IMG/VR virus record: IMGVR_UViG_3300035438_000885
Location: 1 to 29,444 of that record
Origin: a virus
Strand: one strand, 5' to 3'
Length of the DNA stretch: 29,444 nt
The notes beneath the pieces were generated by a model, which saw only the letters and a program-made list of their open reading frames with translations, was not told where the DNA came from and did no database searches. A program made the translations under genes and the position numbers. The first letter of the stretch is position 1, and the number at the start of each line of letters is the position of its first letter. Positions 1-29,444 of the stretch are shown here, in pieces.

Positions 1-373
1 CTTTCCTATCAGCACGTAAAAGATATTTCAATGCGTTACCCATGTTGAAATTTAGCTTAAAAGCGTCAATCACATCTATTACCTCGATGCCGTTAACGGT
101 GTAATGCGGTGGGTGGTTTACCATGTCTGGTTGTGGTTCGATTTGCTCCAAACTTGCAATGAAATCGGAGTAGGTAACAGACACACATCTACCAGCTACC
201 ATAAAATTTGAATAAAATTCACCAACGGTGCTAATTCTGAAACACCTACACGATGTATTTTCAAAGTTTATATCTCTTACGTCTAACCCATACCCACTTG
301 CCAATTCCGCTAAGTGGTTCAATTCTTGCTCGGTTTCAAATTTAATCGCTTTGTTCTCAAATGGATTATTCAT
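1..373 (-). CDS. DUF3310 family protein (truncated by window edge)
   Basis: The frame opens with ATG at 373 and runs off the window, giving 124 codons without a stop. The N-terminal ~80 residues are unfamiliar. From about residue 84 it reads VNHPPHYTVNGIEVIDVI, followed by GNALKYLLRADRK, which is the hallmark of DUF3310, a short domain common in phages, sometimes attached to nucleotide kinases, and without an established activity. It is the most distal visible gene of the leftward block and its start overlaps the stop of the gene at 366-515, suggesting coupled translation. The family call is secure; the biochemical role is unknown. Confidence 0.85.
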   Translation of the reverse strand, partial: MNNPFENKAIKFETEQELNHLAELASGYGLDVRDINFENTSCRCFRISTVGEFYSNFMVAGRCVSVTYSDFIASLEQIEPQPDMVNHPPHYTVNGIEVIDVIDAFKLNFNMGNALKYLLRADRK

Positions 374-515
374 GTTCTAGTTTATTTTCTATTATAGTTA
401 AAAATTCGGTTGCGTTCAATGCGTAAGTATCACCCATTATAACATCTTGTAATTCAGGGTGCATACCTAGCAGATTGTCTATAATGGCTATTACCTCATC
501 TCGTGTGTAGTGCAT
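366..515 (-). CDS. Hypothetical 49-aa protein
   Basis: A 49-residue frame (begins MHYTRDEVIAIIDNLLGMHP) from ATG at 515 to TAA at 366. It overlaps the preceding gene by 25 bases and the DUF3310 start by 8 bases, fitting the tightly packed leftward block. It looks acidic and helical with no recognised domain. It is called a gene because it exactly fills the space between its neighbours with overlapping ends. Confidence 0.65.
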   Translation of the reverse strand: MHYTRDEVIAIIDNLLGMHPELQDVIMGDTYALNATEFLTIIENKLEHE

Positions 516-745
516 GTTATGTTATTTAAAAAGTTATCAAAGTCATATTCTGCAATCCCATCTTCCCAACCTGTTTTATACGCATCTCTTATCAACTCAT
601 AAACCACACCAGCAAGCACCATTTTAGCCTCAATTTCGGCTTCAATTTCGCTTTGTGAGGTAATCTCTACAAATGGTTTGTTTTGGGCTTGTTTTAGCTT
701 AGTAACAAGCAGTTCGGCTATTTTAGTTTGTTGGGTTGTGGTCAT
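491..745 (-). CDS. Hypothetical 84-aa protein
   Basis: An 84-residue protein beginning MTTTQQTKIAELLVTKLKQ, with a Glu-rich central helix and an Asp/Asn-rich end. The ATG at 745 overlaps the TGA of the upstream gene as ATGA (742-745), a coupling junction used repeatedly in this block. No family is recognised. It belongs to the leftward early-type operon served by the promoter at 1506-1536. Confidence 0.7.
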   Translation of the reverse strand: MTTTQQTKIAELLVTKLKQAQNKPFVEITSQSEIEAEIEAKMVLAGVVYELIRDAYKTGWEDGIAEYDFDNFLNNITCTTHEMR

Positions 746-849
746 TGTTTATGTTTTTTAAGTATAGTTATTGCATCAGATAGCGTACTAGCAGTCATAG
801 TCAATACAACTACATTAAGGAATATTAAGCCTATGATTATTTGCTGCAT
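742..849 (-). CDS. Small membrane protein, 35 aa
   Basis: The frame from ATG at 849 encodes 35 residues starting MQQIIIGLIFLNVVVLTMTA: one hydrophobic segment (about residues 3-20) and a basic tail KKHKQ, as in single-span miniproteins with the C-terminus in the cytoplasm. A longer version of this frame, starting at 978, would lie inside the gene at 851-1045, so the short start is preferred; it begins one base after that gene's stop codon. One of several membrane miniproteins in this window. Function unknown. Confidence 0.6.
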   Translation of the reverse strand: MQQIIIGLIFLNVVVLTMTASTLSDAITILKKHKQ

Positions 850-850
850 G

Positions 851-1045
851 TTAGTCAAGTAGTTTAAACAAGTGAGGATAATCGGGGCAAAATGTAACCC
901 ATCTATGCGGATTAGTTTCATCATCATGACCCCAGCAATCACTACATAGGGCGTGTACTTTAGGGTACAAAATATCACCTTTGAATAAGTGCGTAAAATG
1001 TGGCATCGGTGCTACTACCTCGTAGCGTTGTGTGTTTGTGTTCAT
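851..1045 (-). CDS. Hypothetical 64-aa Cys/His-rich protein
   Basis: A 64-residue protein starting MNTNTQRYEVVAPMPHFTHL. It contains ALCSDCWGHDDE followed by a further Cys and His residues (HRWVTFCPDYPH), so a small zinc site is possible but not demonstrated. ATG at 1045 overlaps the end of the upstream gene by 4 bases. No family recognised. Confidence 0.7.
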   Translation of the reverse strand: MNTNTQRYEVVAPMPHFTHLFKGDILYPKVHALCSDCWGHDDETNPHRWVTFCPDYPHLFKLLD

Positions 1046-1284
1046 TGTTCGTTGTTTATCATTTGTGAATATTCATCCTCAGTCATTAGATGAACTGTGA
1101 TATTTTGCTCATTAAATAGGCTGCTTAGTGCGTTGGTAATCTTATCAGCTACACCAGAGTGGTAGCCTTCTACATTATTTGCCGTTTCTACAAAATCCAT
1201 TCTTACATCAATAGAAACAATTTGCAGATATTTGGTAGTATCAACTGCCTGTATTAGTGCGTATCGTGTTATTTTATTGCTCAT
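1042..1284 (-). CDS. Hypothetical 80-aa protein
   Basis: An 80-residue protein beginning MSNKITRYALIQAVDTTKYL, with alternating hydrophobic segments compatible with a small alpha/beta fold and an acidic end (TEDEYSQM). It overlaps the upstream gene by 11 bases and the downstream gene by 4 bases. It has no recognised family and appears to be a routine member of the leftward small-gene operon. Confidence 0.7.
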   Translation of the reverse strand: MSNKITRYALIQAVDTTKYLQIVSIDVRMDFVETANNVEGYHSGVADKITNALSSLFNEQNITVHLMTEDEYSQMINNEQ

Positions 1285-1486
1285 TATAGTTTGCTTTTAA
1301 TAGTTCCAAATGTTGTATTGCTTTATCGCTTTCCTCTCTGATAACCCTAATCATATCGTCTGCTAAGGGTGGCGGTATCTGCTTAGTTTTGCCCTTACAA
1401 ATGTCGTAAACATATTGAGGGTGTACCTTTAGTACCATCTTATCCCATAGCTTAATTGCTTTAAATAGGTCGTTAATTCTGTACAT
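1274..1486 (-). CDS. Hypothetical 70-aa protein, first gene of leftward operon
   Basis: A 70-residue protein (MYRINDLFKAIKLWDKMVLK...) and the first gene of the leftward operon. Its ATG at 1486 lies about 20 bases downstream of the -7 element at 1506-1513, leaving only a short leader. The segment VHPQYVYDICKGKTKQIPPPLADDMI could be a helix-turn-helix DNA-binding segment, but this is weak. As the promoter-proximal gene beside a divergent control region, a regulatory role is possible and unproven. Confidence 0.7.
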   Translation of the reverse strand: MYRINDLFKAIKLWDKMVLKVHPQYVYDICKGKTKQIPPPLADDMIRVIREESDKAIQHLELLKANYNEQ

Positions 1487-1505
1487 CGTGTGTTATAATT
1501 TTTCA

Positions 1506-1536
1506 CAAAGTTAGTCTATTAAACCGAATAAACAAA
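1506..1536 (-). promoter_or_regulatory. Bacteroidota-type promoter for leftward operon
   Basis: On the minus strand TTTG (1533-1536), exactly 19 bases, then TAACTTTG (1506-1513): a full match to the TTTG-N19-TAnnTTTG consensus used by the primary sigma factor of Bacteroidota. It sits just upstream of the ATG at 1486 and would drive the genes down to position 1. Confidence 0.85.
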
Positions 1537-1545
1537 TAAAAATAT

Positions 1546-1557
1546 TTTTGTACAAAA
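1546..1557. promoter_or_regulatory. 12-base palindrome, candidate operator
   Basis: TTTTGTACAAAA is a perfect palindrome midway between the two divergent promoters. The core TTTGTACA recurs at 1578-1585 and 3057-3064, in both cases overlapping the -7 element of a rightward promoter. This arrangement suits a regulator binding site but the motif is short and also occurs in coding DNA (near 13213). Confidence 0.4.
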
Positions 1558-1558
1558 G

Positions 1559-1589
1559 TTTGTAGTTTCAAAAAGTATTTGTACATTTG
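1559..1589 (+). promoter_or_regulatory. Bacteroidota-type promoter for rightward early genes
   Basis: TTTG (1559-1562), exactly 19 bases, then TACATTTG (1582-1589), about 20 bases before the ATG at 1610. It is divergent from the promoter at 1506-1536, so this ~120-base region is a two-way control region. Confidence 0.85.
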
Positions 1590-1609
1590 CTTATCAAAAC
1601 GATAAAAAC

Positions 1610-1804
1610 ATGACAAACACACAATTCGAGCAAATGCAATTTTCAAACGAAGTCAATCAAGGTCAAGACTTCGACAGTACAGACCATAGCAAGGTAGATA
1701 AGTACAAGCCATATAATTACGATTGTGGCAGCTACACACACCGATACAGTAGAAGGTGGACAGACTTAGATGCAGACAGTAACGAACAAGATTTTGACAA
1801 TTAA
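1610..1804 (+). CDS. Hypothetical 64-aa acidic protein
   Basis: A 64-residue protein, first gene of the rightward early unit, starting at the ATG right after the promoter at 1559-1589. It is rich in Asp, Asn, Gln and Tyr (for example QGQDFDSTDHSKVDKYKP) and looks polar and possibly disordered. No family recognised. Position suggests very early expression. Confidence 0.65.
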   Translation: MTNTQFEQMQFSNEVNQGQDFDSTDHSKVDKYKPYNYDCGSYTHRYSRRWTDLDADSNEQDFDN

Positions 1805-1830
1805 TTTTTAACCACTAAAAACCAAACAAA

Positions 1831-2034
1831 ATGACAGCATTTAAAAACTTAGTAGAATTTAACAAACAACTACCCCACCAACAAGGGGTAGAATTGTTAA
1901 ACTTAATACATGCTTATGTATTAGAAGCAGAAGCGGAAAAATTAGCATTAATGGAGCAATACGAAAGTATATTTAAAAATGCTACAAATAAAACCCCATT
2001 ATCTAACCCACATCAAACAATCGAAGGATGCTAG
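1831..2034 (+). CDS. Hypothetical 67-aa protein
   Basis: A 67-residue protein beginning MTAFKNLVEFNKQLPHQQGV, mostly helical, with the Ala/Glu-rich segment YVLEAEAEKLALMEQYES (about residues 30-47). It lies 26 bases after the first gene and its stop overlaps the start of the membrane miniprotein at 2028. No family recognised. Confidence 0.65.
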   Translation: MTAFKNLVEFNKQLPHQQGVELLNLIHAYVLEAEAEKLALMEQYESIFKNATNKTPLSNPHQTIEGC

Positions 2035-2177
2035 ACCCCAACAACCCAACAACAGCAGACAGCGCAATTATTATCGCTGCAATAGTAGTAGTAATGGTAT
2101 TCGTAATGATAGTACGTGAAAGCATAACAACTACCAAGCGCAAAAAGGAATTTAACGAACAAGATTTATTTAAATAA
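2028..2177 (+). CDS. Small membrane protein, 49 aa
   Basis: The frame encodes 49 residues with a short polar N-terminus (MLDPNNPTTADS), one strongly hydrophobic segment (AIIIAAIVVVMVFVMIV, about residues 13-29) and a basic cytoplasmic-type tail (TTTKRKKEFNEQ). It fits exactly between neighbours: its ATG overlaps the previous stop, and its TAA is separated by one base from the next ATG (TAACATG). Function unknown; envelope effects of early phage miniproteins are a common theme but this is inference. Confidence 0.65.
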   Translation: MLDPNNPTTADSAIIIAAIVVVMVFVMIVRESITTTKRKKEFNEQDLFK

Positions 2178-2178
2178 C

Positions 2179-2283
2179 ATGATACCGCAAAACATAGTAC
2201 TTACATTTTACATAGTACTGATAGTAATCGGAATTATTTACATTCTCAAAAAAATAAAACAACATGACACAGAAAGAAATTAA
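2179..2283 (+). CDS. Small membrane protein, 34 aa
   Basis: A 34-residue frame starting at the ATG of a TAACATG junction. It has a single hydrophobic segment (IVLTFYIVLIVIGIIYIL, about residues 5-22) followed by KKIKQHDTERN. The 3' end overlaps the next gene by 20 bases. It is the second of two adjacent single-span miniproteins, so the pair could work together; nothing in the sequence proves this. Confidence 0.55.
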   Translation: MIPQNIVLTFYIVLIVIGIIYILKKIKQHDTERN

Positions 2284-2572
2284 AAACAACTTACATTTAC
2301 CTTTTAATAATCTTATAGATAACGACAATGCTATAGATGGTATTGGGTTAGCCATAGTTGATTCTAAATGGATAGGTGAAGCTATGAACGGTCAAGCTAT
2401 GAACTATGCCATAGTCCACGCCATCAACAACACATACGGAAAGGGAATAAACCCTGAGAGTGTGCCTGATATGTATAATGCGTTGCAGGTTGTACATCAG
2501 TATCTTACAAACATTGGTAGTTACGAAACAGCTATGAATATTCAGGACATTTTAAAAAACGCCACACTATGA
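2264..2572 (+). CDS. Hypothetical 102-aa protein
   Basis: A 102-residue protein starting MTQKEIKNNLHLPFNNLIDN, with a helical C-terminal half (VPDMYNALQVVHQYLTNIGS). No recognised domain. Its stop overlaps the ATG of the next gene, indicating an operon. Probably soluble. Confidence 0.7.
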   Translation: MTQKEIKNNLHLPFNNLIDNDNAIDGIGLAIVDSKWIGEAMNGQAMNYAIVHAINNTYGKGINPESVPDMYNALQVVHQYLTNIGSYETAMNIQDILKNATL

Positions 2573-2712
2573 CACGTAAACGCAAACACGAACTATTCGT
2601 AACGTTCCACTACCACACCGCAAGACGCAACAAACGCAAGTACACTAATCTTTTAGCCAACTTTTTAAACATGATACAATGCACATTTTCAAAGCAATCG
2701 AAAACAAACTAA
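2569..2712 (+). CDS. Hypothetical 47-aa basic protein
   Basis: A 47-residue, strongly basic frame (MTRKRKHELFVTFHYHTARR...) whose ATG overlaps the previous TGA as ATGA and whose end overlaps the next gene by 34 bases. The charge suggests nucleic-acid binding, but no family is recognised. Confidence is limited by size and by the long 3' overlap. Confidence 0.5.
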   Translation: MTRKRKHELFVTFHYHTARRNKRKYTNLLANFLNMIQCTFSKQSKTN

Positions 2713-3053
2713 CCATAGTTACCACATCAATCGAGCAGCGCAATTTTTTAACGCAAGTGCTAGATTATATGCAGCAAGAACCAGCGTTACCGTTTAATGC
2801 GGATAGTGAGTGTGTATGTGTATGGTTACAGGATAATACGTATCTATTTTCGCTACAAAGCAAGGAAACTAACCCTATCAGTATTACAGATTGCGAACTA
2901 ACATTCACAATCAAAGAACTAAGCGCAATATGGGGCAAGCATAGCAGCACCGTACACCAGTTACTAAAACGACCTAACAACTGGAGCAGCCACAACATAG
3001 CAAGTAAAAATAAATGTGGTAAAGAGATTGTAGTTACTTTGAAATTTAAATAG
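2679..3053 (+). CDS. Hypothetical 124-aa protein with HTH-like segment
   Basis: A 124-residue protein. Residues about 75-98 (TFTIKELSAIWGKHSSTVHQ and following) have the spacing of a helix-turn-helix in which the second helix carries Ser/Thr/His/Gln contacts, so DNA binding is likely but the family is not identified. The N-terminal part (MHIFKAIENKLTIVTTSIEQ) is unfamiliar. The promoter at 3038-3068 overlaps its last codons. As an early DNA-binding protein it is a reasonable candidate regulator. Confidence 0.7.
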   Translation: MHIFKAIENKLTIVTTSIEQRNFLTQVLDYMQQEPALPFNADSECVCVWLQDNTYLFSLQSKETNPISITDCELTFTIKELSAIWGKHSSTVHQLLKRPNNWSSHNIASKNKCGKEIVVTLKFK

Positions 3054-3068
3054 TATTTTGTACATTTA
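3038..3068 (+). promoter_or_regulatory. Promoter for recombination/replication genes
   Basis: TTTG (3038-3041), 19 bases, TACATTTA (3061-3068): one mismatch (final A instead of G) to the Bacteroidota consensus. It lies about 30 bases before the ATG at 3099. The spacer and -7 share AGTATTTTGTACATTT with the promoter at 1559-1589, hinting at common regulation. Confidence 0.75.
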
Positions 3069-3098
3069 CACATCGTTAATAACTAAACACACAAACAC

Positions 3099-3935
3099 AT
3101 GAGTACATTAAGAAAAGCCACAAGACAAAAGGCTAAAATCAGATTAGGACTATCAGCCGTAAGCGGTGGTGGTAAAACATTCAGTGCTATACTAATAGCT
3201 AAAGGGTTAGCAGGTGGCGACTTGTCAAAGGTAGCAATCATAGATACTGAAAATGGCAGTGCCGACCTATACGCACATTTAGGGGATTACAGCGTACTAC
3301 CATTAACAGCACCTTATACACCCGAAAAGTATATAACAGCTATCAAAGAATGTGAGAACGCTGGTATGGAGGTTATAATTGTGGATAGCATAACTCATGA
3401 GTGGGACGGTAAAGGCGGTATATTAGAAATATCAAATAGTATGACTGGTAACAGCTATACTAATTGGGCTAAGATTACCCCAAGACATCAGGCTTTCCTA
3501 GATGCTATCTTGCAATCCCCTTGCCACATGATTACCACCGTTAGGCGTAAGACTGATTATGAGTTGGTAGATGTGAACGGTAAAAAAGTACCGCAAAAAG
3601 TAGGACTTAAAGAAGTTACTAGGGAAGGCTTTGAATACGAGTTGACGTGTAACTTAGAACTAGACACAAAGCACAGTGCAACAGTTAGCAAAGACCGTAC
3701 AGGTTTATTCGATGCAAATATTCCATTTATGCCAAGTGAGGAAACTGGCAGAATGATACTAGAGTGGTGTAATAGTGGTGTGATACTACCTGAAGTAACA
3801 CTAGAACAAAAGATACAACGATGCAACACAATCGAAGGTTTATCCATGCTATTTGCAGCAAATACAGACCTTAGTGATGATATGAAACAACTATTTTCAG
3901 AACGCAAACAAACTATACTAAATGCACACAAATAA
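3099..3935 (+). CDS. Sak4-like AAA ATPase (phage recombinase family)
   Basis: A 278-residue P-loop ATPase. Walker A is SAVSGGGKT (about residues 19-27); IIDTENGSA (47-55) resembles the RecA-fold element after strand 2; Walker B is EVIIVDSITHEW (91-102); and a sensor-like ITTVRRKTDYEL follows. This order and size match the phage AAA_24/Sak4-like ATPases, RecA-fold proteins linked to single-strand annealing together with an SSB. The SSB-like gene at 10164 and the nucleases in this window are plausible partners. It starts right after its own promoter and overlaps the next gene by 14 bases. The ATPase family call is strong; Sak4 function is by family analogy. Confidence 0.85.
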   Translation: MSTLRKATRQKAKIRLGLSAVSGGGKTFSAILIAKGLAGGDLSKVAIIDTENGSADLYAHLGDYSVLPLTAPYTPEKYITAIKECENAGMEVIIVDSITHEWDGKGGILEISNSMTGNSYTNWAKITPRHQAFLDAILQSPCHMITTVRRKTDYELVDVNGKKVPQKVGLKEVTREGFEYELTCNLELDTKHSATVSKDRTGLFDANIPFMPSEETGRMILEWCNSGVILPEVTLEQKIQRCNTIEGLSMLFAANTDLSDDMKQLFSERKQTILNAHK

Positions 3936-4413
3936 CGAATTATCAGCAACATCAATTTTAAGCCTATTTGAAACCACCAAAGCCGAGCGTACATCATTTG
4001 TACGTTCGGTAATAAACAGCCTAAAAGACGGCATTACAGACCCATTAAAGGTGCATTTACAGGTAAAGAATACAGAGGCTTTGATTAAGGAACTATCAGA
4101 GGATAAAGAGTACAAGGAAATGCTACTTACCCAAGCCGCAAAGCATGGTAAAAACTTTGATTTGCATAACGCTAATTTTCGTATTCAAGAGGTAGGAACG
4201 AAGTATGATTTTGCACATTGTGGAGATAGCGTGATTGATGGGTTGTATGCAGAAATGGCAGAACTAAAAGCTAAGATAAAGGAACGTGAGGAGTTCTTGA
4301 AATCATTACCTGAAATTGGATTGGATATAGTGGACAGTGCCACAGGAGAAGTGTCTACACTACTAAAACCAATCAAAACATCTACTACATCTATTGCAGT
4401 TACACTTAAATAA
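3922..4413 (+). CDS. Hypothetical 163-aa coiled-coil protein
   Basis: A 163-residue protein overlapping the AAA ATPase by 14 bases, so probably co-translated. It is helical, with a predicted coiled coil near residues 107-130 (DGLYAEMAELKAKIKEREEF). The tail is Thr/Ser-rich. No known family is recognised; the position immediately after the Sak4-like ATPase suggests a recombination accessory role, which is inference. Confidence 0.7.
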   Translation: MHTNNELSATSILSLFETTKAERTSFVRSVINSLKDGITDPLKVHLQVKNTEALIKELSEDKEYKEMLLTQAAKHGKNFDLHNANFRIQEVGTKYDFAHCGDSVIDGLYAEMAELKAKIKEREEFLKSLPEIGLDIVDSATGEVSTLLKPIKTSTTSIAVTLK

Positions 4414-4420
4414 CCCTAAC

Positions 4421-4771
4421 ATGATAATAACAGCAAAATACATAGAAGAGCAGTTTTGGTTGGAGCGCAAATACAAAGGAGTGCTAACAGTTGAACGAAT
4501 AGAACAAGTAGTTTGCAGCCATTTTAAGGTGACTATTGAACAAGTGAAGACAGGTAGCAGACGATACAATATTACAGAATGTAGGCACTTAATTTGGTAC
4601 TATTTGCGCACTACAGGAATGACATTGCAAGCGATTACCAATATGTACAATAAGAAAGACCATACAAGCGTAATACATGCACTAAATAAGGTTGAAAGGT
4701 TACTGCAAAACGATGACGAAATGAAGTACAATATATCAGCAATTAACACACAGCTAAACTTACAAAAATGA
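4421..4771 (+). CDS. Stand-alone DnaA domain IV-like DNA-binding protein
   Basis: A 116-residue protein that closely resembles the C-terminal duplex-DNA-binding domain of the replication initiator DnaA (Bac_DnaA_C). Residues 25-95 show the family pattern: VVCSHFKVTIEQVKTGSRR, then RHLIWYYLRTTGMTLQAI, then NKKDHTSVIHALNKVERLL, where DHTSV matches the DnaA-box-reading signature. There is no AAA+ domain. The ATG at 4421 follows the previous stop by 7 bases; a start at 4394 would overlap it. It could bind the iteron region at 14691-15012 or host DnaA boxes. Family call strong, target unknown. Confidence 0.88.
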   Translation: MIITAKYIEEQFWLERKYKGVLTVERIEQVVCSHFKVTIEQVKTGSRRYNITECRHLIWYYLRTTGMTLQAITNMYNKKDHTSVIHALNKVERLLQNDDEMKYNISAINTQLNLQK

Positions 4772-5127
4772 CCACTAACAGCCAATCAGAATTAAAAGGA
4801 CTTGCCAAAGATTTGCGAAGGCTTTTGTATCTCAATCAAGCGCAAACGTTTACAATTCAATCAATACTTGCCAATCCAATTTGCCAACCTATACTGAAAG
4901 ACATAATTAAAAAGCAAGTTAACGCAATGAATTATGTTAAGAATGAAATAAAAAGTAGGGATAAAGCGGACACATGGCAAACTATACAAGATGAATTGGA
5001 TAGCGATAGAATGCACGACATAGCCCTACACATTGATTTTATAGCAGACATTGCCAACCTTGCAGAAATAACCGAGATATTACAGGAACATTATAACGAA
5101 CAAATTAAAACCACTCAACATGCCTAA
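4768..5127 (+). CDS. Hypothetical 119-aa helical protein
   Basis: A 119-residue protein overlapping the DnaA-like gene by 4 bases (ATGA) and the next by 8. It appears entirely helical (SELKGLAKDLRRLLYLNQAQ...) with an acidic central part (DELDSDRMHDIALHIDF). No known family. Its place in the replication region suggests a DNA-metabolism accessory protein, without direct evidence. Confidence 0.7.
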   Translation: MTTNSQSELKGLAKDLRRLLYLNQAQTFTIQSILANPICQPILKDIIKKQVNAMNYVKNEIKSRDKADTWQTIQDELDSDRMHDIALHIDFIADIANLAEITEILQEHYNEQIKTTQHA

Positions 5128-5659
5128 AATAGGACACATTAAAGTAAAAGCGGCACGTAACGCATACCACGTAATGGAACACATCGGGGAAGGTAGTTAC
5201 AAAAAGATTGCCACATTGTATAAGTTTGCAGATACTTTGCCATATCGCAATGCTAAGTGGATGACGCATAATGGAGCGTTAAAGTATCGTGATTTTCCCG
5301 ACCCAAAAGAAAAAACAACAACACCAATTAAAAGCCGTACTATTGCACCTGCTAAACCAAAACGCACTAAAGTAGTACAGACGATGGAATGTACTTTAGC
5401 TGCTAAGGACAAAGCACTAGAACGAATAGAAACAAAAGAAGGGATAGTAATAGCAGAACAATCAAGACCACCCAAAGTAGATGTAATTATTGACAGCAAA
5501 ACAACTATGAAAGTTTATCCACACAAGGTGCAAAATGCTAAGGAACGGTACATGAAACGGTACAAACAATCACAGGAACAAAGCCACAACCACCAGCGCA
5601 AACCGATACCCAAAGCAAAGGTTAAACAACAGCAATCAGATTTGATATTTTATAACTAA
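5120..5659 (+). CDS. Hypothetical 179-aa basic protein
   Basis: A 179-residue protein, strongly basic, starting MPKIGHIKVKAARNAYHVME. The first ~60 residues look folded (EGSYKKIATLYKFADTLPYR); the rest is Lys/Gln/Pro-rich and probably disordered. The extreme C-terminus (QQSDLIFYN) loosely resembles a sliding-clamp-binding peptide but less clearly than the Q-[IL]-K-L-F ends found nearby. No family recognised. Basicity suggests nucleic-acid binding. Confidence 0.65.
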   Translation: MPKIGHIKVKAARNAYHVMEHIGEGSYKKIATLYKFADTLPYRNAKWMTHNGALKYRDFPDPKEKTTTPIKSRTIAPAKPKRTKVVQTMECTLAAKDKALERIETKEGIVIAEQSRPPKVDVIIDSKTTMKVYPHKVQNAKERYMKRYKQSQEQSHNHQRKPIPKAKVKQQQSDLIFYN

Positions 5660-5665
5660 TGACAC

Positions 5666-6061
5666 ATGAAACGAATTTACCATCCTTACGAAAAATGGGA
5701 GTGTTATAAAAATGGGATGTGGATTCCAACTACAAAGCAAGAAATAGAAACACAGCTAAATAATGCAATTTTATTTACTTCAAATCATGTAGAATATGGC
5801 AAAGCAATGAAAATTGTTTCTGAAAAATGGAGATTCGGAATGGAACATCATTTAACAGATACTGCTATAAACAAAAAAGCGTACATAGGGCATGCAGCAT
5901 GTAATTATAAATTTGGATGGTCAGAAGGGTTAGTAAGAATGGCATGGGGTCATTTAACAGATGAACAAAGAGATAAAGCAAATGCAGAAGCCGAAAAATA
6001 TATTAATTTTTGGATTTTAAGACACACTGAAAACGGTAATCAAATAAAATTATTCAATTGA
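5666..6061 (+). CDS. Hypothetical 131-aa protein with C-terminal QIKLF
   Basis: A 131-residue protein with a striking N-terminal HPYEKWECYKNGMW motif and a conserved-looking GHAACNYKFGWSEGLVR segment in the second half. I cannot assign a family. Its penultimate residues, QIKLF (126-130), match the beta-clamp-binding pentapeptide pattern Q-L-x-L-F with Ile in place of Leu. It begins the more AT-rich stretch that continues through the PP-loop ATPase cassette, and its TGA overlaps the next start. Possibly the first gene of that accessory cassette. Confidence 0.7.
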   Translation: MKRIYHPYEKWECYKNGMWIPTTKQEIETQLNNAILFTSNHVEYGKAMKIVSEKWRFGMEHHLTDTAINKKAYIGHAACNYKFGWSEGLVRMAWGHLTDEQRDKANAEAEKYINFWILRHTENGNQIKLFN

Positions 6062-6345
6062 AAGCTAAAATAATAGATTACATAAAAACATGGGAAAACA
6101 GGGGATATAAAAACGGCATACCAGATGAAGCCCCAATACTATTAGAGCAATTAGGAAAAGTTCCGTCATACAGAAAAATAGCAATAGCAATATTAAAAAA
6201 TGATTCATCTTTAAAAACTTTAGGATATACGCCAAAAAAATCAGTATATTATAATGTTTTAAAAAAAATAGAGATTGACGCAAGAACGGAACAGCATCCT
6301 AAATACAGAAAAAAAGTAAAAGACATTCAGCTAAAGTTATTTTAA
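6058..6345 (+). CDS. Free-standing copy of PAPS-reductase-family C-terminal domain
   Basis: A 95-residue protein starting at TTG (6058), which overlaps the preceding TGA. Residues 36-61 (PSYRKIAIAILKNDSSLKTL and following) closely parallel the C-terminal part of the PP-loop protein at 6588-7919 (TSWKRYAITILKNDHTCKYL, about residues 389-408). The N-terminal TWENRGYKNGIPDEAP segment recalls, from memory, the C-termini of IbrA/DUF3440-type phage PAPS reductases. It looks like a detached domain of that family. It ends in QLKLF (91-95), an almost ideal beta-clamp-binding peptide. TTG start is inferred from the overlap; no ATG fits. Confidence 0.7.
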   Translation: MKAKIIDYIKTWENRGYKNGIPDEAPILLEQLGKVPSYRKIAIAILKNDSSLKTLGYTPKKSVYYNVLKKIEIDARTEQHPKYRKKVKDIQLKLF

Positions 6346-6352
6346 GAAATAG

Positions 6353-6383
6353 TTTGTTTATGTCAAAAGTAATGCTATCTTTG
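6353..6383 (+). promoter_or_regulatory. Promoter of the PP-loop/EctC/ParB cassette
   Basis: TTTG (6353-6356), exactly 19 bases, TATCTTTG (6376-6383): a perfect consensus match, 19 bases before the ATG at 6403. It lies in the only real gap of this region and would give the accessory cassette its own transcription start. Confidence 0.85.
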
Positions 6384-6402
6384 TACCGCAAACATACCAT
6401 AA

Positions 6403-6591
6403 ATGAAAAACAGAAAAAAAACATCGTTTACACTTGACATTGAAACAATGCAAGGGTTAAGCCACCTCGCTAAAATAAACAAAAGAAGTATGGCTAACAT
6501 GATAGATATTTTAGTGTCAGAAAAGCTAAAAGAAAGAGAAAACGAATTTTTTAACCACATGAATAAAAAAGAAAAAAACACACGCAAATGA
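6403..6591 (+). CDS. Small ribbon-helix-helix-like protein
   Basis: A 62-residue basic protein. The arrangement KKTSFTLDIETMQGLSHLAK, then NKRSMANMIDILVSEKLKE (about residues 5-45) fits a ribbon-helix-helix fold: a short beta strand with Thr/Thr-type DNA contacts, helix A, a turn around NKRS, then helix B. It is the first gene after the cassette promoter and overlaps the PP-loop ATPase as ATGA. An autoregulator of the cassette is the simplest inference. RHH proteins are short and divergent, so the call is moderate. Confidence 0.65.
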   Translation: MKNRKKTSFTLDIETMQGLSHLAKINKRSMANMIDILVSEKLKERENEFFNHMNKKEKNTRK

Positions 6592-7919
6592 AAAAATACA
6601 TAGGAGTAAACGTATACGATGCAGCAAATGAGCGCATTGATTATATATTTAAAAACTTTGAAAGGATATATCTTTCCTTTAGTGGCGGTAAAGATAGCGG
6701 GGTAATGCTTAACCTTGTTATTGATTACATGAGAAAAAACAACATTAAAAGGAAAATAGGCTTAATGACTTTAGATAATGAAGCCAACTATAATTTAAGC
6801 CTTGAATTTATGCATTCTATAGTATCAAAAAATTTAGACCTTTTTGATGTTTATTGGTGCTGTTTGCCTATCACATTGCCTTGTACCGTTTCTTCATTTA
6901 TGACCGATTGGCAGTGCTGGGGGGAGCATGAAAAAGATTTATGGATTAAGCCAATGCCTAAAGAAAAATACATTGTCAATATACATAATTGCCCTTTTGA
7001 TTTTTTTGAGGAGAATATGGGGTATCAGGAATTTTGGGATAAGTTTGGTGACTGGTATGGTCAAGGTAAAGAAGTTGCTTGCATGATTGGTATTAGAACA
7101 CATGAAAGCCTAAACAGATGGAGAGCAATAATGAACGAAGATAAACAAACGCATGGTGGTCATATGTGGACTAAGAAAAACACCAATTATGTTTATAACT
7201 GCTACCCTATTTACGATTGGAAAACTGAAGATATTTGGATTGCAAATGAAAAATTTGATTGGGAATATAATAAGTTGTATGACATATTTTGGAAAGCTGG
7301 TTTAAGCATTTATCAAATGCGTGTAGCTAGTCCATTTATGAGTGAAAGCAAATCTTCATTAAACCTGTATAGGGTTATAGACCCAAATATATGGGCAAGG
7401 CTATGTGGCAGAGTTGCTGGGGCTAACTTTATAGCTACTTACGGTAAGCAAATAAATTACAATTCATTTAAGCTACCAAAAGGACATACATGGAAGTCTT
7501 TTGTTAAATTCCTAATATCTACATTGCCTGAAGAAATATCAGAAAATTTTAAGAAGCGTTTCATTCAAAGTATAGCCTTTTGGTGGAGAGTGGGGCGTGG
7601 ATTGAGCCAAGAAGTAATAGAAGATTTGCGTAAAAACAATATACCATTTTTGTTAGGAGGGAACACTAATCATGGTAGGCAAGATAAAGAGAGGGTTAGA
7701 ATGTTACCGCAAGACCATTTAGATATGCTAAAATGCCATAATTCAGATGTTACATCATGGAAGCGATATGCAATTACTATTTTAAAGAATGACCATACTT
7801 GCAAGTATTTGGGGCTAATGCCAACAAAAGAACAAATGCAAAGACAAAAACAAATAGCAGAAAAATATAAAAACTTAGAAAAAACCAAAAACACACAAAA
7901 TGCAAATCAGAACAATTAA
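6588..7919 (+). CDS. PAPS-reductase-family PP-loop ATPase (IbrA-like)
   Basis: A 443-residue protein with the PP-loop signature SFSGGKDSG (about residues 30-38), which binds ATP pyrophosphate in PAPS reductases, DndC and related enzymes. Downstream GIRTHESLNRWRAIM and YPIYDWKTEDIWIA are typical of the IbrA/DUF3440 branch found in phages and plasmids, usually beside a ParB-fold partner, as here at 8926. Most of that branch has no assigned reaction; related enzymes adenylate or thiolate nucleic acids or small molecules. The C-terminal ~55 residues parallel the separate protein at 6058-6345. The end overlaps the next gene by 20 bases. Family call strong, substrate unknown. Confidence 0.88.
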   Translation: MKKYIGVNVYDAANERIDYIFKNFERIYLSFSGGKDSGVMLNLVIDYMRKNNIKRKIGLMTLDNEANYNLSLEFMHSIVSKNLDLFDVYWCCLPITLPCTVSSFMTDWQCWGEHEKDLWIKPMPKEKYIVNIHNCPFDFFEENMGYQEFWDKFGDWYGQGKEVACMIGIRTHESLNRWRAIMNEDKQTHGGHMWTKKNTNYVYNCYPIYDWKTEDIWIANEKFDWEYNKLYDIFWKAGLSIYQMRVASPFMSESKSSLNLYRVIDPNIWARLCGRVAGANFIATYGKQINYNSFKLPKGHTWKSFVKFLISTLPEEISENFKKRFIQSIAFWWRVGRGLSQEVIEDLRKNNIPFLLGGNTNHGRQDKERVRMLPQDHLDMLKCHNSDVTSWKRYAITILKNDHTCKYLGLMPTKEQMQRQKQIAEKYKNLEKTKNTQNANQNN

Positions 7920-8385
7920 CCAAATAAAGAACACCGAAAGAGATGTTAAGTTTACTGGCGGTAATAGCCTACGACTAATACTTGAATCCGATAATATGGG
8001 ATTTGCTTTTATGAAAACAATTATCCCTAAAGGTGGACCGCATAAATGGCACTATCCACATCATTTAGAATCTTGTTTTTGTATAGCTGGTAGTGGCATA
8101 CTTACCAACCTAACTAATGGAGATGTACACAATATTTTTGTTGATACAATCTATATATTAGACGGCAACGAGCCACACACGTTTGAAGCTACAGAAGATT
8201 GTGTATTGATTTCTGTTTTTAATCCACCATTAAGCGGTAATGAAGCGCACGACATAAACGGACATTATCCAAAATCAAACTACACAAAGGTTATTGCAAA
8301 AAAGATAGTTGCTGAATTAGATTGCTGCAAAAACAATTATGATGCTGTAGAAATAGTTGAATCCATACTAAACAACAATAAATGA
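7900..8385 (+). CDS. ectC: Ectoine synthase (EctC)-like cupin
   Basis: A 161-residue protein matching L-ectoine synthase along nearly its whole length: MQIRTINQIKNTERDV at the start, YPHHLESCFCIAGSG in the cupin core and SVFNPPLSGNEAHD before the end. EctC is an iron-dependent cupin that cyclises N-gamma-acetyl-diaminobutyrate. The iron ligands I recall from the Paenibacillus enzyme (E57, Y85, H93) all fall at identical positions here, as do R25, T40, Y52, H55, F107, E115 and H117; the recalled substrate residues W21 and N38 are replaced by G and M. No ectA or ectB is present. Start codon overlaps the PP-loop gene and the end overlaps the nuclease gene. Family strong; substrate may differ. 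Confidence 0.88.
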   Translation: MQIRTINQIKNTERDVKFTGGNSLRLILESDNMGFAFMKTIIPKGGPHKWHYPHHLESCFCIAGSGILTNLTNGDVHNIFVDTIYILDGNEPHTFEATEDCVLISVFNPPLSGNEAHDINGHYPKSNYTKVIAKKIVAELDCCKNNYDAVEIVESILNNNK

Positions 8386-8942
8386 AAAAGCCAAGCATAA
8401 GCAATTTGCTTAAAATATTAGATAAGCCTGCATTATTAAAATGGGCTAACAAAAAGGGTCTTGAAGGCGTAGATATTTCAGTATACACCCAAAAAGCTAT
8501 GAGTGAAGGGACTGCAATACACAGACAAATACAGTCTTATTTAGAAGATGGGGTTGCTTTTAATGATATGTACATGCAACATTGCTTTGAAACATTTATT
8601 TCTGATAAAGAAATATTAGGGTGCGAAAAAGAAATAGAAACAGATTATTTTGTTGGTAGGTACGACTTAAAAATAAGGTTAAAATCAAACAATAAAACAA
8701 TTTTAGTAGATTTTAAAAGCACAACAAGTGGAGCAAACAAAAAACTGTACATAGAAAATAAATTGCAACTTATAGCCTATGGAATGGCTGAAAATTGTGA
8801 TGATTTTGCAATAGTTACTTTGCCCGATTTCAGTTATATACCTTTTGAAGTTTTAGATAGAACACCATACGAAGAAATTATCAAGTCACTTTCTAACATT
8901 TACTTACTTAAAAAACAAATAGACAATGGAACAACTAACTAA
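8382..8942 (+). CDS. Cas4/RecB-type PD-(D/E)XK nuclease
   Basis: A 186-residue protein with all landmarks of the RecB/Cas4-like nuclease fold in order: GTAIHRQI (43-50, motif I), acidic CEKEIETDY (81-89), GRYDL with Asp95, the catalytic LVDFKST (D110-x-K112), and LQLIAYGMA (Q129...Y133, the QxxxY motif). No Cys cluster for an iron-sulphur site is apparent, unlike many Cas4 proteins. It starts at an ATGA overlap with the EctC-like gene and overlaps the ParB-like gene by 17 bases. It may act with the cassette proteins or with the Sak4-like ATPase as an end-processing exonuclease; the sequence does not decide. Confidence 0.85.
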   Translation: MKKPSISNLLKILDKPALLKWANKKGLEGVDISVYTQKAMSEGTAIHRQIQSYLEDGVAFNDMYMQHCFETFISDKEILGCEKEIETDYFVGRYDLKIRLKSNNKTILVDFKSTTSGANKKLYIENKLQLIAYGMAENCDDFAIVTLPDFSYIPFEVLDRTPYEEIIKSLSNIYLLKKQIDNGTTN

Positions 8943-9570
8943 TTTAATCGAACAAATTAAACATTTACCAACAGATGAATTGGTAGAAACAATTAACAAA
9001 ATAAAACTTGCCTTACACGAAATTAGCCCATTTAGTAAAGAACCAGTTGATTGTGTTTTATGGGTTAAAAACTCTATGGTTAAGGCTAATGATTATAACC
9101 CTAACAGCGTTGCCCCGCCTGAAATGGAACTGTTAAAGCAATCAATATTAGAAGATGGCTATACACAACCAATAGTATCTTTTAATGACGATGGTAACAT
9201 TATTGTTGTAGATGGATTTCACAGGAATAGAGTAGGTAGAGAATGTAAAGATGTAGAACAAAGAATACATGGATATTTACCAGTAGTAAATATTAATCAA
9301 TGGAAAACTGGTAAGTCTGATAGGATGGCTTCAACCATACGACATAACAGGGCTAGAGGTTCTCACAACATAGAGTTAATGAGTACTATAGTTACTGAAT
9401 TAGTAGAAATGGGGAAAGGTGATTCATGGATATGCGCACACATAGGAATGAGTAAAGATGAATTGTTGAGAATGAAACAAATTACAGGGCTGTCATCTCT
9501 ATTTAAAAATAAAGACTTTTCGCAAGCATGGGAAGCGGATAGCATAGTTGAACAAGAAGAAAACGCCTAA
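8926..9570 (+). CDS. ParB-fold protein (IbrB-like)
   Basis: A 214-residue ParB/sulfiredoxin-fold protein. YNPNSVAPPEMELLKQSI (57-74) and EDGYTQPIV lead to VVDGFHRNRVG (94-104), the box equivalent to the ParB GERR/nucleotide-binding element; RMASTIRHNRARGSH (133-147) is characteristic of the IbrB branch that accompanies IbrA-type PP-loop proteins. A likely helix-turn-helix follows (WICAHIGMSKDELLRMKQIT, 168-187). In Escherichia coli the IbrA/IbrB pair was described as activating immunoglobulin-binding genes; mechanism remains unsettled. It closes the accessory cassette. Confidence 0.85.
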   Translation: MEQLTNLIEQIKHLPTDELVETINKIKLALHEISPFSKEPVDCVLWVKNSMVKANDYNPNSVAPPEMELLKQSILEDGYTQPIVSFNDDGNIIVVDGFHRNRVGRECKDVEQRIHGYLPVVNINQWKTGKSDRMASTIRHNRARGSHNIELMSTIVTELVEMGKGDSWICAHIGMSKDELLRMKQITGLSSLFKNKDFSQAWEADSIVEQEENA

Positions 9571-9571
9571 C

Positions 9572-9715
9572 ATGCCATACTCTACACGCCTAACATACTA
9601 CCTCAATATGTACCTTCGCTATCTTGCAGAGGGCAACATTAAGAAAACCGAATTGTATCGTAAGCGTGTGGAGTTGCTTTTGAATAATCCACCTAAACAA
9701 ATAAAACTATTTTAA
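9572..9715 (+). CDS. 47-aa basic protein ending in QIKLF
   Basis: A 47-residue frame starting one base after the ParB-like gene's stop (TAACATG). It is rich in Tyr, Leu and Arg (MPYSTRLTYYLNMYLRYLAE) and ends NNPPKQIKLF. QIKLF is a beta-clamp-binding-like peptide at the extreme C-terminus, shared with the proteins at 5666 and 6058. Its stop is one base from the next ATG (TAACATG), so it fills the gap exactly. No family known; a clamp-tethered peptide is the inference. Confidence 0.6.
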   Translation: MPYSTRLTYYLNMYLRYLAEGNIKKTELYRKRVELLLNNPPKQIKLF

Positions 9716-9716
9716 C

Positions 9717-9959
9717 ATGATAGACATTCGCAAAGCACTAAGTCAAAGGTGCTACATAATATTTGACACTAACGAACAGTTGGTGAAGTTTATAGGTGAA
9801 AATAATCAAAGACCATTTGTATTTGTAGGAATATTAGAATCAGATGTAATTATAAGCGTACATGCTGATGGAGGTATGGTTACATTACCTGACACTATGT
9901 TACATGACTACCCACAATACCACCACACCGAGTTAACAATAACAGACGATGGAGAATAA
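9717..9959 (+). CDS. Hypothetical 80-aa protein
   Basis: An 80-residue protein starting at a TAACATG junction. Alternating strands (RCYIIFDTNEQLVKFIGENN, FVFVGILESDVIISVHADGG) suggest a compact alpha/beta fold. No family recognised. It overlaps the next gene by 11 bases. Confidence 0.65.
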   Translation: MIDIRKALSQRCYIIFDTNEQLVKFIGENNQRPFVFVGILESDVIISVHADGGMVTLPDTMLHDYPQYHHTELTITDDGE

Positions 9960-10137
9960 CAGATATAGGCTAAAAGAAGATAAGATACTTGGCAAGATTA
10001 AGGTAGCAAGTAAAGGGGATATAGTAACGGTGGTATGTATGCATGAGGGTGCAGACGGTATGTTTTGCAAAGTAAGCCGAGAGAAAGACGATAATTTATT
10101 CATAGTATCAACAAAACTTTTAACACCAATATTTTAA
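9949..10137 (+). CDS. Hypothetical 62-aa beta-rich protein
   Basis: A 62-residue protein that overlaps the previous stop. Its sequence (RYRLKEDKILGKIKVASKGD, VTVVCMHEGADGMFCKVSRE) has short alternating strands as in SH3-like barrels. No family assigned. It sits just before the SSB-like gene in the replication block. Confidence 0.65.
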   Translation: MENNRYRLKEDKILGKIKVASKGDIVTVVCMHEGADGMFCKVSREKDDNLFIVSTKLLTPIF

Positions 10138-10163
10138 CCGCCATAAGGCACAAAACAAACAAT

Positions 10164-10460
10164 ATGATAGTAGTATCAATCGATGTAACCAAAATCGACA
10201 AAAGCAAATTAGTAGAAGGTAAAAACGGACAAAAATACTACTCATTAGTAGTAGATGAATTGCGCACACCTGACAAGTATGATAACACCCATACGGTGTA
10301 CCAAAATCAGACTAAAGATGAACGTACAGCCAAGACACCTAAAGTTTACATCGGTAACGGTAAAGAGTTTAAATTTAACCAGCAGTCCGCACCACAACAA
10401 AGCGCACCAGCTACAAACCCATTACATTCACAACAGGCGGTGGATGACCTCCCATTTTAA
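10164..10460 (+). CDS. SSB-like protein with acidic C-terminal tail
   Basis: A 98-residue protein: an N-terminal beta-rich part (MIVVSIDVTKIDKSKLVEGK ... YYSLVVDEL), a Gln/Pro/Ala/Ser-rich linker (about 72-92) and the terminus DDLPF (94-98). This layout copies single-stranded DNA-binding proteins, whose acidic tip (DDDIPF in Escherichia coli) recruits repair and replication partners. The N-terminal part is shorter than a classic SSB OB fold, so it may be a reduced phage SSB. It lies between the recombination and helicase genes. Confidence 0.7.
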   Translation: MIVVSIDVTKIDKSKLVEGKNGQKYYSLVVDELRTPDKYDNTHTVYQNQTKDERTAKTPKVYIGNGKEFKFNQQSAPQQSAPATNPLHSQQAVDDLPF

Positions 10461-10500
10461 CATTACCCTATAAACCCTATCACTTTAAAAACACACAACT

Positions 10501-12006
10501 ATGTTCACACTCAGAAATTATCAGTTAGAAAATGTATTAGAAGTAGCCCATGCGGTACACAATTACAAGCGTATAATTAACTGCATTGCTACAGGTGGTG
10601 GTAAAACTAAGATAGCCATATCCATTACTAATAGGGCGTTAAGTAAGGGTAAAACAGTGCTATTTATAACGGAAAGTGATAAGATATATAAGCAGTTAGA
10701 TGCAGAGATAACAGATACAATAAATATCAACAGCACTGCAAAACTTAGCTACTTAACACCTAATCGCTTATATCTTGCAATGGCACAAACATTAGCACGT
10801 AGGGCAGAACTGATAAGCCAATTTGCTAAGATGGGTAACAGCCTATTAATAATCAACGATGAATGTCATGTAGGCACATCCACAAAACTACTACTACAGC
10901 TACCCGATGCACTACTAATAGGGCTAAGTGCTACCCCAGCAATGAAGTGGGCGAAGCACCTACCAACATTATACAATGCAATAGTAGTAGGTAAGCAGCC
11001 TGAATGGTTAGTTGCTAACAACTACCTTATAAAGTACCAACATGCACAGGTAACAGCCGCAAACCTGAATAGCCTACAAATTAAAGCAGGGGAGTTTACA
11101 GAGGAAAGTCAGGAAAGGATATTTGACACAGTTAATTCACACCAATTTGTACTGCAACACTTACGCCAATACAGGTACACTAAATGTATGATATTTTGCG
11201 CAAGTATCAAATCGGCAGAGTCATTACATACGTACCTAACCACTCAGGGACACAAAGTAGCCACACAACACAGCAAATACGAAATACGTAGTGAATCGGT
11301 ACAGGCATACGAATTAGCACAATTCACAAAACTACATAGCGGTGTAAATATTTGCATAAGTATTGCATCAATGAATAAGGGCTTTGATTTTCCACCAGTT
11401 GACTTGATACTTTTATACCGAGCAACTACAAGCCTACCACTATATTTGCAGATGTGTGGCAGGGCAAGCCGTACAAGCCCCGATACAGGTAAAGCGATGT
11501 GGACTGTACTTGATTACGGTGGTAACGGTAAGCGGCATGGTAGGTGGGATTATCCATGTATTAACGGTGAGCCAGTAGACTGGAATGTAGTTTGGAATAC
11601 TATACCTAAAAAACGTGAAGGCGTAGCACCGATTAAAGAATGTCCGAAATGTAAATACCTATTACCAATATTAGCACAAGAGTGTAGTAATTGTGGGCAT
11701 GTGTTTGTAAAAACTAAGCAGCCCCACGAGATTGAGCAGGTACATATTGTTATGTTGGAGCAAAACGCACAATTAGCCAATATGAAAGGTAAACGAATAT
11801 CACAATTAACACCAATAGAACTTGCTAACTACGCCAAAATTAAAGGTAAGAAACCGTATGCAGCAAGAGTAGCAAAAGCCCTAACACTTACTACCCCTAC
11901 ATATATCTATGAATATGCTAAAGCAATGGGATATAAAAATGGGTGGGCAGATTTTAACGCACCAAGTTACGGTGAAAGAATTGATTTTTTCGACAAAATA
12001 GTTTAA
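10501..12006 (+). CDS. SF2 DEAD/DEAH-type helicase with zinc ribbon
   Basis: A 501-residue superfamily 2 helicase. Motif I is CIATGGGKT (28-36), motif II INDECHVG (118-125, DECH), motif III GLSATP (141-146), and motif VI LQMCGRASR (316-324). A C-terminal four-cysteine zinc ribbon follows (C381, C384, C395, C398, in CPKCKYLLPILAQECSNCGH). It resembles the ResIII/RecG-like phage helicases that remodel replication intermediates. Its stop codon TAA is part of the -7 box of the next promoter. The family is clear; the exact substrate is not. Confidence 0.9.
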   Translation: MFTLRNYQLENVLEVAHAVHNYKRIINCIATGGGKTKIAISITNRALSKGKTVLFITESDKIYKQLDAEITDTININSTAKLSYLTPNRLYLAMAQTLARRAELISQFAKMGNSLLIINDECHVGTSTKLLLQLPDALLIGLSATPAMKWAKHLPTLYNAIVVGKQPEWLVANNYLIKYQHAQVTAANLNSLQIKAGEFTEESQERIFDTVNSHQFVLQHLRQYRYTKCMIFCASIKSAESLHTYLTTQGHKVATQHSKYEIRSESVQAYELAQFTKLHSGVNICISIASMNKGFDFPPVDLILLYRATTSLPLYLQMCGRASRTSPDTGKAMWTVLDYGGNGKRHGRWDYPCINGEPVDWNVVWNTIPKKREGVAPIKECPKCKYLLPILAQECSNCGHVFVKTKQPHEIEQVHIVMLEQNAQLANMKGKRISQLTPIELANYAKIKGKKPYAARVAKALTLTTPTYIYEYAKAMGYKNGWADFNAPSYGERIDFFDKIV

Positions 12007-12011
12007 CTTTG
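11981..12011 (+). promoter_or_regulatory. Promoter at end of helicase gene
   Basis: TTG (11981-11983), 20 bases, TAACTTTG (12004-12011). The TAA of the -7 box is also the helicase stop codon. Transcription would begin about 7 bases later, right at the first hairpin of the leader at 12017. Confidence 0.65.
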
Positions 12012-12016
12012 CAGAC

Positions 12017-12106
12017 CACTAGCGGCAACTAGTGACAAAGATATTATAACTAACCTTTAGTGGGGGATGCTTTGCCGAGCTGAACTCATTAAAGGTTATT
12101 TTTTTT
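12017..12106 (+). ncRNA. Structured leader or small RNA (~90 nt)
   Basis: Directly after a promoter there is a perfect hairpin CACTAG-CGGCAA-CTAGTG (12017-12034), then a long stem (12051-12064 with 12085-12098) topped by a small GCTT/GAGC hairpin and followed by eight T. Bounded by a promoter and an intrinsic terminator, it could be a discrete ~90-nt RNA or the terminated form of the primase-helicase mRNA. It matches no riboswitch class I can recall. The adjacent downstream segment 12123-12135 can pair with the 5' strand of the terminator stem, so alternative folding is possible. Confidence 0.5.
12051..12106 (+). terminator. Intrinsic terminator / attenuator before primase gene
   Basis: TAACCTTTAGTGGG (12051-12064) pairs with CTCATTAAAGGTTA (12085-12098), 14 pairs including two G-U, and is followed by T8 (12099-12106). 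It lies 70 bases upstream of the primase-helicase ATG, and no promoter matching the consensus is visible in between, so that gene probably depends on read-through or on upstream transcription. Confidence 0.7.
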
Positions 12107-12175
12107 GCATACTCGCACCATACCCACTACAAGGTAGAGGTTATTATTTCCTAACCATACTAATATTTTTACAAA

Positions 12176-14656
12176 ATGCAAGAACTATCTGCCGTATTCG
12201 GGCAAGTACAGGAATTATTATCTGCTGGTATATCCATTGTACCAGTACGTGACAAAGCAGAAACAAAACAAGATGGCACTATCATACCTGCCAAAGTAGC
12301 CTATTCTGGTTGGAAACAATATCAATCTACTATAATAAGCAAAGAAGCACTATGGTATGAGATGGATAAGCATAATACTACAGCTATTGCTATGGTATGC
12401 GGTAGCGTATCGGGTAACTTAGAGATAATAGATATTGACTGCAAACACTGGAATGGTATCGATGGGCGGCTTTTTAGCGATATACGCCAAATATACCCCG
12501 AACTATGGTATCGCCTTAGAATACACAAAACACCGTCAGGTGGCTATCATATACTATATAGGATTGCAGACGGTAAAGCGCAAGGAAATAAAAAATTGGC
12601 ATGGAAAGCAGATGTTAAAGAGTGCGGCATTGAAACAAGGGGAGAAGGTGGTTATGCACTCGCACCCCCCTCAATGGGTTATTCTATACATCAGGGTGCT
12701 AACATACCCCTAATCACACAATCAGAGCGTGATAGCTTGATTAATTTATGTATCAGCTACAACCAACGCATCAAAGCAGAAGTAAGCTATAAGCCCACTA
12801 AAAAGCAGACCGATTACTATGATGAAAACCCATTTGACCACTTTAACGGTAGCATAGCAGCAGAGGACATATTAACAGCTAATGGTTATAAAATATTTAA
12901 TGACCATGATATGTACCGCAGGTGGACACGACCTAACAGAAATGAAGGTGGCGTATCTGTAACATTTCGGAAAGATTACCGATTATATTATTTTTTCACC
13001 ACATCAACCGAATTTGAGGCGGGAAAATGGTTAACACCAGCAGCAGTACTATGTACACTTAATTTCGGTGGGGACTACAAAAAACTATATAGGCACTTAG
13101 TAGATAGTGGATATGGTAAAATTAAACATGAACATGAACAACGTATAATTAAGACCGCTACAGCATATAATACCCCTACACCTGCTAACATATCAGATGA
13201 GGCTAAGCAGTTTGTACAGGATATACTAATAAAGGCTACAGAAACGCACCCACATGGCATATTTTGGGCAATAAACGACAAAGGTAGTACATACATAAGC
13301 CGAGAGAAATTATACACCGTTTCGCATGGTTTAGGCTACAGACTACATAAAGAAGATGTAACCAAAATACAAGGCTACAAAATATGTCGTACAGATGCAC
13401 GTACCTACTTTGATGAACTTAAAGCATACATACATATCGAAGATGCCGAAGAGTATGAAACAGTTTTTAATGCGTTAGATGAATTTATCCAAAAGTCAGG
13501 AAAACATATCATTGCTAGCCTACCCATATTAGATACATCAGTCATACTGACTCCAACAAAACACCTATCATATAAATTCTATAATAATTGCTATGCTACT
13601 ATTGATAAAGACGGTGTAGAAGTGTTACCATATACCAGCCTACCCACCAATAAATTGATATGGGAAAACAAAATACAACTACGTGACCTAACAGTAACAA
13701 CAGATAACACCCATAAAAATTCACTTTACTACAAGTATCTTGACCTATCAGTTAGTGTTACACCACACGTATTGCAATGTATTGGCTATCTATGCCACGA
13801 ATTTAAAGACGAATCAGACGCATATATAGTAGTATTAGTGGAACAATGCCCCGACCCTAAATCGGGTGGTGGTAGCGGTAAAAACATATTTAGCAATATG
13901 CTTAAATACGCTACAAGTGTAAAGAACCTACCCGGTAGCCAAGTTGTATTAGATAAGGATTTTTTACAGTCATGGGACTACGAAAAGGTGCTATCTATAT
14001 CAGATGTGCCGAAAAAGTTTGACTTTCTATTCCTTAAAGAATTGTCATCAGGTAACGGTATCAACAAAAAGCTATTCAAAAATATAAGTACTGTTGATGT
14101 GGGTGATATGCCAAAGCTATTAGTCAGCACAAATTACAGTTATGAGGTGTCAGACGGTGGTTTAAGGCGTAGGATTATACCGATAGAGTTTACAGACTTT
14201 TTTACAAAGGCAGGAGGCGTAAATACCCACTTTGGGAAGATGTTTCCTACAGACTGGACCACCGAAGATTGGCAAGCCTACGACAACATTATCCTTGCAT
14301 CAATCCAACAATGGCTTAAAGTCATGAGGCTTACAGCCCCACAATTAACGGAAGGTGGGTGGACTAAACAATTTGAACAAGAGTACGGATTACTAACTTT
14401 ACAGTTCATAGAAGAAAATATTACAGAATGGAAACTTATAAAAAAAGTGCAAGTTAAAGCGTTCAATAACACCTACGATACCTTTTATTCTGATAATGGG
14501 GGTAACAAATTGTATAAATTATCATCTATTCGGCTTAATTCAGCACTAGAAAGCTATTGCAATAAGCATGAAATACACTTTGAAAAACAAGTGCTAATCA
14601 AAGAAAATGGTATAGTTGATAGATATAAGTTATTTGATAGTCCCGAAAAAAAATAG
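12176..14656 (+). CDS. Primase-helicase (prim-pol plus SF3 helicase)
   Basis: An 826-residue replication protein. The N-terminal prim-pol (archaeo-eukaryotic primase) domain shows LEIIDIDCK (82-90, D86 and D88 for metal), SGGYHILYRI (121-130) and ETRGEGGYALAPPS (153-166). The C-terminal half is an SF3-type helicase with Walker A SGGGSGKN (563-570) and a following acidic/sensor region (VLSISDVPKKFDF, then LLVSTNYSYEVSDGGLRRR). Such fusions unwind and prime at phage and plasmid origins. It is preceded by the structured leader and followed immediately by the iteron region, the arrangement expected for an initiator-helicase beside its origin. Confidence 0.9.
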   Translation: MQELSAVFGQVQELLSAGISIVPVRDKAETKQDGTIIPAKVAYSGWKQYQSTIISKEALWYEMDKHNTTAIAMVCGSVSGNLEIIDIDCKHWNGIDGRLFSDIRQIYPELWYRLRIHKTPSGGYHILYRIADGKAQGNKKLAWKADVKECGIETRGEGGYALAPPSMGYSIHQGANIPLITQSERDSLINLCISYNQRIKAEVSYKPTKKQTDYYDENPFDHFNGSIAAEDILTANGYKIFNDHDMYRRWTRPNRNEGGVSVTFRKDYRLYYFFTTSTEFEAGKWLTPAAVLCTLNFGGDYKKLYRHLVDSGYGKIKHEHEQRIIKTATAYNTPTPANISDEAKQFVQDILIKATETHPHGIFWAINDKGSTYISREKLYTVSHGLGYRLHKEDVTKIQGYKICRTDARTYFDELKAYIHIEDAEEYETVFNALDEFIQKSGKHIIASLPILDTSVILTPTKHLSYKFYNNCYATIDKDGVEVLPYTSLPTNKLIWENKIQLRDLTVTTDNTHKNSLYYKYLDLSVSVTPHVLQCIGYLCHEFKDESDAYIVVLVEQCPDPKSGGGSGKNIFSNMLKYATSVKNLPGSQVVLDKDFLQSWDYEKVLSISDVPKKFDFLFLKELSSGNGINKKLFKNISTVDVGDMPKLLVSTNYSYEVSDGGLRRRIIPIEFTDFFTKAGGVNTHFGKMFPTDWTTEDWQAYDNIILASIQQWLKVMRLTAPQLTEGGWTKQFEQEYGLLTLQFIEENITEWKLIKKVQVKAFNNTYDTFYSDNGGNKLYKLSSIRLNSALESYCNKHEIHFEKQVLIKENGIVDRYKLFDSPEKK

Positions 14657-14690
14657 CAATTTAGCATCAGAAGTGCCATTTTAGGCAAAA

Positions 14691-15012
14691 GGTAACAAAC
14701 TTCCTTGTTACCTTTTCAAAGTTTGTTACCAAGTTTGTTACCGATAAGCCTTTGATTATCAATGACTTATACAAAAGGTAACAGAGTTACAGACTTTTTT
14801 ACTTAATTACGTGTATAGAGAAAAAAAAAGAAGAGAGTAGTAAAAGCAAAAAATAAAAGGTCTGCAACTTTTTTTATTATTATAGAATGCTATGAAAAAT
14901 GGGTAAAAGTTTGTTACCTGACGTTTTGGGCGAAAAAAGCACTGATTATCAATGAGTTAGCGGTAACAAAGTTGCTAAAAAAAGGTAACAAAGTTGGTCA
15001 AGGTTTGTTACC
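14691..15012. repeat. Iteron-rich non-coding region, probable replication origin
   Basis: The 412-base gap 14657-15068 has no convincing gene. It carries about nine copies of GGTAACAAA or its complement TTTGTTACC: at 14691, 14707 (shorter), 14721, 14733, 14777 (imperfect), 14909, 14962, 14984 and 15003, two of them as a tandem 12-base repeat (14719-14742). A second direct repeat, TGATTATCAATGA[C/G]TTA, occurs at 14753-14769 and 14943-14959. Between the repeat groups lies an A/T-rich tract (about 14800-14885) suitable for unwinding. Position beside the primase-helicase and presence of a DnaA-domain protein support an origin. Confidence 0.7.
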
Positions 15013-15068
15013 CAACACTTAAATAACAAAACACAATTTAAACTAAAACAACTTTTACACTTAGAGCA

Positions 15069-15446
15069 ATGACAAAACAACAACTACTCGAACAAGATGC
15101 AATAGGTTGGGCATCAGAAGATAAACTACAAGCCGCATGTTACCAATGGGCGCATAACACCTATCCTGAAATAAGAGGTACATTGTTTAGCGTTCCGAAT
15201 GGTGGGTACAGAAACAAAATAGAGGTTATGAAAATGAAAGCTACAGGGCTTACATCAGGTGTACCCGATATGCTTTGTGTGTATGGCGGCAAATTGACCG
15301 CAATAGAGCTGAAAAATGGGGCGAATGGTGTACTTAGTAGGGAACAGAAAGAACTACACCTTATTTGGGCTAAAAACGGGCATTACGTGCATGTTTGCAG
15401 AACGGCAAGTGATTGGATTAATGTAATTGAAAATTTAGTCCCATGA
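15069..15446 (+). CDS. VRR-NUC domain nuclease
   Basis: A 125-residue protein matching the VRR-NUC branch of PD-(D/E)XK nucleases: GTLFSVPNGGYRNK (37-50), SGVPDMLCV (63-71, catalytic Asp67), AIELKNGANG (78-87, E80-x-K82) and LSREQKELHLIWAKNGHYV. Stand-alone VRR-NUC proteins are frequent in phages and are thought to cut branched or replication-intermediate DNA. It starts after the iteron region and overlaps the HNH-like gene by 4 bases (ATGA). Confidence 0.88.
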   Translation: MTKQQLLEQDAIGWASEDKLQAACYQWAHNTYPEIRGTLFSVPNGGYRNKIEVMKMKATGLTSGVPDMLCVYGGKLTAIELKNGANGVLSREQKELHLIWAKNGHYVHVCRTASDWINVIENLVP

Positions 15447-15763
15447 AAATACAAATTAGAATACCACAATCGGAACGGCTTATAGTGCTAAACAAGTACG
15501 GGTGCAAATGTGCATATTGCGGTAATGCACTAACCCTAGCCACATTAAAACTAGACAGCACTAATAACCAGTTATACCCAAGCTGTATGAGGTGTAAGAG
15601 GCGTAAAGGTAGTAAAAGTATTGAGCAGTTTAGGCTACACATATCGGTAGTACATAAGCAGCTACAATATCTTAACAGCAAGTACAGTTTGTGCAAGGAT
15701 TACGGATTGGTTAAAGATGTAAGTAATGAGGTTTTATTTCACTTTGAAAAATATAAAAAATGA
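15443..15763 (+). CDS. HNH-like zinc protein
   Basis: A 106-residue protein with the two-CxxC framework of HNH endonucleases: CKCAYCG (21-27) and LYPSCMRCKRRKGSKSIEQF (44-63). In active HNH enzymes a His (often DH or HH) precedes the middle strand; here that place reads LKLDST, with Asp38 but no neighbouring His, so catalysis is doubtful. Overlaps both neighbours by 4 bases. Either a divergent HNH nuclease or a DNA-binding relative. Confidence 0.75.
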   Translation: MKIQIRIPQSERLIVLNKYGCKCAYCGNALTLATLKLDSTNNQLYPSCMRCKRRKGSKSIEQFRLHISVVHKQLQYLNSKYSLCKDYGLVKDVSNEVLFHFEKYKK

Positions 15764-16053
15764 CAACTAACGAGATAATAACGGAACTGGTATCTTATGA
15801 TGGGTGGGATATAGCTCAAGAAAAACATACCCAACTATTTAATAACTACCTAACCGACCTTAACATACTGCATAGGGTGGCGGTGAAGGTGTACTATGAA
15901 TTTAGGGACTTATGCGACACAGTAGACCAATTCCACGATGTGAGGTTTAATATGTTTAACTCTTTTTATCAAGAACCAATCAACGGAGAATACATAACGC
16001 TTGCAACGGCTACTGCTGAGGCTATAATTTACCTTAAATCATACAAGCCATAG
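15760..16053 (+). CDS. Hypothetical 97-aa protein
   Basis: A 97-residue, mainly helical protein (MTTNEIITELVSYDGWDIAQ...), last gene of the rightward replication block, overlapping the HNH-like gene as ATGA. It ends 20 bases before a strong bidirectional terminator. No family recognised. Confidence 0.7.
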   Translation: MTTNEIITELVSYDGWDIAQEKHTQLFNNYLTDLNILHRVAVKVYYEFRDLCDTVDQFHDVRFNMFNSFYQEPINGEYITLATATAEAIIYLKSYKP

Positions 16054-16070
16054 TAACACCTACCTACAAT

Positions 16071-16108
16071 AAAAAAGCCCCCAAAATCGAAAGATATGGG
16101 GGCTTTAA
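16071..16108. terminator. Bidirectional intrinsic terminator
   Basis: AAAGCCCCC (16074-16082) and GGGGGCTTT (16098-16106) form a perfect 9-pair stem with A/T on both sides. It lies between the rightward genes ending at 16053 and the leftward gene ending at 16111, so it can stop transcription from both directions. Confidence 0.85.
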
Positions 16109-16110
16109 TG

Positions 16111-16416
16111 CTATATTGCGGTGGTCATTGCATCAACCCACTTTTGCACGCTACCATGTTTACTGATTATAGCGGCTTTTACGGTTGGTTTTATTCTGAT
16201 AGTGGTAATCTCTTTTGGTGCGTTACCTTGTTTCTTTCGTTGTTCAGCTCGGATAATCTGCCAAGCGTTTGCCCATGCTTTTGGTTCGCTTAATTGCTTG
16301 TTGTATTTTATGTTACCAATTACCACCCAAAATACGGTGTTTTGTGTATGTGACTTACACTCCGCATCGGGATAAAACTGTAAAACCTTTACCTTACTTA
16401 TGATTGTTCTAGGCAT
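16111..16416 (-). CDS. Hypothetical 101-aa basic protein
   Basis: A 101-residue protein starting MPRTIISKVKVLQFYPDAEC, basic, with PKAWANAWQIIRAEQRKKQG in the middle and a Thr/Ile/Lys-rich end. Last gene of the second leftward block; stop is 3 bases from the terminator. No family recognised, nucleic-acid binding possible from charge only. Confidence 0.7.
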   Translation of the reverse strand: MPRTIISKVKVLQFYPDAECKSHTQNTVFWVVIGNIKYNKQLSEPKAWANAWQIIRAEQRKKQGNAPKEITTIRIKPTVKAAIISKHGSVQKWVDAMTTAI

Positions 16417-16417
16417 G

Positions 16418-16483
16418 TTAGTAGTTTTGAATTAGTGCCGCAAGTATCAGCAGCGTTAAGAATATTATTATTTTGCGTATCAT
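16418..16483 (-). CDS. Possible 21-aa membrane peptide
   Basis: A 21-codon frame, MIRKIIIFLTLLILAALIQN plus Tyr: a basic start then one hydrophobic span. It exactly fills the gap between two leftward genes (4 bases after one stop, 1 base before the next start), and resembles the other membrane miniproteins of this phage. Very short, so chance cannot be excluded. Confidence 0.4.
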   Translation of the reverse strand: MIRKIIIFLTLLILAALIQNY

Positions 16484-16487
16484 GTGG

Positions 16488-16913
16488 TTATGGTTGAATT
16501 GGTAAATTAATAAGGTCGCTTAATGCAATGTAGTGGGTAAAATTTGACAAGTATTGACCGTTACCGATATAAATAGTTATATCATCATACCTATTCAATT
16601 CTAAAGTACCTGTAAACATTTGCGTAGGTTCATTAATATGCATAGCTACAACAGTATCAATCGGTAGGTCATTTGCGTCAATTTTACGCCACATTACGGG
16701 CTTATCTGTATCAGCCCCTAGTATCTCTACATTCAATGCTTTTCCCTCATCAGAAAAGCAATATAATAGTGGGTAATTCTCAAACCTAATACCTATGAAA
16801 TTATCAGATTGAACTTCTATAATTTCACCTACCCAACCGCTAACATTTAAATTAGTTCCTGTACTTGCGGTAATCACTTTTACTTTTTGCCCTACTTTGA
16901 AATTGTGTGTCAT
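16488..16913 (-). CDS. Hypothetical 141-aa beta-rich protein
   Basis: A 141-residue protein from ATG at 16913 (a TTG at 16940 would add 9 residues). The first ~55 residues (FKVGQKVKVITASTGTNLNV, GWVGEIIEVQSDNFIGIRFE) look like a KOW/SH3-type small barrel with repeated Val/Gly turns. The second half, VMWRKIDANDLPIDTVVAMH and on, is unfamiliar. No function assigned; SH3-like barrels commonly bind proteins or nucleic acids. Confidence 0.7.
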   Translation of the reverse strand: MTHNFKVGQKVKVITASTGTNLNVSGWVGEIIEVQSDNFIGIRFENYPLLYCFSDEGKALNVEILGADTDKPVMWRKIDANDLPIDTVVAMHINEPTQMFTGTLELNRYDDITIYIGNGQYLSNFTHYIALSDLINLPIQP

Positions 16914-16989
16914 AAAATATGTGTTTAGTTTTGCCACCAATAGCCGCCTGAATTAACAGAGCGGCTTGTGGGTGTTGGTTTTGAAGTGT

Positions 16990-17211
16990 TTAGAAATCAG
17001 TTGTGAATGTGTGTTTAGCTTGTAACTTTTTAAGTTTAGCTGGTGTAACAATTTCTCCGTTACCATTAGCCCAACGGATATAAATAGGCGACATTTGCAT
17101 AATCCTAAAGTCTACATTTTGTTTTATTTCATCTACTGTAGTTGGGGTATATTTACCCATTGGCATAGCGCAAGATGTCTGCGTAAAAGTTGCGTTGTAT
17201 TGTGTGTTCAT
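16990..17211 (-). CDS. Hypothetical 73-aa protein
   Basis: A 73-residue protein (MNTQYNATFTQTSCAMPMGK...) starting about 23 bases from the -7-like element at 17234-17241. No domain recognised. A hairpin (AGCCGC at 16942-16947 with GCGGCT at 16961-16966) follows its 3' end, between it and the next leftward gene. Confidence 0.65.
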   Translation of the reverse strand: MNTQYNATFTQTSCAMPMGKYTPTTVDEIKQNVDFRIMQMSPIYIRWANGNGEIVTPAKLKKLQAKHTFTTDF

Positions 17212-17233
17212 AACTGTGTGTTGTTTGTTTTTT

Positions 17234-17264
17234 CAAAGGTAATACAAAGTAAATTACTAACCTA
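17234..17264 (-). promoter_or_regulatory. Promoter-like element C, second leftward block
   Basis: On the minus strand TACCTTTG (17234-17241) matches the -7 box. The -33 position reads TTAGG rather than TTTG. The spacer begins TTAGTAAT as in the promoter at 17651-17682, suggesting a shared regulator site. Confidence 0.5.
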
Positions 17265-17282
17265 ATTTATTTTGAAAAGTTT

Positions 17283-17306
17283 TGCAGTTGGTTGGATGCT
17301 GCACCC
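17283..17306 (-). repeat. Hairpin element GGG[CT]GCAGCATC...ACTGCA, copy 1
   Basis: Minus strand reads GGGTGCAGCATC, 6 bases, then ACTGCA, forming a TGCAG/CTGCA hairpin. A second copy with the same framework is at 18468-18489. Both lie in gaps between leftward genes. Confidence 0.45.
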
Positions 17307-17314
17307 CGAAAATA

Positions 17315-17629
17315 TTAAAGATGAGTATAAAGCCCTGTATATTGAGTAAAAATATCTTGTAACATATCGCAATAAACACCTTCAATACTTGCTTTTGTTT
17401 TTCTGTTAAACTGTTTGTCTACACTGAAAAAAGTCATATCGTATGTGTCCATTGAATTAAGGGTAATAGTAAGATATTGCGCTTGTATCTTGTTACGTGT
17501 TAACTTCATGCTTAGATAATTTTCACCAGCACCGAAGTTTTTACTACCTGTCATAGCGATGAATTTGTTACCGCCTAATTGCGCTAGTATTGTTTGCGCT
17601 ACTTCCATGTTGTTTTGTGTCTGTGTCAT
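17315..17629 (-). CDS. Hypothetical 104-aa protein
   Basis: A 104-residue protein from ATG at 17629 (MTQTQNNMEVAQTILAQLGG). An upstream TTG at 17653 lies inside the -7 box and is rejected as start. The middle part (AMTGSKNFGAGENYLSMKLT, YLTITLNSMDTYDMTFFSVD) is beta-rich and resembles phage early proteins of unknown role. It has its own promoter at 17651-17682. Confidence 0.7.
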   Translation of the reverse strand: MTQTQNNMEVAQTILAQLGGNKFIAMTGSKNFGAGENYLSMKLTRNKIQAQYLTITLNSMDTYDMTFFSVDKQFNRKTKASIEGVYCDMLQDIFTQYTGLYTHL

Positions 17630-17650
17630 TGTGTGTTTGTTTTTGTGATA

Positions 17651-17682
17651 CAAAGATAATTCAAGGCGTATTACTAACCAAA
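17651..17682 (-). promoter_or_regulatory. Promoter B, second leftward block
   Basis: Minus strand TTTG (17679-17682), 20 bases, TATCTTTG (17651-17658), a near-perfect Bacteroidota promoter about 20 bases upstream of the ATG at 17629. Confidence 0.75.
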
Positions 17683-17698
17683 TAAAAGTACAACTATT

Positions 17699-17920
17699 TT
17701 AAAAAATATTTTCTATCTCTTCCCTAAACTGTTTACGATACCAATCGTTCCTGTGTTTAAATTCACTTTCATTATCAACGTAAAACCTTTGCACCGTAAT
17801 TGTTCCGTAAGTACCAAAGCGAGTATTTTTAACCATATCTTTAAACTTTTGGTACTGCTTATCAGTTTTAATATTGTACCAATAATCTATGATTGATTGT
17901 ATTTTGTTTATTGTTTGCAT
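17699..17920 (-). CDS. Hypothetical 73-aa protein
   Basis: A 73-residue protein beginning MQTINKIQSIIDYWYNIKTD, rich in aromatic and charged residues, basic overall. It begins 9 bases after the stop of the frame at 17930. No family recognised. Confidence 0.65.
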   Translation of the reverse strand: MQTINKIQSIIDYWYNIKTDKQYQKFKDMVKNTRFGTYGTITVQRFYVDNESEFKHRNDWYRKQFREEIENIF

Positions 17921-17929
17921 GGTGTTTGC

Positions 17930-18137
17930 TTATTTTCCCATCAATAATTCCGCTACCAATTCAGCACCTTCAAGCGTATCGCAATGGTTTGGATTACAAA
18001 GGTTTTTATCGTGGAATAAACCATCTTGTGATTGTCTGCATAGTACAACGTTATAACCATCAGATAGTGGGTAAATACGCACCTGCCAATCGTTTGCAGT
18101 GTGGTATTTGTACGTGGGTGTTTGTGTATGTTAGCAT
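17930..18137 (-). pseudogene. Small gene with apparent frameshift near its start
   Basis: Between the genes at 17699 and 18139 a minus-strand frame ends with TAA at 17930 and reads cleanly for ~60 codons (for example YKYHTANDWQVRIYPLSDGY), but it has no ATG; the only in-frame alternative is GTG at 18082 (50 residues). The ATG expected from gene spacing, at 18137, lies in another frame (MLTYTNTHV...) and meets a stop after 25 codons. Skipping one base near 18113 would join the two. Either a broken gene, a sequencing slip, or an unusual start. Confidence 0.5.
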
Positions 18138-18138
18138 A

Positions 18139-18444
18139 TTACCACCTCCCGATTATTCTTCTACCTTTATTGCCCTTTAATAGGCTATTTAAGGCTTTCG
18201 ATAATGATGTGGTATTGGTGTATATGTGCAGCTCGTTTTCTTTCTTACCTGCCATGTATTGCGATACCTCATAACAACCACCTTCATATAATATCTGCAT
18301 ACCGTCATAAATACTATCTCCTTTTCTTTTTATTGGGCTAATTGTTATGCAATCATTTTCGGACTTGCCAGCCTTAATAATTACGTTATTTTGTATTGCT
18401 ACATTGTTGATAAATATGCGGTCTTGTTCTGTGAGGTGTTTCAT
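18139..18444 (-). CDS. Hypothetical 101-aa protein
   Basis: A 101-residue protein (MKHLTEQDRIFINNVAIQNN...), with NVIIKAGKSENDCITISPIK in the centre and a basic end (LLKGNKGRRIIGRW). It follows the hairpin element copy 2 in the leader. No family recognised. Confidence 0.7.
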   Translation of the reverse strand: MKHLTEQDRIFINNVAIQNNVIIKAGKSENDCITISPIKRKGDSIYDGMQILYEGGCYEVSQYMAGKKENELHIYTNTTSLSKALNSLLKGNKGRRIIGRW

Positions 18445-18467
18445 AATATAAATTTTAGTGTGCTTAA

Positions 18468-18489
18468 TGCAGTGTGAGATGCTGCGCCC
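18468..18489 (-). repeat. Hairpin element GGG[CT]GCAGCATC...ACTGCA, copy 2
   Basis: Minus strand GGGCGCAGCATC, 4 bases, ACTGCA: same framework as the element at 17283-17306, again in the gap upstream of a leftward gene. Confidence 0.45.
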
Positions 18490-18502
18490 TGTGTGGTGTT
18501 AG

Positions 18503-18718
18503 TTAGTTTAATTTAGATAGCCACTGATTAGCTTTTTTTATTGCTGTTTTTTCTGTGGCAAACCTTTTTCTATTGATGCAGTCTGTTTGTCTTTCGGTGT
18601 AGGTATCAGAAAATTTGTAATTGTGTACAAAACAGTAATGAACCGAATAAGTACCGTCTACAGTATTTTTTGTTATTACTGTTTCTCTTGTGTCGTTTGC
18701 GTTTGTTAAAGTTGTCAT
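18503..18718 (-). CDS. Hypothetical 71-aa protein, first gene of second leftward block
   Basis: A 71-residue protein, MTTLTNANDTRETVITKNTV..., with strand-like Thr/Tyr-rich middle (DGTYSVHYCFVHNYKFSDTY) and a basic helical end (RKRFATEKTAIKKANQWLSK). The layout of strand hairpin plus C-terminal helix could be a small DNA-binding fold, but no family is recognised. It starts about 38 bases after the -7-like element at 18756-18763. Confidence 0.65.
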   Translation of the reverse strand: MTTLTNANDTRETVITKNTVDGTYSVHYCFVHNYKFSDTYTERQTDCINRKRFATEKTAIKKANQWLSKLN

Positions 18719-18755
18719 TTTTTTGTGTTTTTAGTTGTTTGTGTGTTTTACTATG

Positions 18756-18763
18756 TAAAGGTA
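18756..18763 (-). promoter_or_regulatory. Promoter-like element A (-7), second leftward block
   Basis: Minus strand TACCTTTA, one mismatch from TAnnTTTG. The preceding TATTACTTTTTGAAT resembles the spacer of promoter B (AATACGCCTTGAAT), so the shared block may be an operator. No clear -33 TTTG at 19 bases. Confidence 0.4.
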
Positions 18764-18858
18764 ATTCAAAAAGTAATACAGAGTGTATTATTGTGGAATT
18801 ATTTTGAGATATTTTTTATTGTAATACTGCATAGGGTGAAAAGTAGTTAGTATTTTTG

Positions 18859-19031
18859 CATTGATACCAGAGCGATAGAACAGATGCAATGTGAGTGTCA
18901 ATTCATTGCCAGTCTGACCAACTGATTACAATTTGACAAAATAAAAGTACCTGTAAGTTTAGCACCAAATGATTTAAAATCGGGGCGCAAAAATACCAGT
19001 TCGTAAAGGGGCTCTGGGGTTCGGTTGGTGC
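18859..19031. other. Hairpin-rich non-coding region upstream of terminase (candidate packaging site)
   Basis: The 356-base gap 18719-19074 has no convincing gene. It holds CATTG/CAATG (18859-18863, 18887-18891), GTCAA/TTGAC (18897-18901, 18933-18937) with an inner CAGT/ACTG hairpin, and a 70-base unit bounded by the perfect repeat GCACCAA (18962-18968) / TTGGTGC (19025-19031) with two inner hairpins (GATT/AATC and CCAG/CTGG). The last unit is conspicuously G-rich compared with its surroundings. The place just before the small terminase is where cos or pac sites usually lie. A -7-like TATTTTTG at 18851-18858 precedes it. Confidence 0.4.
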
Positions 19032-19055
19032 AGAATACTATTTTACATACCTTTA
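19025..19055 (+). promoter_or_regulatory. Promoter for terminase genes
   Basis: TTG (19025-19027), 20 bases, TACCTTTA (19048-19055), 20 bases upstream of the ATG at 19075. The -33 triplet lies inside the 3' arm of the GCACCAA/TTGGTGC repeat. Confidence 0.55.
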
Positions 19056-19074
19056 CACTCAAAATATATATGTT

Positions 19075-19482
19075 ATGGGCAAAATGAATGATGAGATATT
19101 CACCCAAATATGTGAGATAACCTCAAATACTTCTAAAGGTATTCAAGTTATAATGCAAGATTATGATATAAGCGTTGGTACTTTTTGGAACTTTAAAGAG
19201 AGTTCACCACAAAGAATTGAACAATACGCACGTGCGAAGAATATGCAGTTACTTATACTTGCTGGTGAGATACTGAGCATATCAGACGATAAAAGCGGAG
19301 ATGTATTAGACGGTGATTTAGGTAAGACTGGTAACAGTGCTGCGGTTAATCGTGCCAAGTTGCAGACTGATTCACGTAAATGGTTACTCTCTAAACTTGC
19401 ACCGAAAGAGTACGGGGATAAGGTAGCAGTTGAGCATGAGGGCAATGTAAATCATGTTGTTACTGGTATGAAAATAGTATAA
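19075..19482 (+). CDS. terS: Terminase small subunit
   Basis: A 135-residue protein. The N-terminal half fits a helix-turn-helix DNA-recognition domain (EITSNTSKGIQVIMQDYDIS, SVGTFWNFKE), and the C-terminal RAKLQTDSRKWLLSKLAPKE with YGDK is the characteristic segment of phage small terminases. It would recognise the packaging site and load DNA onto TerL. It directly precedes terL, sharing one base (TAATG). A start at the second ATG (19084) is equally possible. Confidence 0.88.
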   Translation: MGKMNDEIFTQICEITSNTSKGIQVIMQDYDISVGTFWNFKESSPQRIEQYARAKNMQLLILAGEILSISDDKSGDVLDGDLGKTGNSAAVNRAKLQTDSRKWLLSKLAPKEYGDKVAVEHEGNVNHVVTGMKIV

Positions 19483-20837
19483 TGGCTACAACTAAGGCAA
19501 TCGAATTAGTATTTAACACACAAGGAAACGAAAAGCAAAAGGATGTATGCCGAGCATGGTTAAATAATGAGGTAACTGACATTGTGTATGGAGGTAGTAA
19601 AGGTAGCGGAAAATCATTTTTAGGTTGTTCGCTGATATTTGGTGATGCCTTTATGTACCCAGATACCCACTACTTTATTGCACGGTCCACACTATCGGAC
19701 CTACGTAAATTTACTATCCCTTCGGTGTATGAGGTATTCGGGATATGGGGGATTAAAGATACCATGTATAAGTATAACGGGCAAGATAACTGCTTTGTTC
19801 TGTATAATGGTTCTAAGGTGTTTCTATTAGGTGCTGATTACATGCCTAGTGACCCTATGTATATGCGATTTGGTTCTATGCAGATGACTAGGGGTTGGAT
19901 AGAAGAGGCTGGAGAATTTCACAGAGATGCAAAGAATAACCTTCAGGCAAGTATTGGAAGGTGGAAAAATGGAATATATAATTTAGTCGGTAAACTATTG
20001 CAGACTTGTAACCCAGCTAGTAACTATTTAAAGTCAGATTATTACTATCCATTTAAGAGTGGTAAATTAGAGAGTTGGAAACGGTTTATACAGGCTTTCC
20101 CACAAGATAATAAGATGCTACCTGCTGGGTATTTAGATAATCTAAAAAGAATATTAACTAAAAACCAAAAGGAACGACTATTATTTGGGAATTGGGAGTA
20201 TGACGATGACCCAAGTGTATTATGTGATTATGATGCTATCTGTGATGTGTTCACCAATGAACACGTAAAGACTACAGGCAATAGGTATATTAGTGCAGAT
20301 ATAGCCATGCAAGGGCGTGATAAATTCATAGTGGGTGTGTGGGATGGGTTTGTGTGTGATGTGGCAGTTAGCGAGGATAAAAGCACTGCAAAAGGTATCA
20401 CAGCTACTATAACTAGGCTAATGGATAGGTATAGTATAGGGCATAGTAGATTAATAGCTGATGCTGATGGTGTTGGTGCGTTTGTAGGTAGCTATATTGA
20501 TGGGTGCAAAGAGTTTCATGGGGGCGGTAGTGCGACAAACAAAGATGAATACGCAAATATTAAAAGTGAATGTGCGTATAAGTTAGCGGAAAAGATTAAT
20601 AAACGTGAAATATATATTAAGTGTACAGAGGAGCAAAGGTTATTAATCATTGAGGAGTTGGGAGTGCTAAGGGCAGATGATGTAGATGCAGATGAACGTA
20701 AAAGGCGTATTATTAAGAAAGATTACATGAAAGAATTAATAGGGCGTTCACCCGATTATCTTGATATGCTGATTATGCGTATGTGGTTTGAGAGTAAAGA
20801 CCGAGAATTTTTTGATATTTCTAGTTGTGATTATTAA
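19482..20837 (+). CDS. terL: Terminase large subunit
   Basis: A 451-residue packaging motor. ATPase: Walker A YGGSKGSGKSF (36-46) and Walker B RGWIEEAGE (137-145). Nuclease: RYISADIAMQGRDKF (Asp273), LIADADGVG (Asp327, Asp329) and SPDYLDML (Asp425), the RNase H-fold acidic residues. Length is normal for TerL. It pumps DNA through the portal encoded next and cuts it. Sequence is unremarkable apart from being the anchor for identifying the virion module. Confidence 0.93.
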   Translation: MATTKAIELVFNTQGNEKQKDVCRAWLNNEVTDIVYGGSKGSGKSFLGCSLIFGDAFMYPDTHYFIARSTLSDLRKFTIPSVYEVFGIWGIKDTMYKYNGQDNCFVLYNGSKVFLLGADYMPSDPMYMRFGSMQMTRGWIEEAGEFHRDAKNNLQASIGRWKNGIYNLVGKLLQTCNPASNYLKSDYYYPFKSGKLESWKRFIQAFPQDNKMLPAGYLDNLKRILTKNQKERLLFGNWEYDDDPSVLCDYDAICDVFTNEHVKTTGNRYISADIAMQGRDKFIVGVWDGFVCDVAVSEDKSTAKGITATITRLMDRYSIGHSRLIADADGVGAFVGSYIDGCKEFHGGGSATNKDEYANIKSECAYKLAEKINKREIYIKCTEEQRLLIIEELGVLRADDVDADERKRRIIKKDYMKELIGRSPDYLDMLIMRMWFESKDREFFDISSCDY

Positions 20838-20842
20838 TTACT

Positions 20843-20850
20843 TATATTTG
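20843..20850 (+). promoter_or_regulatory. -7 promoter element before portal gene
   Basis: TATATTTG, a full match to TAnnTTTG, 5 bases before the ATG at 20856. No TTTG at the usual 19-base distance, so strength is doubtful, and the leader would be essentially absent. Confidence 0.35.
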
Positions 20851-20855
20851 CAAAC

Positions 20856-22556
20856 ATGATATTACCATTAACAGCAGCAAGGGGGGAGTTATCAATCACA
20901 TCTATACTACGTGATAGACCGCATAAGAGGTATGTAGAGGAGTTCCAAAAGTATTGCGCTCATACTACTATGCACATGACAGGTCTAGGGCTAGATAAGG
21001 CAATAGAACGCTTTGATTACTACGAGAGTCCCAGATTGTTACTGCTAAGGCAAAAGTACAGCCCGTCTAATGTAGACTTTTATTCACGTTTACATAGACC
21101 TACAGATAAGATATTCAATGCTAAAGGTGGTAGTATCAATTACCTTTTACCCGATAGTGAGAAAAAAGTATTCACCGCTAAGATGCAAGATGTTCATAAT
21201 GGATATTCTATGCGTAGGTGGATAGAGACATTTTGGATGCCAGCGTACCAGTATGACCCGATGGGATTAATACTCATGGAGGTTGGCAACGATAGCACAT
21301 ACCCTACTTACATTAGTTCGCAAGATATATGGGATGTACCTAAGCCCAAAGGTAGATTTTTTGAGTATGTGGTCTTCAAATTACCTAACAGAACTACAAC
21401 CGAAAACTTAACAGGATACAGCGAAACGAATACTAACCGTATGAATGCAATTACTGGTTACTATCGTGTTATAGATGATGCGTTCGATTATACAATTAAG
21501 TGGGAAAATGGGGTAGCAACGGTAATAGAAGATGAAACATACCCTAACTTTTATGGTAAAGTGCCAGCCGCCACAGCTAGTAATATATGGGATAATGTTA
21601 AGCAGTTTTATGTGTCTCCCGATAACAATACACTAGACATAGCAGACCAACACTTACGTAGCCGTTCAGTGCTGGTTATGTTTGAACTACATCATGGCTT
21701 TCCATTAAATTGGCAATATGCAGGTAGGTGTAATAAGTGTACAGGTACAGGTAAGCTAAGTGGTGATACGTGCGATAGTTGTAACGGTACAGGCAAGGAA
21801 AGCAAAAAAGATGTATCAAAGCTAATACTACTACCATTCCCGAAAAGTAAAGATGACCCAATCATAGATAAGCCAGGGGGAACTGTTGAGGCAGCTATTG
21901 ACAGTTGGCAAGAGATGAAGCGCACTATTGAGCAACAATATAAAGAAGCGCACTACGCTACATGGGGGACTAATCAGATTGAAGATAGTAACCACCAAAC
22001 AGCTACAGGTCGCTTTATTGATGTGCAGCCCGTTAACGATATGTTGGGTAAATACTCAGATGCGGCAGAATGGGTTGAAACATGGATTACTAACAAGATA
22101 GGTGAGTTCGATTATCCCAATACTTACAAAGGTTGTGAGATAAATTTAGGGCGTAGGTTCTTAGTTGAGCCACCTGATGTTATAGCCGAGAAATTACAAA
22201 AGGCAATACAAGGTAAGATGTCATATTCATACATGAAGACCTTATATTTTCAATGGGTTGATAGTGAGTACAGTGGCGATGAGATGACAAGATTACGACT
22301 TACAATGGAGTTTAAATTAGACCCAGCACCATTTATGAGTGTGTTAGATTCACAATCTGCATTTGTTGGTAGCGAATTAGATTACTACAAAAAACTATAT
22401 TTTGGGCAATGGTTGGAAACATTACCGTCTAATTGGTATTTTGTTAGTAACTTTGAAACCTTATCTAATCAGTTAACGGAGTGGGTTCAAACCAAAGTAG
22501 GTGAGATGCCAGAGCAAGAAGAACCCAACGAAATAGAAATAGAAGAAACCAATTAA
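20856..22556 (+). CDS. Portal protein with DnaJ-type zinc-finger insertion
   Basis: A 566-residue protein identified as portal by position after terL, length, and the C-terminal half (for example QTATGRFIDVQPVNDMLGKY and the acidic tail EEPNEIEIEE). The portal forms the ring through which DNA enters the capsid. Residues about 292-318 contain CNKCTGTG and CDSCNGTG, two CxxCxGxG repeats like the zinc-binding modules of DnaJ, following the segment HHGFPLNWQYAGR. This insertion is unusual for a portal and could stabilise the ring or bind a partner. Portal call is by context and pattern. Confidence 0.8.
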   Translation: MILPLTAARGELSITSILRDRPHKRYVEEFQKYCAHTTMHMTGLGLDKAIERFDYYESPRLLLLRQKYSPSNVDFYSRLHRPTDKIFNAKGGSINYLLPDSEKKVFTAKMQDVHNGYSMRRWIETFWMPAYQYDPMGLILMEVGNDSTYPTYISSQDIWDVPKPKGRFFEYVVFKLPNRTTTENLTGYSETNTNRMNAITGYYRVIDDAFDYTIKWENGVATVIEDETYPNFYGKVPAATASNIWDNVKQFYVSPDNNTLDIADQHLRSRSVLVMFELHHGFPLNWQYAGRCNKCTGTGKLSGDTCDSCNGTGKESKKDVSKLILLPFPKSKDDPIIDKPGGTVEAAIDSWQEMKRTIEQQYKEAHYATWGTNQIEDSNHQTATGRFIDVQPVNDMLGKYSDAAEWVETWITNKIGEFDYPNTYKGCEINLGRRFLVEPPDVIAEKLQKAIQGKMSYSYMKTLYFQWVDSEYSGDEMTRLRLTMEFKLDPAPFMSVLDSQSAFVGSELDYYKKLYFGQWLETLPSNWYFVSNFETLSNQLTEWVQTKVGEMPEQEEPNEIEIEETN

Positions 22557-22568
22557 AACAAATATAAC

Positions 22569-22958
22569 ATGCCAAGACCAAAGAAAGTAGGCAATACAAC
22601 GTATGAGCCTACAGCACCCGAAATGGGCGAACAAATTGCAAAGAGCAATCCACACAAAAAAGCGTATGACCGCTACGAAATTAAGGCTAAAGCGAACATG
22701 GGTAGCAAGCCCGATGGAACAACGTACCTTAGACATTGGGAGTTCCAAGTACAGCTAATCAGCAAGGATAAGGGCATACCATCTACAGGTATTATGTTAG
22801 AGCCTTACCGAGTTGAGTTTATGAATGAAAGGGCGCAAAATAGCAAAGTATGGATGCACGAAGTAGGGCAGCCAATACCCGAAACTATCATACGCAAAGT
22901 AGTGGAAGATGAAGACGGCAACGCAATATTTGAGGACACATTTAAATACAAAAACTAA
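22569..22958 (+). CDS. Hypothetical 129-aa virion-module protein
   Basis: A 129-residue protein between portal and scaffold. It begins with a basic MPRPKKVGNTTYEPTAPEMG, contains a strand-rich core (YLRHWEFQVQLISKDKGIPS, GIMLEPYRVEFMNE) and an acidic EDEDGNAIFEDTF near the end. No family recognised; a minor head protein is likely from position. Confidence 0.75.
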   Translation: MPRPKKVGNTTYEPTAPEMGEQIAKSNPHKKAYDRYEIKAKANMGSKPDGTTYLRHWEFQVQLISKDKGIPSTGIMLEPYRVEFMNERAQNSKVWMHEVGQPIPETIIRKVVEDEDGNAIFEDTFKYKN

Positions 22959-22969
22959 ATTACATTCAC

Positions 22970-23791
22970 ATGCCAATTAGTAAAAAAAGTATTGAGCAAA
23001 TGGCTAAGGCGTTAGGGGTTGATAAGACCGCACTAAATGACGCACTAACAGCCGAAACGGATATAGACATTGATATACCCGAAGTAAAGGTATTAACACC
23101 AGATGGGCTACGCAAGCTAGAGAGTGAGAAGTATGAGGAAGGTAAAGAGGTAGGTGTAGAAATGGCTGTAAAGAAATACAAGACCGAAAACAATATACAA
23201 TTTACAGGTAAAGGTATTAGCGACTTAGCGGCACACCTTGAAAGCAAATCAGATGTAGACGGTAGAGTTAAAAAGCTACAGGAAAACTTAACAGCAGCAG
23301 AGCAAAAGGCGTTACAGTTTGAGCAGAAATTACAGACTGTAGAGATTGAGAATGAGATATACAACGCTATCCCAGCCGAGTATAACGGATTAAGTAAACG
23401 TGCATTGAAAGCTATTGCAGAGGTAGACGGTAACATTACATTTAAAAAAGAAGATGGTAAATTGAATGTGTATCGTGATGGTCAAAGAGTACGTGATGAG
23501 CGCACTCAGGCAGACCTACCCGCAGTAGACGTACTAAAGAACTTCTTTGAGGTAGAGAGGGGCTTTAAAGTTGCAGGTAGTGAGCCACCACCACAGCCAC
23601 CAAGACAAGGTAGAGGCGGTGAGGGTACACCACCAAAGGCAGCAAGTGCAAGCCGTAAGCGTTCGGATATTGAAAAAGAATGGACAGCAGCTAATCCCGA
23701 ATTGAATGTAACTGGTATGGAGTACCAAAGCCATTTTGCACAGCAAGTAAAGCAAGCAAAAGAGGCAGGTCAACCGATAGAGATAGATTAA
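22970..23791 (+). CDS. Probable capsid scaffolding protein
   Basis: A 273-residue protein directly upstream of the capsid region. It is highly charged, helical, with a long coiled coil (VKKLQENLTAAEQKALQFEQ, about residues 98-117, continuing to ~130), a Pro/Gly-rich linker (PPPQPPRQGRGGEGTPP) and a basic C-terminal helix (SRKRSDIEKEW). This matches phage scaffold proteins of the GP20-like type, whose C-terminal helix contacts the capsid protein. It would guide procapsid assembly and then leave or be degraded. Call from composition and position. Confidence 0.75.
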   Translation: MPISKKSIEQMAKALGVDKTALNDALTAETDIDIDIPEVKVLTPDGLRKLESEKYEEGKEVGVEMAVKKYKTENNIQFTGKGISDLAAHLESKSDVDGRVKKLQENLTAAEQKALQFEQKLQTVEIENEIYNAIPAEYNGLSKRALKAIAEVDGNITFKKEDGKLNVYRDGQRVRDERTQADLPAVDVLKNFFEVERGFKVAGSEPPPQPPRQGRGGEGTPPKAASASRKRSDIEKEWTAANPELNVTGMEYQSHFAQQVKQAKEAGQPIEID

Positions 23792-23816
23792 TGATTTCAT
23801 GTGTGTTTAATTTGGG

Positions 23817-23843
23817 GGTTGGTGTTTCTACACCGACCTTTTT
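23817..23843 (+). terminator. Intrinsic terminator after scaffold gene
   Basis: GGTTGGTGT (23817-23825) pairs with ACACCGACC (23830-23838), nine pairs with one G-U and a TTCT loop, followed by T5 (23839-23843). It separates the terminase-portal-scaffold unit from the next genes. Confidence 0.85.
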
Positions 23844-23847
23844 AATG

Positions 23848-23855
23848 TATATTTG
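23848..23855 (+). promoter_or_regulatory. -7 promoter element after terminator
   Basis: TATATTTG matches TAnnTTTG and lies 19 bases before the ATG at 23874. No TTTG at the standard distance, because the terminator occupies that stretch. Confidence 0.5.
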
Positions 23856-23873
23856 TATCTAAACACAAAACAC

Positions 23874-24218
23874 ATGACTATACAAGATTTACTCAATGCA
23901 GGGTTTAAAATGCTTATGCCACAAAATAACTTTATGTATGGCAGGGCTACGCACTTAAATGAGATTAGAAGTACATTGCAGCCCGATTTCTTATTTACTA
24001 ATGGCAACAAACGTATTGTAATATCTACGCAAGGGGGATTAACAGAGTTCCCAACAGACAACAGCAGATACAATGATGAACAAGTAGATGCTATAATAAA
24101 AGTATCTGAAAGTATGAAAATACATTTTATACAACTTAAAAACGGAGACAACATAGTATATGAAAACTATTTCGGTGTGTTTCCTACTGATGATATATTG
24201 AATGAGTTTATCGCTTAA
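23874..24218 (+). CDS. Hypothetical 114-aa protein
   Basis: A 114-residue protein from ATG at 23874 (MTIQDLLNAGFKMLMPQNNF); an upstream TTG at 23853 falls within the -7 box and is rejected. Beta-alpha pattern with FLFTNGNKRIVISTQGGLTE. It forms its own unit, between a terminator and the next promoter, within the head genes. Its stop codon TAA is part of the TAACTTTG box at 24216-24223. No family recognised. Confidence 0.7.
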   Translation: MTIQDLLNAGFKMLMPQNNFMYGRATHLNEIRSTLQPDFLFTNGNKRIVISTQGGLTEFPTDNSRYNDEQVDAIIKVSESMKIHFIQLKNGDNIVYENYFGVFPTDDILNEFIA

Positions 24219-24223
24219 CTTTG
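24216..24223 (+). promoter_or_regulatory. -7 promoter element overlapping a stop codon
   Basis: TAACTTTG is a full -7 match whose TAA is the stop of the preceding gene, as at 12004-12011. A TTG lies only 15 bases upstream, so the -33 is poor. Confidence 0.4.
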
Positions 24224-24254
24224 CATATTATTGTTCACTCTTAAACCTTGCAAA

Positions 24255-24296
24255 ATGGCATACGGTAAGAAGAAGAAAAAAGGTAAAATGTGCTAA
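24255..24296 (+). CDS. Possible 13-aa lysine-rich peptide
   Basis: A 13-codon frame, MAYGKKKKKGKMC, enclosed by the -7 element at 24216 and the terminator at 24303, so a ~100-base transcript would contain little else. Seven of 13 residues are Lys or Gly-Lys neighbours, suggesting nucleic-acid neutralisation as in small phage DNA-binding peptides. Too short for any family call, and an RNA function for the transcript is equally possible. Confidence 0.3.
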   Translation: MAYGKKKKKGKMC

Positions 24297-24302
24297 ATGC
24301 AC

Positions 24303-24333
24303 CAGCCCACTAAGTTAATTAGTGGCTGTTTTT
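24303..24333 (+). terminator. Intrinsic terminator upstream of capsid gene
   Basis: CAGCC-C-ACTAA (24303-24313, one bulged C) pairs with TTAGTGGCTG (24319-24328), then T5 (24329-24333). It isolates the capsid transcription unit from upstream genes. Confidence 0.8.
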
Positions 24334-24372
24334 ATTCCATTATTAGGAATATTCCACAATTTGGAAAATAAA

Positions 24373-24405
24373 TTTGTTTGTATCGGAAATGTTTACCTAT
24401 TTTTG
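24373..24405 (+). promoter_or_regulatory. Promoter for major capsid gene
   Basis: TATTTTTG (24398-24405) matches TAnnTTTG. Two overlapping TTTG sequences lie upstream, at 24373-24376 (21-base spacer) and 24377-24380 (17-base spacer). It follows a terminator and leaves a ~100-base leader before the capsid ATG. Confidence 0.6.
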
Positions 24406-24408
24406 TTG

Positions 24409-24487
24409 TGCATTGTTCGAGATATGTAACAATGCAAGTCAACCCGCACAAGATACAGTGCAAAGTTCTTAGCCGAGATACAGGCTA
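24409..24487 (+). promoter_or_regulatory. Capsid mRNA leader with three AGATA-loop hairpins
   Basis: Three consecutive stem-loops: TGCATTGTT/AACAATGCA (24409-24417, 24428-24436) with loop CGAGATATGT; GCAC/GTGC (24446-24449, 24458-24461) with loop AAGATACA; TAGCC/GGCTA (24470-24474, 24483-24487) with loop GAGATACA. All three loops display AGATA, two of them in nearly identical octamers, which suggests repeated sites for an RNA-binding protein or an RNA partner, perhaps controlling capsid translation or mRNA stability. No other long features occur in this leader. Confidence 0.5.
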
Positions 24488-24509
24488 TTATTTTTTATTA
24501 CTAACTAAA

Positions 24510-25562
24510 ATGGCAAATTTTACTCCGTCAAACCTCCTGAAGGCACAGACGATGTTAACTGAGAGCTTCACCGAGCCTGAAATGAGGGAAAAAATATTAC
24601 CTTCTATACAAATCGGTCTGAAAAATAAAGATGTACTGGTAAAAGGTGCAGAGGAACTACGCAAAAGAGAAGACAGAGCCGTTAGCGGTTATGCTATGAT
24701 GCGTCAAGTACGTTCTACAGGTTCACAGCGTACCGCTACGCACACAGGTGCTAGAGGTGACTCAATGGAACTACCATTTACTTGGAACACATTTAGCGAT
24801 ACATTTAGTATTTCGCTAAAGCAAATGGATAATAACTTGTTTAGTTTTGAGCAAGCTATGATGCAGAACATTAAGAATTGTGTTCTTAACATACATAGTG
24901 CAATCGAAACTGCTAACATTACGTATCTACTTGCTGCAAGAAATCAAGTAGTACAAACTACTAACCCAGTAGGCGGTTATGTAACTTGGAACGCAACAAA
25001 CCACGTACATGAGATAGGTACACCGTATAACAACCGTTTCACGCAACTTGCAAAGTCTGTAATGCGTTCTAACAAGTATAACGGCAATATGTTCGATGCA
25101 ATATTCGACAATCAGATGTACACTAATGCCGAGTTTTGGGCATCACAAGGTGGTCAGAATGCGCAAAATACAGCGTTTCAGTTCACTGGTATGAACATTA
25201 ACCCATCTATCGAACTCGCTGATAGTGATTACCCAGACGGTATAGCACTTGTTATGCAGCCAGCTACATACGCTATGATACCTTGGATACCACGCCAAAA
25301 TATCACAGGTTACGGTGATTATAATAGCTTTTTGGGCGGTTACGGTTCAATCATTGACCCTATCACTAACCCTAACGGTATCTATAGTGGTGGTCTTGTA
25401 TTCGCTGTACATGGTTACGCATTACGTGCCGATACATCTAGCGATAACGGTGTTGAGCAAGATAACTTGATGCAGTTTGAAATATCTGTAGACGTTGCAA
25501 ATGCACTAACTCCGCTATCAGTAGCTAATGAGTCTGTAGTGTATGCTTTCGGACAGATGTAA
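24510..25562 (+). CDS. Major capsid protein
   Basis: A 350-residue protein from ATG at 24510. An in-frame upstream start (24378) lies in the promoter/leader and is rejected. Features expected of an HK97-fold capsid protein: helical N-terminal arm (LLKAQTMLTESFTEPEMREK), abundant beta segments, long Asn/Thr-rich loops, and location after scaffold with a strong independent promoter. A sequence motif specific to a known capsid family was not recognised, so the call rests on position, length and composition. Confidence 0.75.
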   Translation: MANFTPSNLLKAQTMLTESFTEPEMREKILPSIQIGLKNKDVLVKGAEELRKREDRAVSGYAMMRQVRSTGSQRTATHTGARGDSMELPFTWNTFSDTFSISLKQMDNNLFSFEQAMMQNIKNCVLNIHSAIETANITYLLAARNQVVQTTNPVGGYVTWNATNHVHEIGTPYNNRFTQLAKSVMRSNKYNGNMFDAIFDNQMYTNAEFWASQGGQNAQNTAFQFTGMNINPSIELADSDYPDGIALVMQPATYAMIPWIPRQNITGYGDYNSFLGGYGSIIDPITNPNGIYSGGLVFAVHGYALRADTSSDNGVEQDNLMQFEISVDVANALTPLSVANESVVYAFGQM

Positions 25563-25599
25563 TTGTAAACAATTTTAATAACATTATCAATCAAAAACA

Positions 25600-26082
25600 A
25601 TGAAACAATTTATAATAATTGCATTGCTTTTTCTTAGTTTGGGTGTAACAGCCCAAACTACGAGAAGTGCAGCGTTTAAGTCAGTGACCCCAGCAGGTAC
25701 GGTTAAAACGCTTGATACTACTACCAATACAGATACTTCGTATTTGTGGAATGGCAGAAATGACCATAATCAGTGGTCTAATGTATCGCTACAGTATGTT
25801 AATACGCTTATCACAGGTACGGTAACAGTAACTATGATAGTGCAAGGTAGCAACGATGCTACAACGGCTGTAAGTGGTAATTGGTTCACGCTTAAAACAA
25901 GTACAGCACAACAGGTAACAACAAGTGATACAGGTACGGTTAACGCTACTCAGTATCTATTTAACTTGCCTAATTGTAACTACAAGTATTTGAGAGTGCG
26001 TAAAATTACAGGCGGTACAGGTACAAGTTCAATGACTGGTACATATTACCTTGCTGCACCTTACAGAACAAACATAAACTAA
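25600..26082 (+). CDS. Secreted-type protein in the head module
   Basis: A 160-residue protein with a classic Sec signal peptide: MKQ, a hydrophobic stretch (FIIIALLFLSLGV, 4-16) and cleavage site VTA|Q (after residue 18), typical of Bacteroidota. The mature part is Thr/Ser/Gly/Asn-rich and beta-sandwich-like (TGTVTVTMIVQGSNDATTAV, SMTGTYYLAAP). Location between capsid and connector genes is surprising because virion proteins normally have no signal peptide. It may be a decoration protein with a fortuitous N-terminus, or an exported surface protein, for example for superinfection exclusion. Confidence 0.7.
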   Translation: MKQFIIIALLFLSLGVTAQTTRSAAFKSVTPAGTVKTLDTTTNTDTSYLWNGRNDHNQWSNVSLQYVNTLITGTVTVTMIVQGSNDATTAVSGNWFTLKTSTAQQVTTSDTGTVNATQYLFNLPNCNYKYLRVRKITGGTGTSSMTGTYYLAAPYRTNIN

Positions 26083-26087
26083 AGTAC

Positions 26088-27233
26088 GTGCCAAACATTA
26101 GATATACTAACGGGATAGATTTAGAAGTACTGCTACCAGTGTTGACAGACCGTAAAGGGTGGAAACAACCAACGGTAGCAGACTTCACACCCGTATTATC
26201 TACGGCAGTAACTACGTGCAAAAGTGGCATGTATTACAACTTTGACCATAGTAGTTGTAGCCCAGTAAACATATGGAATTGCCAAGAGGATAACGAAATT
26301 ACAGATGCTAACCTTAATCAGTTCTTACTTGACCTAAAGCAGCAGGTAGCAGTTGAAAGCCTTGTGAATGTCTTTCGTGAGAATAACCCAGTTGAGCCGT
26401 CTAAAATACTGTTTGAGAAACAATTCAGAACTCAATACAGAGATATAGACAATTCGGGTAAGTTTTGCGGTTGGCAGTTGAAGTTACCTGAAGGCAACTA
26501 TGCACCAAGAATAGAGAGCATAATGCTAACAATGAATATCCCTTGTGATGTTACATTGTATGCCTTTAATGACTTGAAAGCAGACCCGATATGGAATACT
26601 ACCATAACTGTAAGTGAAGCCTACAATCAAGAATCAACCGTAATTGATGACTTGATACTTTCTAGGCTAAACAACCTTTACAAAGGTGGTGTTATATTTT
26701 TTGGGTACTTTCAAGATGAACTAGAGGCGCAAGGTGCAAAGGCTGTAGATGTGTATCTTAATTGGTGGGAGCAATTTAACTACGTTGGGTATCAAGGTTT
26801 TGAGGCGGTATCGGATTATGCTAACTTAACTTTTGTACGTGACCAATACTTTAGCAACTACAAGACTTACGGATTAAACTTAGAAATATCTACAAGTCGA
26901 GATTTCACCAATACAGTAATTCGCAATGCACACGCTTTCGACAAGCTACAAGGGCTATTAATGGCGGTTAAATGCCTTGAATTGCAGATGAATAGCATCA
27001 GGGCTAATGGTGAGCAAAGAACGGTTAGAGATAACTACGAAGTGCTGTATAATGAGATTGAAGGGCTTAAAGGTGGTGAGGGTATTCCGTATAGGCAAGG
27101 GCTAAAAGATAGGGTTATAAGGGAGGTTAAGCGATTAGAGCAAACGTTCTATCCTAAAGATGAGATGTTTAGTTCTATACCACCTGTAAATGATTGGATA
27201 AGCTATAATACACGTTGGGGGCATCAGATATGA
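26088..27233 (+). CDS. Hypothetical 381-aa virion-module protein
   Basis: A 381-residue protein from GTG at 26088, five bases after the previous stop, in the head-to-tail region. The N-terminal ~100 residues (LEVLLPVLTDRKGW) precede a long middle part, and the C-terminal ~90 residues are helical and charged (GLLMAVKCLELQMNSIRANG ...). No family recognised; a connector or neck structural protein is inferred from position. It ends in an ATGA overlap with the next gene. Confidence 0.75.
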   Translation: MPNIRYTNGIDLEVLLPVLTDRKGWKQPTVADFTPVLSTAVTTCKSGMYYNFDHSSCSPVNIWNCQEDNEITDANLNQFLLDLKQQVAVESLVNVFRENNPVEPSKILFEKQFRTQYRDIDNSGKFCGWQLKLPEGNYAPRIESIMLTMNIPCDVTLYAFNDLKADPIWNTTITVSEAYNQESTVIDDLILSRLNNLYKGGVIFFGYFQDELEAQGAKAVDVYLNWWEQFNYVGYQGFEAVSDYANLTFVRDQYFSNYKTYGLNLEISTSRDFTNTVIRNAHAFDKLQGLLMAVKCLELQMNSIRANGEQRTVRDNYEVLYNEIEGLKGGEGIPYRQGLKDRVIREVKRLEQTFYPKDEMFSSIPPVNDWISYNTRWGHQI

Positions 27234-28096
27234 TACACTTAGTACCACAGCCAAACGGCATAGATTACCCTATTAGCAACTTACAAACGTTGCTGTATGA
27301 AACATTCTATGTGATGTGGGGAGAAAGTGGTATGACTGGTGAGAATTTTGATGTGTTTGGTAGGACTTACAGAAACAGTGTAGTAGATGGATTTGTACCA
27401 CAGTGGTATAAGTCGGGAAAGGATTACAGTACAGATATGTTCTTTAATGACAAAAAAGCGGCTGTAATGTGGTTCGGTTTAAATGACCCTACACAAGTTG
27501 AGTATGAGCGTTATGTTTATAATTTGAGTTTGTATGTTATGGTTAATCTTGAAAGAGTGCGACCTATAAACGGCAATCAGAGAATGGATGAACGTGTAAT
27601 ACAAGATGTTTGTAATTTCTTAGTGCCATCGTGGTATGGATTTGTGGTAAAAGCGGTAGTGCGTGATATTGATAATGTACTAAGTAGGTACAGTGGCAGT
27701 AAGCGCAAATCAGCAACTACAGATACTAACCATCAGCCAAAATGCTGCTTTAGAATTGACCTACAAAATGCCATTGACATTAAGAACTACGATTGTGTTA
27801 GAGATATACCAAGACCTCAATATTTTTACGCTATGACAGCCCCTATAACGTGTGTGTTTAAGACAGTGCCAAATACAGCACTTACACAAACCCTTTGGAA
27901 CGGCATAAAGATACAGGTTGAATATCCTACAGGTAGCAGTGTAACAGTGCCACATTTGGTAGGTAGAGATGTGTTTCCCGACCAACTGTATAACTGGACA
28001 CCACAATCTTTACCTTATGACGCAACAACAGGAACGTTCACGTTTAACTTTCAAGACGGGGATATATTACGAATACAGTACAATGAAAATCAATAA
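27230..28096 (+). CDS. Hypothetical 288-aa virion-module protein
   Basis: A 288-residue protein from ATG at 27230, chosen over TTG at 27215 because it overlaps the previous stop as ATGA. Aromatic-rich (LLYETFYVMWGESGMTGENF; YERYVYNLSLYVMVNLERVR), with beta-rich C-terminal part (TGTFTFNFQDGDILRIQYNE). No family recognised; the position suggests a head-tail joining or tail-completion protein. Confidence 0.75.
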   Translation: MIHLVPQPNGIDYPISNLQTLLYETFYVMWGESGMTGENFDVFGRTYRNSVVDGFVPQWYKSGKDYSTDMFFNDKKAAVMWFGLNDPTQVEYERYVYNLSLYVMVNLERVRPINGNQRMDERVIQDVCNFLVPSWYGFVVKAVVRDIDNVLSRYSGSKRKSATTDTNHQPKCCFRIDLQNAIDIKNYDCVRDIPRPQYFYAMTAPITCVFKTVPNTALTQTLWNGIKIQVEYPTGSSVTVPHLVGRDVFPDQLYNWTPQSLPYDATTGTFTFNFQDGDILRIQYNENQ

Positions 28097-28123
28097 TTAA
28101 CTAACAATTTAAATTTAATAACA

Positions 28124-29080
28124 ATGAGTGTAATCAATTTAGCAAACTGCAATAGTTCAACAAATATAGGACTATCAGAATGCGTAAGCAACAGAGGTAT
28201 ATTCCGTTGGGCTGTAGCAGTGCCAAAAGGAACAAGTATAACAGCCGCAACAGCGTCAAGTAACAGCGCATTTAATACCGCTATTACGGCACTGTTTACC
28301 GCTGATAGTAGAGCAACAAGGTCGTATCTATTGCCATCATTTACAGCCGTTACGGACAATACAGGTGATGCGGTAACAGAGGCGCAAGGTAACTTTGATT
28401 TCGTTGTAGCTTCTAAGCCTTACAACTGGTCATACCGCATGAACACAGATGATTGCACGTATAAAAATGTGTATAATCTGTTAAGACTTAAGCAGTCACA
28501 ATTTGACATTATATTTGTTGATGACAACGGCAATGTGTATGGTACTTTGGTGAATGGTAATGACTTTGGTGGTATTCCAATGGCACAGATATTCACGCCT
28601 GACCCAACACAAAAAACAGACAGTGCAAACCCTATGTACATGATTAACTTCTTGTTGCAAAACAATCAAGATGTAATCGTTAATAGTGCGGTGGTATCGT
28701 CTAATTTCAGACCTAACCCAGCAACAATGGGCTTGCTTGATGTGGTACTTGCAGAGGGTACAGTAGGCACAACATCAGCTACAGTATTGTATGTTAAAGG
28801 TACATTCGCATGTGGTGGTGGTAATATCGGTGATTCTTATGGTGCAACGCTTAACGCTGGGGCTGCATGGAGTGTAGTACCTGCCGCTGGGGGGGCTGCT
28901 ATCGTACCATCGGGGGTTACTTACAACTCTACTACAGGTGAATATGCTTTGACTATCGCAAGTACACCTGCTACAGCGTTGATAGTTGGACTAGCGGCAC
29001 CGTCTGTATTGACTGTATCACCTTACTTTGTATTTGCAATCACAGAAACAGCTAACAAGGCAACAATTACAACTCCGTAA
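28124..29080 (+). CDS. Probable tail tube (major tail) protein
   Basis: A 318-residue protein, Ala/Thr/Ser/Asn-rich and beta-strand-rich, at the place of the major tail protein in siphovirus maps. The first ~210 residues would be the tube domain; the last ~100 (CGGGNIGDSYGATLNAGAAW, then PSGVTYNSTTGEYALTIAST) look like an Ig-like domain, a usual C-terminal addition on tail tube proteins. Followed by a small gene and the start of another, consistent with tail assembly chaperone and tape measure. Assignment is by position and composition. Confidence 0.6.
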   Translation: MSVINLANCNSSTNIGLSECVSNRGIFRWAVAVPKGTSITAATASSNSAFNTAITALFTADSRATRSYLLPSFTAVTDNTGDAVTEAQGNFDFVVASKPYNWSYRMNTDDCTYKNVYNLLRLKQSQFDIIFVDDNGNVYGTLVNGNDFGGIPMAQIFTPDPTQKTDSANPMYMINFLLQNNQDVIVNSAVVSSNFRPNPATMGLLDVVLAEGTVGTTSATVLYVKGTFACGGGNIGDSYGATLNAGAAWSVVPAAGGAAIVPSGVTYNSTTGEYALTIASTPATALIVGLAAPSVLTVSPYFVFAITETANKATITTP

Positions 29081-29083
29081 TAT

Positions 29084-29311
29084 ATGAGCGATACAATAAG
29101 CATTGAAGGTTTTGGTTGGACTAAATCAGTCCACCAAACCTTTACCGAAAAGCAATTTGTTGATATGTATAGCGGTGACGGTTACGACCACATTTACCCA
29201 TACATGAGCAAAGAGCAAAAGAAAGCTGCACTTAAACTCGCATACAAGGCATGTGTGCCAACACCGATTAAAGCCCCTAAAAGGGAAGTATTCGGTACAG
29301 ACGAGGAGTAG
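29084..29311 (+). CDS. Hypothetical 75-aa protein
   Basis: A 75-residue protein starting 4 bases after the tail-tube stop (MSDTISIEGFGWTKSVHQTF...). Helical, charged C-terminus (KAPKREVFGTDEE). The size and place fit a tail-assembly-type small protein, but nothing in the sequence proves it. It is the last gene before a strong terminator. Confidence 0.7.
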   Translation: MSDTISIEGFGWTKSVHQTFTEKQFVDMYSGDGYDHIYPYMSKEQKKAALKLAYKACVPTPIKAPKREVFGTDEE

Positions 29312-29331
29312 CAGCAATTTATTTATTAATC

Positions 29332-29367
29332 AATAACCCCAATGATGTAATATTGTTGGGGTTATTT
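29332..29367 (+). terminator. Intrinsic terminator after tail-tube unit
   Basis: AATAACCCCAA (29332-29342) and TTGGGGTTATT (29356-29366) form an 11-pair perfect stem with a 13-base loop and A/T flanks, so it may also work on the opposite strand. Confidence 0.85.
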
Positions 29368-29368
29368 G

Positions 29369-29376
29369 TATATTTG
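29369..29376 (+). promoter_or_regulatory. -7 promoter element before last gene
   Basis: TATATTTG matches TAnnTTTG right after the terminator and 4 bases before GTG at 29381. The normal -33 distance falls inside the terminator, so confidence is low. Identical -7 sequence occurs at 20843 and 23848. Confidence 0.35.
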
Positions 29377-29380
29377 TAAA

Positions 29381-29444
29381 GTGGCTACATTCTCCGAGAT
29401 GCTTAAAAGGTTTCAATCATTTGACCCAATAGCGGCAACTGGCG
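29381..29444 (+). CDS. Start of next gene (truncated by window edge)
   Basis: An open frame from GTG at 29381 continues to the window end (MATFSEMLKRFQSFDPIAAT and one more codon). It starts shortly after a terminator/promoter pair, and helical residues suggest a tail-assembly or tape-measure-type gene. Only 21 codons are visible. Confidence 0.4.
   Translation, partial: MATFSEMLKRFQSFDPIAATG

What the first reader, a model, noticed from the sequence alone, without database searches (positions are those of the whole stretch)
6353..9570. PP-loop ATPase / EctC-like cupin / Cas4-like nuclease / ParB accessory cassette
Seen: five overlapping genes under one consensus promoter encode an RHH-like protein, an IbrA-type PAPS-reductase-family ATPase, an ectoine-synthase-like cupin, a PD-(D/E)XK nuclease and an IbrB-type ParB protein. 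Known: IbrA/IbrB-like pairs travel on phages and plasmids without a settled biochemistry, and PP-loop relatives such as DndC take part in DNA sulphur modification. Inference: the cyclising cupin and nuclease may extend an activation chemistry into a nucleotide or DNA modification, host-takeover or counter-defence system. I know of no description of this four-part combination.
Basis: partly seen in the sequence, partly recalled or inferred. Interest (0 to 1): 0.85.

Follow-up and report, generated by a model that had tools for sequence, protein, structure and literature searches.

The report
Phage ectoine-synthase-like enzyme complex (IbrA-IbrB)
Many viruses of bacteria carry a fixed set of five genes in which an enzyme resembling the one that closes the ring of the salt-protectant ectoine always travels with an ATP-using activator and a DNA-partitioning-like protein; it looks like an undescribed viral enzyme machine, perhaps one that chemically marks DNA.

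Summary
In detail: 6403-9570 encodes an RHH-like protein, IbrA (PP-loop + DUF3440), an ectoine-synthase-family cupin, a PD-(D/E)XK nuclease and IbrB (ParB/Srx), overlapping, behind a Bacteroidota-type promoter. It is not a chance cluster. In 85 viral loci with the cupin (80 found by the cupin alone), IbrA and IbrB lie beside it in 83 each (exceptions at contig ends); in 22 the cupin and IbrB are one protein, as in cultured mycobacteriophage Gaia. Two small genes it missed (5666-6061, 6058-6345; 'X', 'Y') belong to the core (79/85, 78/85); the nuclease and RHH genes are occasional extras. X has no Pfam, PHROG or PDB match; Y is a stand-alone copy of ordinary IbrA's C-terminal domain. The cupin keeps ectoine synthase's iron ligands and catalytic core, but Trp-21, conserved in ectoine synthases, is replaced in all 86 sequences, and no ectB was found: probably a cyclodehydratase for another substrate. 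Viral cupins and their IbrA partners each form one clade; none of 79 cellular ectC loci has the partners. Proposed function (inferred, about 0.4): a complex that modifies phage DNA or a nucleotide. No description was found in open full text.

The parts
5666..6061 (+).
   Evidence: Present beside the module in 79/85 EctC loci and 60/74 EctC-less IbrAB loci, 23 of the latter as IbrB-X fusions; AF2 pLDDT 94, no PDB fold match; no Pfam/PHROG match
6058..6345 (+). Gene Y, 95 aa (TTG start), stand-alone copy of the IbrA C-terminal (DUF3440-end) domain
   Evidence: DUF3440 1.3e-5; present in 78/85 EctC loci; Y profile covers the C-terminal domain of ordinary IbrA, median 73.5 bits versus 24.7 in EctC-class IbrA
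6353..6383 (+). Bacteroidota-type promoter TTTG-N19-TATCTTTG, about 20 bases before the RHH start codon
6403..6591 (+). Small RHH/Arc-like DNA-binding protein, accessory
   Evidence: phrog_3180 Arc-like repressor 3.6e-4, Pfam RHH_5 0.06
6588..7919 (+). IbrA: PP-loop ATP pyrophosphatase (SGGKDS) of PAPS-reductase fold plus DUF3440; EctC-class
7900..8385 (+). EctC-like cupin, predicted Fe(II) cyclodehydratase with intact metal ligands and altered substrate tryptophan
8382..8942 (+). PD-(D/E)XK (RecB/Cas4-like) nuclease, optional accessory
   Evidence: PDDEXK_1 3.8e-4, phrog_298 2.4e-11, PADLOC Cas4_II 4.5e-4; relatives beside the module in only a few loci
8926..9570 (+). IbrB: ParB/sulfiredoxin-fold protein (DGFHR, RHNRARG motifs) with C-terminal HTH-like part
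   Evidence: phrog_2159 2.4e-72; motifs at least 97% conserved in 244 relatives; match to ParB 4umk

Best explanation
The window carries one copy of a virus-borne five-protein enzyme complex (IbrA, EctC-like cupin, IbrB, X, Y). Most likely mechanism: IbrA uses ATP to adenylate an oxygen of a nucleobase or of a small carboxylate and so installs an amino-bearing group; the EctC-like cupin, with Fe(II), removes water to close that group into a cyclic amidine, as ectoine synthase does on N-acetyl-diaminobutyrate; IbrB, a ParB/Srx NTP-switch protein with an HTH part, is fused or bound to the cupin and brings the chemistry to phage DNA; X and Y hold IbrB and IbrA together. The product would be a modified base in phage DNA, or a modified nucleotide, made during replication. 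Shown: the gene set, its strict linkage, fusions, single origin, near-restriction to viruses and intact catalytic residues. Inferred: physical complex, substrate, DNA as target, purpose (protection from host defence).
For: Linkage: IbrA and IbrB beside EctC in 83/85 loci each, the exceptions at contig ends, always on one strand, in shuffled orders. Fusions: EctC-IbrB in 22 loci including Gaia gp104; IbrB-X in 23; X-Y and Y-IbrB once each. Catalytic residues: Fe ligands E57 and Y84 in 86/86 and H92 in 85/86; S23, R25, T40, Y52, E114, H116 in 86/86 (residue roles from PMC6344544). IbrA keeps SGGKDS and folds like PAPS reductase, ATP sulfurylase and FMN adenylyltransferase. IbrB motifs conserved. 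Coupling: EctC-class IbrA is one clade (SH-aLRT 100) with class-specific Cys99 and Cys273; viral EctC is one clade (99). Location: inside the replication block, next to helicase and Prim-Pol. Virus restriction: at least 591 viral matches for X, but 1 of 395 Bacteroidota genomes (the already known phage-like contig) and 0 of 274 of the other class searched. Precedents for ParB-like proteins with DNA modification: DndB with DndC, DpdB with DpdA (PMC12839542, PMC10853773).
Against: No modified base has been shown and no substrate identified. The only reported phenotype of an IbrAB pair is activation of prophage eib genes (Sandt 2002, known here only from its title in a reference list), a regulatory reading. 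The precedents are analogies: IbrA is far below the DndC cut-off (21.7 versus 290 bits). EctC-less IbrAB sets are common, so the cyclisation cannot be needed for every IbrAB function. EctC evolves faster than IbrA and IbrB in the window pair. The IbrA model is of middling quality (pLDDT 80).
Confidence: 0.4

Rival explanations
1. The complex makes a free small molecule (a cyclic amidine from an activated amino acid) that acts as a signal or as a counter-defence metabolite, with IbrB as its sensor or regulator.
For: EctC enzymes act on free amino-acid derivatives and can cyclise glutamine (PMC6344544, PMC5924519); all catalytic residues are kept; EctC is fused to a DNA-binding-like protein, as a sensor-regulator might be.
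Against: No biosynthesis partner such as EctB in any viral locus; the substrate tryptophan is replaced in 86/86; small-molecule synthesis alone does not explain the obligatory ParB-like and X partners, also present without EctC.
Confidence: 0.25
2. It is a transcription-regulatory module: IbrA and IbrB activate late or prophage genes, as reported for E. coli IbrAB, and EctC is a non-catalytic ligand-binding or scaffold domain.
For: IbrA/IbrB are annotated as co-activators of prophage gene expression in several phage records; an RHH gene is adjacent; IbrB has an HTH-like part.
Against: Invariance of EctC catalytic residues and of the PP-loop across the loci argues for catalysis; the E. coli phage IbrAB examined has neither X nor EctC.
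Confidence: 0.15
3. It modifies tRNA rather than DNA, in the manner of PP-loop tRNA enzymes (TilS, TtuA, NcsA).
For: IbrA's PP-loop domain also matches TtuA, NcsA and TilS structures; TilS makes an amidine-like base by adenylation (general knowledge).
Against: The partner IbrB belongs to the ParB/Srx superfamily, whose known roles are mostly with DNA and NTPs; no tRNA-binding domain was recognised; genes lie in the DNA replication block.
Confidence: 0.15
4. Chance cluster of unrelated accessory genes.
For: Phages shuffle small accessory genes; the nuclease and RHH genes are indeed not conserved.
Against: 83/85 co-occurrence, repeated fusions, single origin of both EctC and its IbrA.
Confidence: 0.02

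Closest known systems
IbrA/IbrB pairs of phages and E. coli (co-activators of prophage gene expression)
   Same: Same two protein families; X is also present in most non-EctC phage versions sampled (60/74).
   Different: The EctC class adds the cupin and free Y, forms its own IbrA clade, has Cys99/Cys273 in place of Asn/Val and a rewritten IbrA C-terminal domain; the E. coli phage IbrAB in L241 has neither X nor EctC.
Ectoine synthase EctC, including orphan EctC proteins
   Same: Same cupin family, Fe ligands, catalytic core and C-terminal motif.
   Different: No EctB in any viral locus; Trp-21 replaced, with Phe nearby in 84/86; C104S in 54/86; separate clade; obligatory IbrA/IbrB; EctC-IbrB fusions.
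Dnd DNA phosphorothioation (DndC PP-loop, DndB ParB/Srx)
   Same: Pairing of a PAPS-reductase-like PP-loop enzyme with a ParB/Srx protein.
   Different: Weak similarity only (DndC 21.7 bits against a cut-off of 290); no DndA/D/E recognised in the module; a cupin and X/Y instead.
Dpd deazaguanine DNA modification (DpdA TGT + DpdB ParB-like ATPase)
   Same: A ParB-like protein as partner of a DNA base-modifying enzyme (PMC12839542).
   Different: No TGT-like gene among the recurrent module genes; adenylation plus cyclisation predicted instead of base exchange.

Membership tests
Ectoine synthase (EctC) | Cupin sequence family above curated cut-off | tested here: met
   PRK13290 140.5 bits versus 128; Pfam PF06339 1.6e-39
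Ectoine synthase (EctC) | Fe ligands Glu57, Tyr84, His92 and core Tyr52/Thr40/Arg25 | tested here: met
   86/86 except His92 in 85/86
Ectoine synthase (EctC) | Trp-21 that contacts and pushes the substrate, conserved in 437 cluster EctCs and, sometimes shifted by two residues, in 145 orphans | tested here: not met
   Gly 43, Phe 40, Cys 2, Met 1 in viral proteins; Trp in 60/60 EctB-linked cellular controls; literature value from PMC6344544
Ectoine synthase (EctC) | Linked ectA/ectB | tested here: not met
   EctB-like ORF in none of the viral loci searched, but near 60/79 cellular ectC loci; EctA not searched separately
Ectoine synthase (EctC) | Makes ectoine from N-gamma-ADABA | not testable with these tools
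   needs an assay
IbrA | PP-loop SGGKDS plus DUF3440 | tested here: met
   DUF3440 2.4e-58; motif invariant in alignment A5
IbrB (ParB/Srx) | DGxHR motif and ParB-type N..R box | tested here: met
   D96 G97 H99 R100 and R139-G145 at least 97% in 244 relatives; 4umk ParB E 6e-4; Pfam ParB_N only 0.084, below its cut-off
IbrAB | Activates prophage gene expression | not testable with these tools
   reported for E. coli; not tested for this class
PAPS reductase (CysH) | Catalytic ECG-x-H cysteine motif near the C terminus | tested here: not met
   No ECGxH in the IbrA sequence; NCBIfam PAPS reductase 15.6 bits versus cut-off 154
DndC | TIGR03183 cut-off | tested here: not met
   21.7 bits versus 290.4
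Cas4 / PD-(D/E)XK nuclease | D...DxK active site and family match | tested here: met
   GRYDLK..ILVDFKST in the ORF; phrog_298 2e-11; Cas4_II only 4.5e-4, so RecB/Cas4-like, not shown to be Cas4

The most novel reading that the evidence does not exclude
A virus-borne nucleic-acid hypermodification machinery in which a PP-loop enzyme attaches, and an ectoine-synthase-type cupin cyclises, a side group on DNA, loaded by a ParB-like switch: a new base chemistry (cyclic amidine) and a new use of the ectoine synthase fold.
Probability: 0.3. Interest if true: 0.95.

Novelty: new variant of a known kind. Interest (0 to 1): 0.78.

Why it matters
Two long-standing unknowns, what IbrA/IbrB do and what ectoine-synthase-like proteins outside ectoine clusters do, are tied together here by near-perfect linkage and by fusion. 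The system occurs in cultured phages of laboratory hosts (Gaia and Nebkiss on Mycobacterium smegmatis mc2 155, XCL1123 on Pseudoalteromonas marina), so one nucleoside mass-spectrometry run and one gene deletion could settle much of it. It also supplies two new components: protein family X and the trans-acting IbrA C-terminal domain Y.

Tried and rejected
Chance cluster: rejected. Host-acquired ectoine pathway: rejected, no EctB, separate clade and Trp-21 replaced; a scan of viral contigs with cellular EctC as the query again found only module-type loci. Nuclease and RHH as core: rejected. Host defence island: unlikely, X was found in 1 of 669 sampled genomes (the known phage-like contig), though the second sample had no positive control and the tool warns that its empty result alone shows little. 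Fold search with X gave nothing in the PDB and in the viral library one match only, an unnamed 116-aa protein, probably the XCL1123 X protein. PDB profile search with IbrA gave only chance WD40 and weak LarE matches. Early claim that the substrate tryptophan is 'lost' was softened: a Phe lies at or three residues before that position in most viral proteins. MT835761, listed as a phage with EctC, is a bacterial ectB-ectC contig and was set aside. Literature: nothing on EctC with PAPS reductase in phages; only open-licence full text was searchable. Two genome searches failed on a wrong 'of' handle.
Full report
What is there. Families: IbrA (PAPS_reduct 2.7e-9; DUF3440 2.4e-58), ectoine synthase (1.6e-39; above the NCBIfam cut-off), PD-(D/E)XK nuclease (weak in Pfam, 2e-11 in PHROGs), IbrB/ParB (phrog_2159 2e-72) and a weak RHH protein. 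A Bacteroidota-type promoter TTTG-N19-TATCTTTG stands at 6353-6383. The window is a tailed phage, probably of Bacteroidota: the named phages that its terminase matches all infect Bacteroidota genera, apart from records without a host name. The cassette lies in the replication block, before an SF2-type helicase and a Prim-Pol.

Is it more than chance? In cultured phages, mycobacteriophage Gaia carries IbrA next to one protein made of EctC fused to IbrB, and Pseudoalteromonas phage XCL1123 has IbrA, EctC and IbrB side by side. A scan of viral contigs with an EctC alignment alone found 131 relatives; the best 80 were kept. With the window, the two phages and two loci from the IbrB scan these make 85 EctC loci. 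IbrA was found in 83 and IbrB in 83, always on the same strand; L009, L061 and L075 lack one or both at a contig end. In 22 loci EctC and IbrB share one ORF, EctC first.

Clustering the neighbouring ORFs showed two more constant genes, X and Y, in 79 and 78 of the 85 loci; only L027 and L053 lack both away from contig ends. In the window they are 5666-6061 and 6058-6345, just upstream of the promoter. X is also present in 60 of 74 IbrAB loci without EctC, where 23 are IbrB-X fusions, while Y as a separate gene is nearly absent there (1 of 74). A scan with X as the query found at least 591 viral loci; in the 80 kept, X lay with IbrA, IbrB or both unless the contig ended. X models as a confident all-helical protein (pLDDT 94) with no PDB match and no Pfam or PHROG family. 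Y matches the C-terminal domain of ordinary IbrA (median 73.5 bits) better than that of EctC-class IbrA (24.7 bits), whose own C-terminal domain is rewritten. Y is therefore best read as an IbrA C-terminal domain supplied in trans.

The EctC-like protein. Against the solved ectoine synthases the iron ligands and most of the catalytic core are invariant in 86 viral sequences (one His92 exception), but Trp-21 is Gly or Phe (Cys or Met in three), and Cys-104 is Ser in 54. A Phe lies at position 18 or 21 in 84 of 86, so a partial substitute for the ring contact is possible. Cellular controls from 80 genome loci: 60 of 79 have EctB nearby and all 60 keep Trp-21; none of the 79 has IbrA, IbrB, X or Y; the eightieth (L161) is a phage-like contig in a MAG and has the whole module. 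The tree separates viral from cellular proteins with SH-aLRT 99, though it rests on only 135 columns.

The IbrA protein. EctC-class IbrA is one clade (SH-aLRT 100) with class-specific Cys99 and Cys273, while the EctC-less class has Cys247 instead. Its PP-loop is the ATP-pyrophosphatase type SGGKDS, and the model resembles PAPS reductase, ATP sulfurylase and FMN adenylyltransferase. It is not a PAPS reductase by motif or cut-off. A third group (X-Y-IbrA-IbrB without EctC; 8 loci) has in the EctC slot once the same kind of nuclease as the window (L242) and once a methyltransferase-like protein (L262). That suggests an exchangeable tailoring step on an IbrA product; two single cases are thin support.

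How it most likely works. The fusions link EctC-IbrB, IbrB-X, X-Y and Y-IbrB, so a multi-protein complex is the simplest reading (inference). Adenylation by IbrA, Fe-assisted ring closure by EctC and loading by IbrB are inferred from family chemistry. DNA as target is inferred from the ParB/Srx partner, the replication-block location, the near-restriction to viruses and the precedents DndC/DndB and DpdA/DpdB. Rivals are a free metabolite, a regulator and tRNA modification; none is excluded.

Novelty. IbrA/IbrB pairs are a known, biochemically unexplained kind, so this is filed as a new variant of it: an EctC-dependent class with two unlisted core proteins. The EctC-ParB fusion had been named by the depositors of Gaia and XCL1123, but no analysis of the combination was found.

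Limits. Viral loci are mostly metagenomic. The EctC seeds came from module-type proteins; the control scan with cellular EctC did not find another kind on viral contigs. The 51 weaker EctC hits were not seen. X and Y profiles were built from these loci. EctA was not searched for by itself. The genome sample for X is small, and the second sample had no positive control. Only open-licence papers were searchable.

Noticed in passing
L242:4280-4879 and L262:2906-3466: In EctC-less X-Y-IbrA-IbrB loci the slot between IbrA and IbrB holds the same kind of PD-(D/E)XK nuclease as the window, or a methyltransferase-like protein (phrog_9361), as if tailoring enzymes were exchanged.
   Followed up: partly
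L005 (MT835761.1): A GenBank 'Bacteriophage sp.' record is really a bacterial contig with ectB and ectC-type genes.
   Followed up: yes
L171, L178, L202: Orphan cellular EctC proteins with the substrate Trp shifted (such as DVNWG-NGQSRR); in two of them the stretch around Met38 resembles the window protein.
   Followed up: no
L162-L175 (mostly Marinobacter, Saccharospirillum): EctC, mostly with Trp-21, but no EctB-like ORF found within the fetched flank (up to 8 kb).
   Followed up: no
L003:5890-6264: In Gaia gp105 sits between the EctC-IbrB fusion and X; the Nebkiss homologue is annotated as a GIY-YIG-like endonuclease, possibly a homing insertion.
   Followed up: no
window 1506-1589: Two divergent Bacteroidota-type promoters back to back, between a leftward gene block (491-1486) and the rightward early genes: a possible switch region.
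   Followed up: no
L105:3831-5483: An IbrA with an intermediate score (about 40% identical to the window) and no recognised EctC, X or free Y; an unidentified 144-aa ORF lies between it and IbrB.
   Followed up: no

Follow-up and report, generated by a model that had tools for sequence, protein, structure and literature searches.

An ectoine-synthase-like gene within a conserved phage cassette

The stretch of DNA analysed here, hereafter the window, is the 29,444 nucleotides of the IMG/VR virus record IMGVR_UViG_3300035438_000885. It contains, within less than 4 kb, a run of genes centred on an open reading frame (ATG at 7900, stop at 8385) related to ectoine synthase, EctC (Table 1). Just upstream lies a gene for an IbrA-type protein. 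Downstream, a PD-(D/E)XK gene is followed by a gene for an IbrB-type, ParB-like protein. Two small genes precede this group.

Table 1. Coordinates of the window genes, and of genes in other contigs discussed in the text (L numbers are our labels for retrieved loci and contigs).
Sequence	Position	Strand	Feature	Identification
window	5666..6061	+	small1, 131 aa, all-helical protein of unknown family	cassette member
window	6058..6345	+	small2, 95 aa, like the C-terminal end of DUF3440	cassette member; PF11922 1.3e-5 (positions 139-178)
window	6403-6591		small ribbon-helix-helix (Arc-like) gene just before IbrA	also present in L001
window	6588..7919	+	IbrA-type PP-loop protein, 443 aa (PAPS reductase-like domain plus DUF3440)	PF11922 2.4e-58; phrog_2302 4e-109
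window	7900..8385	+	EctC-like cupin, 161 aa	residues 1-125 Ectoine_synth, then a C-terminal helical extension
window	8382..8942	+	PD-(D/E)XK exonuclease-like gene between EctC and IbrB	occasional member, not core; PF12705 3.8e-4; phrog_298 2e-11
window	8926..9570	+	IbrB-type ParB-like protein, 214 aa	phrog_2159 2e-72
L142	3868-4617		1-Cys peroxiredoxin-like gene between IbrA and IbrB
L274 (contig of L050)	6843-8342		EctC, methyltransferase-like middle part and IbrB in one protein, 499 aa
L003	8890-9264		small ORF, GIY-YIG-type by eye
L067	4510-5259		small ORF, GIY-YIG-type by eye
L068	4666-4980		small ORF, GIY-YIG-type by eye	no Pfam hit
L070	2532-2849		small ORF, GIY-YIG-type by eye

A preliminary description of this sequence had recognized an EctC-like enzyme that keeps the iron ligands of the family, and this observation is confirmed. 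The protein matches Pfam Ectoine_synth (PF06339) over almost the whole model (E 1.6e-39, 135.5 bits for a cut-off of 27), passes the cut-off of the NCBIfam ectoine synthase model NF009806 (140.5 bits for 128), and has ectoine synthases as its best solved relatives (5bxx, E 5.9e-25). PHROGs holds no family matched by any of 59 EctC sequences. The finding would have fallen had an alignment shown that the iron ligands were lost, or that the protein belonged to another cupin family: neither is the case. The residues read off the translation are G21, R25, M38, T40, Y52, H55, E57, Y85, H93, F107, E115 and H117, as described, with the ligands E57, Y85 and H93 in place. This numbering fits the EctC of S. 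alaskensis as aligned here, while in the P. lautus enzyme the ligands are E57, Y84 and H92 (PMC6344544). Superposition of a predicted structure on EctC, also proposed in advance as a check, gave the same answer: the AlphaFold2 model, built on 59 relatives (pLDDT 90.5), is a cupin barrel with a helical C-terminal extension, and in structure alignment (VIA-align) it matches 5bxx_B at Z 19.8 (rmsd 1.0 over 113 residues), ectoine synthases as a group scoring 18.8-19.8 and all other listed cupins 13.4 or less. When compared with its 95% identical copy in another contig, L001, the gene has a dN/dS of 0.13, so that it is under purifying selection.

Two points of the description need correction. The replacement of N38 had been listed together with that of W21 as a departure from EctC. 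The window has M38, but all 23 sequences of our bona fide set have H38; this position does not discriminate and tells neither for nor against a bona fide synthase, which leaves only the lost W21 to set the phage protein apart. The gene had also been called an orphan, of a kind not known in a phage. It is neither solitary nor alone among phages. Four GenBank records of three phages share its context: Mycobacterium phages Gaia (two records) and Nebkiss have a PAPS reductase followed by a single protein holding EctC and ParB, and Pseudoalteromonas phage XCL1123 has the three side by side. One of the Gaia records (gp104) and XCL1123 already carry the annotation 'ectoine synthase/ParB multidomain protein'. 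IbrA and IbrB of Gaia and XCL1123 are 63-67% identical to those of the window, EctC 42-44%, and small1 is shared as well. In the window, unlike Gaia, EctC and ParB are apart, with the PD-(D/E)XK gene between them.

How general is this arrangement? A scan of 2.9 million viral contigs returned 131 EctC relatives, of which 80 were retrieved; a scan for IbrB returned 358, of which 80 were retrieved. Together with the named phages these give at least 95 distinct phage EctC sequences, with IbrA in 91, IbrB in 93, small1 in 87 and EctB in none. When only the loci with 2.5 kb or more on both sides are kept, IbrA is found in 52 of 52, IbrB in 52 of 52 and small1 in 49 of 52. Because 23 of the 95 come from routes other than the EctC alignment scan, mostly from the IbrB scan, where the presence of IbrB is by construction, we counted separately the 72 distinct sequences found through EctC: 70 have IbrA, 70 IbrB and 66 small1, and the well-flanked figures are 37 of 37, 37 of 37 and 35 of 37. 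The commonest order is IbrA-EctC-IbrB-small1 (60 of 95), and EctC and IbrB share one open frame in 27 of 95. A fifth gene, small2, is present in 83 of the 95 EctC cassettes (47 of the 52 well-flanked) and in 1 of 16 EctC-less ones, as counted with a profile built from EctC-bearing cassettes. The search for EctB is sensitive enough to be trusted: 19 of 20 loci fetched from ordinary genomes of one actinobacterial family, that of the Mycobacteriaceae, show EctB next to EctC.

Seen from the other side, EctC is present in 21 of 37 well-flanked IbrB loci and lacking in 16, hence it is not needed for every IbrAB function. On a tree of phage IbrA proteins (48 of the 93 EctC-bearing rows and 16 EctC-less ones) the EctC-bearing proteins lie together, with two changes where shuffling gives a mean of about 14. 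They carry C91, C92, C99, C110 and C273 in 98% or more, while the EctC-less ones mostly have V91, N99 and V273, with C92 in half and C110 in three quarters. The exceptions are L102 and L142. These five cysteines might hold an iron-sulfur cluster or a persulfide. The pair resembles IbrA/IbrB of the E. coli YbdN/YbdM type, a DUF3440 PP-loop protein next to a ParB-like protein, the EctC-bearing IbrA forming a separate branch of the phage tree, on which YbdN itself was not placed. IbrA and IbrB have only weak PDB relatives by sequence. IbrA also matches models of DndC, of Dnd phosphorothioation, but weakly (PADLOC 4e-8; TIGR03183, 21.7 bits for a cut-off of 290.4), DndD and DndE not having been searched for. 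As for small1, prediction gives a high-confidence seven-helix model without any PDB match at E below 0.001, and its members share no Pfam family; a viral scan with small1 itself found only 4 loci, because its patterns were poor, and was not used for counts.

The phage enzymes form a clade of their own. A phylogeny of phage and bacterial EctC, which had been suggested beforehand, was built from 107 sequences: 50 phage rows including the window, three cassette rows from metagenome-assembled genomes (MAGs), 31 of 77 bacterial orphans and 23 rows labelled bona fide, one of which (L239) had no EctB seen in its short flank. The phage and MAG cassette rows form one side of a branch with SH-aLRT 99, although only 126 columns were used. 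Across 94 distinct phage EctCs (L043 was dropped when the set behind the EctC profile was built), E57 and Y85 are kept in 94 of 94 and H93 in 92 of 94, and S23, R25, T40, Y52, H55, E115 and H117 in 94 of 94 each; Cys59 and Cys61 are also conserved. In the pocket segment 15-24, by contrast, tryptophan is found in 1 of 50 phage sequences, as against 31 of 31 orphans and 23 of 23 bona fide sequences. The phages have phenylalanine there instead (49 of 50 within 18-24), and a new W50 (44 of 50). W21 is reported as conserved in 437 EctCs and, sometimes shifted, in 145 orphans, and its change to alanine leaves 9.7% of the activity of the P. lautus enzyme (PMC6344544). The window protein keeps the fold, the iron ligands, S23, R25, T40, Y52, F107 and the lid residues E115 and H117 of the solved synthases (S. 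alaskensis 5bxx and 5by5; P. lautus 5onm, 5onn and 5ono), at 34-35% identity in structure alignment, but lacks the pocket tryptophan and ectA/ectB neighbours and lies next to, or in other phages is fused with, IbrA/IbrB genes.

For bacterial solitary EctCs, a scan of a genome collection gave 301 relatives, of which 80 were retrieved: 3 are cassettes of the phage type (L158, L159 and L174), and 77 are bacterial EctCs without IbrA/IbrB. The latter (L160-L237 except L174) share Cys59 and Cys61 with the phage proteins, though the pattern used for the scan selected for these, have no EctB close by in nearly all loci, and keep the tryptophan, mostly shifted to position 18. Their gene neighbours are varied, a crude clustering finding no constant partner, and their function is open. 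Whether the group-1 orphan EctC of M. abscessus (PMC5924519) belongs to prophage cassettes was not tested; among the rows listed for 301 genomes of one family, sampled one per species, identity to Gaia EctC was only 28-38%.

A telling addition is EctD, the ectoine hydroxylase, the natural next enzyme after EctC. In two phage contigs, L050 and L075, a PhyH-family gene sits between IbrA and EctC, and its best solved relative is EctD (3emr, E 1e-43 and 1e-76, respectively; 4mhr is another solved EctD). The NCBIfam EctD model gives 172.8 and 284.5 bits, below its cut-off of 336.5. A third case, L174, a 3.2 kb contig of an Acidobacteria MAG, has IbrA, an EctC-IbrB fusion and an EctD above that cut-off (373.3). 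Of the 15 fixed positions of the published EctD signature (PMC5924519), counted by eye, L174 keeps 15, L075 14 and L050 13. The two phage EctD proteins are only 35% identical to each other, and a scan of all viral contigs of IMG/VR found no EctD-like gene besides these two. Both contigs carry phage-type genes, an endolysin, an exonuclease and NinB in one, a DnaC-like loader in the other. EctA was found in 0 of 20 records searched and EctB in 0 of 19 virus records, while the bacterial MAG has aminotransferases below the EctB cut-off. As ectD was stated to occur only with the full ect set and to be absent from orphan-ectC organisms (PMC3979721), EctC plus EctD without EctA/EctB is an arrangement not described there. 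In L050 the EctC-IbrB protein also holds a middle domain that looks by eye like a class I methyltransferase, with only weak Pfam support (FtsJ, E 0.015).

What can be made of this? The analysis itself establishes that the protein is an EctC-family, Fe-type cupin of a phage-specific clade and a regular part of a cassette IbrA-EctC-IbrB-small1-small2, often fused to IbrB; what it does there is inferred. Our preferred reading, tentative and held with slightly less than even confidence, is that of a working enzyme performing an ectoine-type reaction: the iron would hold an amide carbonyl, a neighbouring amine would attack it, water would leave and a cyclic amidine would form. In this view the substrate is not delivered by EctA/EctB, but made or held by IbrA, a PP-loop ATP-using enzyme, and IbrB, a ParB-like nucleotide- or DNA-binding protein, and a few cassettes then hydroxylate the ring with an EctD-type dioxygenase. 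The kept catalytic residues and the EctD partners argue for a working ectoine-type enzyme, while the absence of EctA/EctB, the constant IbrA/IbrB and the fusions argue that its substrate comes from that pair and not from the ectoine pathway. Neither substrate nor purpose has been identified, no activity or product is known, the pocket tryptophan is absent, and EctD occurs in only three cassettes. Furthermore, in L142, a cassette whose IbrA belongs to the EctC-bearing branch, a peroxiredoxin stands where EctC would be, which fits a redox role as well as a ring-forming one. The interpretation offered in the preliminary description is supported only in part: the family, the ligands, the pocket altered at W21 and the missing ectA/ectB hold, the orphan status and the absence of any known phage case do not, and a different substrate is plausible, since the tryptophan is lost in nearly all phage members, but unproven, the EctD-type hydroxylases suggesting that the product is still ectoine-like.

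The product may be free or attached to a nucleotide or nucleic acid. The latter is suggested, not shown, by the IbrB fusion and by the neighbouring genes: in 17 sampled loci (147 ORFs) the families matched most often are those of replication and recombination. Pushed further, this gives a speculative and rather unlikely scenario, which our data nevertheless do not rule out, where EctC, with EctD in some phages, builds and hydroxylates an ectoine-like cyclic amidine on a nucleotide or on nucleic acid, IbrA activating or loading the substrate and IbrB, sometimes in one chain with EctC, bringing it to DNA, so that the phage would carry a hitherto unknown hypermodification, perhaps against host defence. 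If the ring is put on a nucleotide or on DNA it would be a new kind of modification; if it is free ectoine, it would be a compatible-solute pathway taken up by phages without its first two steps.

Among the alternatives, all of them doubtful, the one that survives best is that the EctC fold has been reused for other metal-cupin chemistry (amide hydrolysis, dehydration or a thiol/redox step, for example) on a substrate unlike ectoine, the EctD genes being chance neighbours. The exchange of the pocket tryptophan for phenylalanine, the new W50, the conserved Cys59 and Cys61, the cysteines of the EctC-bearing IbrA (C91, C99 and C273 being mostly absent from the EctC-less ones) and the peroxiredoxin of L142 speak in its favour. 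Against it stand the three cassettes with EctD, two of them with widely divergent phage proteins, and the nearly intact EctD signature. Almost as possible, but still unlikely, is an auxiliary metabolic gene for plain ectoine, turning N-gamma-acetyl-diaminobutyrate made by the host's EctA/EctB into ectoine (and EctD into hydroxyectoine) to protect the infected cell or virion; this conversion was not assayed. The EctC family and catalytic residues and the EctD-type genes are consistent with it, and EctC is common in the family sampled around a Corynebacterium genome (252 of 301 genomes match), which in GTDB also holds Mycobacterium, so that the precursor may be present in some hosts. However, no EctA or EctB was found in the virus records searched, the constant partners are IbrA/IbrB and not ect genes, W21 is lost in nearly all, and two scans of IMG/VR with canonical EctC sequences found only cassette members, within the reach of a single-protein scan and two short patterns. 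A host ect operon carried as cargo was rejected as the general case, since no EctB lies beside any of the 95 phage EctCs and these canonical EctC scans, within the same limited reach, found no other phage EctC. Finally, a non-catalytic sensor, in which the cupin binds a metabolite or metal and controls the ParB-like partner, like the cupin domains of transcription factors, is improbable, despite the fusions to IbrB, the HTH/XRE-family regulators with cupin domains listed at lower rank by Foldseek and the description of IbrA/IbrB as co-activators of prophage gene expression (table note in PMC4490671), because the iron ligands and lid residues are kept in 92 to 94 of 94 sequences, more than a binding domain needs, and because of the EctD neighbours.

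EctC, EctD, IbrA and IbrB are all known, and EctC next to ParB is on record in the GenBank annotations cited above; our searches of open papers, a library without most subscription articles, showed no account of the cassette or of phage EctC/EctD. The role of solitary EctC proteins and that of the widespread IbrA/IbrB pair are both open questions, and a cassette that ties them together, sometimes fuses them and sometimes adds EctD makes both testable in cultured phages with laboratory hosts (Gaia on M. smegmatis mc2 155, XCL1123 on Pseudoalteromonas marina). One further GenBank record with EctC, MT835761 (L005), was deposited as 'Bacteriophage sp.' but reads as a bacterial stretch, an EctB-like aminotransferase followed by EctC, and we used it as a bacterial control and not as a phage. 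Lastly, small ORFs that look by eye like GIY-YIG-type proteins lie inside or beside the cassette in L003, L067, L068 and L070; the only one compared with Pfam, that of L068, had no hit.
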